From contig JSYX01000001.1 in the NCBI GenBank assembly GCA_000787465.1, positions 62,001 through 126,000 on the forward strand: 64,000 nucleotides of DNA, written 5' to 3'. The position numbers were made by a program, and so were the translations under genes. The notes beneath the pieces were generated by a model. The model worked only from the letters and a program-made list of their open reading frames with translations, did not search any database and had not been told where the DNA came from. The stretch is from Thermomucor indicae-seudaticae (Eukaryota > Mucoromycota > Mucoromycetes > Mucorales > Lichtheimiaceae). Shown piece after piece: positions 1 through 64,000 of the stretch (within the stretch, counting starts at the first letter, position 1; every line of letters starts with the position of its first letter).

Positions 1-2378
1 AACGAAGAAGGCGAAGTTACAGCTAGTGACGCAGAAATGTACCAAGACGACGATGTAGATCGGTATCTTTATGGTGAAGAGGGTAAATACAGAAAACGTA
101 AGAAAGCTTCTAACTTTGGCAAGCGTTAATACATTATTTCGTCAGAATCCAGCTCTGCCTTGCAACCAAAGACTGCGGATGAGGAGAACTCAAATGAGTC
201 TGTTTCCGCTGCGGATAATAAGGATAATATCCAAGGAATCGATGATAACGCGGGCACATTATGGGAAACCGGAGAAATAGCTGACGGTATGGAGGGCTTA
301 TCTACATCACCAGAGGATATGCCCGAAGCAACTGTGCAGCAGGATACAGTCAAGGATACTGTTCCAGATGTGGAAATGTCTATAAAGAAAGAAGATGCCA
401 GAGATATCGAGGATACTACCGGCGGCATTGAGTCCAGTCAGTCTTACTGGATATTCGGAGACTCATTGACATCTTTTAAATCAGCATGCATTTCTATCAA
501 AGCAAACTTCTCGGAAGACAATCAGGCAGAAGTTGAAACACATATGGAAATCGCCAAGCGGAACCTCAACGAAATACTATCTGTGTTTCTCCGTATGGTA
601 ACGCAGTATAAAAAGGAGCACAACACGGGAAGTTAGCAGGAGCATTGACAATAATATCCCATGACAGGCTATATCTTCTGACACTCTTGCATCAAGCATT
701 GCGCCCCAAGTACATGACGTTGCGGATTTGACCCTTTTGAAACAATCACATATAAATAAGAGTGCGAAAAGCCTCAGCATTGACCAAGTCATAACGGAGC
801 GAGAGATGGATTTGTACGATGTTATCATGGCGAACTTCTGGATAAACGTAGATGATGCAGTATTAAGGGATAAGATAGTTAATCTTCTCGGAGCAATAAT
901 GAGGATGCGCAAAAAGGCTGCGTACACCTTGATCGGTATGCGTTGGTGGGCAGATGTTGCTTGGTAAGTTAATTGTCAATATGGAAAGGATTTGGATGGC
1001 TCGATAATCTTGTTGATATAGCCTTATATCTGAACTGGAGCGAAAAGGATCATATTTTCATGGCATGGACATATCATGGTTCTCAGACATCGTAAATTAT
1101 TACAAGGTTTTGACTAAAGAAGGCAATCTGACGGCAGAAGGTCACTCAAGCGAATTAAGCGATGATGACATGCTAAAGAAGTCTCTCGTCCGAGACACTC
1201 AGGTAACAAAACGCGTGTTTCCGAAGTAAGTATATCTCCCAGCGTACTGAAAGCCACTCCGTTTACCAGCTGCTAGCCGAAAGAAATTTGAGCCTATTTC
1301 ACACGCTAATACCTCTATTGTACCGATATATACCGACAGCAACTGTGGGAAATCAGGATTTCCTGAAGATAGTTGTTTCAACGACACTACCATATCAGGT
1401 ATAGGCGTGTACTCTGGAACGTTATATCAGCGTATCGCTCATATCACATTTTCCAAGCTTGGAGTAATGGTCCGGCTATTGAAGTGTGGTTATATAAGCG
1501 TATATGGCGATAATATCGATCAAGCATTTTTTGGTAAGAGAGCTTTTAGAAGTTAATTTATTGCTAACAAAAAATGACTTATTGCTGTAGCGTCTTCATT
1601 GGAATTCGATTCGTATGAAACCATGTGTCTCTGGGAATTCTTTGCTGCTGAGTTACATGGACATCAGAAGAAGATAGAAAATCTCATGAAAATGCTCGAA
1701 AATACTCGTGTGTATCAATCGCAATGTAAGTGCCTCAAAAATGATCGGCGTTGTTTGCTTAAGCTCCTGACGTGGTTGAGCATTCAGCATTCAGTCAGAT
1801 CATACCGCAAATTTCTTCGCTATTAGAATCGGCTGAACCTACACCTTACCTCATCGAAGCATCTTTACGAACACTATCTCCGCCTGACACAAATCGACAG
1901 AAAGTCTCGTTGCTAACGGTTATGCTTAACCACTGGTCTCGAACTTGTGCAGAAGCATTTGTCAGGGGACTTGATGAAGTTGTGTCATCGACGTTGGAAA
2001 CAGTAGAGAACGATTTTGATGAAGCGGATGTCCTGCGACAGTTGGCTGAAAATTTCGGCCGTAGAATGGTAGCTATCATTACATCTTGGGCGTCTGCACC
2101 GGAGAAGCGGCCCGAAACAGGCAAGTGGTTTAAGTGACATGTATTAGTGAACTATAAGTCTCACGCTTTTATGTAGATAATTTTCTTCAAAACAAATCGC
2201 TTCTAGCGAAAATAGCCCGTCTTGCAAACGCTGTTGGTGAGAACATCCCAAAGGAATGGACTCAAGGTAATAGCAAGAGTCTTTGAGAATAAGGCCTTGT
2301 TATTAATACACTCTCTATGTAGATATTCGGCGTAGGCGTAGACCTGCAATAATGGTTGATGATGATGATTCTGAATAA
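1..2378 (+). CDS. INTS3: Integrator complex subunit 3 (INTS3), C-terminal part, 5' truncated
   Basis: The gene enters from the left edge and ends with TAA at 2376-2378. It is cut by many short introns (for example 98-145, about 600-650, and from about 965). The spliced product starts with an acidic linker, continues with helical repeats, and ends in an Arg-rich then Asp-rich tail (RRRRRPAIMVDDDDSE). The segment with SLEFDSYETMCLWEFFAA (about 1593-1650), then an EHSAFSQIIPQ-like helix pair and HWSRTCAEAF, follows the order of the C-terminal half of animal INTS3 (SLEWETFEQFCTWQLF, EHPEALSCLL, HWCMKHDELL). INTS3 belongs to the Integrator complex, which cleaves nascent snRNA and promoter-proximal Pol II transcripts, and to the SOSS single-strand DNA-binding complex. 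The family call rests on remembered similarity; several exon borders at 600-1500 are uncertain. Confidence 0.72.
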
Positions 2379-4257
2379 GTCATTACCACGAATTGTAAAA
2401 GTTAGGCACGACAGACATTGTAAATACAGTATCTACCAAATACACTTGTATTTTGAAGTTTTCTTACATTGGCAACTATCACGACTGTTTTACTATTAGA
2501 AAAGCCATTTTATTGAAAGTGGAAATGTGCAGTATAACATTCAAATAAAAAGCTTTGTAATGCTGGAAAAGCGGCAGGTATGCCCAAGATCGCGTCAACA
2601 CAGCAACGAATACAAATCTAAAAGCAAGCTTGGCAATAGCCGAATAAATGGTATACATTGTTGTCGCAGAGGGAAAAAACTTCACCGTTTGGAAAAAACT
2701 GTCCGTATATGCTCCCCGTCTTCCTGGGAAAGCGGACACTGGGCTATAAAAAAACGTTCGCCGCGCCGAGGCTATGTAAGGTTGTTGAATGGCCAGTTAA
2801 TGATAATATCGGGTTTATGATAATGCTCTCGGATTAAGGATATAACTTAATATCCATAGGTACTTGCAAGAGCACAGATACAGAAGCAAAGTGTTACGCG
2901 GAAAATGGACACAGAAAAATTTCGCTGTTAATTAATTTCCCCCTGAATTTTGACAGGATATATGCGCTGTATATATTCTTGCTCCGACAAAGCCTTGATT
3001 TGGGCCGTTCGGCGGTATTTATAGTGCTGTAGACCAACTGAAGCTCTAAAATAGAGTGCTTCTTGCATTTACTAACCAATGATATGCTTCAAATAAAATG
3101 AGGACGATGGGTACAGTCAGTCGTTTGAAATAAAACGCGGAACCAAAATGCACTGTCTACAAAGAAGTCGAAAAGTGTCGGCAAGACAGTCATCCTTGAT
3201 TTGAAAAATTACCGTAGTTCTAGGGAATTGAAGCACAATAACATTGCTTTTTTTACAAGCGATGTGACTGTATACGATGTTTCGCTAGAGACTATATATT
3301 AATTTTATCTGCTTGTGAATGCCATATAGAAAGTTTCTTTGGCTGCTATGCATACTGCAGGTATGAAAATGCATTTTACATGAGTCACTATAAACAATGA
3401 GATGTCGCTATATTTGTCTAATAATCAACGATTATTTCCAGTTACCACATCATAAGGACAAAAAGGACCAAGGGACGCATGCGTCGCTTAGAAGATTTTC
3501 TCCAAATGTTCGTGGCAACACAAAGGTTTTTGGTGACTCTGCCTAGGCCATTTGGCATTTTGGGCTGAGTTCTTATGATACTCTATCTCTCTTCTTTTTC
3601 CTGCCCTGAAATGCGACCAGCCATTGTTAATCCATTTTTGCACACTCAAATTCGCGTCTTTGCACATGCCAAATTCGATCAAAGCTTCACCCTATTTAGT
3701 CTGTTGCATACCCAGGGAAGCTAGAACGGTTATGCCGTTGCATGTATATACGGAACAGCAAATTGGGCGTACAGTTAAACAAATTCGAGTTGTGCAAAAA
3801 CTCTTGTACAGTATTTCCATCAATTTGAAGTAGAAATCCTGTGTCGACAACGATTGAACTATGAATTCGTCCTTTTAGGTATTTTTCGCGATCGACACTC
3901 ATTAAGCTTTTCTCTGCTAACGAGAACTGAAGAGCTGTCGTCATAAGATATAAAATATACGGCAGAATATTATATACAGATATACCTCGTATTCCTGGGA
4001 TGAATACAATTCAACGGCAAGCAATCGACTTTCAGATATCCATGAGAAAGCATTGAACTTACGTAAGCGCTGCAATAAGCATCAAGTGACTCGCGGCGCT
4101 CAAACGCAATTTTCAGCTTTGGAGATATCACCACAATGAGCGGTTGTAGTACTACAGTAGTACAGTTCACTCCAGTTGGACAGCGACTCGCGGAGTTCCG
4201 GCGATTTGTAGTCGGCATTCGGCGAACGGAAATCATTGCGTACCCTTTCTTCCTAGC
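2379..4257. other. gene-poor spacer between INTS3 and RIB7
   Basis: No convincing gene was found. On the minus strand, 3488-3944 holds two consecutive open stretches (3696-3944 and 3488-3682) in different frames. The second is rich in Trp, Lys and His and reads like protein (for example NNGWSHFRAGKRREIEYHKN), so it may be a decayed coding relic, but I recognise no family. The last 150 bp should contain the RIB7 promoter; a short palindromic run, TAGTACTACAGTAGTAC, lies at about 4147. Confidence 0.4.
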
Positions 4258-5230
4258 ATGGATCAAGCTAGTTCCTTTTGTGATCGCATCTATTCCAGTT
4301 GGAGCACCACGAACAAGCTATTCGTCACATTGACTTATGCTCAAAGTCTGGATGGAATGATCGCAAAGAAGGGCCAACAGGTCCTTTTGAGCGATCCAGA
4401 AAGTATGGCGATGACACACAGGTAGCTGAAAAAGATAATATCTCCCTCCACTCTATTATGATAATGAAGACGAAGACGCGCAGGTTACGGCTTCTTCACG
4501 ACGGAATACTGGTTGGAATAGGCACTGCATTGACGGATGATCCTCAGCTAACTGGTTAGTATGATGTAATATATATCTAGAGTGAATGATAAAGTTTCTC
4601 AACCGAAGACACGCTCTTGGCAGCGCGTCAAGTGCCACCAGAAGATCTCCAGAGATTCAGTCAGCCGCAACCGATTGTGATTGATGCCCATTTGAGGTTA
4701 CCCGTCAATTGCAAGCTGCTCACGAATCATCGTCAAGGGATCGGGAAACAGCCCTGGCTCATTGCAGCAGCCGGTTCACCGATTGAAAGACAGGTAAAGT
4801 TCAGTAACCATTGCAAGGCAAATTGACAGATTGGTGACATGTCCGCGGATAGAAAGCGCTTCAAGATGCTGGAGCTCGCATCTTGACTTTACCTGCCGGT
4901 AAGAAAATGATTTACGCTAGAGATTTCATACGTTTCACGTTTGCCCGTTATATATCAAATCCAGTTGATGGCCAATTTGACCTAAGCCAAGTATTTGATT
5001 TGTTGGCAGAACAAGGCCTTGCGAGCCTCATGGTAGAGGGCGGTGCGAGTATCATCCAGTCATGCTTAGCCAACCTGGACAAGATCGACAGGTTGATAGT
5101 TACAATAGCACCTAAATTCATAGGTTCCGAAGGTGTACCAATAGCACCTACATCTCCTATATCGTCGTTAAGAAATGTTGAGTATAGTATGTTTGGAAAG
5201 GACATTGTCCTGGCTTCAAGCTTATCATGA
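4258..5230 (+). CDS. RIB7: 2,5-diamino-6-ribosylamino-pyrimidinone 5'-phosphate reductase (riboflavin synthesis)
   Basis: Five exons: 4258-4421, 4484-4554, 4609-4793, 4853-4898, 4965-5230. They join in frame to a 243-residue protein, almost the length of yeast Rib7. The enzyme reduces the ribosylamino-pyrimidine phosphate with NADPH in the second step of fungal riboflavin synthesis, in the cytosol. The sequence shows the RibD C-terminal reductase fold: LTYAQSLDGMIA near the start (substrate and NADPH strand), GILVGIGTALTDDPQLT, PIVIDAHLRLP, and the nucleotide-binding MVEGGASI near the C-terminus. The ATG at 4258 gives the usual short leader before the first strand; no upstream ATG in frame is needed. 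All four introns are 54-66 nt with standard GT-AG ends. There is no deaminase domain, as expected for the fungal enzyme. Confidence 0.95.
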
Positions 5231-5389
5231 CTATTACTGCAATATACACTATACCACCATTTTGGATTGGCCATCTTCAGAATTTATCGGCTTGTAGCGT
5301 TCTATACCGCCTTATTTATTACGGTCGTAAATAGTTATTTACGTAGCATAATAGTCATAGATATATCTACTTCATGGGAAAGAGAAAAA

Positions 5390-7202
5390 TCACGTCAACA
5401 TTGTGGAAGCGGGAAGCATAAAGACAGAAGAGGAAGAGACGAGCATGCCGGGATGTGGTGTGGCAACGTCAACTGAAGATGAAGAAGAAACGGGCGACAA
5501 GGTTGAGGAGGTTGCGGGAAGGCTTGAGGAGGAGAAAGACGAGGAAGACGGTGAAGTGGCGCTGAATGCTGGAGAAGATGAGGGTGACAATGTCTGCTGT
5601 TGACGTTTTGGGAATGTTGGGTAAACCATGTCATGAGGATGCATCCATACCAATCGGTGGGAAACATCCTCCTCGCTAGTGACGTTATTGCTGTTGTTGT
5701 CAATGGTATTATCCCAGGGATATAATGCCTCACTCTCAGAAAAACTCGTCGTCGCTTGGACGAGCGGTTCTGATATTGTCGATTGTGAAGACATTGACGA
5801 AGAAGACGGAGAAGGCGTCCATAGATTGATCGATGTGGCACTACTGTTAGCCGTTGAGGACGGTGCTAGTGTAAGTTCGATAGACGGATTACGCGGTGTG
5901 CTTGCCAATGGCATATAAGGGGAATTGTCCAGCAATTCCAAGGATTTCACTGCAGACGGTTGTTCGTACTGTAACAATAAATAATACGACGCTTATTAGC
6001 TATTTTCGACATTGTCTTCAAAGAGAGACTATTATTTGTGCTTACAGCTAAGGACGTCAGTGTCGTGCTTGTGGAACAATGCGAATAAAGCTCTTGCTGC
6101 TGCTGCTGCTGCAGCGCAGTAGAGCTTCTTTGGCCCAACTCTTCTCCAGCTTTAGATAACAAGCATACAATATACAGCTTGTCAAGTGTATCAGGTACGA
6201 ATAGATCTGCGCCAAGGCCACCGCCTAGGTAAAAGCGAGCATCCAGCGCAAGGTCTTCTTCTTCTGTAGGTCCAGCGCCAGCACATCTTTTAAAGCACAG
6301 CTTTTCCTTGAACGTTTGAGAGCCATTAGCGATATTGAGGAGTAGTGATGGTGCCATGGTGACAAAACGCTCGTCGGTCGTAGTGATACCAGTTTTACGT
6401 TCAGTGACTGACGAAAGACATTGGTGGATATGGTGCAAGAGTTGCATTTGATGCGGTGCGATGAAGTCATACAGGGACCGGTGAGCCAGCTCCTGAGGGT
6501 ACATGCCGAGAAATTCGAGTGCCTCGTCAGAAACGCGTGCGCATCGCATGTCCATAGATAAAAATATCTGCCATGTTTGGTTAAGTGCGACGATCATTCA
6601 ATGTATTAATGTCTGAGTCTTTCGCAAATTTATTTTACCGTCATCATGCTTGTTTCAAGACCGGCGGCTGGTTGCTGATAGTTCGGAGGTTGCGTCATAA
6701 TAAATGACGAATTAGCCAGGCCGGGCGCAAGGGCCTGTCCGATCACGACAGTTCCAGCGCTTGACGTTCGCAAGGCGGTAGAAAATGCGAAGACGGACGA
6801 GGGTGGTGTTGTCCGTGTGCTGCTGTTGCTAGGTTTCACTGCGTGTTTGTCTCTGAGCTTGGGTCGCCCGCGTTTTTTATGCTGAATATCATAGCACGTC
6901 TCTGTCTTGTTCATCGATACACATCGCTTGCAAGGCCGTGACACTGTTTCATTAAGACAGAAATCGCTAAGTATCGGACGAGAGATTTCATACACGTCAG
7001 CAACACTTACGGTCGCATGCCAGATGAGCCTTTTTGCAGTTGGCCTGTGATCCTTTGTGTTAGTAATCGATAAATACCATAGAAAACTGTAAGGGATCCA
7101 TACACAAGCTGTAGGCACATGGGACTTGTTAGATCGTTTTTTGTTTAGCGACGAACTAGGAGTTGGTGAAGACGAGGACGGACATGGTGACTGGCAATCC
7201 AT
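5390..7202 (-). CDS. Zn2Cys6 (Gal4-type) transcription factor with PAS-like domain
   Basis: Five exons (7104-7202, 7011-7044, 6639-6943, 6046-6567, 5390-5968) give 512 residues. Exons 1-3 assemble the binuclear zinc cluster: TACANCKKAHLACD, then SRPCKRC, then ETCYDIQ. This is the C-x2-C-x6-C spacing with a basic follow-on (HKKRGRPKLRDK). The DNA-binding domain only appears after splicing, because introns 1 and 2 lie inside it. Exon 4 begins with a PAS-like segment (IFLSMDMRCARVSDEALEFL, YDFIAPHQ), and a glutamine run occurs near its end. Exon 5 is a Ser/Thr/Pro-rich tail, probably an activation region. The zinc cluster followed by KRGRPKLRD and PAS is a known fungal regulator architecture (ERT1/AcuK-like regulators are related but not identical). 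Target genes cannot be inferred. Confidence 0.85.
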
Positions 7203-7648
7203 AGCAGATATAAAAGGGAAGGGGAAGAAGAAGAAGAAGGGCTACAAAATGAAAAATGCAAATTGTGGGGTAAAATGGCTGTAGCTCGGACCAGACCGTA
7301 GTCCGCCACTTGACGTGTCGAGTCTTTCCCGAGTTATCCCAAGCTTTTGCGCGTCCGGGTAATTTTTCTATTGGCTTCGGGAATTAGGAGTTTTTCTATG
7401 CAAATTCGGTATTTCCCCGCTTCTCTGTTTCACGCCCCACGGAAACGGTTACATAATCACGGTCCAGCCAACCCTGAGCAACTGGGCGGCTTTACTCCAG
7501 CCTAACAAAAAAAAACCTTGAGCAACCCTGATTGGTTTGGACAATTGTTCATGTGAGGGCAACATATGAAGTGGGGGAAACTATAAACTTTATACAACGT
7601 CGAAGAAAAGAACTAAAAGTGCTATACAATAATAAGATTCTAGAGTTA
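7203..7648. promoter_or_regulatory. 5' region of the Zn2Cys6 factor and 3' region of SEC7
   Basis: 446 bp without a gene. The part next to 7202 is purine-rich on the plus strand (GAAGAAGAAGAAG, about 7224-7240), so pyrimidine-rich on the coding strand just upstream of the start codon. The remainder should hold the SEC7 3' UTR. No specific binding site can be assigned. Confidence 0.4.
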
Positions 7649-10600
7649 TTAATTATCGCCTTTATGTTCATGTGTAATCTTGTACGCGCGACCAACACGA
7701 AGAAGTAGAGTGCGTAGGGCAAGTCGTATTTCTGGTAATAGATTCTCTTGACCCAGTAATTCGACGGCTGGGCCATAGAATTGTGGCACATGCTTCAAGA
7801 ACTAAAAGAAACGATGAACACATTAGGTAATCTATAATAAGTCGTTGTCCCAAGCAGAAATCAACTTACATCTTCATCTTGCAGTTGCGCCAAACCGTTC
7901 AGAATGGATATTACAACAGGTGTCCATGCTGCAATATTTTTGGGTTTCGTTTCATGATCCAACTCCGTGTACAACGTGAATATTTCTATGCAAAGCCTAC
8001 ACAATTCCGCGACATTCAACCATTATGCATTATACTCGCTGACTTCCAGAGACTTACGGTATCAGAATTTGCTCGATCTCGTCTCGTCGTTCGTCGCGGT
8101 CGCTAATGTTCTCCAGATTAGCGTACATTCGCATCAATACGGAAACATAGCATCCACCGCTTGACGTTTCCTGTTTCAAAAGGTTGGGCAAATGGGCCAT
8201 AAACCCTTCGCTATGTCTGAGTTACCCTAATCCATGGGACCTCATCTGTTACACCTACCGAATCTCCACAAAGCTACCCGTAAATCGTTATCCTCGTTGA
8301 ATTGCCTAGCAAAGTGGAAAGATCTTCCAAGACATTCCATGAGCTCCATAAGGTGCGCCGCCGGGAAAGCACAATAAACAGCGTCTTTTCCAAGGAGTTC
8401 GTTGACCGTCTGGATAAGCATAAGCTGTAAGACGGATTTAACAATCACTTGTTGAAATTTGCGCTGCCGAGTTTCGTTGACTTCAATAGTGCCTCGCAAG
8501 TCACCCGCAGTTGCAACGTCCGGGTTCGGCATGTCCAGACTACCGTTTGCACCGTTACTTTCCATAGCCGACATGGCACGAATTCTCTCGACTAGATCTT
8601 GCGTATCCTCGAAAAGACCGTATGCCGTCGTCTTTTCAAATAGATTCACGAATGTCTCCGTTACAAGATCCCAACAGTTAGTGTCGAACTTGTCAACGTT
8701 TGACTCGATATATTGCTCCAGGCATTCGCAGCCAATCCGAGCTAGGGTATCATTTTCTGTAGACACAGTCCAATTTAGAAAGTACATTACCGAAGCGTTT
8801 GCCAACTATTGTACCTTGTGTGATGCAAACACCAAACAGCCCCAGGACATGCCGCATCATACCCTTCATGTTGTCAAAGTAATATGTATACAGGTCGACG
8901 ACGTTTCGCAGGGCTTCGATCATTGTTGTGGACAGCCAAACACTTAAATCTTCAGGCGTCATAGTGCGATGATGCTCAGAATTGGCTTTCAGATCATCAA
9001 ATAGCGGGAAGACTATTTGCCGAGATATCGTCGTCCAGAACTCGGGGGAATAGGTCGATCCATGCTGCTTCAAGGTATCAAACAGGTATTGTAGGGACCT
9101 ACTTTCTGATGAGGATCCTGATTTTACCAACGCTGTCAGCCCAATTTACCTCTTTCTAACCTCAACGTCGTCACTGTTCATAGTAACCTCTCGATATCCG
9201 AAAAGGACAGCAAACCAAAACTTGACCAGAAAATCATCGCCCGATTGCACCGTCTGAGCACCGCTTGTGTGCGCATCATTTATTTCGATAGTTTTATTCT
9301 TTTCGGCAATTTCCAGCATACGTGGGATTGTATCGCGTATCATATCCAATGCCGGTAAACTGCCCCAACAAGTTAGCCTAAAAGAAAGATAGGGCAACTT
9401 TCATAATTTAACCATACCTGATCTTTTGGAACCGTTTGTTTTTCGAAAACTCTACTAGGCATGAGATGTAGTCTGGGAAAGTACCATTCGCGACAATATC
9501 CGTAAAGCGATCATTGGCGGCACTTCGTACAATATCAAAAGTCATATGTACAATAGATTCTACACAAGTCATTCATCAATAAACGAACGGGTTAGTCGCC
9601 TAAAGTGCTTACCAGACGTTTCTCGAGCGCCAGTCGCAAAAACGGAGAGCATTGTCTTCCATCCAGACCGAATATGGTGTGCCCGAGCAAGAATCATTTG
9701 CGACAGACAGCGTAATACCTAACCCACAATAAGCAACCTGGTAGGACTTGAATCACCTTCCACACAAACCATGTCTTTGATGGCAACATCTGGGTTATTC
9801 GCCAGGACTTCTCTGAACGGCATAAGGAAATCCTTTTGGAACTTAAAGTGAGGCAGCTCTTCCTTTTCCAGAAACTGCATTGCTAGCTGTCGCAAGGAAT
9901 CCAGAGCAAAAAAGGCGACGTTAAAGTTAGATTGACACGCAACCTAACGAAAAAAGTTTTTCCAGGGTCAATGTGTCGCCAAACCGTTTGTATTGTGATG
10001 TATATACCTTGTTAAAGTATTCTCCCAGTATAGCCCAGATGTTGGACCATTCCATACGAATACGATTCATATTATAATACGATATCTCGACAAGCTTTTG
10101 CAAACTGTACATTCGAGGATGCTCCAAATGCGCAGACGACACGATTTCTTCCCAGGACGTTTCACATAGAGCACGTACAAAGTCTACAATAGCATTCTGC
10201 AAAATTTTACATCAGTCCCCTTTCTCTCCCGTGCCATATAGCCTTGCTACACTTACGCCATTCAGGTTCACAGTAGCAGTGAAAAGTTTATCTGCTGCAA
10301 GAACCAGCGATTGGGAGCTACCAGCAGACGCGACTTCTTCCGTCAATGAGATCTGTGTAGCTGTTCTTGAAGCTTTCCGAGGCCCAAAGGACGAGGATCG
10401 TCGCGAAATGTCCACAGAATTCTTATTGTGAGCTGCTGCTACTGCTGTTTGCATAGGTCGCTTGGTAGTAAAATCAGGTAGAGCGCCCTGATCAACTCCA
10501 CTGGTGATAAGCTGGAAGCGTTCAAGCTGGCTCACCGTGGACAATATCTCTCTCCAGCTTCCTTTCAAATAGTTGCCGTCAACAGCAGCAATTTCGAGAA

Positions 10601-13600
10601 GAGTTCGGATTGCCTCAACGTTCTTCGGTTTCATTTCATTCAGGTTGGACAAAAAGGTGAATTTTGTCAATGTTGTAACGAAAGCGTCGCGCTGAAGATC
10701 GACATCTTCTGACTGTACTGTGTGGAACAAGCAAATGATTCGGATGGCATATTTAAAGCCCTGTAAGCACAGCTGTACTGTTTCCAAGTCGTCTGATTCT
10801 TGAAGAGGACCCGATATACCAGCCAAGAAGGCCATCCATGCGACTTCAAACATTGGCCGAACATGTTCAATATGCGACGCACTATAAAAGGTGATCGTTT
10901 CGTTTTCGCCTGCCCGTCGACGGCTTGCGAGCATATTTCGAAACATGGCCTCCGTTTTTGATCCCATTTCTTCGGTTGCCGCGTGGTAGGCCTCACGGCG
11001 GGCATCTCGCGCGATGCCTGCACTGACTAGAGCATTCTGCAGACCCATAATATTGAGTGGTCCCATTCCGCCACTTGTCGCAAATAACGCTGCATCATTG
11101 GCCGCTTCCACTTCATCGTTCAGTTTGATTTCATTGTTCTGGATTTCCTCAAAGATCGCCTCCAAAACTTCGTTTGGTATATTGGAGCCGTCATCAATGC
11201 CTCGGTTGTTCTTTATAAAGTCTTCCAATTTCATGCGACGCTTCACGTGAGGACTGTGCAGATCGGTATTCAGCATAATTACAGAGTAAGCAAGCACATA
11301 GGCCGTCTCAGCATTAGCGAAAACACCAGGATTGAAGTGAACATAGCGTTCCGCAAATTTCAGCATAAATCGGTCAATCTTTTGGCCTTCGCCAGGTAAC
11401 CGGAAATGCTGCAAAAATGTACGAAGACCGTCCACAAAATTCATTTGCGTAAAGTCCAGCTCGTCCACAAAAGCGTGCATGATTGCAATATTCTCCGGAT
11501 CACCTTCTCCAAGATACTCGCCAATGACCGTCTTGCTCAGTCCTTCGGTGCTCAACAAAAATCTGGCCACACTTTGAGGGTCTTCTATGTTCAAGAATTG
11601 GTGCTTCGCCAAAAATTCCAACCCCTTTTTGGGTTTCCAGTTGAACTGCCGGATACCCTCTTGAAGCAATTGCTTACGGTGCTTCAAGTTCTCGAACTGT
11701 TCTGGATCATCCAAAGGCGGTGTAGAAGCATTATTGCCTGTACCATTGACTCCTCCAGACGGGGATAGTCGTTGCGAGGATGCATTGCTATGATTTGTCA
11801 GATGATCTGTGGATTGCCGGATGCGAGTACTTGTATCTTCGCTGTCGCGCGGTGTATTTACTGACGATTGATCTTCGTCGACCCCTCTCCCAGCGGAAAC
11901 ACTGACAGAGCCGTTCGTATACCAGCTTACCAGAGAGCGCAGCACTGCTACAAGGCATTCCAGCGACTTAAACTTCAAAACGGAGTCAGATAACGGTGCA
12001 TGGCTTTGAGCTTGCTTTTCGTTTGATTGCACAGTATCAGTCGTGAGAGGAGGGGGTATCATTACGGATTTAGAGTGTATCTGCTGTGCAGGCGAAGTGC
12101 CAGTGGTTGAGGATATATTTTCATGGTCTTTGGCGCTAATTGCAGTACTATGTGAGGTGGTAATTTTTGAAAGAACGTTGACCAAGCTTTGAAACCCCAA
12201 TCATCAGTTTGACGTATAAGCATTTGAGATACCTGTAGAACACAAACCGCTCATAAACATTATCTAGAGCCTGACGATCGCAGTCGTAGTTGAGGTAAAT
12301 GTCGACAAGAGTTTGAGGGTCGTTGCAAATCTTGTATACAGTCTTTAATAGAGAGTACTTTTGCTGATAGGAAGCTGTCCGCATCTCCAGAATTCGCAAG
12401 AATATTTCACGGAAGAAGACATCCATTTCTTTCTAAACGAAAAATAGTTCGGATTAATACATCTGTACAGGAGGGACTTTTACCAACGCTATTACCTTTA
12501 GATAAACACGTAAACCTTGAAGTACCTTCCACAGGATCTCCAATGTCAAATCAAAAACTTGAGGCACAACTGTAAACGCGTTTCTTCCAAGACTAGGGCA
12601 AAGGTACTGCTTCACTTCCTGAATAAACGGGTTCGTCCGGTGTGTGCCTCCATCTTGGACCGCCGCCGAAAAGACAACTGAAGATGATGTGAAAACGCTC
12701 ATATGAGAGGTAAGGATTGTTAGGATCAAATGGAGCGATAAAAGCTTCGATCGCATTGAATATGACCTCATGTCGTTGCCCCTATATCCCCGCCAACAGC
12801 AAACTCTTAGCAGAGGCCTTATCCTTGTCAATTTTTGAACCCTACCATTCTGATGAAATTGGTTTTTTCGATAATTTACACAGAGCTCGGAAAACCAGGA
12901 TCGCGTCCTTGATGTACAGATCAGCTTCTGTTTCTGTAACGACCGATTGTCCATCCAGTTTATCGAATACTTCTTGATTTTCTGAAGCTCTAAATTCATC
13001 ATTTAGCGCAAGCCCCACTTTAAATGACCGTTCTATCCATACTCGTCGTCAAGCTTTTCTTTTTCCGTGATAATTCCTTCATTATCGGCATCTTTTTTGT
13101 GATCCTCGTCAAGTTCTCGCTCAGCTTCGACGTCCACGACTTCTGCATCTGCAGTCGTTTCCTGCTTTCCTTGCTCACTTGGTGATGAAGCGACCTCGTC
13201 TTCATGGAACACTTGGGCAGTATCGTTCAAAAACTCTTGCGAATTATTGTTTCCGTTCCCAGAAGGCAGTCTTTGATCCATTTCGCTTCTTGCCATATTA
13301 GCTTCGACAATAATTTGCTGTTGGAAAGTTGTATCTTCAGGAGAATTAGCTTCTTCTTGTGCTCCTTGTGACGCCTCCACTACCACTGGTGCTGTCTGTC
13401 TGTGAGCAGAACCTCCGTTCAAATCGCCGTTTAAAGAAGTCATGCTGGTTGTTGCATGGGTCGCCGGTGATGAGCTTATTTTGACTCTTCGAAAAATGTG
13501 GTCGACCATCTGTGTTAGTGTCACTTGGGCGATATTTTGGTTTGCGCTGTTACGCGAAAGAAGGAAGATGTTATAGGTGGTTCTGACAGCTTTCAGCAAC

Positions 13601-14313
13601 GCCGATTGATGAATTGAATTAGTCGTCGAATAAACAGCGTCCAATAACGCCTAATCCACATGTATGATCAGTCGGAACCCTTCCCTTTCTTACTTCCAAA
13701 AATCCCGAGCGTTACCTTGATGATCTGCAGCTGGACCTTTTCGTCCGTTTCTTCGCCGACAAAACAATCACATATACTGTCCACAACACGCTCCATGACT
13801 TGAGATTGCTCTGCTTCATCTTCAATGTCGGCAAGATAACTGTACGTGATAAACTTGCCGAGACAGTCTAGCGCGATAGTCATGAGATTGGCTGAGCGAG
13901 TATCAATAGCCGTCTGCAAAGCATTAAGGATCACTACCGAACTAAAACAAATATCGCCCGGTCGTCAGTTTCGACAAACTCTTTCAATGCGACCCAGTCA
14001 ACTCCTACCGAGTCTGGCCTTCGGGTGGAGCCTCCCCGTTTCTGAGCATATCTACAAGTTGGGAACGCATGAGCCTTTGAGAGCCAGCGAGATAGTTTCT
14101 CAACTAAGATTCCATACCTAGTGTGCTCTGCACAATTTCTTTCAATTTCTTGTTCTTGCGAGCCTCTTTCGTATTTGCGATTTTGTCCAGAGCATTGACG
14201 ACAAAAACAGCGCTTGACGTGACCTGAGATGAGCCTGAAGAAGTTTGCATCGAAGCCCTTGCCGAGACAGGCGAAGATAGGTTTTGTGAGGATGCCGTTG
14301 GTGAGGTCGCCAT
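7649..14313 (-). CDS. SEC7: ARF guanine-nucleotide exchange factor, SEC7/BIG family
   Basis: A large multi-exon gene running from ATG at 14313 to TAA at 7649. It activates Arf1-type GTPases on the trans-Golgi to drive vesicle formation. The order of parts is that of the large GEFs. A Ser/Thr-rich N-terminus and DCB repeats lie at about 13.0-14.3 kb. The HUS box with [12 protein letters not shown] lies near 12.28 kb. The Sec7 domain (about 11.0-11.7 kb, in the 2-kb exon 10212-12200) shows [18 protein letters not shown], the catalytic-glutamate loop [12 protein letters not shown] and [14 protein letters not shown] helical repeats follow to the C-terminus, including [15 protein letters not shown] and [14 protein letters not shown]. 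The last exon ends [11 protein letters not shown]. Internal splice sites were not all fixed. The Sec7 exon carries residues linked to brefeldin A sensitivity (see findings). Confidence 0.93.
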
Positions 14314-14741
14314 GACTCTTTTCACTGAATGTCGTTTATAAAGATAGATGTGTAATCTTGCTTTCGGCCGGGATAGAGAAGCGTGTTACTCAGCGTGAAC
14401 AAAGCTCGGATATGCGTTTCCTCCTTTGATATTTAGATATACTGATGCTGCGTCGTCAATGTGCCTCCGCAGGTCTAAGTGGCGATCGTCAAACTTATTG
14501 TTCCTGATCGAGTCGCAAATTCTAGCTGGCGTTACCGAAAAGCAAACAAAAGGGCTGTCTTTCCAGAAATGGACGGGATCTCCAGCAGAAAAGAAGCCCG
14601 GGGACCTTCGAGATTTGACTCCCGATAATTGTCCTCTTCCGTCTAAAACATCTGAGACGTGGTTACAAACCATTGACGAACTACAGTTTATTTCACTGAC
14701 TTTTACACAAGTTCCTTGTAACAATAGATTAATGTACAAGA
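14314..14741. other. spacer between SEC7 start and PPR stop
   Basis: 428 bp between two minus-strand genes. It must hold the SEC7 promoter and the 3' UTR of the PPR gene. Open frames on both strands are present but have no start, composition or splice context that suggests a gene. Confidence 0.4.
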
Positions 14742-17365
14742 TTATTGTATTGAACTTTTCATATGAGCAATCCAACGACGATATGCACTGTTTTGTTGAG
14801 CTATATAAGGGAAGAAATTGTGTACAAGCCATTCTAGATCTTCTTTGCTGTTCTCCTGTTTCGCCAAGTGAGAGATGCTGTGGGCTGTTGTTCTAGAAAG
14901 CCGGGGTGTAGATGTTTGACTCATTAACGTTTTCACCACATCCATGACAAGTGATAAATCTTGAGCATCAACCAGTGATGCAATGTACGTGTCCATCAAC
15001 TGATAATCCAATGTTGTGTATGGCGCTGAGGGGAATGGCACGGCTGGGGATGAATCTCGTACAGGTATCGGTATCTTTCCAGATTGATGCAGACGTTGCA
15101 TTGTATATTCAGTAAAGATTCGTTGAATTTCTCCTCGATCGGGTGTCCGCCTTGTCACAGCGAGGGTAATCGCGCTTTGCCACATTTCAGAATTGAACTG
15201 TATTCCTTGGCTTCGCGCTCTTTTGAGCAGCTGTTCCGCTTGGTCTTCCATACCCTTAATCAGAACAGTCGTTCGAAGCATGGGTGCATAATACTCGGGT
15301 TCGGACATCGATGGCCATCTAAGCACGCTTCCGTTGGCTCTCAGGGGTTCATAGGCCGCGCGTCTGGCAGTTTCTCGCTCAATGATCTCCATCAAAGTTC
15401 CCGCTAATTTAGAGTCCTGTGCGGCAGCGCAACAGTCAAGAAGAGAAACGTAAAGAGGCCAGTCGAGCTCGTCAGATGACAATTCGTTCGTCATGTCCGA
15501 GGTGATTACTGAAAGTGCATATTTAGCTTGCTGCGGATCCAATGAAGCCAGCGCGAACACATGTTGATATAAGCTGGCATCCCGCTTCAATCCTGATATT
15601 TTAAGAAGTCTCCATCGTTTCCAAACTTCTTCGTAACGTCCTGCAGCTCCGAGACAGGTAAACATAAGTCGCATAGTTTGTCGGTCATGGCGCAAGCCGG
15701 TCGAGAGTATGATATTTTCAATATCAAACAAGCGTGGGTCAAGAGGAAGCCGTGTGTGTCTGCTGCGGCAGTAATAGCCACCCAACTGCACAAGCGATCC
15801 GAACCGGAAGTAGTCAAATGGATATTTGTTGTCCTTATGCGGAATGCAAGCTTTCAGCAGTGCGTGGTAGGTCTCTCTGCTCAAATGCCGGTGCCCATGC
15901 GACTGCATCTCCCGGAATACGTCAAGGACCCTATCAAGCCTTCCGCTCGGTAAAGGTTCTTGGCATCGTGCGAAAGCTTTCACCAGCAATTCGTACGTTT
16001 TTGTGTCTGGCGTTATTCCACGTGAAGGCATGTAGTCTCGAACAAAATGCTCCACTTCCCGTATAGGCACCAAAGCAGGGTCCACGTGGTTCGCTATAAC
16101 CATGTAATTCAGGATGATGTTGCATTTCTTTATATCCAAGGTGCTATCTTGGCTTTGCAATAAATCATCCGTAACACGTTTCCACGACGCATGAAGCTCC
16201 TGTAATTTTGAAGAGCCCGCAATATTTAATGGCTTTCCGTGCAGTCCCAGAGTATCGACGCGTTTCTTATATTCATTAAAAAGCGCGTTTTTGTGAGCCA
16301 CGAGAAGGTAACTCAAGTCAGGAGATTTTCCGAAACATTGCTCGTAAATCTTTGTATACTCCTCAGTTTTCGGTATATCGCCATGTACAGCGAAAGCGCG
16401 TATGAGCTGATTCAGTGTATCTTGCGAGGGCTGTCGTCCATTGCTTTTGAGTTCTTCTAAAAGTGCGTTAATCTTCAATGTTCGTTTGTCGTATGCATAA
16501 CCCAGCAGTGCTGCTTGAGTTAAAGAATATATTTCGTCATCCGTAAATTGACCTGAGTTCCGCAAGTTTTTCAATGATTTGTCGATTTGTGAGTATTTGC
16601 CTGCAAGGCCAAATAGCTTTCTTATTATCAGCAACTGGGACCACAATGGGAATGGTAAATCAGCACTTACCCGAAACAAAACTCCCAATGTTTCCATATC
16701 CCGCACAAATTTGTGGTCAAATATGCTCAAGTACGTGTTCAAAATACCACACATATCGCTATGACGATACGTGTGTGCGAACGACAACGCCATCTTTAGT
16801 AAATTCTTCCAAACTTCTTCATTACGCAATACGCTCTCGCTGACGGGTGATTCCTTTACGGGTACGTAAAACCAGTAAGCAATTTGTCCTGCGATATCCA
16901 AGTCAAGCGGTGAACTTTTCCGGACTATGGTGATTAAATCGATGTATGCGTCAGCCGTAAGAACTTCTTTGTTGTTCCCTTTTTGAAAATGAAGTCGTTT
17001 GAACAACTGTAAAGCGCCGTGTGCATTTCCTTTAGATTTGAAATTGTTTAAAGCCGATTCAAAGTCTACAGGAGATTGTTCAATGTCGCGTTGTGGTGGC
17101 AAAACCGCAGTGTCACAGGCTGTATGTTGTCCGTGCTCGCTAGAAGCAACGTTCGTACTTGCAGTATTCGGTACGCTTTGTAAGGCTGTGTCAAGTGTGA
17201 TTAAGAAGGCAAGCAATTAGCAAGTGAAGTAAGACTAAACGTACCTCGGTATTGTTGAGCTCGACAAGTAGTGAAAGGATACCGAGGCCTGTACTGGGCA
17301 TGTTGCCTGGTCGCTTTTGCTTGCTGGGAAACTGCGGCTGCTCTGCGCGCAAACCTAGACAACAT
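14742..17365 (-). CDS. pentatricopeptide-repeat-like protein, probably mitochondrial
   Basis: Two exons (17245-17365, 14742-17185) give 854 residues. The ATG at 17365 starts a basic, Arg/Ala/Gln-rich leader without acidic residues (MLSRFARRAAAVSQQ), typical of a mitochondrial presequence, and the single intron lies just after it. The rest is a helical solenoid with repeated segments of PPR type, for example ITPDTKTYELLVKAFARCQE, RDASLYQHVFALASLD and FNSEMWQSAITLA. Fungal proteins of this kind bind organellar transcripts and control their stability or translation. The particular RNA target or orthologue (such as a Pet309 or Cbp1 counterpart) cannot be told from the sequence. It faces the TIA1-like gene across a 221-bp divergent promoter. 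Confidence 0.78.
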
Positions 17366-17586
17366 GGTGGGTGCCCCTGCCGGTTTGCCTTTGCAACAGT
17401 GCGGCTTCAAAAAAGTGTGACTCTACTTGCAAGGCAGGCAAACGCAGCGTATCCCTAAAATGAACAATGACGTAATTTTGAAGCTGGGCGGCTCGATGTC
17501 AAGCGAAATCAAGCAAGCATTTTTCCCTTTTAACCCTCTCTTCACTCTTAATCCCTTCCCCCTCTATACGACCACATTGAAGAAAC
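17366..17586. promoter_or_regulatory. divergent promoter of PPR and TIA1-like genes
   Basis: Only 221 bp separate the two start codons, so the 5' elements must be shared or closely packed. A CREB/ATF-like octamer TGACGTAA lies at about 17468-17475. A long pyrimidine tract (about 17517-17575, CT-rich) directly precedes the plus-strand ATG, a common feature of strongly expressed fungal genes. No TATA box is evident. Function is inferred only. Confidence 0.5.
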
Positions 17587-19715
17587 ATGGCACATACGAA
17601 CGATGGCTGCAAAGCACTTTACGTTGGAAACCTTGATCCCCGAGTTAGCGAGGAAATGTTACAGCAAATCTTTTCAGTTATTGCTCCTGTCGCAAATGTC
17701 AAAATTATTCGTGATCGGAACGTAAGTACATTCCAAATTGTCTTCCAAATACTTGGCATACCGTGGTTGTTTGAAGAGGACACGTGGGAGGGTTGATTTT
17801 TTTGTGACAAAAGATGGCGATAACCGGAAGCGGTGGAATAAGACCTGCCAACAGGGAGCAAAAGAAGTACGACGCAACGTAGTATATGCAGGACGGATGA
17901 GATGGAATCGCTACCGCTAGGAGCACTGTAAGATGTACAGTCCCTTTTTGATTTTCCGTTATTTCTGTCTTTCTGGCAACGCCTTTTGCTTCGATTCTCA
18001 TTATGTTGATATCCTCCGGCTCACTTACAGCTCCTTTGGCGTCCTGGCGTGTGTGTCTGTTGAACCTGCCCCTCCGCGTTACACTGCTTCTCAACACTGG
18101 AAGCTCGATTTAAGTCGTTCGCTTCACCCAAACGGAGACTTGGGCGGATTTGTCTTCAAACATGCGATCAGCCTCCGTACCTGAATGTTCTACCGGACAA
18201 CTGGAAGGTTAACAGTTGAAAAATTTCTATATTCTGCTGTTCTTCCGCTTCCTTGCTTTAGAGTGTGGTTGGGCATCTTGAAGAGGGCTCGGTGGATGGC
18301 GCTTTCTGGGGAAATATGGGAACCACTAGGCGGGCTGTTGAAGGCACGGGTTAACCGTCTCGCATATCAGATACTGACAGTATGTATATTGCTTATTTAT
18401 TTTCAGTATACACATGGCGGATTTAACTACGGCTTCGTCGAATTTAATGAGCATCAAGCTGCAGAGCAAGCATTGCAGGCCATGGCCGGACGCTCCGTCT
18501 TTGGACAGGTAAGATGAATGATTATCTCAACACCTATACCTTGGCCTGACTTGCGTTCAATAGGAAATTCGGGTTAATTGGGCTGCTCAAGGCTCTGCCC
18601 TAAAAGAGGATACCAGCAACCATTTCCACATTTTCGTAGGCGATCTCAGCCCAGAGGTTACAGACGAGGTGCTAGCAAGTGCTTTCACTCCATTTCGATC
18701 AATGTCGTAAGTATGCGTAATATGAGCATTCGCCTGCTTGTTCAGGTCTTAAAATGGAGCCAATAGAGAAGCTCGTGTTATGTGGGATCAGACAACTGGC
18801 AAATCCAGAGGATTTGGCTTTGTAGCTTTCCGTGATCGTGCCGACGCCGAGCAAGCCATAGCCACTATGAATGGCGAATGGTTGGGTTCACGACCCATTC
18901 GATGTAACTGGGCAAATCAAAAGAACTCAGGGCAGTCGTCAGCTGCCAGTAATCAGTACTGTAAGGGCGTCAGCATTCAATTGGTCATTATAATCGCTAA
19001 ATCATCTTTTCCCAGTAATAACAGCAAACATGTCATACGAGCAAATATACGCACAGACTCCTCCTCATCAGACTACCGTCTATATCGGTAATTTACCACA
19101 CGGGATCACACGTAAGCTGTCTGTGAACGAGTTTGCTCTTCAAGGATGATTTTTGACCTGAATACTTGAGCAGAACAAGATATTGCACCTTATTTCCAAC
19201 AATATGGCTACGTTTCTGACATCCGTTTACAAAGCGATCGCGGTTTTGCTTTCGTCAAGTAAGAGCACGGTACGCGGCAATCGACACGTTCTGCTTACGT
19301 AAAGTATAGGATGGACACTCACGCAAACGCAGCGACAGCTATATTTGCGCTTCAAGGATTCCAAATTGGTGGCAGACCGGCCAAGCTATCATGGGGGAGA
19401 GATCGCAATGCAGCTAATACCAACACCGTTACCGCACCTGCCGCATACGATCCATACAGCGCATATAATTATACTGCTGCAGCTGCAGCTGCAGCTGCAT
19501 ATCCTCAGAACTGGGTCCAACCGGGAGCCTACGACGTGCAATCTATGAGAGCGACTGTGCCAGGAGTAGCCTCTCACGGCAGTGCAGCAACTTTAAGTCC
19601 GAACGATGTTTCAGCTATCGACACAACAGGAGCTTGGAGCCATCATCATCAACAACAGCAGCAGCAGCAGTACTATCAACAATATTACAGCACTGGACAC
19701 AACATGAACATATAA
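17587..19715 (+). CDS. PUB1: three-RRM RNA-binding protein, TIA1/TIAR-PUB1 family
   Basis: Seven exons (17587-17721, 18407-18508, 18564-18706, 18767-18960, 19016-19111, 19174-19258, 19310-19715) join to 386 residues. There are three RNA-recognition motifs. RRM1 has RNP2 ALYVGNL and RNP1 NYGFVEF, split by the first intron. RRM2 has IFVGDL and [11 protein letters not shown]3 has VYIGNL and RGFAFVK. The C-terminus is a low-complexity Ala, His and Gln tail (a polyalanine run near 19480-19500, polyglutamine near 19650-19670) of the prion-like kind that drives stress-granule assembly in TIA1 and Pub1. Family proteins bind U-rich RNA and affect splicing, mRNA stability and translation. The first intron is 685 nt, about ten times longer than the others, and sits in the middle of RRM1. 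Confidence 0.93.
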
Positions 19716-20446
19716 ACCGTAGCTCGGTTATCCGTGTGACTAAACGCGAAATAAAGACTCTGCCGTTTCCGACTTGGCTCTGCGTGGACGTCAAATAAGC
19801 CCGGTCGCTGCATGTACGCATCGCATGATTCTTTTTTATCCTGACGTAGCCACATTGTCAACTTATCATGATCGTCCTATTATTATTAATTTATCCTTTA
19901 GTGATAGTTCCGTGGAATCTTGATAATTGCTTGTTGGGAAATCGTAGGTCCTGACTATGACCTCCAACATTAAGAATACAGTACACGGAAAACGCAGTGA
20001 TTGATGTAATATGAGCGACTCGTTATGTTATGCTTTGGTCGAGACAGTGTTTTCCCACCAACAACATAAAAGTGGCATTGGTTGAGGCAAGCAGTGAAGG
20101 TTTCAGTATATACAATAATAGTCTTGCAAAAATGCTATTCACGAGGCGCACACCGCTACCTGTAAGGTGGTAATAATAGGACGTCGCACATGTAGAAGTT
20201 TTACTGTCGTAACCCCGTAAAAACAGTCAAATCGTAATTTTGCACTGCAAGGGTGAAACAGTGCCCTAACGCAGCGAAAATGAGGCCGAGCAGGTAATTA
20301 CTGCTGTTTAGCGCATAACATGGAAGAAAAGGTGAAGAATAAAAAGAATGATGTGCTACATAGACTCCTAAGATATAATACCAAAAAGGAAGTACATTTG
20401 TTTATTTGTGAACATGCATAGACAATAGCTAGGACTAAGTCTCTCT
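19716..20446. other. convergent intergenic region
   Basis: 731 bp between the 3' ends of the TIA1-like gene and the minus-strand 4-TM gene. AATAAAGA at about 19750 is a plausible polyadenylation signal for the former. No gene or repeat is visible in the rest. Confidence 0.5.
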
Positions 20447-21072
20447 CTACCAGCCATGTTTGAAAGCTAAACCTCCAATGGCCAAGGTAATGCCATGAAA
20501 CGTAGCGTTATAGACGAACCGAATGAACCGGTGTTCATATTCAATTTCAGTGAGAGCCACAAGTGCCGTCAAACCAAAGAATCTATGTAGTAGGACATAG
20601 AGAGAATGAGCCTGCTATATGACATACGTATCATATCCGATAAGAGGACGCTTACATCCACGTCAGGATCATAACTGCACGCGTGGATCCTGTACCAAAA
20701 GTGTTCAATACCAAAACACTGAGGAGCAACAACGTGTTTTCCATTAGCACGCGATGAGCATTAGCAATACGTCGCTGTATAAAAGTTGCGTTTGTCAGCG
20801 TGTACCATGATAATAATAATAAGAGGAGATTCTATACGAACCCCAAAAGATCCATGCGGCGTCCATTCGGACTTGCTTTGCTTGCTTGTTGTTGCTGCTT
20901 CCGGATCTTGCTGCGGACTTGGCTTCTCCGTCTCCTCGCTGAATACATGGCGCAAAAAGTAGACTAATCCCCAAAGAACCCATTGCGTGAAAAAAGCAAT
21001 CCATGTCAAATGGACATTGTTGTTTTGAACAAAGCTACTGATAGTAAAGCCGTTTCTTGGGTTAGCGTCCAT
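20447..21072 (-). CDS. small four-helix membrane protein, copy 1 (unknown family)
   Basis: Three exons (20842-21072, 20656-20774, 20447-20582) give 161 residues. Hydrophobic helices are visible at VHLTWIAFFTQWVLWGLVYF, in exon 2 (ENTLLLLSVLVLNTFGTGS, then RAVMILTW continuing into FFGLTALVALTEI), and at the C-terminus (HGITLAIGGLAF), ending KHGW. A hydrophilic Gln/Ser/Glu-rich loop separates helices 1 and 2. The gene at 30133-30836 encodes the same architecture, with identical intron phases and an exon 2 of identical length (119 nt). I do not recognise the family. A membrane location is the only supported inference. Confidence 0.78.
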
Positions 21073-21401
21073 TCGTTAAGCAAAAAAGAAGTGAAGGATG
21101 CTACGGATGGGCTGCTTCCATTTCTTTTGCATTTATATAGAGCGGTTGCTACAAGCACGATGGTCTGTAGCTAGGCAGAACCTCGTGATATAGATCGTCG
21201 ACCGCCAATGTTCCAATGAACATCGTGTTATTCGGTTCGTTATCACTGAACAAAGAGCATGCGTGTCTACAGTCGTCAGGAGGCAATACAACAAGTACAT
21301 TTTTAAACATGATACATTGCACACGATTCAATTACTATGTAGTCTTAGCTGTTGTTATTTTTTTGTACACGTTATGGATGGTAATACTAGGTAGGAAGCT
21401 T
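21073..21401. other. short spacer, promoter of the 4-TM gene
   Basis: 329 bp that should carry the upstream region of the 4-TM gene and the 3' UTR of the PHD gene. Nothing specific is visible. Confidence 0.4.
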
Positions 21402-24400
21402 CTACACTTTGTAGTTGACAACCTTTCTTGACCGGAGTCTTTCTGTTTTATCCTTGCCAGCTGGTAGACGAACCTCAAACAGCTCATCGTGTTTCAAGTC
21501 ACATTCTAAACAGCGGAAGGAGACATGTCTAGCCAACCGTCAAAGTCATTAATCAATAGGCGCACTTCCACAATCAAGAAAAAGTAAAAAACTTACGCTT
21601 TTGGATAGTCCTTAATAGGAGGATCACAACATCCACAGTGGAAATCTCGTTTACAGTCACTGCATTCGATGAAAACCCGCGGATCCCAATAGTTTGCTTT
21701 ACCCGTATAATTATCGGGTCTCAGATGCTTTGTTGTCTCCAGTGATGCCATATACTCCTCGCCAAGTTCCAATTTATCGATTGCTTCCTGAGGCATCACG
21801 TTCTGCTTGCATTCTGCACAAACAGCGTTTGCGAAATCTTTCACGACCTTTGCTCTCTTTCTTGGCGGTTCAGCGACTGGTTTCTCCCTTTGCTGCTCCT
21901 TTTGTTCAACGGCAACTCTCTTTTTTGCTTTCTTGAAGGCCTTTGACTTCTCTGCCTTTGGAGCTTTGGCTGTTGACTTTGACGGTTTCTCGCGAGCACA
22001 GGTTGGTTCTTGCGCGGCCTGCTTCCTTTCCATTTGCTTCTCCAGAATTCTTTTCTTCAGTATGTATTTAGGCACGTACGGAGCTAGTGCAGGCTCTTCG
22101 ACTTCTTCATCAATTCCAAGCAAGTCACCCAGTTGTTTTTCTACCTCTCGGTTGTTTGTGGTTTCTTCCAGCGACTCAGCAGCAGATGGTGGCGGTGGTT
22201 GTTCTTTATTATCATCATTTGAAGTTTCTTCCATTTCGTGCTTTTCGCTGTTGAGAGTCAGATCATTTTCCGAGATGGCTCCACTTTCGCCCTGGTTATC
22301 TTTGTCAGCAAAAGTCTGCGAGACAGTATCAAGGGCATCCGCATACTCAGATGCACTGTCGTTTCCATCTTCTGTGTCGGCGGTCTTAAGATCGGCATCC
22401 TGTGCACTTTCCGCTGCTGAGTGGATCATGGGTTGCTCTACTGTCTCTGTTACTGGAGATTTCCGAACTTCTGCCACAGCAGATTCCGCCGTTTGAGAGG
22501 TCGTCGCTTCATGGCCATCAATTGCCATTGGTTCAGCAGGTTTCTCGGAATTTTCATTGCTCTGCTCGATACTATCGTCAAGGACCAAAATTGATTCAGA
22601 GTGGTAGTCGTCTTCGGGAATATTTCTGCTCTGAACGTTCGATTGACTATCGCCTTCGTCGTCGACAAGCACAGGAGAACGAGGCTCAGCCATATCTCCC
22701 TGGGTAATATGGCGGCTGCCGTAGAGGTAGTTGTCCAAGCGCAAGCGGAATATTCGAATGACATCGTTGATAGTCGTCACTGATTCGGCAACTTCCCCAG
22801 TACGGATAAGCTCATATTGCCAACCCTGCAGACGTTTCTCGTTCTCATTGTACCGGGTAATATAAATCAGAAATTCATCTCGCTTATTGACCCATCTGTC
22901 CCATTCGTTTAATCGTACAGCGCGTGACGCTGCTCGCATCGACTTTCGGCGATCGTGGATAAAGCATCGTATGACGTCCGTATGAAGTGTAACCTGCTTC
23001 CGAATCAATCCATATTTGAAACCGCAACTGACGTGGAACCAGTTATTGCATCCGTCACAGGGACATTGTAGGCAAGCGCCATATTCAGCATACGGTTCGC
23101 CTTCACACACAATGCATTTCTAAGAATTCCATTTACCGTCAGTCACCAGCGATATTTAGTAGCCTAAAAGCGGCTTTAACCTGATAAAGAGCCTCTGCAG
23201 GTACTTTTTCAAGAGAAATATCTTTCATGTTTTTCTTATCCCAAATCTGCACTCGAGGTATCCATTGAGCACAGGAAACATGGACCCACTCCATACCCAA
23301 GAAAGGTTGGGCCAATTTTCGAAAAGCTCCGCGGATATTGGGGCACAACGCACACATCTTAGAGACCTGGTTAGGATAATGCGCTTAATAAAAGTCAAGA
23401 AGCCACTCGACTTACCAAGGGTCTCGTTGCAGTATTCTGCAAGTTTTTACAGCGATCACAAAGCCAAATATCATTCTCACTCGGACATTTTTCAATACCG
23501 TAACATGCTGAACATAGCGTTAGCGCAGGACGTAAGATCCAGAACATATTCTTTTCTCTTTACCTTGATGGACAATAACGTCGCAGTCCGGTCCATCACA
23601 ATAAACGAACGGATTATTGTCGTCGGCCACTTCTAAATAACAAATACAACAGACTTCAGGATCGTTCAGTTTCTACAGCATGGTTTTCTTTAGCCGAAAT
23701 TCATGTTATACTGTTGCAGCGACAGGTACATACCCACTTATTCAACCACTCTCTTATCGGTATCCTTTTCGCCGGAGTTTCAGGCAACCTTTCCGGTGGG
23801 GTTGCTGTCTGAGAGCTCTGCTCTTGGTAGACCCCTTTATCAGTAACTGTACTCGTACTACTTGTAGTCGGGCTTTGGCTAGCTGAAGGCTGCATAGGTG
23901 CTGAGGTGACGAGAAACTGATAAATGTTCTGATCAGTATTTGCAGCTGTACTTGTTTCGGCAACCGGTGAAGGATTCACAGTAGTAGTAGGTGCAGGAAC
24001 GACTGTTGTCTTTTCCAAAGAAGCAATCGAAGGTGCGGTAGTAGTAGGATGGTTCGACACGGGTGCGGAAACTTGTTGAACATTTAAAGATGCTAGCTGT
24101 GGCGCTGTTTTTCTGGATGATACTGTATAGTTAGGATAGTTGGATGAAGTAGAGACGCCTGGTGCGACTTGATTGGGGGTTGTACTGGCTGTCATTGTTG
24201 TTGATAGTGGACGTCTAATACTCGCAATCGGGCGCTGAACGTATGCTGCTGGGCAAAGAGGACGAATGAGCAAAGGTACAAAGCAATAAACTTTCTCTCT
24301 CTCCACCTGCCTGGATTTTTAATCCCGCGCCATATTCGTCGTTTTCCCTTTACCAGTTGTAAAGGGTATGCATGCCGAAAATTAATCGGATCCATGGGAT

Positions 24401-24671
24401 CGTAATGGTCGTATTTGCTAATGAAAGACGGGAAAGCAAACATCTCCAAGGACTCTGCGTGTGACGACGTGGATGTCGATTCTGTAGATCGTGCAGGCGA
24501 ACCATTTACCGGACTCCCAGGGACACGTTTATCTCCATTTTTGAACGTATGATGACCGTTTTGCTGTGGGCGAACACCATTGGTGCCCTCACTGCTATTA
24601 CCGTTTAAAATGCTGAAAGGATCACGACGAGATGCAGCCGTGTTGACTTCACGTACGGGTTCTTCTTGCAT
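21402..24671 (-). CDS. PHD / extended-PHD finger chromatin protein
   Basis: Seven exons (24354-24671, 23734-24306, 23564-23672, 23416-23507, 23181-23366, 21597-23119, 21402-21528) sum to 975 residues. After a Ser/Thr-rich N-terminus, exons 3-4 encode a PHD finger (VCCICYLE, VYCDGPDC, CYGIEKCP, IWLCDRC). Exons 5-6 encode the extended PHD block of BRPF/JADE/NTO1 proteins (MCALCPNIRGAF, WVHVSCAQWIP, KCIVCEGE, NNWFHVSCGFKYG). A long acidic and Lys-rich linker follows. A third PHD-like finger closes the protein (VCAECKQN, IECSDCKRDFHCGCC, FRCLECD), assembled from the last two exons. Paired PHD/ePHD modules read histone H3 and recruit acetyltransferases of the NuA3/MOZ type. I see neither a bromodomain nor a clear EPL1 segment, so assignment to NTO1 is only tentative. 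Intron 1 (47 nt) is the least certain junction. Confidence 0.85.
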
Positions 24672-24917
24672 TACTTGTCACCGGAAGGTGTGGAGAAAAG
24701 AAAAAAAACGGATTGGAAAAGTCACACCAGAATTTCCCACTTCCTCTTTTTGCTAGATTTCACTCTCATGAAACCACATTTCGAAGAATGCAAATCTCTG
24801 TTCAGAAATGTGCTTTTCATTTATTCGAATCACTTCTAGAGTCAATGTCACAGTTCCGATGACAATATGTATGTTACTTTGTGCGCCTGCGCTTAAATAA
24901 TGGATGTTTATTTGTCG

Positions 24918-27088
24918 TCAAAGAGTACCACTACGCTCTCTTGCTCCTAGACGAACGCCAAGATGTGCGAACCGTGCACGCAAAACGTTGGTTGCAGTTG
25001 GTTTCTGTAATATTCGACCCTGCTGAGCTGCTTCTTCTGACTCGGGCTGCTGACCCTCTCCTGTGGATATGCTGACCTCAGACGAGGTCTGACCACTCAT
25101 CCACAATCGCACGGAGCGGCGACTCGACGAAACCAGCTCGTCGTTGTTGTTGCTCCCTGTCTCCGTTTCTTCAACATGATCGTTTTCATCAATTTGAAAC
25201 ATGCGTGGATGATTGCTTTCCTCCACTATCCAATGTTGTTGGCGCCGCAAAGCCGAACTGCTAGCGGATCGGGTAAAACTGGTGGATGGGGATGATGAGA
25301 GGAAGTTGGCGATGCGCTTGGTTATGGATGCACTTGAGGATGCTCGTGGTCGTTGTTTGGGTTGCGGAGCCAACGAAGAAGAAGATCTAGGGACACCGTT
25401 GGCAGCGTTCGAAGAAAGTGTGGGTGATGGTAATGCAGGTAAGCTGGGCTGTTTCTTGAGTGATTGGATCGTGAAGCTTTCTGTAGAGTCGAGGTATTGA
25501 CTGGACGCGTAATGAGTCCCTAACGATGTACTTGAGCTGCTTCGCTGAGACACTTGTGAGGATGTAGAAGGCGAAAGTGAAAGTAAGGGTGATCCAGAAT
25601 AGGTTCTGTTGCTTGTATCACTATATGCACGGTTTCTAGCAAAGAAACGGCGTGGTGGCGATGTTTGCTCATCTAGTCCGTCCGTATCTACGGCGTTCTT
25701 TCCTTGACTTCGTCGAGGAGCAGTTATTGGCGTTTCACAGAACATGGCCATCCTCCTTTCGTCTTCAGTATTCCAGTGCGCTACGCAAAGCTTATACTCC
25801 AGCGCAATCTGCTGTCGTGCAGTGCGTTCGATAAACCTTCCACGTGTCACGTACGATTGAAAGTAGGGACCACCACAAAAGGAGCATGTCTGCACTTGAG
25901 CCAAATATTCTTTGATATGCTCAGAGATGTGTGCCGGAATTGGCATCTCGGCACGGACAGCTGCGCGTGCGCAGTATTCGAATAGCGAGGGCGGATCGTG
26001 TTTAAGCTGGTGAGTGAATTCCGATTCGAATTCGCAGCCGTCTGCTGTTAATTTCTGCAGCGATTTCAGCGTCCCAATTTCCGCAGGCAGTACCCGCAAC
26101 GGATTGTTCGATACGTTTAATGAGATAAGGCCTTGGAGATTGGCGACCTCTCTTGGTATTGATGTCAGTTTGTTATCGTTCACGATAAGAACGGCTAACT
26201 TTGGAAGGAGTCCAATAGCTGAAGGCAGTGCTGTCATATTGTTGTGAGCGACGTTTAATGCAACGAGCTTTGAGAGAAACGCAATTGTATCCGGTACTGT
26301 CTCTAGCTGATTATGCGACACGTTGAGAACGCGCAGGTTTTTGAGATACCCGAGCGTCCGAGGCAGGCTGGTCATCTTGTTATTGGATCTGGATGGCACA
26401 ATCCCAAAATGTTAATTTAGCATTCATCCCGAAAAACCTGACCTCAAAGCGCCCAACCAACATACAGGTTCAATTTTGTAAGGTTATTCAAGTAACCGAT
26501 ACTCGGACTAAGCTTCACTAGTGATCTTCCGGATAAATCGACAGCGAGTGACGGATTCGTCAACCTCCTGGACCTTGTTTTCCTCGGAGCGATCTCGCCA
26601 ATAGTGAGTTTCGACCAATTCTCTTCATTTTCATTTTCAGTTTCAGAATCATCTTCCACATCCAAACCGAGCAGCTCACTGTCCGGTACATCATCATTGG
26701 TGACATAATGGATGACATCTGGATAATACGTCTCGTCGATATAAGCTAGATCCTTCGCCAAATCACGTCGCACTAGCGATAAACGCTTGTTTTGGCGGCA
26801 AAATTCGCATTCTTGGTCCACTTGCGTCGCCACTATAACGCTTGGCGTTCTTTCATGTCCCTTCGGCTTCGAGGAAGCCTCGCTGCTGTCGTCTGGACAT
26901 TTTCGCCGTTCCGCGCAATTATTTTGACAAACCATCTCCAGTTTGTACAGATGTGGATTGGCGAGAACAAAGTCACTGACGTTGATGTTCTCGTTCAACG
27001 TTTCATCATCCACAACCTCTTCGTCTGCTGCATCGTTCACGTATGCAAAAGTAAGCGGTGCATGATGCTTGCTTGGGTGCTGGCCCAT
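24918..27088 (-). CDS. leucine-rich-repeat protein, probably N-myristoylated
   Basis: Two exons (26466-27088, 24918-26388) give 697 residues. The N-terminus MGQHPSK fits the N-myristoylation signal (Gly2, Ser6). About six or more SHOC2/RSU1-style LRRs span the exon junction, including SGRSLVKLSPSIGYLNNLTKLNL, LRVLNVSHNQLETVP, LVALNVAHNNMTALP and LISLNVSNNPLRVLP. Next comes a compact Cys/His module (TCSFCGGPYF, then CVAHW) like that after the LRRs in LRRC58-type proteins; it could bind zinc. The C-terminal 250 residues are Ser-rich and disordered. A lipid-anchored scaffold is a reasonable inference; the partner is unknown. Confidence 0.82.
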
Positions 27089-27757
27089 GACCGAAACTTT
27101 TCTCTTTTGATCCCCTCTGTGAACAGAAGTAGACAGCTCAAGTTTTAACTAACCCCTCAAAGCCGGAACTCAGCCAAGAAAAGGAGGAGGCCGTTTGAAC
27201 CAATGGCTTCGTTTCCTGCCGCTTCCCGCCAACGAGGTACGAAACTGTCCGCCAATGTCCGCAAATTGCAACAGCTTTCCGCAATGGAATCAGGCACCGC
27301 CGAAAGACCTGATTTCTTGGCACTGCCGACTCTGCAACAAGTCTGGAAGACTGTACATGGATATATCTCGTAAAGAGAAGCTGATGATTGCAATGCATAT
27401 TTCTCAGGGCACACAGTACATATGCAGCAGGCATATGCCTGTGTTGTGCGCCAAAAATGTTAATGGAGGAAGCAGCAATGATGACAAACCAAGTCGTTCC
27501 TGTTTTGCCGTAATATACACTATGCTTACTGTTTCGCACTTTATGTAGTCATAACATAATTAATGAATCAATATTGTCTCGAAGAGTGGTAGCAGACGCA
27601 TGATAGGTGCCGAAGACGAGAACTATTTACCAAGCTGAAGTTTGATCTAGTTTTGATAGACTCAAATTGATTTGTTACCAAGTCTATTCAATTGGGTATG
27701 CTTATTGTACATAGTCAAGGCACAATGGTTACAGAAAAGTCGTGATCTGTTGTTCGT
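27089..27757. other. intergenic region upstream of the LRR gene
   Basis: 669 bp containing the LRR gene promoter and the 3' UTR of the FAM192A-like gene. Overlapping open frames on both strands (27138-27548) lack supporting features, and I read them as chance. Confidence 0.4.
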
Positions 27758-28541
27758 TCAATCTTCATCACTGCTGCTTTCGTCACTGTAAGCCGCGAGG
27801 AGAGAAGTCAACTTATTGTCGGTTGAAGCTTTGCCTGACGACGATGAAGATGAAGATGATATTGTCGTTGTTGTTATCGTTTTGCTCTTTTTCGCTTCTG
27901 GTTCTTCTTCGTTCGTCTCCTTATCCTCTTTTGCCTCATCTGCAGTGCGCTTTTTCTTGAGGACAACCAAACCTTCAAGTCCTTTCTTTTGCGTTTTACT
28001 GTTTTTTCTAGCCAATGGTGATGTTTTTGTTGCACCATTTGTGGCTGCTGTACTAGTTGGATGTGGATAAATGGTTGTTGTCGTCGATGATGCCACAGCT
28101 CTAGAAAAAAGGATCGTACAGTTTAATAGAAGAGGTAGCAAGAACGTTCATGTCGTTAATATGTCGTACTTTCGGTAAGCTTCAAGTTCTTCTTGCTCCT
28201 TTTGTTTCTGTTCCAGTTCTAGCCTCCGTTGTGTTTCCGAAAGAGTGCGAAAATATTCTGCTTCATCGTCATCGATTCTCTTGACAAGGTTGCTCAGACG
28301 AGTTGCTTCCTGGAATAACTCTTCTTTTATGGTCCTTTGCTCCTGTAATCGCTCATATAATGTGCGTGGATCATAATCCTCTGACGGTTTTGTCGTGCTG
28401 CTGCCTTTCGAAATCGGCACCATGCTCAATAACCAGCTGTAAACATGGACACCGGTACAACAAAATACCTTGTTCGTTGTCACCGGTATTGATCGCTTCT
28501 TCCTTATCTCGGTCGACAACTGATCTGGCTACAAACTTCAT
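27758..28541 (-). CDS. FAM192A: FAM192A/NIP30-domain nuclear protein
   Basis: Three exons (28469-28541, 28170-28404, 27758-28100) give 216 residues. The diagnostic block is EDYDPRTLYERLQEQR followed by a charged helix with KRIDDDEAEYF, which matches the NIP30 N-terminal domain of human FAM192A (PIP30, a partner of the proteasome activator PA28-gamma). The C-terminal half is Lys-rich with a run of serines, then LAAYSDESSSDED, which resembles the acidic Ser-rich end of the family. In fungi the closest relatives are small nuclear or splicing-linked proteins (Fyv6-like). The first intron acceptor was chosen because it alone keeps the frame; the two flanking exons are otherwise unambiguous. Confidence 0.83.
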
Positions 28542-29027
28542 GTTGAAAGGGTGTTCACAAGTTTTGCAGGATTTTCAGAGGCCTGGCTAAAAATTTCACC
28601 GCCATTGCAATTTGATGATTTCAGTGGGCTTGTTTCTTCTGATAAGGGCTCGGGCAACGACCTCTTCCCGCAAAGCTTCCCTGACCTGAACCCTTGGCCT
28701 GTATATCACTCATTTGCTCGAGAACATGCTCTGCACAACAGAAAAATGGTCATTATGATCTATTTGAATACGGCATATAAAATATCATGCACATCGATGC
28801 CCTTAGACGTAGAGCTTCGTACTAAGCACTAAATCAACAGTTATCACAACTTCCTAAATGCTGTACTCTATTCTCTCATAGAACCTCGGCAATCAGAAGA
28901 CTTAGTTCTAATATATAGTGATCGCAAGCAATAGGCGGGAATTGTTATTATCCGTGTTCGAACGATACAAGCTGATCCTATTCACTATCTCAGTAGACAA
29001 CGCTGAACCATGGTTTTCCGGCAAGTT
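28542..29027. other. spacer between FAM192A-like gene and EMC4
   Basis: 486 bp between minus-strand neighbours. It should hold the promoter of the FAM192A-like gene and the EMC4 3' UTR. No coding or repeat signal was seen. Confidence 0.4.
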
Positions 29028-29857
29028 TTAGAAAGCAGAATATTCCAGCACCTACAGAAAATGTATGTACGTAACATATATCTATACAGCACCATCCTAC
29101 TTTCTTACCTCTTTTGGCGGAAGGAATGCGAGCCAGTCTGATGTAGTGGTGGGTAATAATCCCATAGAGTTGACCTTGTAGACACCGAGCAGCATCGTCA
29201 GCAGATTTAGTCCAACAAACACTAGTTTCGGTAGTATCAGATCAGCCTTAGTGTCCTTTGATTCAAATCGCGCAAAAGCTAACAAATATCAGTTAATGTT
29301 GTTCAGCCTTGGTTCTCCTTTCCCATCTCCCAGTTTCTCTCTCACACTCACTTTGCTGTAGTGACATGATAGCTTTTGCTGGTTGAAAGAATAGCATGGC
29401 TGTTATCATGACGCTAAATATTTGCACACTGTTTCCAGTCATATAAACCATGATTGCATTCATAGGTATGCTCTTGGCAGGACCCCATGCAACATCCCAT
29501 GCTCGCTATACCGTCTGAGTGTCTCTTTTGGCAGTACGTGGCTGGAATCTTTGCAAAGCCTTACCCGGATTTTGATGATGCTGTCATTGTGGCTATCGCT
29601 TGCTGCTGCTTGGCGCGTCGATTTCTTTTTAATCAAACGTCCTTCATTACATTTGTTGCTTTTTCGTTCATGCGGTGTGCTGCATTACGTACCGTGTCGC
29701 CTTTAACACCATGTAAAGCTCCGGGTTCAAAACCGATAGGATTGGCAACTTTGCCTTTGCTTTGGAGTGGGAATGAGTCCCCAATGTCTTTGAACCGTCT
29801 ACATGTCACATTTTACCTCGTGGATATAGACGCGTAATCGACGTTCCAATTTGACAT
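29028..29857 (-). CDS. EMC4: ER membrane protein complex subunit 4
   Basis: Six exons (29817-29857, 29693-29759, 29565-29624, 29352-29505, 29109-29278, 29028-29051) give 171 residues, close to the human 183. EMC4 is part of the ER membrane insertase for tail-anchored and multipass proteins. The conserved core is visible: RAWDVAWGPAKSIPMNAIM leading into VYMTGNSVQIFSVM (first membrane helix), LILPKLVFVGLNLLTMLLG (second), then YKVNSMGLLPTTTSDWLAF, which matches the family signature near the C-terminus. The last exon is only eight codons including stop. The N-terminal PNPIGF-type element is present as VANPIGFEPG in exon 2. Intron 1 has weak branch-site support but keeps the frame. Confidence 0.93.
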
Positions 29858-30132
29858 GCTGATGTGCTCCTCTGTCCTTAACGCGCAGCTTCCCCTGGAA
29901 TACAAGATACTAATGGCGTGATTTTCTTTATGGAAGAGAAAGTCGGCTCACTTTCTGGCGTTGAAGGTTATTCGCAATAGCCGTACACAAAAGGCTAATA
30001 ATGTGCGTGGCAGCAATGATGCTTGGAACAACACTGATACAGAAGCACAATAAGGAAAACGATTATATAATACTTTTTATTTTCTAGAAAGCAACTAAAA
30101 TACTATATTGGGGGGTTTGAGTAAGCTGGGGC

Positions 30133-30836
30133 CTAGTAGAAACCTTGCTTCCAAGCGAAACCGATAATGATAAGACCCAGAGTCAAGAATATGGTAGTGT
30201 AGACGAATCGAATATAGCGATGTGTGATTATGCCTTCCACAAACATCCATACAACAGCAAACGCGACGAAGCTATAGATCAAAAGGAATGTCAGACAAAA
30301 GAAACAACCAGTTCAACGCCTTGTGATTGCACTTACAGCCAGGCTACAATCATTACGGCACGTGTCGCAGCGCGAGCGAACGTGTTGATGGTCAGCACGG
30401 ATAAAAGCATTAATGTGAGATCACGAAGCACGTTGTGAGCACGGTTTACACGGTGCTATATAATACGGATGCAAAGTGAGACCAAACCGAAGGAAGATGG
30501 CTCTACGGATTTGTTACTCACGTAGATCTGTTCACTCCAAGCAGGTGGGCCAGACCCAAGAATACCAAGCTTCGAGGCAGCACCAGTTTGACCACCCTCA
30601 TTTGCTGCTCCGGGATTGGCTCCGGCCTCTGCATCGCTTGTTGCGTTTCCGATTCCCCCGGGGCTGTCACCACCAAAGGCGTGACGGATCACCCAAGCAG
30701 TAACCCACAAAAGCCAAAGGGTCGTGAAAGCAATCCAAGTCACACGAACATGCCAGTCGTGTAGAAATCCTGTCATGTCAGTGATATAGTCTGCGCGGAT
30801 TGGTACATCCTGTTGCTGCGTGTTGTATTGCTCCAT
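30133..30836 (-). CDS. small four-helix membrane protein, copy 2 (paralogue of 20447-21072)
   Basis: Three exons (30522-30836, 30337-30455, 30133-30271) give 190 residues. Helices are visible at VTWIAFTTLWLLWVTAW, in exon 2 (RDLTLMLLSVLTINTFARAA, then RAVMIVAWLFVAFAVVWMFV across the junction), and at the end (TIFLTLGLIIIGFAWKQGF). Shared marks with copy 1 are TWIAF at helix 1, an NTF..(S/A)TRAVMI core, a RFIRFVY/RYIRFVY element, and the same intron positions and phases. The loop after helix 1 is Gly/Ala-rich here and Gln/Glu-rich in copy 1. Function is unknown. Confidence 0.78.
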
Positions 30837-31541
30837 GGTGAATCAGCAAAGAATAATAAGAGAAGAAACGAAAAAAAAAGCAAAATCTGCATGGCTTATT
30901 TCCGCTTATATAACGTCGTTACAGACGAACCCTTGTTTATTAATGCAGATTAACAAATTAGACAATAAATGATCGGTGGATGTCTCGAAAAAATGCCATG
31001 GCGCTGCGGTTTCAGATTTTTGGGATGGGAGGGTATTGCAGGGATCTTCAGGCCATACTTCAGCATAAAATTCCTTTTGCTTCGATCAAAAACCCCTGCC
31101 TGACCCGTTGAAGATGATTCTAGCAAACACTTAGTGCATTCAGTGCTGGATTGGATGCGCTTCTGAGAAAAATCTGGACTTCTTTAACGTTATTTTGTTT
31201 GTTTGTTGGCATAACACCCGTTTGCAGGAACCTCCACATGAATCTGTTGTTCCTGCATTCCGTTTTTCTATGTTGCCATAGTTACGGTTCAATGTCGTCA
31301 CTGACGTGCAGGAGCACCATACAAGAATGCTGTAAGAACTTCGACCGATTTTACTAGGCATTGCTAAACTCCAAATACATTGCCAATTGAAAAGGATTGT
31401 CGCAGGTCATTCTCTGAAACATTGCTCCAGAGAAGAAGCAAAAGATTAGTAAGTTAGCCCGAGAGAGACAGGACTTGGATAGATATGATTACTGTTTTGT
31501 AATAACAGGATCATCATTCTGCAATTTAAAAGAGCACACTA
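30837..31541. other. spacer between 4-TM copy 2 and the left end of the decayed transposon
   Basis: About 700 bp with no supported gene. It contains the promoter of 4-TM copy 2 and then unassigned DNA up to the TA at 31542-31543. Confidence 0.4.
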
Positions 31542-31543
31542 TA

Positions 31544-31615
31544 CACTCTTTTCAGAAAGCAATTTCGTCCCACAATGAAAATTGATGTCGCATTCTCCCA
31601 AGTGTGAATTCACGC
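31544..31615 (+). repeat. left terminal inverted repeat of decayed transposon
   Basis: This arm reads CACTCTTTTCAGAAAGCAAT and onward. It matches the reverse complement of 33886-33956 with only a few mismatches over about 70 bp, mostly at its inner edge. Confidence 0.88.
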
Positions 31616-31639
31616 ATCCATGTAATTCTTCTTTCGTTT

Positions 31640-32145
31640 GCAGCTGTGGGATCCCGCGATGCTCGGATGCTTGTCAGACTTTGTCCTACGTGGTGCTGAT
31701 GATAAAAATGAGTGTAGAACTCGAGTAAGCTGTTTCTATAAATGGTATTACCTCCAGCTGCTTCATACAGGCGATAGTGTGGCGGACGACAGCGAAATCT
31801 CATCGACTTCTTACGAGATAAAATTCGTTCAACTGGATCAGTCTGTAGGTCCCGTCATATTCTAGGCCATTCTGAGCGTAATGCACTGGTAGCCTTATGC
31901 ATAAAGGAATAAGTCAGTAATTCTGGATTAAGTATTGAGCATACTGTACCTTGAACGTGGATGCCGAACGTAGCAGGGTTTTGGACGTGCTTGCTGATTA
32001 AATTGTCCAACAATCCCTTCATTTCAAAGGCGATTTTAGCGAAGTATGGCTTGCAAGAAGACCTAGCCGATGTCTTTCCTTCCATAACAAAGTAGTCATC
32101 ACGTTTGCCAGCAATAAAGGAGGCTTGCGTCGGCCCGCAACACAA
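31640..32145 (-). pseudogene. passenger ORF fragments inside the decayed transposon
   Basis: Two overlapping frames look like one interrupted protein: KTSARSSCKPYFAKIAFEMK, NPATFGIHVQGTVCSIL, then YRLIQLNEFYLVRS in a shifted frame, with stops between them. The layout resembles orphan protein families I associate with Mucorales repeats, but I cannot name a function. Frameshifts and stops show that it is no longer coding. Confidence 0.45.
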
Positions 32146-32586
32146 GAGGAGGGTTGATTTTTCGCTTCTTGCAGCCTAGACTCAGAGACGTGTACAGCCT
32201 AGATTGGATTTTGAGCGCTTAAAAGGGAAACAAAGAACCTGTTAGACATCATACCCTGTCATATGGCTGCACGGTGTCTCCAGTATGTTTTGTACGAATG
32301 GCTTGAACACCGTAGACAAAAACATATCCTCATCAACAGCAGACAAATCTGATCTATCTTTTATCCCCTTTTCCCTATTTCACCAAATGCACACAGGAGT
32401 CAGCATGTATCTTTTCCGCCAACGAAACAGCTATGTCTACAACTCATATAATATCGCGCTTGTTCGACGAGCAACTGTGCTTGATGACGATGATGTCTGA
32501 TGTAGAAAATCGATGGCGAGCTGACGAGCATCGCTGTTCTGCAGTATACACTGATAGGGCTTTATCAGAGAAAGAAGGTGGCGATT

Positions 32587-33177
32587 TTATAGATTGTTTA
32601 CATTTTCCATTTTTACGCACATATCAGTGCATTCGGCATCTAACGGCTTGTAGGCGTTTGACTGGTTTAGTTCTTTTCGTATTTGATGCGCTATGCTGTC
32701 AAAGACGTAGGGAAGGTGTGATCGTACATCCTTGTCAGGATTATTCCCAAAGAAGAAAATGCTATTGGTAGCGAGCAGTTCGACCACAGAAAGCCCGTCC
32801 GTCTTCTCATCGCATTTTTTTTTTCGAAAATTCACCAGTTCTCTCGTAACATTGGTGCCATCGATCACCCACTAGGTAAGCACCATCAGTAAAAAAAGGT
32901 GGGGATTCAGCATCAGTTAAACACCCACGCAGTGATCGGTATCATAGTAGTACAGGTCTTCATCTTTTTCAGGAGAGCTCGGACAGTACTCATTTGACAA
33001 GTTGCTTTCGCTTGATTGACCTCTGGTGATTCGTGCTCTTAATTCGTTATTGAGCGCTTCGGCGAGGCATTCTTGTGTCTTCAAAATCTGCTCTTTGTGT
33101 CGCAGTTCTGCTAGTTCCTGAAAACAATTAGACGGTAATTCGTAGTCATAACTTCGGTGGTTACAATACCATGGCAA
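32587..33177 (-). pseudogene. further open fragments of the transposon passenger
   Basis: Two open stretches, 32587-32868 (contains IFFFGNNPDKDVRSHLPYVF) and 32917-33177 (contains ELAELRHKEQILKTQ and an acidic YYYDTDH end), lie between the transposase relic and the fragment at 31640-32145, all on the same strand. They may be upstream parts of the same passenger ORF. No start, splice chain or family could be established. Confidence 0.3.
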
Positions 33178-33244
33178 CGTCCAACGATAGTTGCGCTGAA
33201 ACTACGTGCCAAACGGAGTTTCGCGCTGAGGATGCAGGAATATC

Positions 33245-33714
33245 CTAGTACTCTAGAATGACCTTCTTATGCTCCTCATTGAGGATACGTGGGCGACTAT
33301 TCTTCTTACGCTTTCTCAAAGATGCTGTCAGGGTCCTTCTCATACTGTTTGACCTATCTTTGAGTCGTACGAACATGGATACTGACCTGCTTTGCGGCAG
33401 CTGAGGCACTCAGACAAGTTGTCGAACATTAGTTTGAAAAACCTGACCTTGTCCTGGTCCGTGTAGAGCGTGTCGGCGCGCTTGACAAACGCTTCTCTCA
33501 TGCGAACGTCTGCGTCCTTCTTTGCATCTCTGGTCCGCATAGCATCCGACTCGCGGTCGCTCTCGCGAGGCATTTTACGCGAATATTGTGTGTGCGAACT
33601 TACTGCTTCAAGAGCATACAGCTCCCCGTCAACAACATAGTCCATGGGATCAGGCCTGTCATACTCGTCGACGACATTGCGCTGCCCATCTCCGTAGAAG
33701 AACTGAATGTTCAT
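33245..33714 (-). pseudogene. transposase N-terminal half, broken
   Basis: From ATG 33714 an open frame (MNIQFFYGDGQ, then RRPD/PMDYVVDGELYALE-type text and a long charged helix) leads into DKVRFFKLMFDN. A one-base shift near 33420 is needed to continue into CLSASAAAKQVSIHVRTTQR, a helix-turn-helix. The next codon is TAG (33354-33356) where the family has Trp, then VKQYEKDPDSIFEKRKK and RPRILNEEHKKVI, the second DNA-binding motif. It stops at 33245, before any DDE residue. HTH-type transposase of Mucorales IS630-like elements; pseudogene by stop, frameshift and missing catalytic domain. Confidence 0.72.
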
Positions 33715-33885
33715 CTTGAAAACGTGTGCGATGTGGTACTTCGAATGTGCGGTGCGGTAGGAAGGAAGAAAGCTGGGCCTGGAAACGCTTATTATGTTTA
33801 ATGTACTCCTCAATTGCCAAGCTTTGTGAGACAAGGCTTTCCGGTTATGCGATTTGTCAAAGCGCGAAGTCTATTCTTGGGAAAT

Positions 33886-33956
33886 GCGAATTTCACACTT
33901 GGGAGAATGCGACATCAATTTTCATTGTGGGACAAAATTGCTTTCTGGAAAGAGTG
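33886..33956 (+). repeat. right terminal inverted repeat of decayed transposon
   Basis: Inverted match to 31544-31615, ending GAGTG at 33956 followed by TA at 33957-33958. Together the two arms define the outer limits of the element. Confidence 0.88.
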
Positions 33957-34203
33957 TATGCGTTGGACGCTTGATTTTTCTTAGTGACTAGACCTTGTTT
34001 CCATTTCGTTTCTTTACAAAAACAGCGAAAGGATAAGAGACCAGGACATGATATATAGACTAAAGAGTGGGAGCTTTTCTGGGTTGTATTATGTACAGGT
34101 TCAGATATTTTGCAATAAAACTTGAAGGAAAGGATTGAGGAAAGATAATACGTAAAAAAGCAAATGAACGACAGAGTAAATAAATGAGAGAGAGCCTGTC
34201 TCA

Positions 34204-36191
34204 TCACTTCTTTTTGTTGCCTGCTGTTGATTTCTTGCTGCTGGATGAAGCGGAAGTTGTGCAATGCCCAGAGTTGGAGTATGGTGTACCCTATATAAAT
34301 GCGGACAAGGTCAGCCATCCTACAAAGAGCAGTTGCAGCCAATCCGTTCGCCCTTACAATGCGCATGGCTTCCAGATCGGCGTTTATCTCCTCCTCCTTG
34401 AGCTTGAAAACCAGTGATGGGCGTGAATGTGCATAAAGAAAAGAAACGTAGGTTAAGGATTAGATTTACATCAACTACAATGATTAGTCCCTCAGCAAGT
34501 ATGTATAATTTCAAAAAAAGGATATCAGACGTCTGCTTCCGCTTGTTAGATTTGCTGTCACTTTGCTCTAGCCCACGTCTCCTTAGGTTCCGTTTTAACA
34601 TACGGGCTTGCGACTCCATAACTACGTCTATGCTTGGAGTTAGCAAAGACTTGACCGAATATCCTGTGACCATACCACTTACCGTAAGTTAATTCGCAAT
34701 TGTCCTTTTCTTCTTTAAGCTTACGTCGCCGTTCCTCCAAGGTGGCAAATAGTTTTTCACGCATTTCCTGCTTTTCAGCCTGTTCATGTGTAAACAACTC
34801 TCTTGTGATAGCCTCAAACAAAACGCAACATGAGCACTTACTAGATACTCTTCTTCTGCTAAACTTATTTCTTCATGATATTGCTTATCGGTTATCCTCT
34901 CCTGGTATTCGCGTAACAAGCGTCCATCCTGAATAGTCTTCTCCCGAATCCTTTCAAGTTCGGCAAGACCTTCCAAATAAGAAGCATGCGTGTCTTGATA
35001 AAGTTTTTGTTAGCAAACACTTGTGCTGATGCGCCTCGGCTTGTATATATGTAGCTTACTATTATACACTTGTCTGATTTCATTCTGGATCGCCGCTAAT
35101 TTTTCGGCATAAATTCTGCAAATCCACGTTAAAAAAGTTCTTGTAGTTCGCCTGGGGCGGTTTCAGCTCTTATTCATACCTTTCTCTGTTATCCATAAAA
35201 TCGGCATTTATTTTTTCCATACGCCCTGTTAGTTCTTTCCGTTTCTTATACCGCCTGTTGTCCGCTGTGCCGTCATAATGCCCTGCAACAGAATCGCACT
35301 CATTAGAACCTCAACCAGTACTTGTCAAGTCTGACCGTTACCTTCAAACCACAGCTCCGCCTCGTCTGCATCATTCATATACAACGGCGTCGGAACATTA
35401 CTGCTTCCACTGGCACTCAAAGAGTACGGTCCGTGATCTTCAACAACGGTTTGGGGTTGCGGCGGAAGAGAAGGATGCTGATGGGCATGACGGTGAACGT
35501 GGTATGGCATCGACTGATACTGGTGATGGTGATGGTGGTGATGATGGTGCGGAGGTGGTGGTGGTGGCGGAGGAACTTGATGCTGAGGAAGACGCCGCTG
35601 CTGGTAAAGAGACGCGTTCGTCAAAGAGGTATTTGGATGATTGCTGCTGCTGCTACTGGGCGACGGACGAAAGGTATAAACATTTTCTTGCTCATGTTGA
35701 TGTCGACCGTATGCTAATGTCGTAGGAGGTGCTTGTTGATGGTGATGGTGGAATAAGAAATGTTCGTCCTCTTGAGGCGGAGCCGGACCGGTAGCAGCCT
35801 GCGGGTGGAGGTGGTACTGTTGCCGGTGATGGTGGTGGTGATGGTGGTAATGGTGCGCATGCGGATGGTAATAGGCAGTAGAAGGAGCCGAGACAGGCGG
35901 AGGACCTGTGTGACGCTGGTCAGAGAGAGACACTGGTGTTGGTGCTGGCTGAGGAGGCGGCGGCGGGAGCGGTTGTTGCTTATGCTGTTGAGCTTGTTGT
36001 TGTAATGGCGGCTTGGGCACGCTCGCATTTCCAGCAGCAGCGGCGCTGCCTGGGGTTGAGGTACTGTTCGAAGACATAGACTTGGACTCTATTCCTATCG
36101 TACTGAGATCAGCTGCAGTTGCAGGTCGTCCTGAAGAACTGGCGGCGAACATGAACGGTTTGTCTGCTTCAAGCATGGAGGCAATGGGCAT
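34204..36191 (-). CDS. Sds3-like subunit of an Rpd3/Sin3-type histone deacetylase complex
   Basis: Exon 1 (35342-36191) encodes about 283 residues of low complexity: a Met/Ser start, Pro/Gln runs, and several His runs (7 to 9 His). The conserved Sds3/BRMS1 coiled-coil core follows over small exons: HYDGTADNRRYKKRKELTGR, MEKINADFMDNRERIYAEKLA, THASYLEGLAELERIREK, LLREYQERITDKQYHEE and EMREKLFATLEERRRKL. The C-terminal basic region has ARMLKRNLRRRG. The final exons probably encode LKEEEINADLEAMRI then GTPYSNSGH...NKKK with stop at 34204. Sds3 proteins dimerise through this coil and hold the deacet­ylase complex together. The penultimate intron (34410-34560) is ambiguous: one reading stops early with a short SRRR tail. 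Confidence 0.82.
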
Positions 36192-36970
36192 GCTACTCTT
36201 CTCAACCGTCCAGGCGTTATCGCAAACTTGTCTTCTTTTTGACTATTCCGGCCAGCAAATTGCACACTAGAGCCAAAATGACCAAAAGGAAGTAACAGGA
36301 AAAGAAGATACTGCAATCCAAATAGCGGCGGAAACACTGGAAATGAGGAAGGGGCAAATCCCGACAGTACAAGCCACACTCGAAGTTCTCCATGCCACTC
36401 CTAACCCATAACTGAAACGACAGGAAGCATTGCGTACGCATGTGGGTTATTTGTTTGGCTTACGTCACCAAGATTACGACATCAACCAATAAATCGGTAT
36501 GTTCCCCGAAAGCAGGTAGTTTACTGTTTTGTGTGAGATTTGCGTGGCATTTCACGTTGATAACATGTACTGGCTCTACATATCTTGCGGAACCTTAGAC
36601 GAATAGCTTAAAGTTTCTGCACAGAGTAGTGTCATGGCTCCTCGTAAAATAGCTTGGTACAGTCTTCCGACTTTGACCATCTCCCAAATCACGTTTTTAT
36701 CACTTGTCTTTAAAGAGCGTCGATTTGATGACACTGTATGGAATAGAGGTTCGACGGTGGCAGCAAACATCAAGGGACGTTTTTGTACATTATTAGAGAT
36801 TCGTTCATTACGCATTTTCACCTGCAGATGCCATAAATGCTACTGGAAAGGAGTTTGTCCCTTCAGCGAGCAGATATAGCTTGTTATAAACGTCTTTCCG
36901 TCCCATCAACTTCATTTTTTTCGGATATCCATGCACAGTTTCTCGAATAATGATAGGCTTTACACATTCT
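36192..36970. promoter_or_regulatory. upstream region of the Sds3-like gene
   Basis: 779 bp between minus-strand genes: promoter and leader of the Sds3-like gene plus the short 3' UTR of Sds22. Nothing further is recognised. Confidence 0.4.
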
Positions 36971-38577
36971 TTACCGTTTCAAGACCAGTCTGGAAAAAGG
37001 ACGTTGAGATAACATCAACTCCTTCCTTTCATCAGGCGTACTTACGTCGCGTCGATCTGTTTGACTTGTGGGAGTGCCAAATGCACCTTGTTACGGTATG
37101 TAGCTCTGTTTTCAGTCTGCATCGGGTTGCCCTCCAAATAGACAGTTTCCAAAGTCGTAATTCCCCCGAGTTCTCGTCGAAGTTCTTCGAACGAGGCGGA
37201 TCCAAATTCGTTGTTATTAGCCTAGCCCATCAAGTGAATACAGAATCCTGATTTAACGGCATTGTCTTGTTTTCGTCCCGCTTACCCAGAACTCTTCAAG
37301 CTTCTTCAAGTGCGACAAGTTTTCAATGTGTTTTAGACGGTTGTTGGCAACATCAAGAGTCCTGAGGTTCAACTTTACATATATTTGTTGGCAAAAGTGC
37401 ATAACGATAACACTGGCTTGAACAAGGAAGACTTACGTTATTATCGAGGCCTTCGATCTTTTCAATGGCATTGTGAGAGAGATATAGCTCTTCAAGATTT
37501 TCGAGTTCCTCCAAGCCTTCCAGCTTCGTCAAGCGGTTGCTTTGGATGCTCAAAATACGAAGGTTCTTTAGTCTGCTTAGATTCTATATCAAGCCTTTTA
37601 AGAACGAAGACTTCTCCGCTTCATCGTCATTGTCGTACCTCCAGTCGCGCAATTTTGTTCTTACCAAGCCAAAGGTTTCTAAGTTCGGTCAAATGATCGA
37701 GATTCTCTATGACCTATGCAAGCGAAATCTTTAAGCAAAACGTATATATGTCTCCCTTGAAAACGTTCTTATTTACCCGAATTCTGTTTGCGCCAAGCTC
37801 TAGATTTGTAACGCGGACAAGTTTGTCGAGATTCTCAATTTTTGATATCTTGTTGCTCACTAGGAACAGCTCTGTTAGATTTACAAGCTCGTCCAGGTTT
37901 TTGATATGTTTGATCTTGTTAAAGGAAAGGTCGAGCATTCTGGGTAACAACAGGTAAGCTCTCGTTGTCCCTTTTAAGACCTCGTGGGGGTGGGCATACA
38001 AGTTAACTTACTGTAAGTTTTTCAACTCGGATAGACCTTTGATACGAGAAATCTTGTTATCATACAGATCCAACTCCTCAAGTGTATCCCGCAGCGGCTC
38101 GAAGCCTTCAATGTCAATAATCAAATTTTGCCGCATGCACAGTCGCTATGGGACACGATTGTCAATAACCCAGTACCTAGTTCCTCATATGATTCGACGC
38201 ACCCTAAGATTCTTGAACCTTTCCAAGCCAAGCTTTGGAATAAAAGAAATCCGTTGGTGCACGGCATCGATCTCCTAGATAATACGACTCTTATAAGCAC
38301 AAGACTCGGCGTTTCTCCTGCAGTTTCAAAGCGAAAGGACTCTCTCTATCTTTACCTCTGTATCACTTGGATATTCATCCAAAAGACCTGGGGGGAAACG
38401 GAAGGGATTTCCATCGAGATTGTCAGCGGCACTGTCTCCAATTTGTTTCTCTGGCAAAGATGGATCCGAATTACCTTCTTCAACATTTTCATATTCTATG
38501 TCTTCCTGTTCAGCATCACTAGGCTCTTCGACAACATTGTTATCGTTCTTCACTGGTGCCTCCTCGTGATCCGCCAT
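36971..38577 (-). CDS. SDS22: Sds22-type protein phosphatase 1 regulatory subunit (LRR)
   Basis: Multi-exon gene from ATG 38577 (exon 1 is 38356-38577, 74 residues, acidic) to TAA at 36971. The body is a chain of about ten 22-residue LRRs of the SDS22 class, for example LEELDLYDNKISRIKGLSEL, LDLSFNKIKHIKNLDEL, TELFLVSNKISKIENL, LRILSIQSNRLTKLEGLEEL and EELYLSHNAIEKIEGL, then TVYLEGNPMQTE. The reading seems to stop at a TAA at 37042, but that TAA lies inside a strong GTAAGT donor. Splicing out 36990-37045 restores the family C-terminus QIDATLVLKR. Sds22 binds and matures PP1 catalytic subunit in the nucleus and is needed for mitotic exit. Intermediate exon borders were only partly fixed. Confidence 0.92.
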
Positions 38578-39181
38578 TACGTTTTCTTATCGATCCAGAT
38601 AGCTGAACTGAAGGGACGCCACTCGTGACTTGATCGAATTTATGCTTTGAATTTCCCTTGAAGGAAATGGCGCCAGTCTGTACCAACAGCAGCGTAGTTA
38701 CCTCACTAAGTCGATGGCCATTCTTCTGGCTCCCTTTAGGTACTACCAAAGAGACCTTCTTATGGATTTCCGTTCGAGAAGCGCGTCGATAACTGCTGCC
38801 GTGACGAATATCTTGGCGCACATTGTCCACTACGTTTTGTTTAACAAGTGTCGTATGCTCAAGTAAGTCTTGCCTGTTTATTAATTCCCAATTTAGAGCG
38901 TCTTCTTAGAACAAAATGCTGTTGGAGCATGTTTAAAACGAACTCAAGGCGGAGCCGATACAGGGACATACGCATCCCGGATACGTTCTTCGTAAATTGT
39001 TCAGTCAACGCAAGGGTCAATTTGACAGCCTTTTAATAAGAAGGCTTTTTGATAACCTTTGTTTATTCAACCATATGCAGTGAGTACGAATCCATTGAAC
39101 AAACATACATATTCGCAAGTATGTTCGTTTTGATGCTAAAGGTTCATAAATTATATACACTATGTACAACGCAGGGTGTGC
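38578..39181. promoter_or_regulatory. spacer between Sds22 and the ZNFX1-like gene
   Basis: 604 bp holding the Sds22 promoter and the helicase 3' UTR. A 96-codon open frame at 38540-38830 lacks an ATG near its start and overlaps the Sds22 exon, so it was not called. Confidence 0.4.
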
Positions 39182-42100
39182 TTATTTCGGTTGGCCTGGC
39201 CATGCCGGTGCAAAAGAGCCGTCAAACTCGCCATAGAATCGATTAGACTCGACCACTCTGTGTTGCAGCCCACCAATAATTGCACCACACTGAGGGCATT
39301 TGGATAATTCCGTTGCGCCACCGCATTCACCTAGAGAAAAGTGTAATAGGATCAATAAATAAACGAAATAACGGAATAGTTAAAAAAAGTCCCGTACCGA
39401 TATAATAGGGATGTCCATTCGGACAAACGAACCATCGGCCACCAACAATATTGTGTATTCCCATACGTGCTTCTTCGTTCATGGCTTGAATGATGTCCGA
39501 TTTCTCGCGTTGTGATATTCGCTGCCGTGCCAGCTCCTGCCCTGCCTTGATATCGTTAACCAGCGCTATTTCTGTCTTGATATACATATTGTATCGCAGA
39601 GCCGTATAGATAGGTTTCTGACAGGACGGGCATTGCCAAAGCTTAATAGCTGTATGTTCACCGCTCTTTGCTTGATTCCGGAAATACATGTCCAAAGATT
39701 CAACCGAGAAAACTATTTTCTTGACATTTAGTCACGTGCTTCTCTGCAACAAGTCTCTTGTAGCCTAAATATACGTACCACAACCACATTCAGGTAACAT
39801 ATAAACTTTCTCGCCTTCCTCGAATTCTGACAGAGAGCGCAAGGAGATAGTGCACCGTAATTCTGGATTACATATTTTACAGGGCGGGCAGGGCTCACCG
39901 CACAAACCAGGACATGGGTGCCTATATGGGAAAAAGTTAGACCCCGCATTTCCTTTATTATACATTTTAACTAGGCGCAACTTACGAGCACTCGAGTCTT
40001 TTTCCGCAACTTTTGTTGCAGGGAGGTCGGTCACATTTCTAGTCTGATTGTTAGTATTCCATAAGAGGCCACTGCCTACTGTAACCCATTTGCCATACCT
40101 CGAAACACTTTTTGGTGCATGCAAGATGTATGCACTGCTTCGAAGTTAGTCTTTGAAAAGAGCCGTAATTAGTCCTGATACACTCACCGAGTAAGGACAA
40201 GGATTCATGCATTTATTGCAAACAAGGTAACACGCACGGCCACACCTGTATCCGTGAGAGCAAACCGATTGGCAAGGCTCCAAGCAGCGTTCTGTATGGT
40301 CTTCTGGATTCGCGCATCCTAACAAAAGTTGACAAAAAGTAAATACCAAGTGAGGATGCTTCTGTTTGTAACGTAAATGTCACCTTTGGCACAATAATGA
40401 CCGCAAATCAATTGTTTTGGGCAGGATGCAGTACAGTGCTTTCTAGTATGAGTCCTGTGATCCGAGCCACACTATGCAAAGTATTAAAGAATTAGTACGT
40501 AGTTTTCCGGGGCTCCTAAATTAACGTACTTTTTTTGGGCAGGGATGTCCGCACTCGAGCGGCTTTCCGCAAGGCTCAAGACATACTGGCTTATAACCAC
40601 AGGGCGTGATGACTGTATGGCCACATTCAAGAGTTGTACTCACAGACTCGATGCATTTTATCCGTTCCTTCTCTTGTGACCGCGTCCGATAGCATTCGAG
40701 GCGCTGAGTATGACCACAAGGAAGCGTGAATGCTGTCACTTGCTTGCATTGCCGACCAGTTTCTGCAGTAAGACTATGACAAAATCCCGAGATAGTATGA
40801 CCGCAAGGCAGCTGCAGAGTTCTCAGCTTTTGACAAGGAGGACACTGCCCAGATCCACACTCGTAGCACATGTTGGGGCAAGCATGCGAGCAGCCGGACG
40901 GGCGCGGTCTGTCGCATTTTTTGAGGCATTTGACGTTGTCATGGTTCATATGATGGCAAGTCTACGTTTACGGTTAATGCTTAAGGCAGGATACAATATG
41001 CGTTGTATATTTACTTGCCTCCTGACAAACATGGCCGCATTCTAGAAGTGTCCTACAAGGTTTCTTTATATTGTGTCAGCTTACGTCTGGGCAGCACTAT
41101 CGTCTAGATATCCTTTACCTCGCATCCTCCATTTTTCACTTTCTTAAAGTCTTCCCAGCGACCCACAGATGCTTTGCACTCCTTATGTTTCTGGCATTGT
41201 AGTTCGATTTCCGGAGCACACATATCTAAAACGCAGTGTGAAACAGACATTTCATACCGTATGTGATTCCAGCCTACCTTGACTTTTCATGTACTTGGCA
41301 ACGATATCCCAAACGGACCCTTCTACGACATTTCTCCTTCCAACAATATACAGGCCATATCTCGCCCGAGATAAAGCAAGCGACAAGTTGCAGTTTGGCA
41401 AAGTTTTGTTCATGGCCGCACTTAATGATAGGATCACGAACCAATCTTCCTTCCCAACGCGCTTATCGACTTCATCAATGATAATCTGGTCCGTCCCAGC
41501 CGAGAAACCAGTCTGTTTCGGTATATGCAATTTCATAACTAGTCGTATTAACTCTTTTTGGAGAGGTATGAGCGTCAAGATGCTTATTTTTGACGGCTTG
41601 TATCCCTGCTGGAGCAAGTATAAAGCCAAGTGACAGCTGAATCGAGCTTCGTCGACGTCAGTCTTCGTCAGCTCGGTATGCAGTGCTTTGCTAAACTCGT
41701 GATCCACTGCCTTCTCTTCATTTTCCTGATAATCGATAAAGAACGCCCGGCAACTCAAACCAAGAAGAGCCGGTGCTGAACGGTCTGCGACGTTTTCGCT
41801 TGCCATGGGAGCCGTAATCAGTAACCTTTTGTTAGCCGACGGACGAGCAAGCGAATCGTGAATTCGGGCGATATCTGCACACATCCTCCATTGTTCCTCT
41901 AAGCGTATAATATCGCCACCTGTTGATTTCCATCTTTCAAACAGAGAAATATCGAGATTCCGTGGCTCTCCCCTGAGAGCCGCGTTGTTCACCGTAGGTT
42001 TCTGCTCAGTGACCGCATTTCCAAGCATGATGATGTGCTCCACACGAGGGTTAAACAGAATAGGCGCGACAATCGGCTCCAGTATGCTTTCCGCCTCTTC

Positions 42101-45100
42101 CATGATCACAATACGTGGCCATAGCGCAGCTATCATATCATGATTCGCAGCTGCATATTCTGCTGTCATACCGATAATGCGATTAAATCTGCAAATCGAT
42201 AACCATTTTTGCTGACGAGCGTCTTCGACCACTTTTGATGCTTGAGCTTGTTTCGTCAAAAGTCGCTTAATCTCAGCGTCGATGTATTCCAGTAATACAT
42301 CTGCAATCGACTGTTGTAACCGCTTACGGGCAGCCACTGGTATTGACCACACTCTATTGGGTGATGTTTCAGCTGCCCACTTGGACATCACAGCTTTACG
42401 AACCTCCTGAGCACTGTGAGATGTGTGGAACGGCCAGTTTGTAGCTTGAACTAGGGGGACGATTTCCGGAATATGTCTATCGATCCAGTTTCTGCGTTCT
42501 TTGAACCATTGGCGGGTGAAAAGAGGCAATGTCTTTGAGCCGTAGTTTGAAGTTGGCGCGCGCCCCAGTGACTGGAAGATCGCATCTAGTCGTCTTATTC
42601 TATCAATTCCGTTCTTCGTTTGCCTCGGGTGATAACGATTATTGTCGTCATGCATATTGTCAGTGTCACCAGAGACCCATCTATCCCATATTTTCTCCAA
42701 CGACACGTCCCAGGCGAACTCCTTTGCCACCTGTACATATCCCTGTTTTAACTCGGACGCATACTGAGGAGGAATAGCCGTCACCATCACTCTTGGGTCG
42801 CGCTCCTCGAGACGCCATCGGTAGTGCCACAAAGCAGTCAGGTGTGCTTGAATGTTTGCCAAGCTCTTCTCTGTAATTTGTACGATCTTTCTGTTAGGAT
42901 CCGATGGACTCGGAGTCGCAAGAGAAACGATATGTCGGCTTTGTAGTCGCTCGTTTTCCGTGTAGTTGCCCACGCGAACAAATTCTAGACCGTTTGCAGC
43001 TATCCTATCCAGGATATCGTCGAGAGTTTCTTCGTTTTGCGTAAGGAGCAAAATGGGGTGATAACACTGTCCTGCTATCAACCCTTGGTGTATTAGCTCC
43101 ACCAATTTGCTCGTCAAATGTGTTTTGCCCGTGCCTTCCTCTCCTGATATCGCAGATACGCGGTTGGTAAGCGCGTTTTGAACGGCCTTGATCTGACTGG
43201 GAGACAAAGTGTAAAGCGGTGGCCTGTGAGACGGTGGTATAGCAAGTTGCTCTTCTGTGTGTCTTGGCCATCGTTTATCCGGGTCTTTTGCACTAAGGCT
43301 CGCAACACTTCCTTTCATTTTTTGTGACATAATGCACGAAATATCGAGCTCGATATTCTGCAGGTAATCTGGTACATCGTCTGTCTCGAAACCTCGTTGA
43401 CCATGATCTGGCTTTTTCTGGTCTGGAGACAAAAGTCTTGTTACAGTTACCTGCGAGAAATTCCAGTCTTCTAATTGCGTAGTGTTAGTGTAAAACCAAC
43501 GAAGTACTGAAAGGGACGAAGATGCGTTGACGCCGGTTGTAATCACAGTATATTCTTGAGACCAGTCAAAGTTATCCAAATGCTGTTGTTCCAAGTGTAT
43601 TCCCATGACGATCGACAATGGTTTGTCATAAAACTTTGCGGAATACAGTACAGCACCGAGGACAGCCGAAGAAGCGACGCTCGCCAGATGTTTGCGCTGG
43701 TTCACGGAGTTATCCTTGGCCGCTGGAATCAAAAGAGCCATCGATCCTTCCAATGGAAGTTCGCCAATGTTACTACTCGTTATTGTCTCCATAAAAACCG
43801 TAGGTTCATTTGCAGTAGATAAAAGCGCTGTTCCAAAGGGCCGCATGTTCGGGTATATTGCCCATCCTTCGTCCTTCCTTATATCGCAGGAACATTGATT
43901 CATGAGGTAATTCCGTAGGGCCAAGTGCAGCGGCCCGCAAACTTCCTCCCACAACAGCATGTAATAATTTTGCAGATAACTCGCTAAGTTTTGATAGGAT
44001 GACCCTGCTACATTGGCAGATAATCCAGCTTTGCAGTTTTCCTGCCATTTCTGGCGCCGCTCACGGTTTCTTGTATCGACGTCGTTTTCCGGATCCCGCA
44101 AAACGTCATGTAAGATATTTTCGCCAGTAGGAAGAACAGGTAAGGGCGTGCTTGGTTGAGAGTAGTCATTGTCCCAAGTATTGTCATTGCCCGTATTTTG
44201 CCAAGATTCCTCCAATTCTCCGGTTTGCAATAATCTGTTTCCGTTACTACGTGTGCGTTGTTCTGTATGCTGTACGGGAGTAAGCCTGGCGATATGGTCT
44301 TCTGCTTCTTTTGTCTCTTGTTTGTTGAAGATTGGCTTTATGAGGTTGTAGTGTTCCTTAATCAACGGTAAAGGGATAATTGCAGCGATGTCAGGATATA
44401 AGCCGACTATTAAGGAAAATAATCGTAATGCGGGAAGTAACTCTCGCGGTGTTGCTACGTATGCTCGCAAGTACATTTGAAATGTTGACATGAAGGATGA
44501 AATATACGTTCGGAGGGTTTTTGCTGTGCTCTGATCCATTCCGTTTGCATCGATATAACCATCCGGTTGCGGATCCATCATTTGCTCCTGATTGATCACA
44601 TGAATGAGAGCTTCTATTAACATGCTGTAAGTTCGAAAACTGAATTTCGGGCTCTGCTGCAATAGGAACTCCTGTCTCGAACGGAATGTTGAAATCGTTT
44701 TGCTTTTATACAAGTTTTTCTCGATCGCATGAAGAAACCGGTAAACCTCCAAATCGTATCCCCAAACAGTTGCGTCTGAGAATCCGGCTGCACCTGACGA
44801 TCCAGGAAAGGATGCTATAGGCTGCATGCCGTTGAACTGAGTGTAGATCGAATATAGACCCGTCGCGGCCGTAGGACTCTGGAACATTGGTTGCCCAGAC
44901 AACTGCCTAGCAGTGTTAATATATGGTACTTCGCGAAAGTTTTCGGTAGGCATGACAACTTGAGCTGATGAATTCCAATTGCTCGCCGTAGTCGTCACTT
45001 CTGCTTCTGGTGACCAACCAGAAGAAGGCTTAGAAGAAGGCTGCGAAGAAGCAACAACCTCTGCAAAGGAACGAGCATGTGTTTGTCTATGACTGTTGCC

Positions 45101-45804
45101 AGATTCACCATTGCTAAAGTCGTGTGAGGTCTTTCGAGACTTATCCTCTGGTTGAAAGTTCTGGAACTCTAACTCTGTTAACCATCCCTTTTTGACCTTC
45201 TTTTTCTCCTCTTTATCTAACTCCAAGTCGACACCTGATGTCCATAACTCCATCGCTTGCGATCGTAGTTTCTCGAACCCTTCTGTTGCTGGTGCAAACT
45301 TAACATTTACGTCGCTTCTTTGTGGGAAATCGTGCTCAGACTTTGCCGGCGTCCAAGGCAGCTCTGGCGAAGTTCTTTCTGCTCTGCTTTCTCCGTTAGA
45401 ATATCCATTCCAAGTAGAATCAGTTTTCCATTTCGGCTCGTTACTGATCAATTAGACGGAGCATATTAGACCACTTAATTGCCTCGTCCGTAGCATAGAT
45501 TCGTCACTCACTTTTCGTCAATCGGTAGATCCCAGCCCCCGTTGTGGTGAGAAGATGCTGAAAACGGCTCTGATTGCTGCGGCATGTTTGCAATGTAATC
45601 TTGTGGAAGTAGATCGTCCATTCCTTCTATTGAGCGTGAAGGTTCCGATCTCTTTAAAGAAGTACGTCGACCACCATTCTTTCCACAAGTTCCCGAATCG
45701 TAGGGGCTGCTTGTTCTAGACCCCACTGGTCTGTGAAAGGGAGAGTTTTTAAATCTTCGGACAGCCTCCGCATGTGCAGTTGGAAATGAGTTGTATCGCG
45801 ACAT
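39182..45804 (-). CDS. ZNFX1: ZNFX1-like SF1 helicase with NFX1-type and RZ-type zinc fingers
   Basis: Start ATG 45804; a short first exon (about 45508-45804) is followed by a 4.2-kb exon (41252 to about 45450) and several short zinc-finger exons to TAA at 39182. After a disordered N-terminus and an armadillo-like helical region comes an SF1 helicase of the UPF1/ZNFX1 group: TLSPSQIKAVQNAL (Q motif), GEEGTGKT (Walker A), IVIMEEAE (motif II), EEQWRMCADIARI (motif IV), LALSRARYGLYIVG (motif VI). The C-terminal exons hold a series of NFX1-type Cys/His repeats (CGHTISGFCH, LECGHTVITPCG, CGKPLECGHPCP) and end with an RZ finger (GRWFVCPNGHPYYIG, then CPQCGAIIGG), as in ZNFX1 and RNF213. In animals ZNFX1 acts in small-RNA inheritance and antiviral RNA sensing. 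Motif III is altered (see findings). Confidence 0.92.
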
Positions 45805-46239
45805 GGGGGCGAACGAAGGTTATCAGGACGCACAAAGCGACAACTTTTAAAAGCGAACTTTAATAGATTTCAAAAATTTAGCGATATGTTTCACATTAGC
45901 AGATCCTTCCTTCTGCTCACTTGTTTAAGCTATAGTGCGCGGCTGGCAGCTGTTCGGCGGCAAGCCTGTCTTGTACATGACTGACGCTAAACGCCTCAAA
46001 TGGTAGTTATGGACTTTAGCAGAGGGGAAGCAGAATGCCGGCCTTAAAGCCGATGTTCAGTCAACCATAACACAGTCCCTGACTGCTGCCATTTCTTATC
46101 CACCGCAGAGGTTGTCAAAGCGCTAGTACTTGGCGAAGCTATTTAGTCCCGGTTAAACTACCATTTGCCGCAGCTATTTTGAACATCCATAACCAGTCAT
46201 TAGTCCTAGCAAGCCTTGTAACAAAGTATATGCTCATGT
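45805..46239. promoter_or_regulatory. upstream region of the ZNFX1-like gene
   Basis: About 435 bp between the helicase start and the first recognisable repeat copy. It presumably holds the helicase promoter; no site is assigned. Confidence 0.4.
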
Positions 46240-48120
46240 AGCTGCGAGCGTATCGCAAGCTTCCAGATTTGAAAGACCATCAGCATCGCTTTCTCTCCCG
46301 GTGGGTAGAACCGCAAGTTCATTGTTTAAGAAGCCTTGAAAAATTCACAAAAAGAGCCAGTGAACAGATACAAAACGGTCTAAACCAAGGAACAAAGACA
46401 GGTATGGATGCATACGAAACAAAGAAATGTTGTCGTCTCCTTGTCAGTTGTCTTCAAACAACGATCGTCGGCAGTTGCTGTATGCCAGTGGGGAAGAAAG
46501 GTCGACTAACGCAAATTGTAAAAGATTGGCTTCGTATTGCCTCGTGGATACGTCGCCGACTTGGTCAATGGACGAGAAGTAAAGCCAGAGCTCGGCTATC
46601 ATATCACGAAGGAGCGTATCATCAGTAATGGCTGCATTAATAAACTATCCTTCATGCTCGATTTGCGATTTAACGCTCACCCACCTGTGGGTTTGACGGT
46701 CGTTGTGCAGATCCATAATTTCTTGGTCCACAGCACATGATTTGCACAGTTTCTTTTCTCAGATCAAATGTCTAGCAAGGCGGAAGGGATGAAACGATAG
46801 ACCAAATATCTGGTAGCTTGCACGCGTGAAATTGATAAACTATTTCTTGTCTATAAGACAGGTAGCAAAACGTTTCGGCTAATGCCAGATGTGGTGCTTC
46901 ACGGATAGTTTAGAAAAGGTAATCTAAAAGAACAGACATCAGACGGGTAAATGCTCCTGCTTAAATACCTTTTCTCTGAACGAACTTTTCGGTTGACAAT
47001 GTACCAAAAAAGGTATACAACCATGTTGACAGTTTTTGATATTAAAGAATGTGAGCTGAACAAAGATGGTAAATACAGAGCCATCATGACAATGATATGT
47101 TCTTTTTAAGAGATGGTTCATACGTTTCTTTTTTTTGACGTCAATGCGTATTGACAACGGATATCTAATGTTAGTTGTGGGCATACTTGGTGCTATAGTC
47201 GTGCGGATGTTCTTGACAGTAAAGTGTAGTAATATACGTTTTTGTCATCAGCCGCAACGATAGAGACCGGACATCAGTAAGTAAAGCCATATAAGGCCGG
47301 AAAATGAAGTCAGATTTTTCTCTTTGTTTTTTTGTTTTTTTCGTGTGGAAGGCTGATTAAACAACTTTCCTCCTTCGAACAATGGAGACACTTATTAATC
47401 TTCTTGTACCTTTAAGCTAGCAATTGTCGCATGAAATGCACAAGATATCCGTGGTCATTTGGAATATGCTAGGACCGTTCAGGATGACTGAAGAGAAGAC
47501 GTCCCCCAGAAGATTCGATATCAGGACGATGTCTTCGTAAATGATTTTAAGCATGTGAAAGGAAACCGACTGCACGATGTCAGTGGTGAAAAATAACTAA
47601 CTGTTTGAGAAACGATGGATGGACATTGAATGAAATCATGCAGAGATCTCATCAAGTGCCTTATGTGTGATAAAAGTGTACTATTGTTCCATTCTTAATG
47701 AAATTTGATATAATGTAAAACTTTACTCGCCATTGGCATGCGTAACTGTACACCAGTCTGCCGGATTATCATGTTAAATACAACGTCACAGTGAGTAAAG
47801 TCAATTTCTTTGTTAGTTATTCCAGATGCAACTATAATAGGTACGTTTTTGCGTCATAACCTTTATCCACGATCAGGTTATTTTACAGGTTAGAAAAATT
47901 TACTCTAAGAAGTATCAAAGACTTGTCAAAGTCATAACGATAGTCGACAAAAACTTAAAGGATGAATAATAAGAAGGATACATAGAAAGAGTTCAGAGTA
48001 GGTTAATTATATTCGAGCAAGAATATCGTCGGATCAAGCGAAGGACGAAATGGCATAAGTATATCTTCATGCTTACAGTTAGGCAGGTAATATTCGAATT
48101 TGGATTTAGAACAGCGCAAA
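46240..48120 (+). repeat. unidentified dispersed/tandem repeat, copy 1
   Basis: First of five direct-orientation copies. Marker blocks shared with the others are TTTAACGCTCACC and TTTCTTGGTCCACAGCACAT (46668-46740), AAATGTCTAGCAAGGCGG (about 46766), GTACCAAAAAAGGTATACAA (about 47000), a T-rich block with TCTTTGTTT (about 47318), a GATGGATGGAC motif (about 47614) and TTTATCCACGA (about 47862). No open frame is conserved between copies. Boundaries are approximate. Confidence 0.75.
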
Positions 48121-49930
48121 ATACCAATTAATAAAGAATATGATGAGCATGATTGTAAATTCGTTCTTCAGTTTGATTTGGAAAAAAGCACAAAAAGGTC
48201 TAAGCGCAGTAAAATCAAAAGAAAAAGACAAACATGAAGGCATACAAAAGAAAGAAATGCTGTTGGTTCGTTGTCAGTCTTGTTCAGACAATGATCGTCA
48301 ATATAACGGCGAAAAAACCAGTCAGTAGTAACGGATACCAAACGGCCCTGAATTAGGTGCCGGATAGGTCGATGATCTTGTCAATGGCCCAGTAATAAAG
48401 CCAGCGTTAGACTATCGTATTATGAGTATTCAAATCGTTAGAATTGACCGCATTAATAAACTATGCTTCATGGTCGATATACGATTTAACGCTCACCCGT
48501 AGGTTTGACGGTCGTTCAGCATGTCTATTATTTCTTGGTCCACAGCACATGGTTCAAAGGGCTTTTTTCCTCAGATTAAATGTCTAACAAGGCGGGAGAG
48601 AGCAATAGACCAAATATATCGTAAGTTCCACGCGGGAAATTGAGAGACTGATCCTTGTTAATAGGATGGATGAGTCGGAAATATTTCGGCTATTGCAGTT
48701 GCGATGCTTCACGGACAGCGTAGACAAGGTAGTCTGAAGACAAAGGAATCAGAAGAACGAGTGCGTGTTTCTAAATACTTCTGACGCTTTCTATGATGAG
48801 GTACCAGAAAAGTACGTGATCACGTTGGCAACTTTCGTATTAACTATTATTACATGAGCAAAGCTGTTAAATACAGAGCTCTGATGATACATGAAAAATT
48901 ACTAATACATTTCTCTCTAGACGAGGAGTACTTACAGTGAAGCTCTTCTTTACAATCTTTCACGACAGAAGAGAGAGGCCATCAAGACGTAGAGAGCTCT
49001 AATGTCAGAAAATGAAACCAGATCTTTTTTTGCTTTGTTTCTTTGTGATTTCCTGTGGAATGCGCTTTAATGTCTATGTTTTTAAACAATGGAATGATAT
49101 TCATTAACCTTCTTTTAGTGTCCGCTCCTTATGAACACCATTTTGGTAACAAAGGGATTTAACACTATACCGGAAGTACCGTCTACGTTGAATGCTTGTT
49201 TAAGCTTTCCCTCCGTATCCGCTATTGGAAACGCGGTCGCCATATCGCGCGAGCACCGTATTTTCCCAGCTACCAACCGTTGCTTGAAACAGACAACAAA
49301 AACCCTGCTTGTTTGGAATATGTGACGCCCGCGAGCATGGATGGTCACAAGGTTCACGAAGGAAAGTGACTAACTGCTCGAGGAACAATGGATGGACGAT
49401 GAACAAAACCTTGGTAACTGGACGAAAGAGACATCAAAATCTAACACTGCTTTCTTCCTGAACTGGGTATCAAATCTTAATAGATATCGTTATGCGCAAG
49501 GGTACGCCATATTGCCGAATCATAATCGAATTACAACGTCTCAGTGAGCAAAGTCGGCTTTTTGATTAGTCCATGGACAGTTATAATGGGTAAATCCATA
49601 CACAAGGTTAATCTTTATCCACGACTCATGTTATTTTCCAGGTCTGCAAAACGGTTCTAAAAAGTATGAGATTTACGTCGCCAGTATTGTATAACAAAAA
49701 AGAATGCTTAAATGATGAAGAACAAGCATGGAGACATAGAAAGGTCTATATTATTCGAACACGAGAACTTGAAAATACCGTCAGACCAAGTGAGCAACAA
49801 AAAAATAGCCTATATATCCAACTTAGGTTTATGCACACGCCTAAGCGGATAATATTGCTACTTGGTTTTGCAGTTGATGTAAAATTGTTCTGTGGGTAGC
49901 GGAGAAGTCCAATCAACGAGCGGTACAGAA
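48121..49930 (+). repeat. unidentified repeat, copy 2
   Basis: The blocks recur in the same order: ATTAATAAAGAATATG at the start, TTAACGCTCACCCGTAGG and TTTCTTGGTCCACAGCACATGG (48485-48552), AAATGTCTAACAAGGCGGGA (about 48579), GAGGTACCAGAAAAG (about 48799), CTTTGTTTCTTTGTGATTTCC (about 49034), AACAATGGATGGACG (about 49383) and TTTATCCACGACTC (about 49612). Spacing to copy 1 is about 1.85 kb. Confidence 0.75.
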
Positions 49931-51005
49931 GAATACAGCTGCAAATTCATCGTTTAATGGTTTTTGAAAATGTATAAAATGATTTATTCAAGAAACAAGG
50001 ACAATTTTGAGGACTGCCAAAAAAGGGAGTGGTGCCAGTTATTGTCAATGTTTCTCAAACAACAATGACCATCGTTTAAGTTCCGTCACCGGCATTGTAG
50101 AATGGATCTGTTTAATACGGCCGGGGTGGTTGAACTCGCGGGTAGGTCCATGGTTGTCGCACCGGACCACGAATAGGGTAAGGCTATCATATCATCAGAG
50201 TCCATCAATAGGATGATTGCATTAATAAGCTATTCTTCATGGTCAATTTTCGATGTGTACCTTCTCCGGGTTTTCTTTTGGTCCACAGAAGCACATGGTT
50301 CGTATAATTTTTTTTAGTTCAAATGTCTAGCAGGTGGGGCAATCGTAGCTTGCACGCGTAAATTTGATATACTGGTTCTTGCCGATAGGTTGAATGGGTA
50401 GGGAAATGTTTCGGCTAATACCAGATGCGATATTTGAGGGAAAGCTTAGAAAAGATAGTCAAAAGACAAGGAAAGAAAAGGAGGAATCTTTCTGCTTAAA
50501 TATTTTTTGTGAAAATAAATTTCATTTGACAACGTACCAAAGGGGTATGTAGTCATCTGACAACTTTCGTATTAGCAACTTTCGCCTAGGCTAAACTGGT
50601 AAATACAAAGCGATGATGATGGTATAAACCTTTTACACAACGTCTAAGACTTTCCTTTTTCGACGCCAAATGCATATTGACAACACACATCTGAATGTTA
50701 TTGTGCTCATTGGGGGGCCATGCTCGCAAGGATAGTTTTTAAAACAAAATCAAGCGAAACCTTAGTAACGTTTCTTTATGATAGTAACAACAAAGAGACG
50801 CAATATCAATAAGTCAATTTACATAGGGCAGGAAATGAAAGAATATCAGTTTTCGCTTTGTTTCTTTGTGTTACTCTACGGAAGACGGCTAAACATCTTT
50901 GTTTTTCTAAACAATGGAATCATTGTCATTAACTTTTAACCTTGTTAGTGTCCATTGTTTATAACGAACACGTTGATAACAAAGAAAATAGATCGCTCCA
51001 GCACC
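49931..51005 (+). repeat. unidentified repeat, copy 3 (3' truncated)
   Basis: Blocks present: TCTCAAACAACAATGACCATCG (about 50052), TTTTGGTCCACAGAAGCACATGG (about 50276), TTCAAATGTCTAGCAGG (about 50316), ACGTACCAAAGGGGTATG (about 50531), TTTCTTTGTGTTACTCT (about 50859), AAACAATGGAATCATT (about 50910). The later blocks are absent and the next copy starts about 1.05 kb after this one began. Confidence 0.72.
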
Positions 51006-52775
51006 GGTGTCCAATTAATAAAGAGTGTGGGTGACCACGACTGAAAATTTATTTCAAAAATTGGACAAAAAAGCTCCTGTGTATATACAAAGACGTCCAA
51101 GCGAAAAAGGGTAACTTTGAATTTGTATAGAAGAAAGAAACGTCGTGAGTTATTACATGCCGTCCGGCTTCAAGTCGTAAAAAATATCGAGGTCGAGCAT
51201 GGCAAGACACCTATTATATCATGAGAATTCACATCAACAAGGCTGAATGGATCAACAAAGTATCTTTTTAGTCAGCTCACGATTTACCTCATTTGCAGCC
51301 GTCGAATTATCTTCTTCTTGGTCCGCAGAAGCACATCGATTATATGGCTTTCTTTCAGTTCAAATGTCTAGCAGAAAGAAAAAGTAGGCCAAAATGTCTT
51401 GTAATAGCACGGTGAAGTTGATAGGCTGATTATCGTCGATAGGATAAATCGGTCCAAAAAATGGTTCGTTAATATAAGTTGCAATGCTTGAGAGATTAGT
51501 CTAAAAGTAAGACAAAGGAAACACAAGGACGAATGCTTCTGTTAAACAGTTTTCTCTGATGGTTAGTTTGGTGTGATGAGGTACCAGAAAGGGTATGCAA
51601 TACATGGACAACTTCCATACTACAGATTCTCACATGAGCAAGTCCAGCAAGTAAAGAGCCGTGCTTATGATATGGGCCTTTTAAGAGGTTTCTCCCTTGA
51701 CGACAAGGCGCACTGACAACTGATGTCTCAAAATTAATTATGCTCGTACTTTGTGCCTGCTAGTACAGATATCCTTGAGAATAAAGTCATATGAAGTACG
51801 TTCTTGTCACCAGCCGCAACAAAGGAGACCAGACATCAATAAGTAGAAGGATGTAAGGCCGAAAGGTGAAATCATATCGCGTGTCTCTTTGTTTCTTTAT
51901 CTTCGGGTATGGAAGGCGGGTTAAGCATCTTTGTATTTTCTTTCGCGACAATCGAGTTTCTCATTAATCTTATTTTATTGTTAAACTTGCAAATGTTGCT
52001 TCAAATAGAAAAAGTCCGTGGTAATAATACTATTGGAGCTTGTTGACGCCCTCGAGTATGAATGGTCATCAGACATATCACGAGGCCCCGTATCGGCGGA
52101 ATGACTGCAAGCTGCTTTGAAGCATGCTAAGTGAAAATGATTGCGCATGGTCAATGACGAAAAGCCATTACGCTAATCGTTTAAGAGAAAATGGATGGAC
52201 GTCGACAAAACATCCGAACGGCCTCACCAACTGCTTTAACTGGACAAAAAAGTGTAACGTATATTTACATTATTCTTAAAGGGTTCTTCTTGCACAGAAA
52301 AGTCTTCGTAGATGCTGGCATGCGTACGTGTACACTAGTCGCCCGGGTCGTGACTCTAACTTCCACTTTCAGAGATCGTATAAGTCAGTTCTGAGTAAAT
52401 CTCACGAATTTTGTTAATTTTATCCGCAACGCATTATTTTCCGGTATGTAAACGTGTTCTAGAACGCATGAAACACTTGCTGAAACCAGGACTGTAGTGA
52501 ATGGAAAGTTTGGAACGATGAAAAACAAGCAAAGAGAAGAACAAAGAGCTCAGAGGAGGTCACGTTATTGGAACATGAGGATCACAAAAAAGGGTCTAAT
52601 CAGGCGAAGGCTAATTTCACGTAAATGTATTCAAGTTATGTTTGTGCACATAGCTAAGCAGATAAATTCTTTAATATCATAGATTTAGTACCCGATAGCC
52701 CCTATTTTTCAGTCATTTTGTGGGAAGTCGGCTTTGCAAGTGGTGCAAAATACACTTAAGAACAGCGCAAACCTC
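51006..52775 (+). repeat. unidentified repeat, copy 4
   Basis: It starts with ATTAATAAAGAGTGTGGGTG and carries ATTTACCTCATTTGCAGCCG (about 51280), CTTGGTCCGCAGAAGCACAT, CAAATGTCTAGCAGAAAG (about 51360), GAGGTACCAGAAAGGGTATG (about 51578), TCACCAGCCGCAAC (about 51807), a T-rich block (about 51886), GAAAATGGATGGACG (about 52188) and a Lys-rich-looking stretch at 52500-52670 without a conserved frame. Confidence 0.75.
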
Positions 52776-53597
52776 TAACCGATAAAGAGTATAGGTGACC
52801 ACGACTGCAAATTTATTATCTAAAAAATTGTACAAAAAGCCATTGCGTAGACACAAAGCCGTCCAAGCCAGAAGAGGGGCAATTTTGAAAGAGTATAGGA
52901 GAAAGAAATGTCGTGAGCCACTGGCTTCAAATCAAACAAATGTTGATGGCGAGCGTGGAAAGACACCTATCATATCATGAAAATTCGCATTAACAGGACC
53001 GTTTGCATCAACAAGATATCTTGATAATCAGTTCAGCATTTACCTCATTTGCAGCCACCGGATTATCTTCTTCTTCTTCTTTTCGGTCCACAGAAGTACA
53101 TGGTTAGTGTAGAATTTTTCTCAGTTCAAATGTTTAGTAGGGAGAAACAGTAGGTCACAAATCTCGTAGATGGGATGGTACGGGTAAAGTTGATAGACTG
53201 ACTCTTGTCGATGGGATTAATGGGTCGTAAAAGAAGGTTCGCTTATATAAGTCTTGATGTTTGAGAGATAGCGCACAAAAAGTAGCCTGAATATGAGACA
53301 AAGGAGACAGAAGAACGAATGCTTCTGTTTAAATAGTTTTCTCTGACCGTAAGTTTGGTTTGATGACGTACAAAAAAGGGTATACAATATATTGACGACT
53401 TTCATACCACAGCTTCTCACATGAGCAAATTCGGTGAATGAAGAGCAATGATTATGACATGGACATCTTTAAGAGATCTCTTGCTTGACCGCAAATGCAT
53501 ACTGACAACTGATATCCAAATGTTAATTGCGCTTTTACTTGATGATACACTCGCACGCATGTCCTAAGGAAAAGGCGAAGTGAAATACATTTTTGTA
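52776..53597 (+). repeat. unidentified repeat, copy 5 (truncated at the MITE)
   Basis: Closest to copy 4: GATAAAGAGTATAGGTGACC, ACCTCATTTGCAGCCACCGG (about 53043), CGGTCCACAGAAGTACATGG, CAAATGTTTAGTAGGG (about 53127), GACGTACAAAAAAGGGTATA (about 53363). It stops at ATACATTTTTGTA, exactly where the MITE begins. The downstream half seen in other copies does not resume beyond the MITE. Confidence 0.75.
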
Positions 53598-54013
53598 CAG
53601 GAACCACTCTGTGTTTGCAACCCTACTTTTTGCGAGGAATATAAAACGGATTATATCGACCAATGACATGCTTTATTCACTTAGCGGAGGAAGAATTTTT
53701 GACGGATGCTTGTTTCGAAAATGATTATCGCCTCAGTTCATCCTACAGCCGCCCGTGCTCTTCTTCGTCCAGAAAACTGATAACGTTATTGATGTACAGA
53801 AAATTTTCCCTTGCAGTGAATTGAGGTGCCAAAGCTTCTTCTTTCGTGACTTTAGCAAGTGCTGCAATTCTGCCGTCATTTCCATGGGTAGAACTCATCT
53901 ATCGCTACGCGTTAACAGAATGGCGGTTCGTGTCATACCCGCCTTTTTGCAACCCTCGGGTTTTGCAACGAATTTTCAGGGAATCGAGGCGTTGCAAAAA
54001 GGAGGGATTACTG
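53598..54013. mobile_element. 416-bp MITE-like element flanked by TA
   Basis: Both ends sit next to TA (53596-53597 and 54014-54015). The left end reads CAGGAACCACTCTGTGTTTG and the right end, reverse complemented, reads CAGTAATCCCTCCTTTTTGC; about 20 of the first 28 positions agree. The right subterminal region holds further copies of a TTTTTGCAAC motif in both orientations (53942-54000). CAGT-like termini, TA duplication and subterminal repeats fit a pogo/Fot1-type or other Tc1-mariner-superfamily MITE. No coding capacity. Confidence 0.65.
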
Positions 54014-54075
54014 TACGTATACAAATAGCGTCCAGAAAGACGCTGAGAGTTAGTTAGCTGAGCGGGGCCCCATTA

Positions 54076-55150
54076 CCTGTAGTTTGCCAACGCTTCGGAC
54101 AGAAAGGCCACAAGGACGCTCGCAGTGGCGCTTGCCCCTAGAACGGTAAGTTGAATACGTAGGGTGAACCGCCAATTCACTGACGAAGGCCTTTTCATAG
54201 CAAGAGAAAAAAAAAGAGAAAAGAACGAGAAGAGGATGAGCAACGTGAAAACGTGAAGCTAAGCGTCGACGAAAGGAGATTCTCCGGCGGACCACAGCAG
54301 GATCCTGCAAAGCCTGCGTTCAGGCCGGAATATACGATGCAGCGGCAAATCCGCAGCCTAGCCGAAGATCTCCTCGATGTGCGCGTCATTCTCAAGACAT
54401 CAATAATTATCTACAAGCGGCACTTGGTGAATATTGTCAGCGGTTCAGTATCAAAATAGGCCTCGACACGGTAGTGCGTCTACCTGAGCCGCAAAAGAGC
54501 ACTTTTATGGACGTCACGACAAGATTAGTCGATTTTATACGGGAAGTAGCAATCAAGTCAAACTGGTTCGCCAATTACTATATACTTTCCCACCTTGAAA
54601 ACCAAGGCGTTGGACAGGCTTTTTCCTTTTCTCAGTTCTTTTTTTCCGGATGACAACTCGTGCTCGGCCGCGAGGTCAGCAGCGACCAATTGTCATGCCA
54701 GGAGATGACTGCTTGTTTCAATCAGCTGAAGTCATACCACCCAACGATTACGATGTCGGCCTTCCTAGCCGGGATAGGGAAGTTGCCCAGTATTTCCGGG
54801 AGATGCCGAAATGTGCTGAAAAGGGCAGAATCTGCTGGAAAGCTTGCGGTAGTCGAGCTCGACGAGCGCTATACTTCACAGGTGCGAACAATCAGTTACT
54901 TTGAACCTATAACTTTATAACCTGCTCTTTTGTTCAGGTATGCCACAATTGTAAACAGGAAAGCTAGGAAAGCTTAAAAAACAACAACTTGGTTGCGGAG
55001 AACCGCTGGAGACTATACACCGCTTTGGTTTGCAAAGCCTGTAAAACGATATGGAAGCGAGATCTCAACGCAAGCAAGAACATATACAGCATCGCGTTTT
55101 CACGCGCTGAAGGCCATGGCAGACCAGTAGCTTTTACTAACACAGAATAA
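54076..55150 (+). pseudogene. Fanzor (eukaryotic TnpB-like RNA-guided nuclease) relic, internally deleted
   Basis: N-terminal traces are zinc-knuckle-like: CQRFGQKGHKDARSGAC (54085-54135), then a stop, then SCKAC (54303-54317). One frame is then open from about 54252 to 54881 except for a TGA at 54648, with NWFANYYILSHLENQ and FSFSQFFF, then LVLGREVS, ending KLAVVELDERYTSQ. A 56-nt GT-AG intron (54882-54937) leads to VCHNC, an in-frame TAG (54965), then ALVCKACKTIWKRDLNASKNI and TAA at 55148. The D/E-x-RYTS motif, paired CxxC and W-x-RDLNAS (RuvC-III Asp at 55061) are the C-terminal signature of TnpB/Fanzor. RuvC-I and RuvC-II are missing, so it cannot be active. Confidence 0.7.
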
Positions 55151-55261
55151 CAGAGTCACCCAATCCTCGCCATAATTAGAAATGGCTTGACGTTTATGGT
55201 AAGATCGCCATGATCATCACATGTCAACCTCATGTTCTTCCTCACAGACTTCTCATAGGTA

Positions 55262-55287
55262 CACTTGAGGGCAAAAGTTAAGGCACG
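55262..55287 (+). repeat. left terminal inverted repeat of Tc1 element
   Basis: Begins CACTTGAGGG directly after the TA target site; it pairs with 56581-56607. Confidence 0.9.
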
Positions 55288-55375
55288 GTCACTGGCGTCA
55301 CCTAAAAATTCTACAGTATAGCTTGAACTTTTTGCATCTTTTCTTTTCTGCACTTTTTACTTATTGATTCTGCTC

Positions 55376-56389
55376 ATGGCTACTGTAAACGACTCTGCTG
55401 CTGCTCCCAAAACACGCTGCAAGCTTTCGTCCAAGAAACGTGCGGTCATTGTTGCTTTTCACCAAGACGGATTGTCACTCAGTCAAATTGCGGCCAAACT
55501 TGGAATGAAGAAGTCCACTGTCAGAACTGCGGTGAACAAGTTTAAGAAGACTGGAATGACGGAGACGGCGACGCGTTCTGGAAGGCCCTCCAAGCTCAGT
55601 GCACGCGATCTTCGTGCCATCAAGCTCAGTATCCGGCGCGAACCGATTCGACCGCTCAGGTGGCACCATCTCCGCTTCTCAACCTCGGTAAAGTCAATCT
55701 CTTTGAAGACTTTCTGTGCTGCCGTGCGCAAACTGGGCTTCCAATCGCGCGTCCCAGCAAGGCGGCCGCTGCTGACTGTCAAGCAGAAGATCAACCGGCT
55801 GCGATGGGCGCGCGAACATCTTAATTGGACGCCAGATCAGTGGCGAAAGGTCATTTGGTCTGATGAGTCGCGATACTGTCTTGTTGGAAATGATGGCCGC
55901 CGCCGCGTGCTGCGCTTGTCTGGCGAACGGTATTTAGACAACCATGTTGTGAAAACCGTAAAGCATAGAGGCGGATCTGTCATGGTCTGGGGTTGTTTTT
56001 CAGCAGAAGGAGTTGGCCCTCTGACGATTGTTGATGAGAACCTGGACCAAGATGGATATATCACCATCCTCGGCCAGACATTGTACGGATGGCTCGAGGA
56101 AAAGTTCGGCATTGATCATCTTTTTCAAGAGGACAATGCCTCATGCCATGTAGGTAAGTTTGCCCGATGGTGGAAGCGCCAAAGGGGAAAACTGCATGGA
56201 GGGGTGGCCATCCCAGAGTCCCGATTGAACACCATCGAGCATCTCTGGGATGAGCTTGAGCGGCGCATCGCCAAGCGAAGACCATATATTACAAGCAAGG
56301 AAGCTCTTGCGCAGGCATTGAAAGCGGAATGGCTGGCCATCGAGCCGAACATTTGCGAGAAGCTTGTAGCCAGCATGTCTGATAGATGA
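55376..56389 (+). CDS. Tc1/mariner transposase (DD34E)
   Basis: An intronless frame from ATG 55376 to TGA gives 337 residues, the normal length for Tc1 transposases. The N-terminus has two helix-turn-helix motifs (LSLSQIAAKLGMKKSTVRTAV and the region around RPSKLSARDLRAIK, with a GRPSK linker). The catalytic core shows VIWSDESRY (first Asp), FQEDNASCH (second Asp) and IEHLWDELE (Glu), with 34 residues between the second Asp and the Glu. The GGSVMVWGCFSA signature is present. The usual SPDLNPIE before the Glu reads ESRLNTIE here, so activity is not assured. It would excise and insert the element at TA. Base composition is richer in GC than the surrounding AT-rich repeats. Confidence 0.95.
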   Translation: MATVNDSAAAPKTRCKLSSKKRAVIVAFHQDGLSLSQIAAKLGMKKSTVRTAVNKFKKTGMTETATRSGRPSKLSARDLRAIKLSIRREPIRPLRWHHLRFSTSVKSISLKTFCAAVRKLGFQSRVPARRPLLTVKQKINRLRWAREHLNWTPDQWRKVIWSDESRYCLVGNDGRRRVLRLSGERYLDNHVVKTVKHRGGSVMVWGCFSAEGVGPLTIVDENLDQDGYITILGQTLYGWLEEKFGIDHLFQEDNASCHVGKFARWWKRQRGKLHGGVAIPESRLNTIEHLWDELERRIAKRRPYITSKEALAQALKAEWLAIEPNICEKLVASMSDR

Positions 56390-56580
56390 CGCGCTGTAAT
56401 TGCAGCCCATAGAGGCTATACTCGCTATTAAACACTTCCTAATTTTTTTTGCATAATCTGAAAGTATATGATGGACACTTCTAATACTATGAGTGTCGAA
56501 AGTTGAGACCGTCTGGTTGGCTAGGTTTCATGCGTCAAAGGATACTCTATTGTTTCTCTCGTTTCGGATTTGAAGGAAAT

Positions 56581-56607
56581 CGTGCCTTAACTTTTTACCC
56601 TCTAGTG
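56581..56607 (-). repeat. right terminal inverted repeat of Tc1 element
   Basis: CGTGCCTTAACTTTTTACCC then TCTAGTG, followed by TA at 56608-56609; inverted match of the left end. Confidence 0.9.
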
Positions 56608-56815
56608 TATGTCGAGAGAGATCAATTGCCGATGTACTGGTTTTTGAAGTAATGTTTGCGTTGCTCGAAAGGTCTCTTTTGCGTAAAGCATAAACCAAAA
56701 TTTGCGGTAAGCAGAAATTCAGTTGCGCCGAGCATGAAGCAGAATTTACGTCAGTGCAAACCATATTTGAACCGAAGGAAAGGAAGAGTAATTGCGCGCA
56801 ACTAATATTACACAT

Positions 56816-57473
56816 AGCTGCGACAGTTTGGAACCATTCTTTGGTTTCAGTCAGAATGACTGATCACAGCGACGTATGATGGTCATTTTCGTATAAAAAG
56901 CTAGCCCTCGTTTGTTTCAGTTGGAGAATTTGAGACGTGTACGGGGGTTGTGGCATGCCTTGTAGTCACCAAAAGACATTATATGGTATAGCATCCATCA
57001 CCCGGAAAATCCCCATTCTTCTTCAATTGCATTGCTTGGTTGAGCATTCCTCGGGCCAAGATAAGGTCTTCTTTACACCTTAATACATGAGGAAGTTACT
57101 CAAAATTGAGTACATTTTGTAAAGTGACTGTTTTTGCATTGCTTTACTTTGCTTCATTTCTCCAGGTTTCCCCGTAGCAAAAAATGGGTTGATGCCTACA
57201 GGGTAAGGCTTCTCTTTGCTTTTTCCTTACTTGCAGTGGATGCTAAATGATGCACGCAAATTCTATGTTTTTGGATACGCAAATCTGATTCGTACAACAC
57301 GCAATATTCTGTGTCCTGCGCTGCAAATTGTCATATACAATTACGCGAAAATCTTGTAGAAATCCTTTAGAAATCCTGTAATACTGATACAAAAGTTTTC
57401 GATTTCCTCGAACAATGCAGTAATAGACAATGCAAATGCGAAGTGTTTACAAAAAAAAGAAGCAACGAATGCC
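56816..57473. other. intergenic region downstream of La
   Basis: About 660 bp of AT-rich DNA between the split ORF and the La stop codon. It should include the La 3' UTR. No gene or repeat copy was recognised. Confidence 0.4.
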
Positions 57474-58603
57474 TTATTCTTGGGCTTTGTTATCGCCTTC
57501 CTCAGCAGCATTTTGTGTGCCATCCTCCTGCTTAGTCTCATCCTCCTTCTTTTCGGTCTCGGTCTCTGCCTTCTCTTCGGCCTTTGCTTCAGTCTTTCCT
57601 TCAGCGTTTTCATCAGCGTCCTTTTTGCTCTTCTTTTGACCTCCAGTGGTCTTCTTTTTTGACTGGAACTCTTCCTCACGGAATGCGTTGAACTTTCGCT
57701 TTTTGCCAGAAGGCTTCCGTGGTTGATCTTTGTAGAGCTCAGCCTTCTCTTTAACGTATTGCTCCCTACGTGCACGAATTATGTTAATTCCATCGTATTC
57801 GATTGGACTTGACCAACGAAAACGTACTTCATCTTTAACAAAAGATCTTGACCCTCGAACTGCAGTTTCTTTTGTACAACAGCCTCTGCTTCCTGTGGCG
57901 TTGAAAATTCCACGAATACACTGCCCTGATAATATATGTGGACATGGTTAGCTACTACGCGCATCCTCTTCAAAGCGACAGTTCTTTGTTACCTTGAATT
58001 TGCTGGGTCTTTCGTCTGTCTTGCGCAATCGCACAGCGTAGACTGTTCCATGTTCGCTAAAGAACTCGTCAACCTTGTCCTGCAACTCCAGCAATCGTTC
58101 CTGCGGATTCTCGACGTCCTGATCAACCAACGGGAACCCTTTCTGTTGCAGTGCATGGATTGCCCCAAATCAGTACTATATGAAGCAATGTAAAAATGGT
58201 CTGATATTTTACCGCATAAATGGTTCTCGGTGTCATGTTCTGTTCTACGAGTGGTGTTTTGCGTCGGATTTGAGTGCCAGCTTCATTCAGTTCATAAAGT
58301 TCGGATGGCTGAGACTTTAGAGCAGAGACAACGGTGTTTAAGTCCTTTGTTAACATTTGCATTTTCTTGAAGCTGGCAATTGTCTCCAGTGGAACCCCTT
58401 CAATAACCGCACATCAGCGTCAACATCCTGGCGTCTTACCGAGCTCTACCCCAAACCATTTACTTACAGCCTTCGGCATTCTTCTTTGTCAAGGTCCACA
58501 AAAATTTGTCGAACGGCAAATTTGAATCGCTGAAATAAAAGTTGACTTGCTTAATGATCTTTCGCTGAATGACGGGATCTACGGTTGTGGTTGATTCGCT
58601 CAT
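57474..58603 (-). CDS. LHP1: La ribonucleoprotein (La motif plus RRM)
   Basis: Multi-exon gene from ATG 58603 to TAA at 57474. The La motif is [20 protein letters not shown], then DKFLWTL, and [16 protein letters not shown] across the first intron. It ends with [19 protein letters not shown]. The RRM follows: TIYAKGFPLV (RNP2-like), [20 protein letters not shown] and GSVFVEFST (RNP1-like). The C-terminus is Lys/Glu-rich ([13 protein letters not shown], then repeated [14 protein letters not shown] text), as in Lhp1 and animal La. The protein binds UUU-OH ends of Pol III transcripts in the nucleus and guides tRNA processing. The exon borders at the four introns noted (for example the G-T split before WVPLE) keep the frame. 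Neighbouring P450 starts divergently. Confidence 0.93.
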
Positions 58604-59568
58604 GGCTTTTGGTGGACGCGTCTAGGGAAGAAGAACTTGGACAACAGTAAAAAAATTCCTTTCGTCTCAACCTTGCATGGCCGTGACTGTGCTGCATTTT
58701 TCATCGGATCGCCATTACGATCAAAGAAGAGGAGTGTAGGTTTTTGGCCACCTCCATTTTGCTACACAAGTGTTGGTCCTCTCGTCGCCGACAACGTGAA
58801 GCACGACTCAAGTGCACGTTTGGACAGGCCTTTCCGCCGTGAGACACATGGTAGAGCCAAAGCATCTTACGCACATTTGACGATCAATCCGCCCGTGATC
58901 TGCATACGGAGTCTTTTGATTTAAGGGCTCAACTCTTTAAACAGTGCCGCGTCATTGTTTCTTCGTCATCATAGCACAAGCAAAACTTTCCGGCAATTTC
59001 TTTTACGCCAAGTGTTTGACTTACCATTTTCCGGCAAGAATGAGTCAACTTTCCGGAAGAAACGATCCGATGGCCAATGCTTGGTCCTTTCCACGTGTCC
59101 GGACTACGTAGGCACATTGTCGGCCTCAGTTTAGTCAGATTTCCCCCAAAGGCGGGATATTTTTGCGAACGGGCTAGGCCGGGCCAAGCCTGGGCCCGGC
59201 CTAGCCCACCCGTTGTGCGGGACCGTGCAGGACCAGAGCTAGTTTTCCTTGAGGAGTAGCGTTTGTGAGGGTGAATGAAGAGAGCCAGAGGTATCTTTTC
59301 GCCTCGAGTATCGTGGCGCATGTTGATCTCCGGTCAACAAAAGACAATGGGCTGCGAAAGATTGAAAGCCAGCCAACTTTTTGATCTGTTTACCAATGCG
59401 ACGGAGGCGGCGCCGAAATTCTTGCAGGGGAGAAGCCAAAACACATGTTTAGCCTAAACCAACGGCCCATTTGTATTAATCGGACATTTCCTTTTTCCGC
59501 TCCATATGATTCCGTTAAATAAAAACGCGCCATCGTCTTCCAAATTTCCTCAATTCCCGTCGTTCAGT
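58604..59568. promoter_or_regulatory. divergent upstream region of La and the P450, with hairpin
   Basis: 965 bp between two divergent starts. Three TTTCCGG sites lie close together (58987-58996 and 59028-59037, both TTTCCGGCAA, and about 59050-59058, TTTCCGGAAG), a possible repeated regulator site. A perfect 15-bp GC-rich inverted repeat is at 59171-59185 and 59193-59207. No gene is supported in between. Confidence 0.5.
59171..59207. repeat. perfect 15-bp GC-rich inverted repeat with 7-nt loop
   Basis: The left arm GGGCTAGGCCGGGCC pairs exactly with the right arm GGCCCGGCCTAGCCC. The loop is AAGCCTG. It is far more GC-rich than the surrounding DNA. Confidence 0.88.
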
Positions 59569-61691
59569 ATGAATCAAGTGTTGGACTTCTATAATACGTA
59601 CGTCGTACCGTACCTCAGCTCCCTTGGGCGCCACCAGCAAAACCATCGAAGGCTTTCCATCGCCGCGGCGGTCTGTGTCACAACCTGCTTTCTGATCTAT
59701 GAAAGACTGGTACTCCCTCCTCGTTACTTGCGGGCTGTCCCTCGTGCCAGCTTTTTCGGTTACGTGCGTTCGTTGATTATGAAGTGGCCGATGTATGAAC
59801 GCTACAAACGGTACACTTTGCCTGCTATTGAAGCATCGAATGGTATTTATGCAGTAAGTAATTTATCCATGCATTGATGTGGGAACAATATTTTTGGTTT
59901 GTTTGACTCATCGGATCAACGACCTGATTCATATTTCAGCGCTATGACAACGTTGGATGGACTGCAGCGATTGTGCAACCTGACCTTGCGAAAACGTTTC
60001 TGCTAAAGACGGGTATGTCTGTCTTGGGTAACTGTTGCTGTGAGAACTCCCATCTAACGAAGAGGTGTGCTTTGGGAAAACAAAAAGATATCTTCCCGAA
60101 GATTGATAACAGGCAGAGATTCAAAGATACCTTGGCTGGTCGCTATCTTTTCGGTCCAAATATCATTTTCCTCAACCATGACCATTGGAAAAAGCATCGC
60201 AAGGTGAGAGGGATTACCGTACAACAGAAATGGAGTTGCTAATAACTAAATCCATCCATTAACAGATAGCCAACCCAGCATTTCACAGATCCATGCCTGT
60301 CGAACTTTTTGGACGGCTTACTCATAAGCTTTTCAAAGTCATCGATAGTAGCCCGGATGGAAGAGTTGACTTTGGAGATCTCGTGACGCGTTGGACGCTG
60401 GACGCTATTGGTCTGTCTGGCTTTGGTGAGTTTTGTTGCCTTGACTGATGTTTCGACTCACTCGTTCACTACCGACACGCCCAGAACAGGATTCGATTTC
60501 AACGCTGTCGAAGACGAGAATAGCCCATGGGTGCAGAAATATCACAAGTTTTCTGGCCAAACATTCAATCCGCTCTTCTTCTTTCTTCCTATCCTCGACA
60601 GAAAGCTACTTTGGCTTCTCCGGGAAAGAAAGCGAGCCCATGAGGACCTTACGGAATTCCTGTCGATGTTGGACGAAGTTATTGCACGCAAGAGACGCGT
60701 CTTGAAAGCAAACAAGGAGTCTTTGAAGCATATTAAAGACAACGAGAAAGACCTATTGACTCTGCTTATTGAAAGCGGTGAAGACGATAGTGAAAATGCT
60801 CTATCGGACGAAGAGCTAAAGGTAACGTCCTTATGGCAGGCCTATGGTCGTCTTTTGTACTCATCATCTTTCGAACCTAGAGCAATGTTTGCGCGTTCTT
60901 CTTGGCTGGACATGATACTACCGCAAGCGCCCTGTCATTTGCAATCTACTACCTTGCAGCACATCCGGTAAGAATTTCACCCTAGATATCCGCTACTTTC
61001 AAACTTACATATTTCAACAACAGGATATTCAAGAAAAGGCCCGCCAAGAAGCTATCCGAGTCTTTGGGGATGACCCAGTCGATATCCTTCCCACCGTTGA
61101 ACAAACCAAAGAGCTGGACTACATTAACATGGTCATTAAAGAGGTCAGTCGGTTGATGTTGATAACGTATCCAAAGCAGCATATATTAACTGGTATATCA
61201 CAGAATTTGCGTATCAACGGGCCGGCTATAAGTGTTGTTGCTCGATATGCTGCTGAGGACACAGAACTTGGAGGCGTTTTCATTCCAAAGGGCACAAGAA
61301 TGGTGCTTGATATTTATGGCCTCCATCATAACCCCAAAGTGTGGAAAGACCCCTCCAAATTTGACCCTGATCGCTTCCTGCCTGGCGGCGAGGCTGAGCA
61401 ATTGGCTCGTCAAGGCATGGCCTGGATTCCCTTTAGCAATGGCGCTCGTCAATGCATCGGTATGAACTTCAGCTTGGCAGAACAAAGAGTTTTGCTACCT
61501 TTTCTGCGTAAGTTATCCAGTATGCAAAACGGTAATTGGAGCATCTCTCACTGAATTTGGCTGTGTATTTAGTGCGAAAATATGAATGGACGCTTCCGCA
61601 GGATACTATCCATAAGAACGGCGTGGTCACCAGCGGCAGCGGTATCAACCGGCCTGTTATGCTTAATGTGCAATTTAAGAGAAGATACTGA
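59569..61691 (+). CDS. cytochrome P450 monooxygenase
   Basis: Nine exons (59569-59853, 59940-60012, 60088-60203, 60266-60425, 60490-60821, 60881-60967, 61024-61143, 61204-61507, 61573-61691) give 531 residues. An N-terminal membrane anchor (AAAVCVTTCFLIYERLVLP) places it on the ER. Landmarks are the I-helix AGHDTTAS, the K-helix ExxR as ENLR (its Glu ends exon 7), the PERF-like FDPDRFLPGG, and the haem loop FSNGARQCIG with the axial Cys. An upstream in-frame ATG at 59506 would add 21 residues; I chose 59569 because it places the anchor at the usual distance. Distantly CYP3/CYP4-like fungal type; the substrate cannot be predicted. Confidence 0.95.
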
Positions 61692-62147
61692 TGCAAGTTG
61701 CACAAAGTTTTTGAACCCTGTTATTCTCGACAGCCATCTAAGGATGTACAATCAGTTGTTTCCTCATATTGTGTAGGTTACATAAGATCAATAAGGACTA
61801 TCATTCTTTTTCCTTGTCTTATTTACTGTATGTACTGAGCGCGTGCAAATCAACTTTCTACATTGGTTTAGGTTTCATATCTTCGCCACAGACGCGTAAG
61901 CGTAGCAAAATGAAATAACTGCGGACTTACGACGGGAAACGACAGGTTTTGTTTGCTCGTTCAGGCGCACTACTGAACTGTGGATATAACGTAACGACGT
62001 CGATCCTTTCGGTAAGAAGACGGCGGGTAACTTCAAGGTATAGGTTGCTATATTACTTATCATTTGCCATGCGACCTGGCACCGGTATTGTCCATTCCTC
62101 CTCATGTAGTGCCTTTCAACGTCGGTTAGAGCGCACCAACAATCAGC
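61692..62147. promoter_or_regulatory. spacer upstream of SEC24
   Basis: 456 bp between the P450 stop and the SEC24 start; P450 3' UTR and SEC24 promoter. Nothing more specific is seen. Confidence 0.4.
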
Positions 62148-64000
62148 ATGCAGAGTGCACCGATGAATTCTATACCAAATCCTGGTTTTCGGTCAACAAA
62201 TGGGGGGACACCACCACCACCTAATACCGGAATCCCATATCGCCCGCCGGCTACACCACCTCCTCAGCAACAACCGGCAGGCGGATCGCCAATGATGCGA
62301 CCGGGATTCCGTCCGTCTTATACCGATTCTTCTTATGCTCACACGCGTGGTCATCCACAGACACAACAACCTCCTGTATCTCCGCATCCTCTACCCGGTG
62401 TGCGTCCAGCTTCGCAACAGGGTGTAAGAACTTTCATGCCTTCAACGCAGCCAGGAACAGTAGTGAATACTGTTCCCGGTGTACCGCGTCCAATTGCGGG
62501 TCAAACACCTCCGGGGCCAGTAGTACCATCGGTTCCGAATACACCTCCTACGGGCGTTAACAGTCCAACCACGTCCACGATATCCTCCGGTGGTCCTCAG
62601 TCACCAGTCGTAGATCAATCGATGCATAACAAGGCGCGGAAAAGAATGTATCCGGAGCAGATTGCCAATGCGTATCTTGATACAGCGCCTTCACCGCTTT
62701 CAGGTCATGGATATAGCCAGCAGCAAACTGGAGCATCATCCCCGATGCCGTCAATGACACCACCTCAGTACACCACGCCGCAGGACAGAGGCTATCACGC
62801 TGGAGGATTGAACACCATGACTAACCAGTTTGGAGCTATGAACATTAACGGTTTAAAAGCTCCGGTAAGTTGCGTGTTTCCTTTTGTATTTTTAATGAAC
62901 ATAGTACGTGCTTATTGATCCTCTGCTTGACTGCTTTAAGGAACTGAACCAATCCGTTCCGTTGATCGGTGCTCCTCCAGTAATTTCAGACTTGTATGCA
63001 CCACCTCCTCAGATCAACCTTCCGCCAAACGTATGAACTATGAGTAACTGGGTTTGTGGAGGCTGCAAATTAACTGGACGTTTCTTGTTTAGTCTACCGT
63101 CACCGACTCTCCGTTTGCAAACAGCGATCCATCATTCAAATGCTGTACTTTGAACGCTATTCCGGTAAACGGAAGCTTGCTAAAGAAATCCAGACTTCCG
63201 TTGGCGTTGGTCCTCGCTCCCTATCGTACTTCTGACGGTGAGAATGTACGGGTTGCCTTCGTTGTTTTGGGCCAAGCACCGACGACTGTCTGCTGACGGT
63301 TTCAATGATTTAGGATAAAATACCGGTTATTAGAGATTCCGTAATTGCTCGGTGTCGGCGTTGCAGGGCATATATCAACCCTTTTGTTACCTTTGTGGAA
63401 GGCGGTCAGCGTTGGAAGTGTAATCTGTGCTTTTTACTGAATGACGGTAAGCATATGTTTCTAGAATATCAGAATAAATTGCTGACGTAGCATGACAGTG
63501 CCAGCAGCTTTTGACTATGACCCTCAGACTCAACAACCAGCGGATCGATGGAAGCGTGCAGAGCTCAATTATGCATGCGTTGAATTCGTTGCTCCCACCG
63601 AATATATGGTAGTATTATGCTAGGTTCGATGTTTCTATACATATTTGTCAATCTAATTTTATAACGCCTGATCAAGGTTCGGCCGCCTCAAGCTCCCGCG
63701 TACGTATTTGTGATTGACGTGTCTTATTCGGCTGTTCAATCAGGCATGGTAGCAGCAGCAGCGCGCACCATTCTGGAATCGTTGGAGCGGATACCCAATC
63801 GTGAAAACCGAACAAAGATTGCCCTTATCACCGTGGACAGTGCCTTGCATTTTTACAACCTGAACCCGGCACTTTCAGACGCACAAATGCAAGTCGTTTC
63901 AGATATTGAGGACGTCTTCCTTCCGCAACCCGCCCACTTACTTGCCGACCTGTCGAGTCGTAAAGAACTTGTCAAGTCACTCTTGCAAAAATTACCGGAT
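62148..64000 (+). CDS. SEC24: COPII coat cargo-binding subunit Sec24, N-terminal part (3' truncated)
   Basis: Exons 62148-62864, 62941-63030, 63093-63245, 63314-63446, 63499-63608 and 63677 to the window edge, all in frame, about 508 residues so far. The Pro/Gly/Gln-rich N-terminus is followed by [10 protein letters not shown]. The conserved Sec24 part starts at [15 protein letters not shown], then [10 protein letters not shown] and [17 protein letters not shown]. The Sec24 zinc finger is RCRRC...KCNLC (C-x2-C, 18 residues, C-x2-C), and the trunk (vWA-like) begins [17 protein letters not shown]. Sec24 selects cargo at ER exit sites as part of the Sec23/24 inner coat. The trunk is cut at 64000 and the gelsolin-like and beta-barrel parts lie beyond. 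Confidence 0.95.

Follow-up and report, generated by a model that had tools for sequence, protein, structure and literature searches.

The window, i.e., the whole stretch of 64 000 nucleotides that was analysed, is C1:62001-126000 of the Thermomucor indicae-seudaticae assembly (24.8 Mb, 735 contigs). Judged from its sequence, the stretch 54079-55150 is a decayed, 5'-truncated Fanzor gene. A hairpin, a nested Tc1/mariner element and a multi-copy repeat (referred to as r2) lie 3' of it (Table 1). A dispersed repeat, r1 (~53640-54016; 75-87% to eight other contigs), is situated directly 5' of the relic and ends in the palindrome CCTTTTTGCAACCC...GTTGCAAAAAGG. All the peptides quoted in an earlier, sequence-only reading of this DNA were located in the window, as was its 56-nt intron: KLAVVELDERYTSQ at 54840-54881, FANYYILSHLENQG at 54567-54608, VCHNC at 54938-54952, VCKAC at 55028-55042 and WKRDLNASKN at 55052-55081, with the stop TAA at 55148-55150. 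The upstream zinc-knuckle traces and the FANYYILSHL helix mentioned there were also found, and they match the relative on contig C220.

Table 1. Features of the Fanzor relic and its 3' neighbourhood (positions in the window).
Feature	Position	Strand	Evidence
Decayed N-terminal zinc knuckle (CX2CX4HX7C, second Cys replaced by Phe), VVCQRFGQKGHKDARSGACP	54079-54138	+	22-aa match of 63.6% to the C220 knuckle VCKRCQNRGHKDARSSECP, E 1e-5
N-terminal region: second knuckle-like block (SCKACVQAG...RCARH) and helical domain (FANYYILSHL)	54216-54605	+	Two C220 matches of 53% (60 aa, E 1e-15; 70 aa, E 1e-22); 48-52% in genome search; in-frame TGA 54237, 54246
Remaining N-terminal region past in-frame TGA 54651-54653	54654-54761	+	Same frame; resembles C174b LVLGGRVTN..REAMTACFEVFKT by eye
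Deletion junction; WED/core and RuvC-I lost	54743-54772	.	Left side placed by eye against C174b; on the right, DNA matches begin at 54772 (C622) and 54773 (C220)
Exon with RuvC-II alternative Glu (DERYTS 54861-54878)	54773-54881	+	46% to C126 over 35 aa, E 2.5e-6; 86% DNA identity to C622
Intron, 56 nt, GT...CAG	54882-54937	+	Frame switch and sequence
Exon with zinc ribbon (two CxxC), RuvC-III RD (RDLN 55058-55069) and TAA stop; in-frame TAG 54965-54967	54938-55150	+	PF07282 over cut-off; 88% to C108
Hairpin GCCAT/ATGGC with GGTAAG at its end, candidate omegaRNA scaffold	55164-55203	+	R1 model 52.2 bits (training row); covariation
Speculative intron-like stretch, GTAAG...CTTCCTCACAG; this copy lacks a second GGTAAG	55199-55247	+	Sequence; second-GGTAAG pattern in other copies
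Nested Tc1/mariner element; transposase frame 55376-56389	55262-56607	+	TIRs; TA on both sides (55260-55261, 56608-56609); PF01498 over cut-off, PF13358 28.0 vs 28.6
Ghost-like repeat r2 (~740 bp, multi-copy), no Fanzor ORF	56632-57371	+	At least 52 matching genome stretches, own included, up to 95% besides itself
Scaffold-like hairpin inside r2	57166-57207	+	R1 27.8 bits, E 5e-6, outside training set

The zinc-ribbon/RuvC-III end matched the Pfam profile Cas12f1-like_TNB (PF07282) with 48.4 bits (E 1.1e-12; cut-off 26.3) when the intron was left out and an X placed at the stop, and the C4 zinc ribbon is followed by RD within 5-50 residues. When the organism's own genome was searched with PF07282, 37 matches were obtained, 35 of them over the curated cut-off; exon 2 of the relic alone is one of the 37 (27.3 bits). 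The Glu of DERYTS stands six residues ahead of the first CxxC (E-RYTSQV-CHNC), giving the pattern E-x6-CxxC...CxxC-x6-D. An alternative RuvC-II Glu ('Ealt') six residues before the zinc finger has been described for Fanzors (PMC10711439; this and the other papers cited here by PMC number were available in part), and the placement of the relic's Glu fits this type, whereas its two CxxC stand further apart than the 12-18 given in the published pattern. The RuvC-II Glu and the RuvC-III Asp thus survive in the relic, and the RuvC-I DPG is deleted; hence this copy was filed as a relic and not as a working member. As the relic itself lacks RuvC-I, its membership among Fanzors rests on homology.

The relic begins at the zinc knuckle, and its N-terminal sequence is joined directly to a point shortly ahead of the RuvC-II exon. 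The missing stretch, read off ORF positions, amounts to ~1.15 kb relative to C220 and ~1.7 kb relative to C260. The sequence-only reading had placed it at 54790-54830, but the junction is ~20-50 nt further 5'; the DNA match to C622 (86%) resumes at 54772. It had also taken both RuvC-I and RuvC-II as lost. This holds for RuvC-I but not for RuvC-II, since the Fanzor-type Glu is kept. Five stops, rather than the two counted earlier, are in frame with local homology (54139, 54237, 54246, 54651 and 54965), confirming the decay that had been proposed; the one at 54139 directly precedes an intron-like GTAAGT.

Relatives elsewhere in the genome had been expected, and Fanzor matches were found spread over dozens of contigs. 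At the DNA level, C622 (86%) and C108 (88%, from 54928 onwards only) are nearest to the relic; C622 retains traces of the RuvC region. C220 has both ends, with 48-52% protein identity in the N-part and 64-77% in the C-part. It may be noted that in C220, the closest fuller relative, a minisatellite (C220:26790-27025) occupies the place where RuvC-I is expected (by eye). The fuller relatives C126, C154, C260 and C316 carry RuvC-I as LWAIDPG; at this position C611 has IDPD, C591 has VDSG, and C368 and C4 have DFG. The alternative RuvC-II Glu is also present in C126, C154 and C260. Two blocks, one VPLVAFGDAKF-like and one reading D-E-Y-x-[TS]-S-Q-V-C or close to it, are common to these three and C611, as judged where the 3' half of the relatives was covered. 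C126 and C260 have the QRD motif, and their first cysteine pair is CX4C, not CxxC. Several fuller copies possess N-terminal knuckle-like blocks, and C591 lies within a 677-aa open frame. The spacing from D to [TS][TS] was 188 (C591), 177 (C368), 184 (C4) and ~228 (C126, two exons joined by hand), compared with the published Fanzor motif D-X(125,275)-[TS][TS] (PMC3627910). The PF07282 match, the Fanzor-type Glu and the LWAIDPG of the fuller relatives together bear out the Fanzor-relic reading. Two outcomes that would have spoken against it, best matches to an unrelated zinc-ribbon family and full-length homologues devoid of RuvC-I/II, were looked for and neither was encountered.

Sequence searches of the PDB gave weak matches only, the best being a TnpB-type OrfB chain (E 0.11), with SpuFz1 at E 0.23 and PpFz1 absent from the matches; a PDB search with C591 gave no match. 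Protein homologue searches yielded 3, 1 and 1 relatives only, and the C591 protein (P0004) had no match among viral contigs. An AlphaFold2 model of this protein (pLDDT 33) was dropped as useless.

Fanzor1 is known from Mucor, Rhizopus, Phycomyces and Spizellomyces (Bao and Jurka 2013, PMC3627910). The relatives found here share its C-terminal motif, D-X(125,275)-[TS][TS]-XX-C4-RD, and like it are variable at the N-terminus. In Rhizopus, Phycomyces and Mucor, one element each has been reported to have MuDr-like TIRs; such TIRs were not recognised here, and the tandem N-terminal zinc knuckles were not met in the available part of that Fanzor1 description.

The mariner element 3' of the relic has TIRs, a TA duplication and a DDE transposase, as expected of Tc1/mariner; the transposase frame is of 337 aa with DD34E spacing (counted by eye). 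The relic lies outside this element, as the left end of the mariner adjoins it. Some Fanzor1 elements have been captured by mariners (PMC3627910), and at C344 and C575 a right TIR of the same mariner family as in the window lies within ~100 nt after the hairpins, in the orientation that puts the Fanzor inside. These two loci are L076 (C344:21570-21870) and L078 (C575:13250-13550). From this arrangement, the Fanzor at C344 and C575 may be mariner cargo; the mate TIR was not found at either with up to 1 mismatch. No inverted repeat joining both ends of a Fanzor copy was found.

Three further observations concern neighbouring repeats and genes. The 5' flank of C316 (L053; 936-1188 of the C316 stretch, on the reverse strand) has a 94% inverted match to the 3' flank of C589; reading this as a MuDr TIR was dropped because no copy matched its own other end. 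At L059 (C108:38600-42200), the inverted arms at 463-759 and 2158-2621 of the reverse strand, which are 74-91% alike, end just 5' of the Fanzor fragment; as both arms are 5' of the C108 Fanzor piece, another element seems to abut it. A 1399-aa open frame with AAA_11/AAA_12 helicase domains is present at 41252-45451 (-) of the window.

When the 3' flanks were compared, a block conserved across protein subfamilies was observed, corresponding in the relic to 55164-55203. The sequence-only reading had raised the idea of conserved DNA just 3' of the ORF, and a covarying hairpin is what was found there. In 39 flanks (those outside the first 20 loci, a subset of the genome matches), the hairpin occurred in one of two forms in 29, the relic included: 15 had the one-hairpin form, as has the relic, and 14 the two-hairpin form. 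The other 10 (C248, C303, C177, C263, C647, C7, C509, C523, C378 and C12) showed no clear hairpin. A pattern search of the genome returned 7 matches, against 0 in the reversed control, all just 3' of Fanzor C-terminal sequence (partly by eye); four were copies from which the pattern had been drawn, and three (C560, C653, C184) were new.

Covariation was assessed against shuffled alignments. For ten copies, 94% of cells paired, a value attained by 3 of 500 shuffles; two-sided cells were matched by 2/500, pairs with two-sided changes by 32/500 and pair types by 477/500. With six more rows, 95% of cells paired and 9 were two-sided (0/500 shuffles for both), while pairs with two-sided changes were reached by 7/500. 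The R1 model was strong in 5 of 14 newly fetched flanks (the 3 that the pattern had picked out and 2 of the remaining 11), but on 15 more flanks gave none at E<=0.1; many R1-negative flanks showed the two-hairpin form by eye. The one-hairpin form in 25 rows (15 Fanzor, 10 r2) had 94.4% paired and 22 two-sided cells, each reached by 0/500 shuffles; pairs with two-sided changes were no higher than in shuffles (227/500), and pair types gave 44/500. The helix of this form is only 5 bp long, and RNAalifold alone recovered 3 of its 5 pairs in the 25 rows.

The two-hairpin form was aligned with MAFFT (A2; 14 sequences, selected by eye ahead of model building). RNAalifold alone gave two hairpins, with 7/9 pairs compensated. 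In A2, 92.9% of cells paired, and the percentage paired, the two-sided cells and the covariation score were each reached by 0/500 shuffles; pair types were no more numerous than in shuffles. Slid versions of the alignment paired at 33-51%. The R2 model was strong on its own members only and weak at C294, C260 and C149 (E 0.24-0.78), and R1 and R2 barely cross-matched. Of 20 flanks of the best PF07282 matches, 12 were similar by eye and were aligned as A3, which was too ragged for testing; R1 matched none of the 12.

Conserved sequence runs ~50-350 nt past the hairpin in several groups and in r2 (partly by eye), which does not fit the published omegaRNAs, and a guide starting right after the hairpin at the edge of the element is not apparent. 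Rfam gave one chance-level match in window 52000-59000 and none in the pieces of nine relatives. The 3' motif contains stops and differs by a 1-nt indel between subfamilies, and for this reason it was not taken to be coding.

The SpuFz1 scaffold, of 75 nt with two stems and a linker, lies downstream of its gene (Saito 2023, PMC10432273), and the RNA seen here is likewise structured, has two stems and lies just 3' of the gene. PpFz1 of Parasitella parasitica, a protein with a cyclophilin-binding FRI insertion, has a short omegaRNA whose second stem is only 4 bp, comparable to the one-hairpin form of the relic (PMC11423790). In position, size and two-stem form, our hairpins fit the published omegaRNAs. 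The scaffold of SpuFz1 spans the 3' inverted repeat and the flank serves as guide (PMC10432273), whereas here conserved sequence continues past the motif. On these comparisons, the hairpin RNA is probably the guide scaffold (omegaRNA) of the Fanzor. An intact protein of the family would then bind the structured RNA transcribed just 3' of its own ORF, and would presumably cut DNA matching the guide that follows the scaffold.

The repeat r2 was counted from genome candidates, 40/46 of which were scored. When R1 was run over 208 kb, three matches below E 0.01 were obtained: the relic, C11 (32.2 bits) and the hairpin within r2 of the window; the latter two were not in R1 training. C11 contains a partial copy of r2. 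Eight further r2 pieces, cut where the motif was expected, all matched R1 at E<=0.04, and 7/8 did so at E<=2.1e-4 (1088 bases searched). The stems in r2 vary in a paired way (CCCGU/ACGGG, CCUGU/ACAGG), and the hairpin is ~165 nt from the r2 3' end. No clear inverted repeats were found at the r2 ends, and no other r2 DNA was common to the compared Fanzor loci at E<=0.01. Fanzor-less ghost loci carrying the omegaRNA region occur in Spizellomyces punctatus (PMC10432273); those repeats are of ~550 nt, against 740 here, and r2 differs from them in having no clear TIR. It is possible, on this analysis, that r2 is a ghost Fanzor locus.

A further feature of the motif is the donor-like sequence at its end. 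Tails of 30 copies were measured, picked for ending in something like GTAAG; left out were, among others, C253, C141, C344, C575, C476, C4 (a two-hairpin copy), six A3 copies and all r2 copies. A donor-like G[TC][AG]AG (variants include GTAAG, GTGAG and GCAAG) directly followed the scaffold in 22/30. A second GGTAAG occurred within 95 nt in 13 of these 22; 12 of the 13 fit an intron, since that of C288 is only 14 nt on. In the other 8 tails, the spacing was 7-13 nt or unmeasurable (C622), and none had a second GGTAAG. The background was 129/5716 windows of 100 nt. Nine of the 22 were without the second GGTAAG, and the relic belongs to these nine, as do C108 and C220, its closest relatives; in the relic, the stretch would cover 55199-55247, and GGTA stands at the mariner insertion point. 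These counts come from tail rows that are related (e.g. C33/C346, C611/C560, C198/C587/C645) and from definitions written after seeing the sequences. A branch point and acceptor after the scaffold were present in 11/29 copies, as against 76/456 GTRAG controls and 5155/40000 random places, in a weak test whose rows are not independent.

From its sequence, this stretch looks like an intron inside the RNA, present in some copies and absent in others, a feature by which many copies here differ from SpuFz1 (PMC10432273). A more far-reaching proposal is that the Fanzor scaffold here (stem 1, optional stem 2, UUUAC, 4-13 nt, GGUAAG) is interrupted by a spliceosomal intron in many copies, so that splicing is required before the guide RNA is mature, and that r2 supplies further scaffolds in trans. 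We regard this as tentative and rather doubtful. In the available part of PMC10432273 the string 'intron' occurs 0 times and 'splic' once, and 'intron' occurs 0 times in those of PMC11423790 and PMC10711439; the idea may be published elsewhere.

The presence of the hairpin in a repeat with no Fanzor ORF, the conservation that continues 3' of it and its splice-donor-like GGTAAG end would also agree with a transposon end, or a generic 3'-processing element of several transposon families, in place of a guide scaffold. We think this unlikely. The hairpin is found just 3' of the stop in Fanzors of highly diverged sequence, and the 7/7 pattern matches at such positions point the same way (with the reservation that 4 are pattern sources and the placing was partly by eye). 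The two-stem form, with a short or missing second stem, matches published omegaRNAs, and published ghost loci are likewise without a gene (PMC10432273). A guide scaffold remains the preferred reading of the hairpin.

As for the gene, its best PDB matches are TnpB-type OrfB proteins, as would suit a remnant of TnpB or Fanzor2 (IS607-type), or prokaryotic contamination, rather than Fanzor1. Such an origin is very improbable: the alternative Glu together with DPG is a Fanzor feature (PMC10711439), the gene has introns and a long N-terminal region, Sec7 and PPR genes lie in the same window, and dozens of contigs carry Fanzor matches. It is hardly credible that the truncated gene was retained as a working, nuclease-dead RNA-binding protein, given its in-frame stops, lost zinc-knuckle Cys and 5' truncation; the RuvC-II Glu, zinc ribbon, RuvC-III and RNA hairpin are still recognisable, but the hairpin has 4 differences in 38 from that of C108 (by eye), similar to the 88% of the whole stretch. 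A decayed Fanzor1-type relic with a mariner just 3', from a family whose intact members would work like other Fanzors, is in our opinion very likely the correct explanation as a whole. We infer the following order of events. A Fanzor1-type element would have inserted at the site and would then have been shortened at its 5' end; an internal deletion would have removed the core and RuvC-I, with stop codons accumulating, and a Tc1/mariner element would have inserted just 3'.

The relic itself is ordinary for a Fanzor-bearing genome; what is worth following is the RNA family and the ghost-like repeat r2. A single genome here holds dozens of diverged Fanzors, many of them beside a readable, covarying RNA, and also a Fanzor-less repeat with the same hairpin. 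With such a set in one genome, RNA sequencing of one organism could directly test how omegaRNAs evolve, what the ghost loci are and whether splicing takes part in the maturation of guide RNAs.
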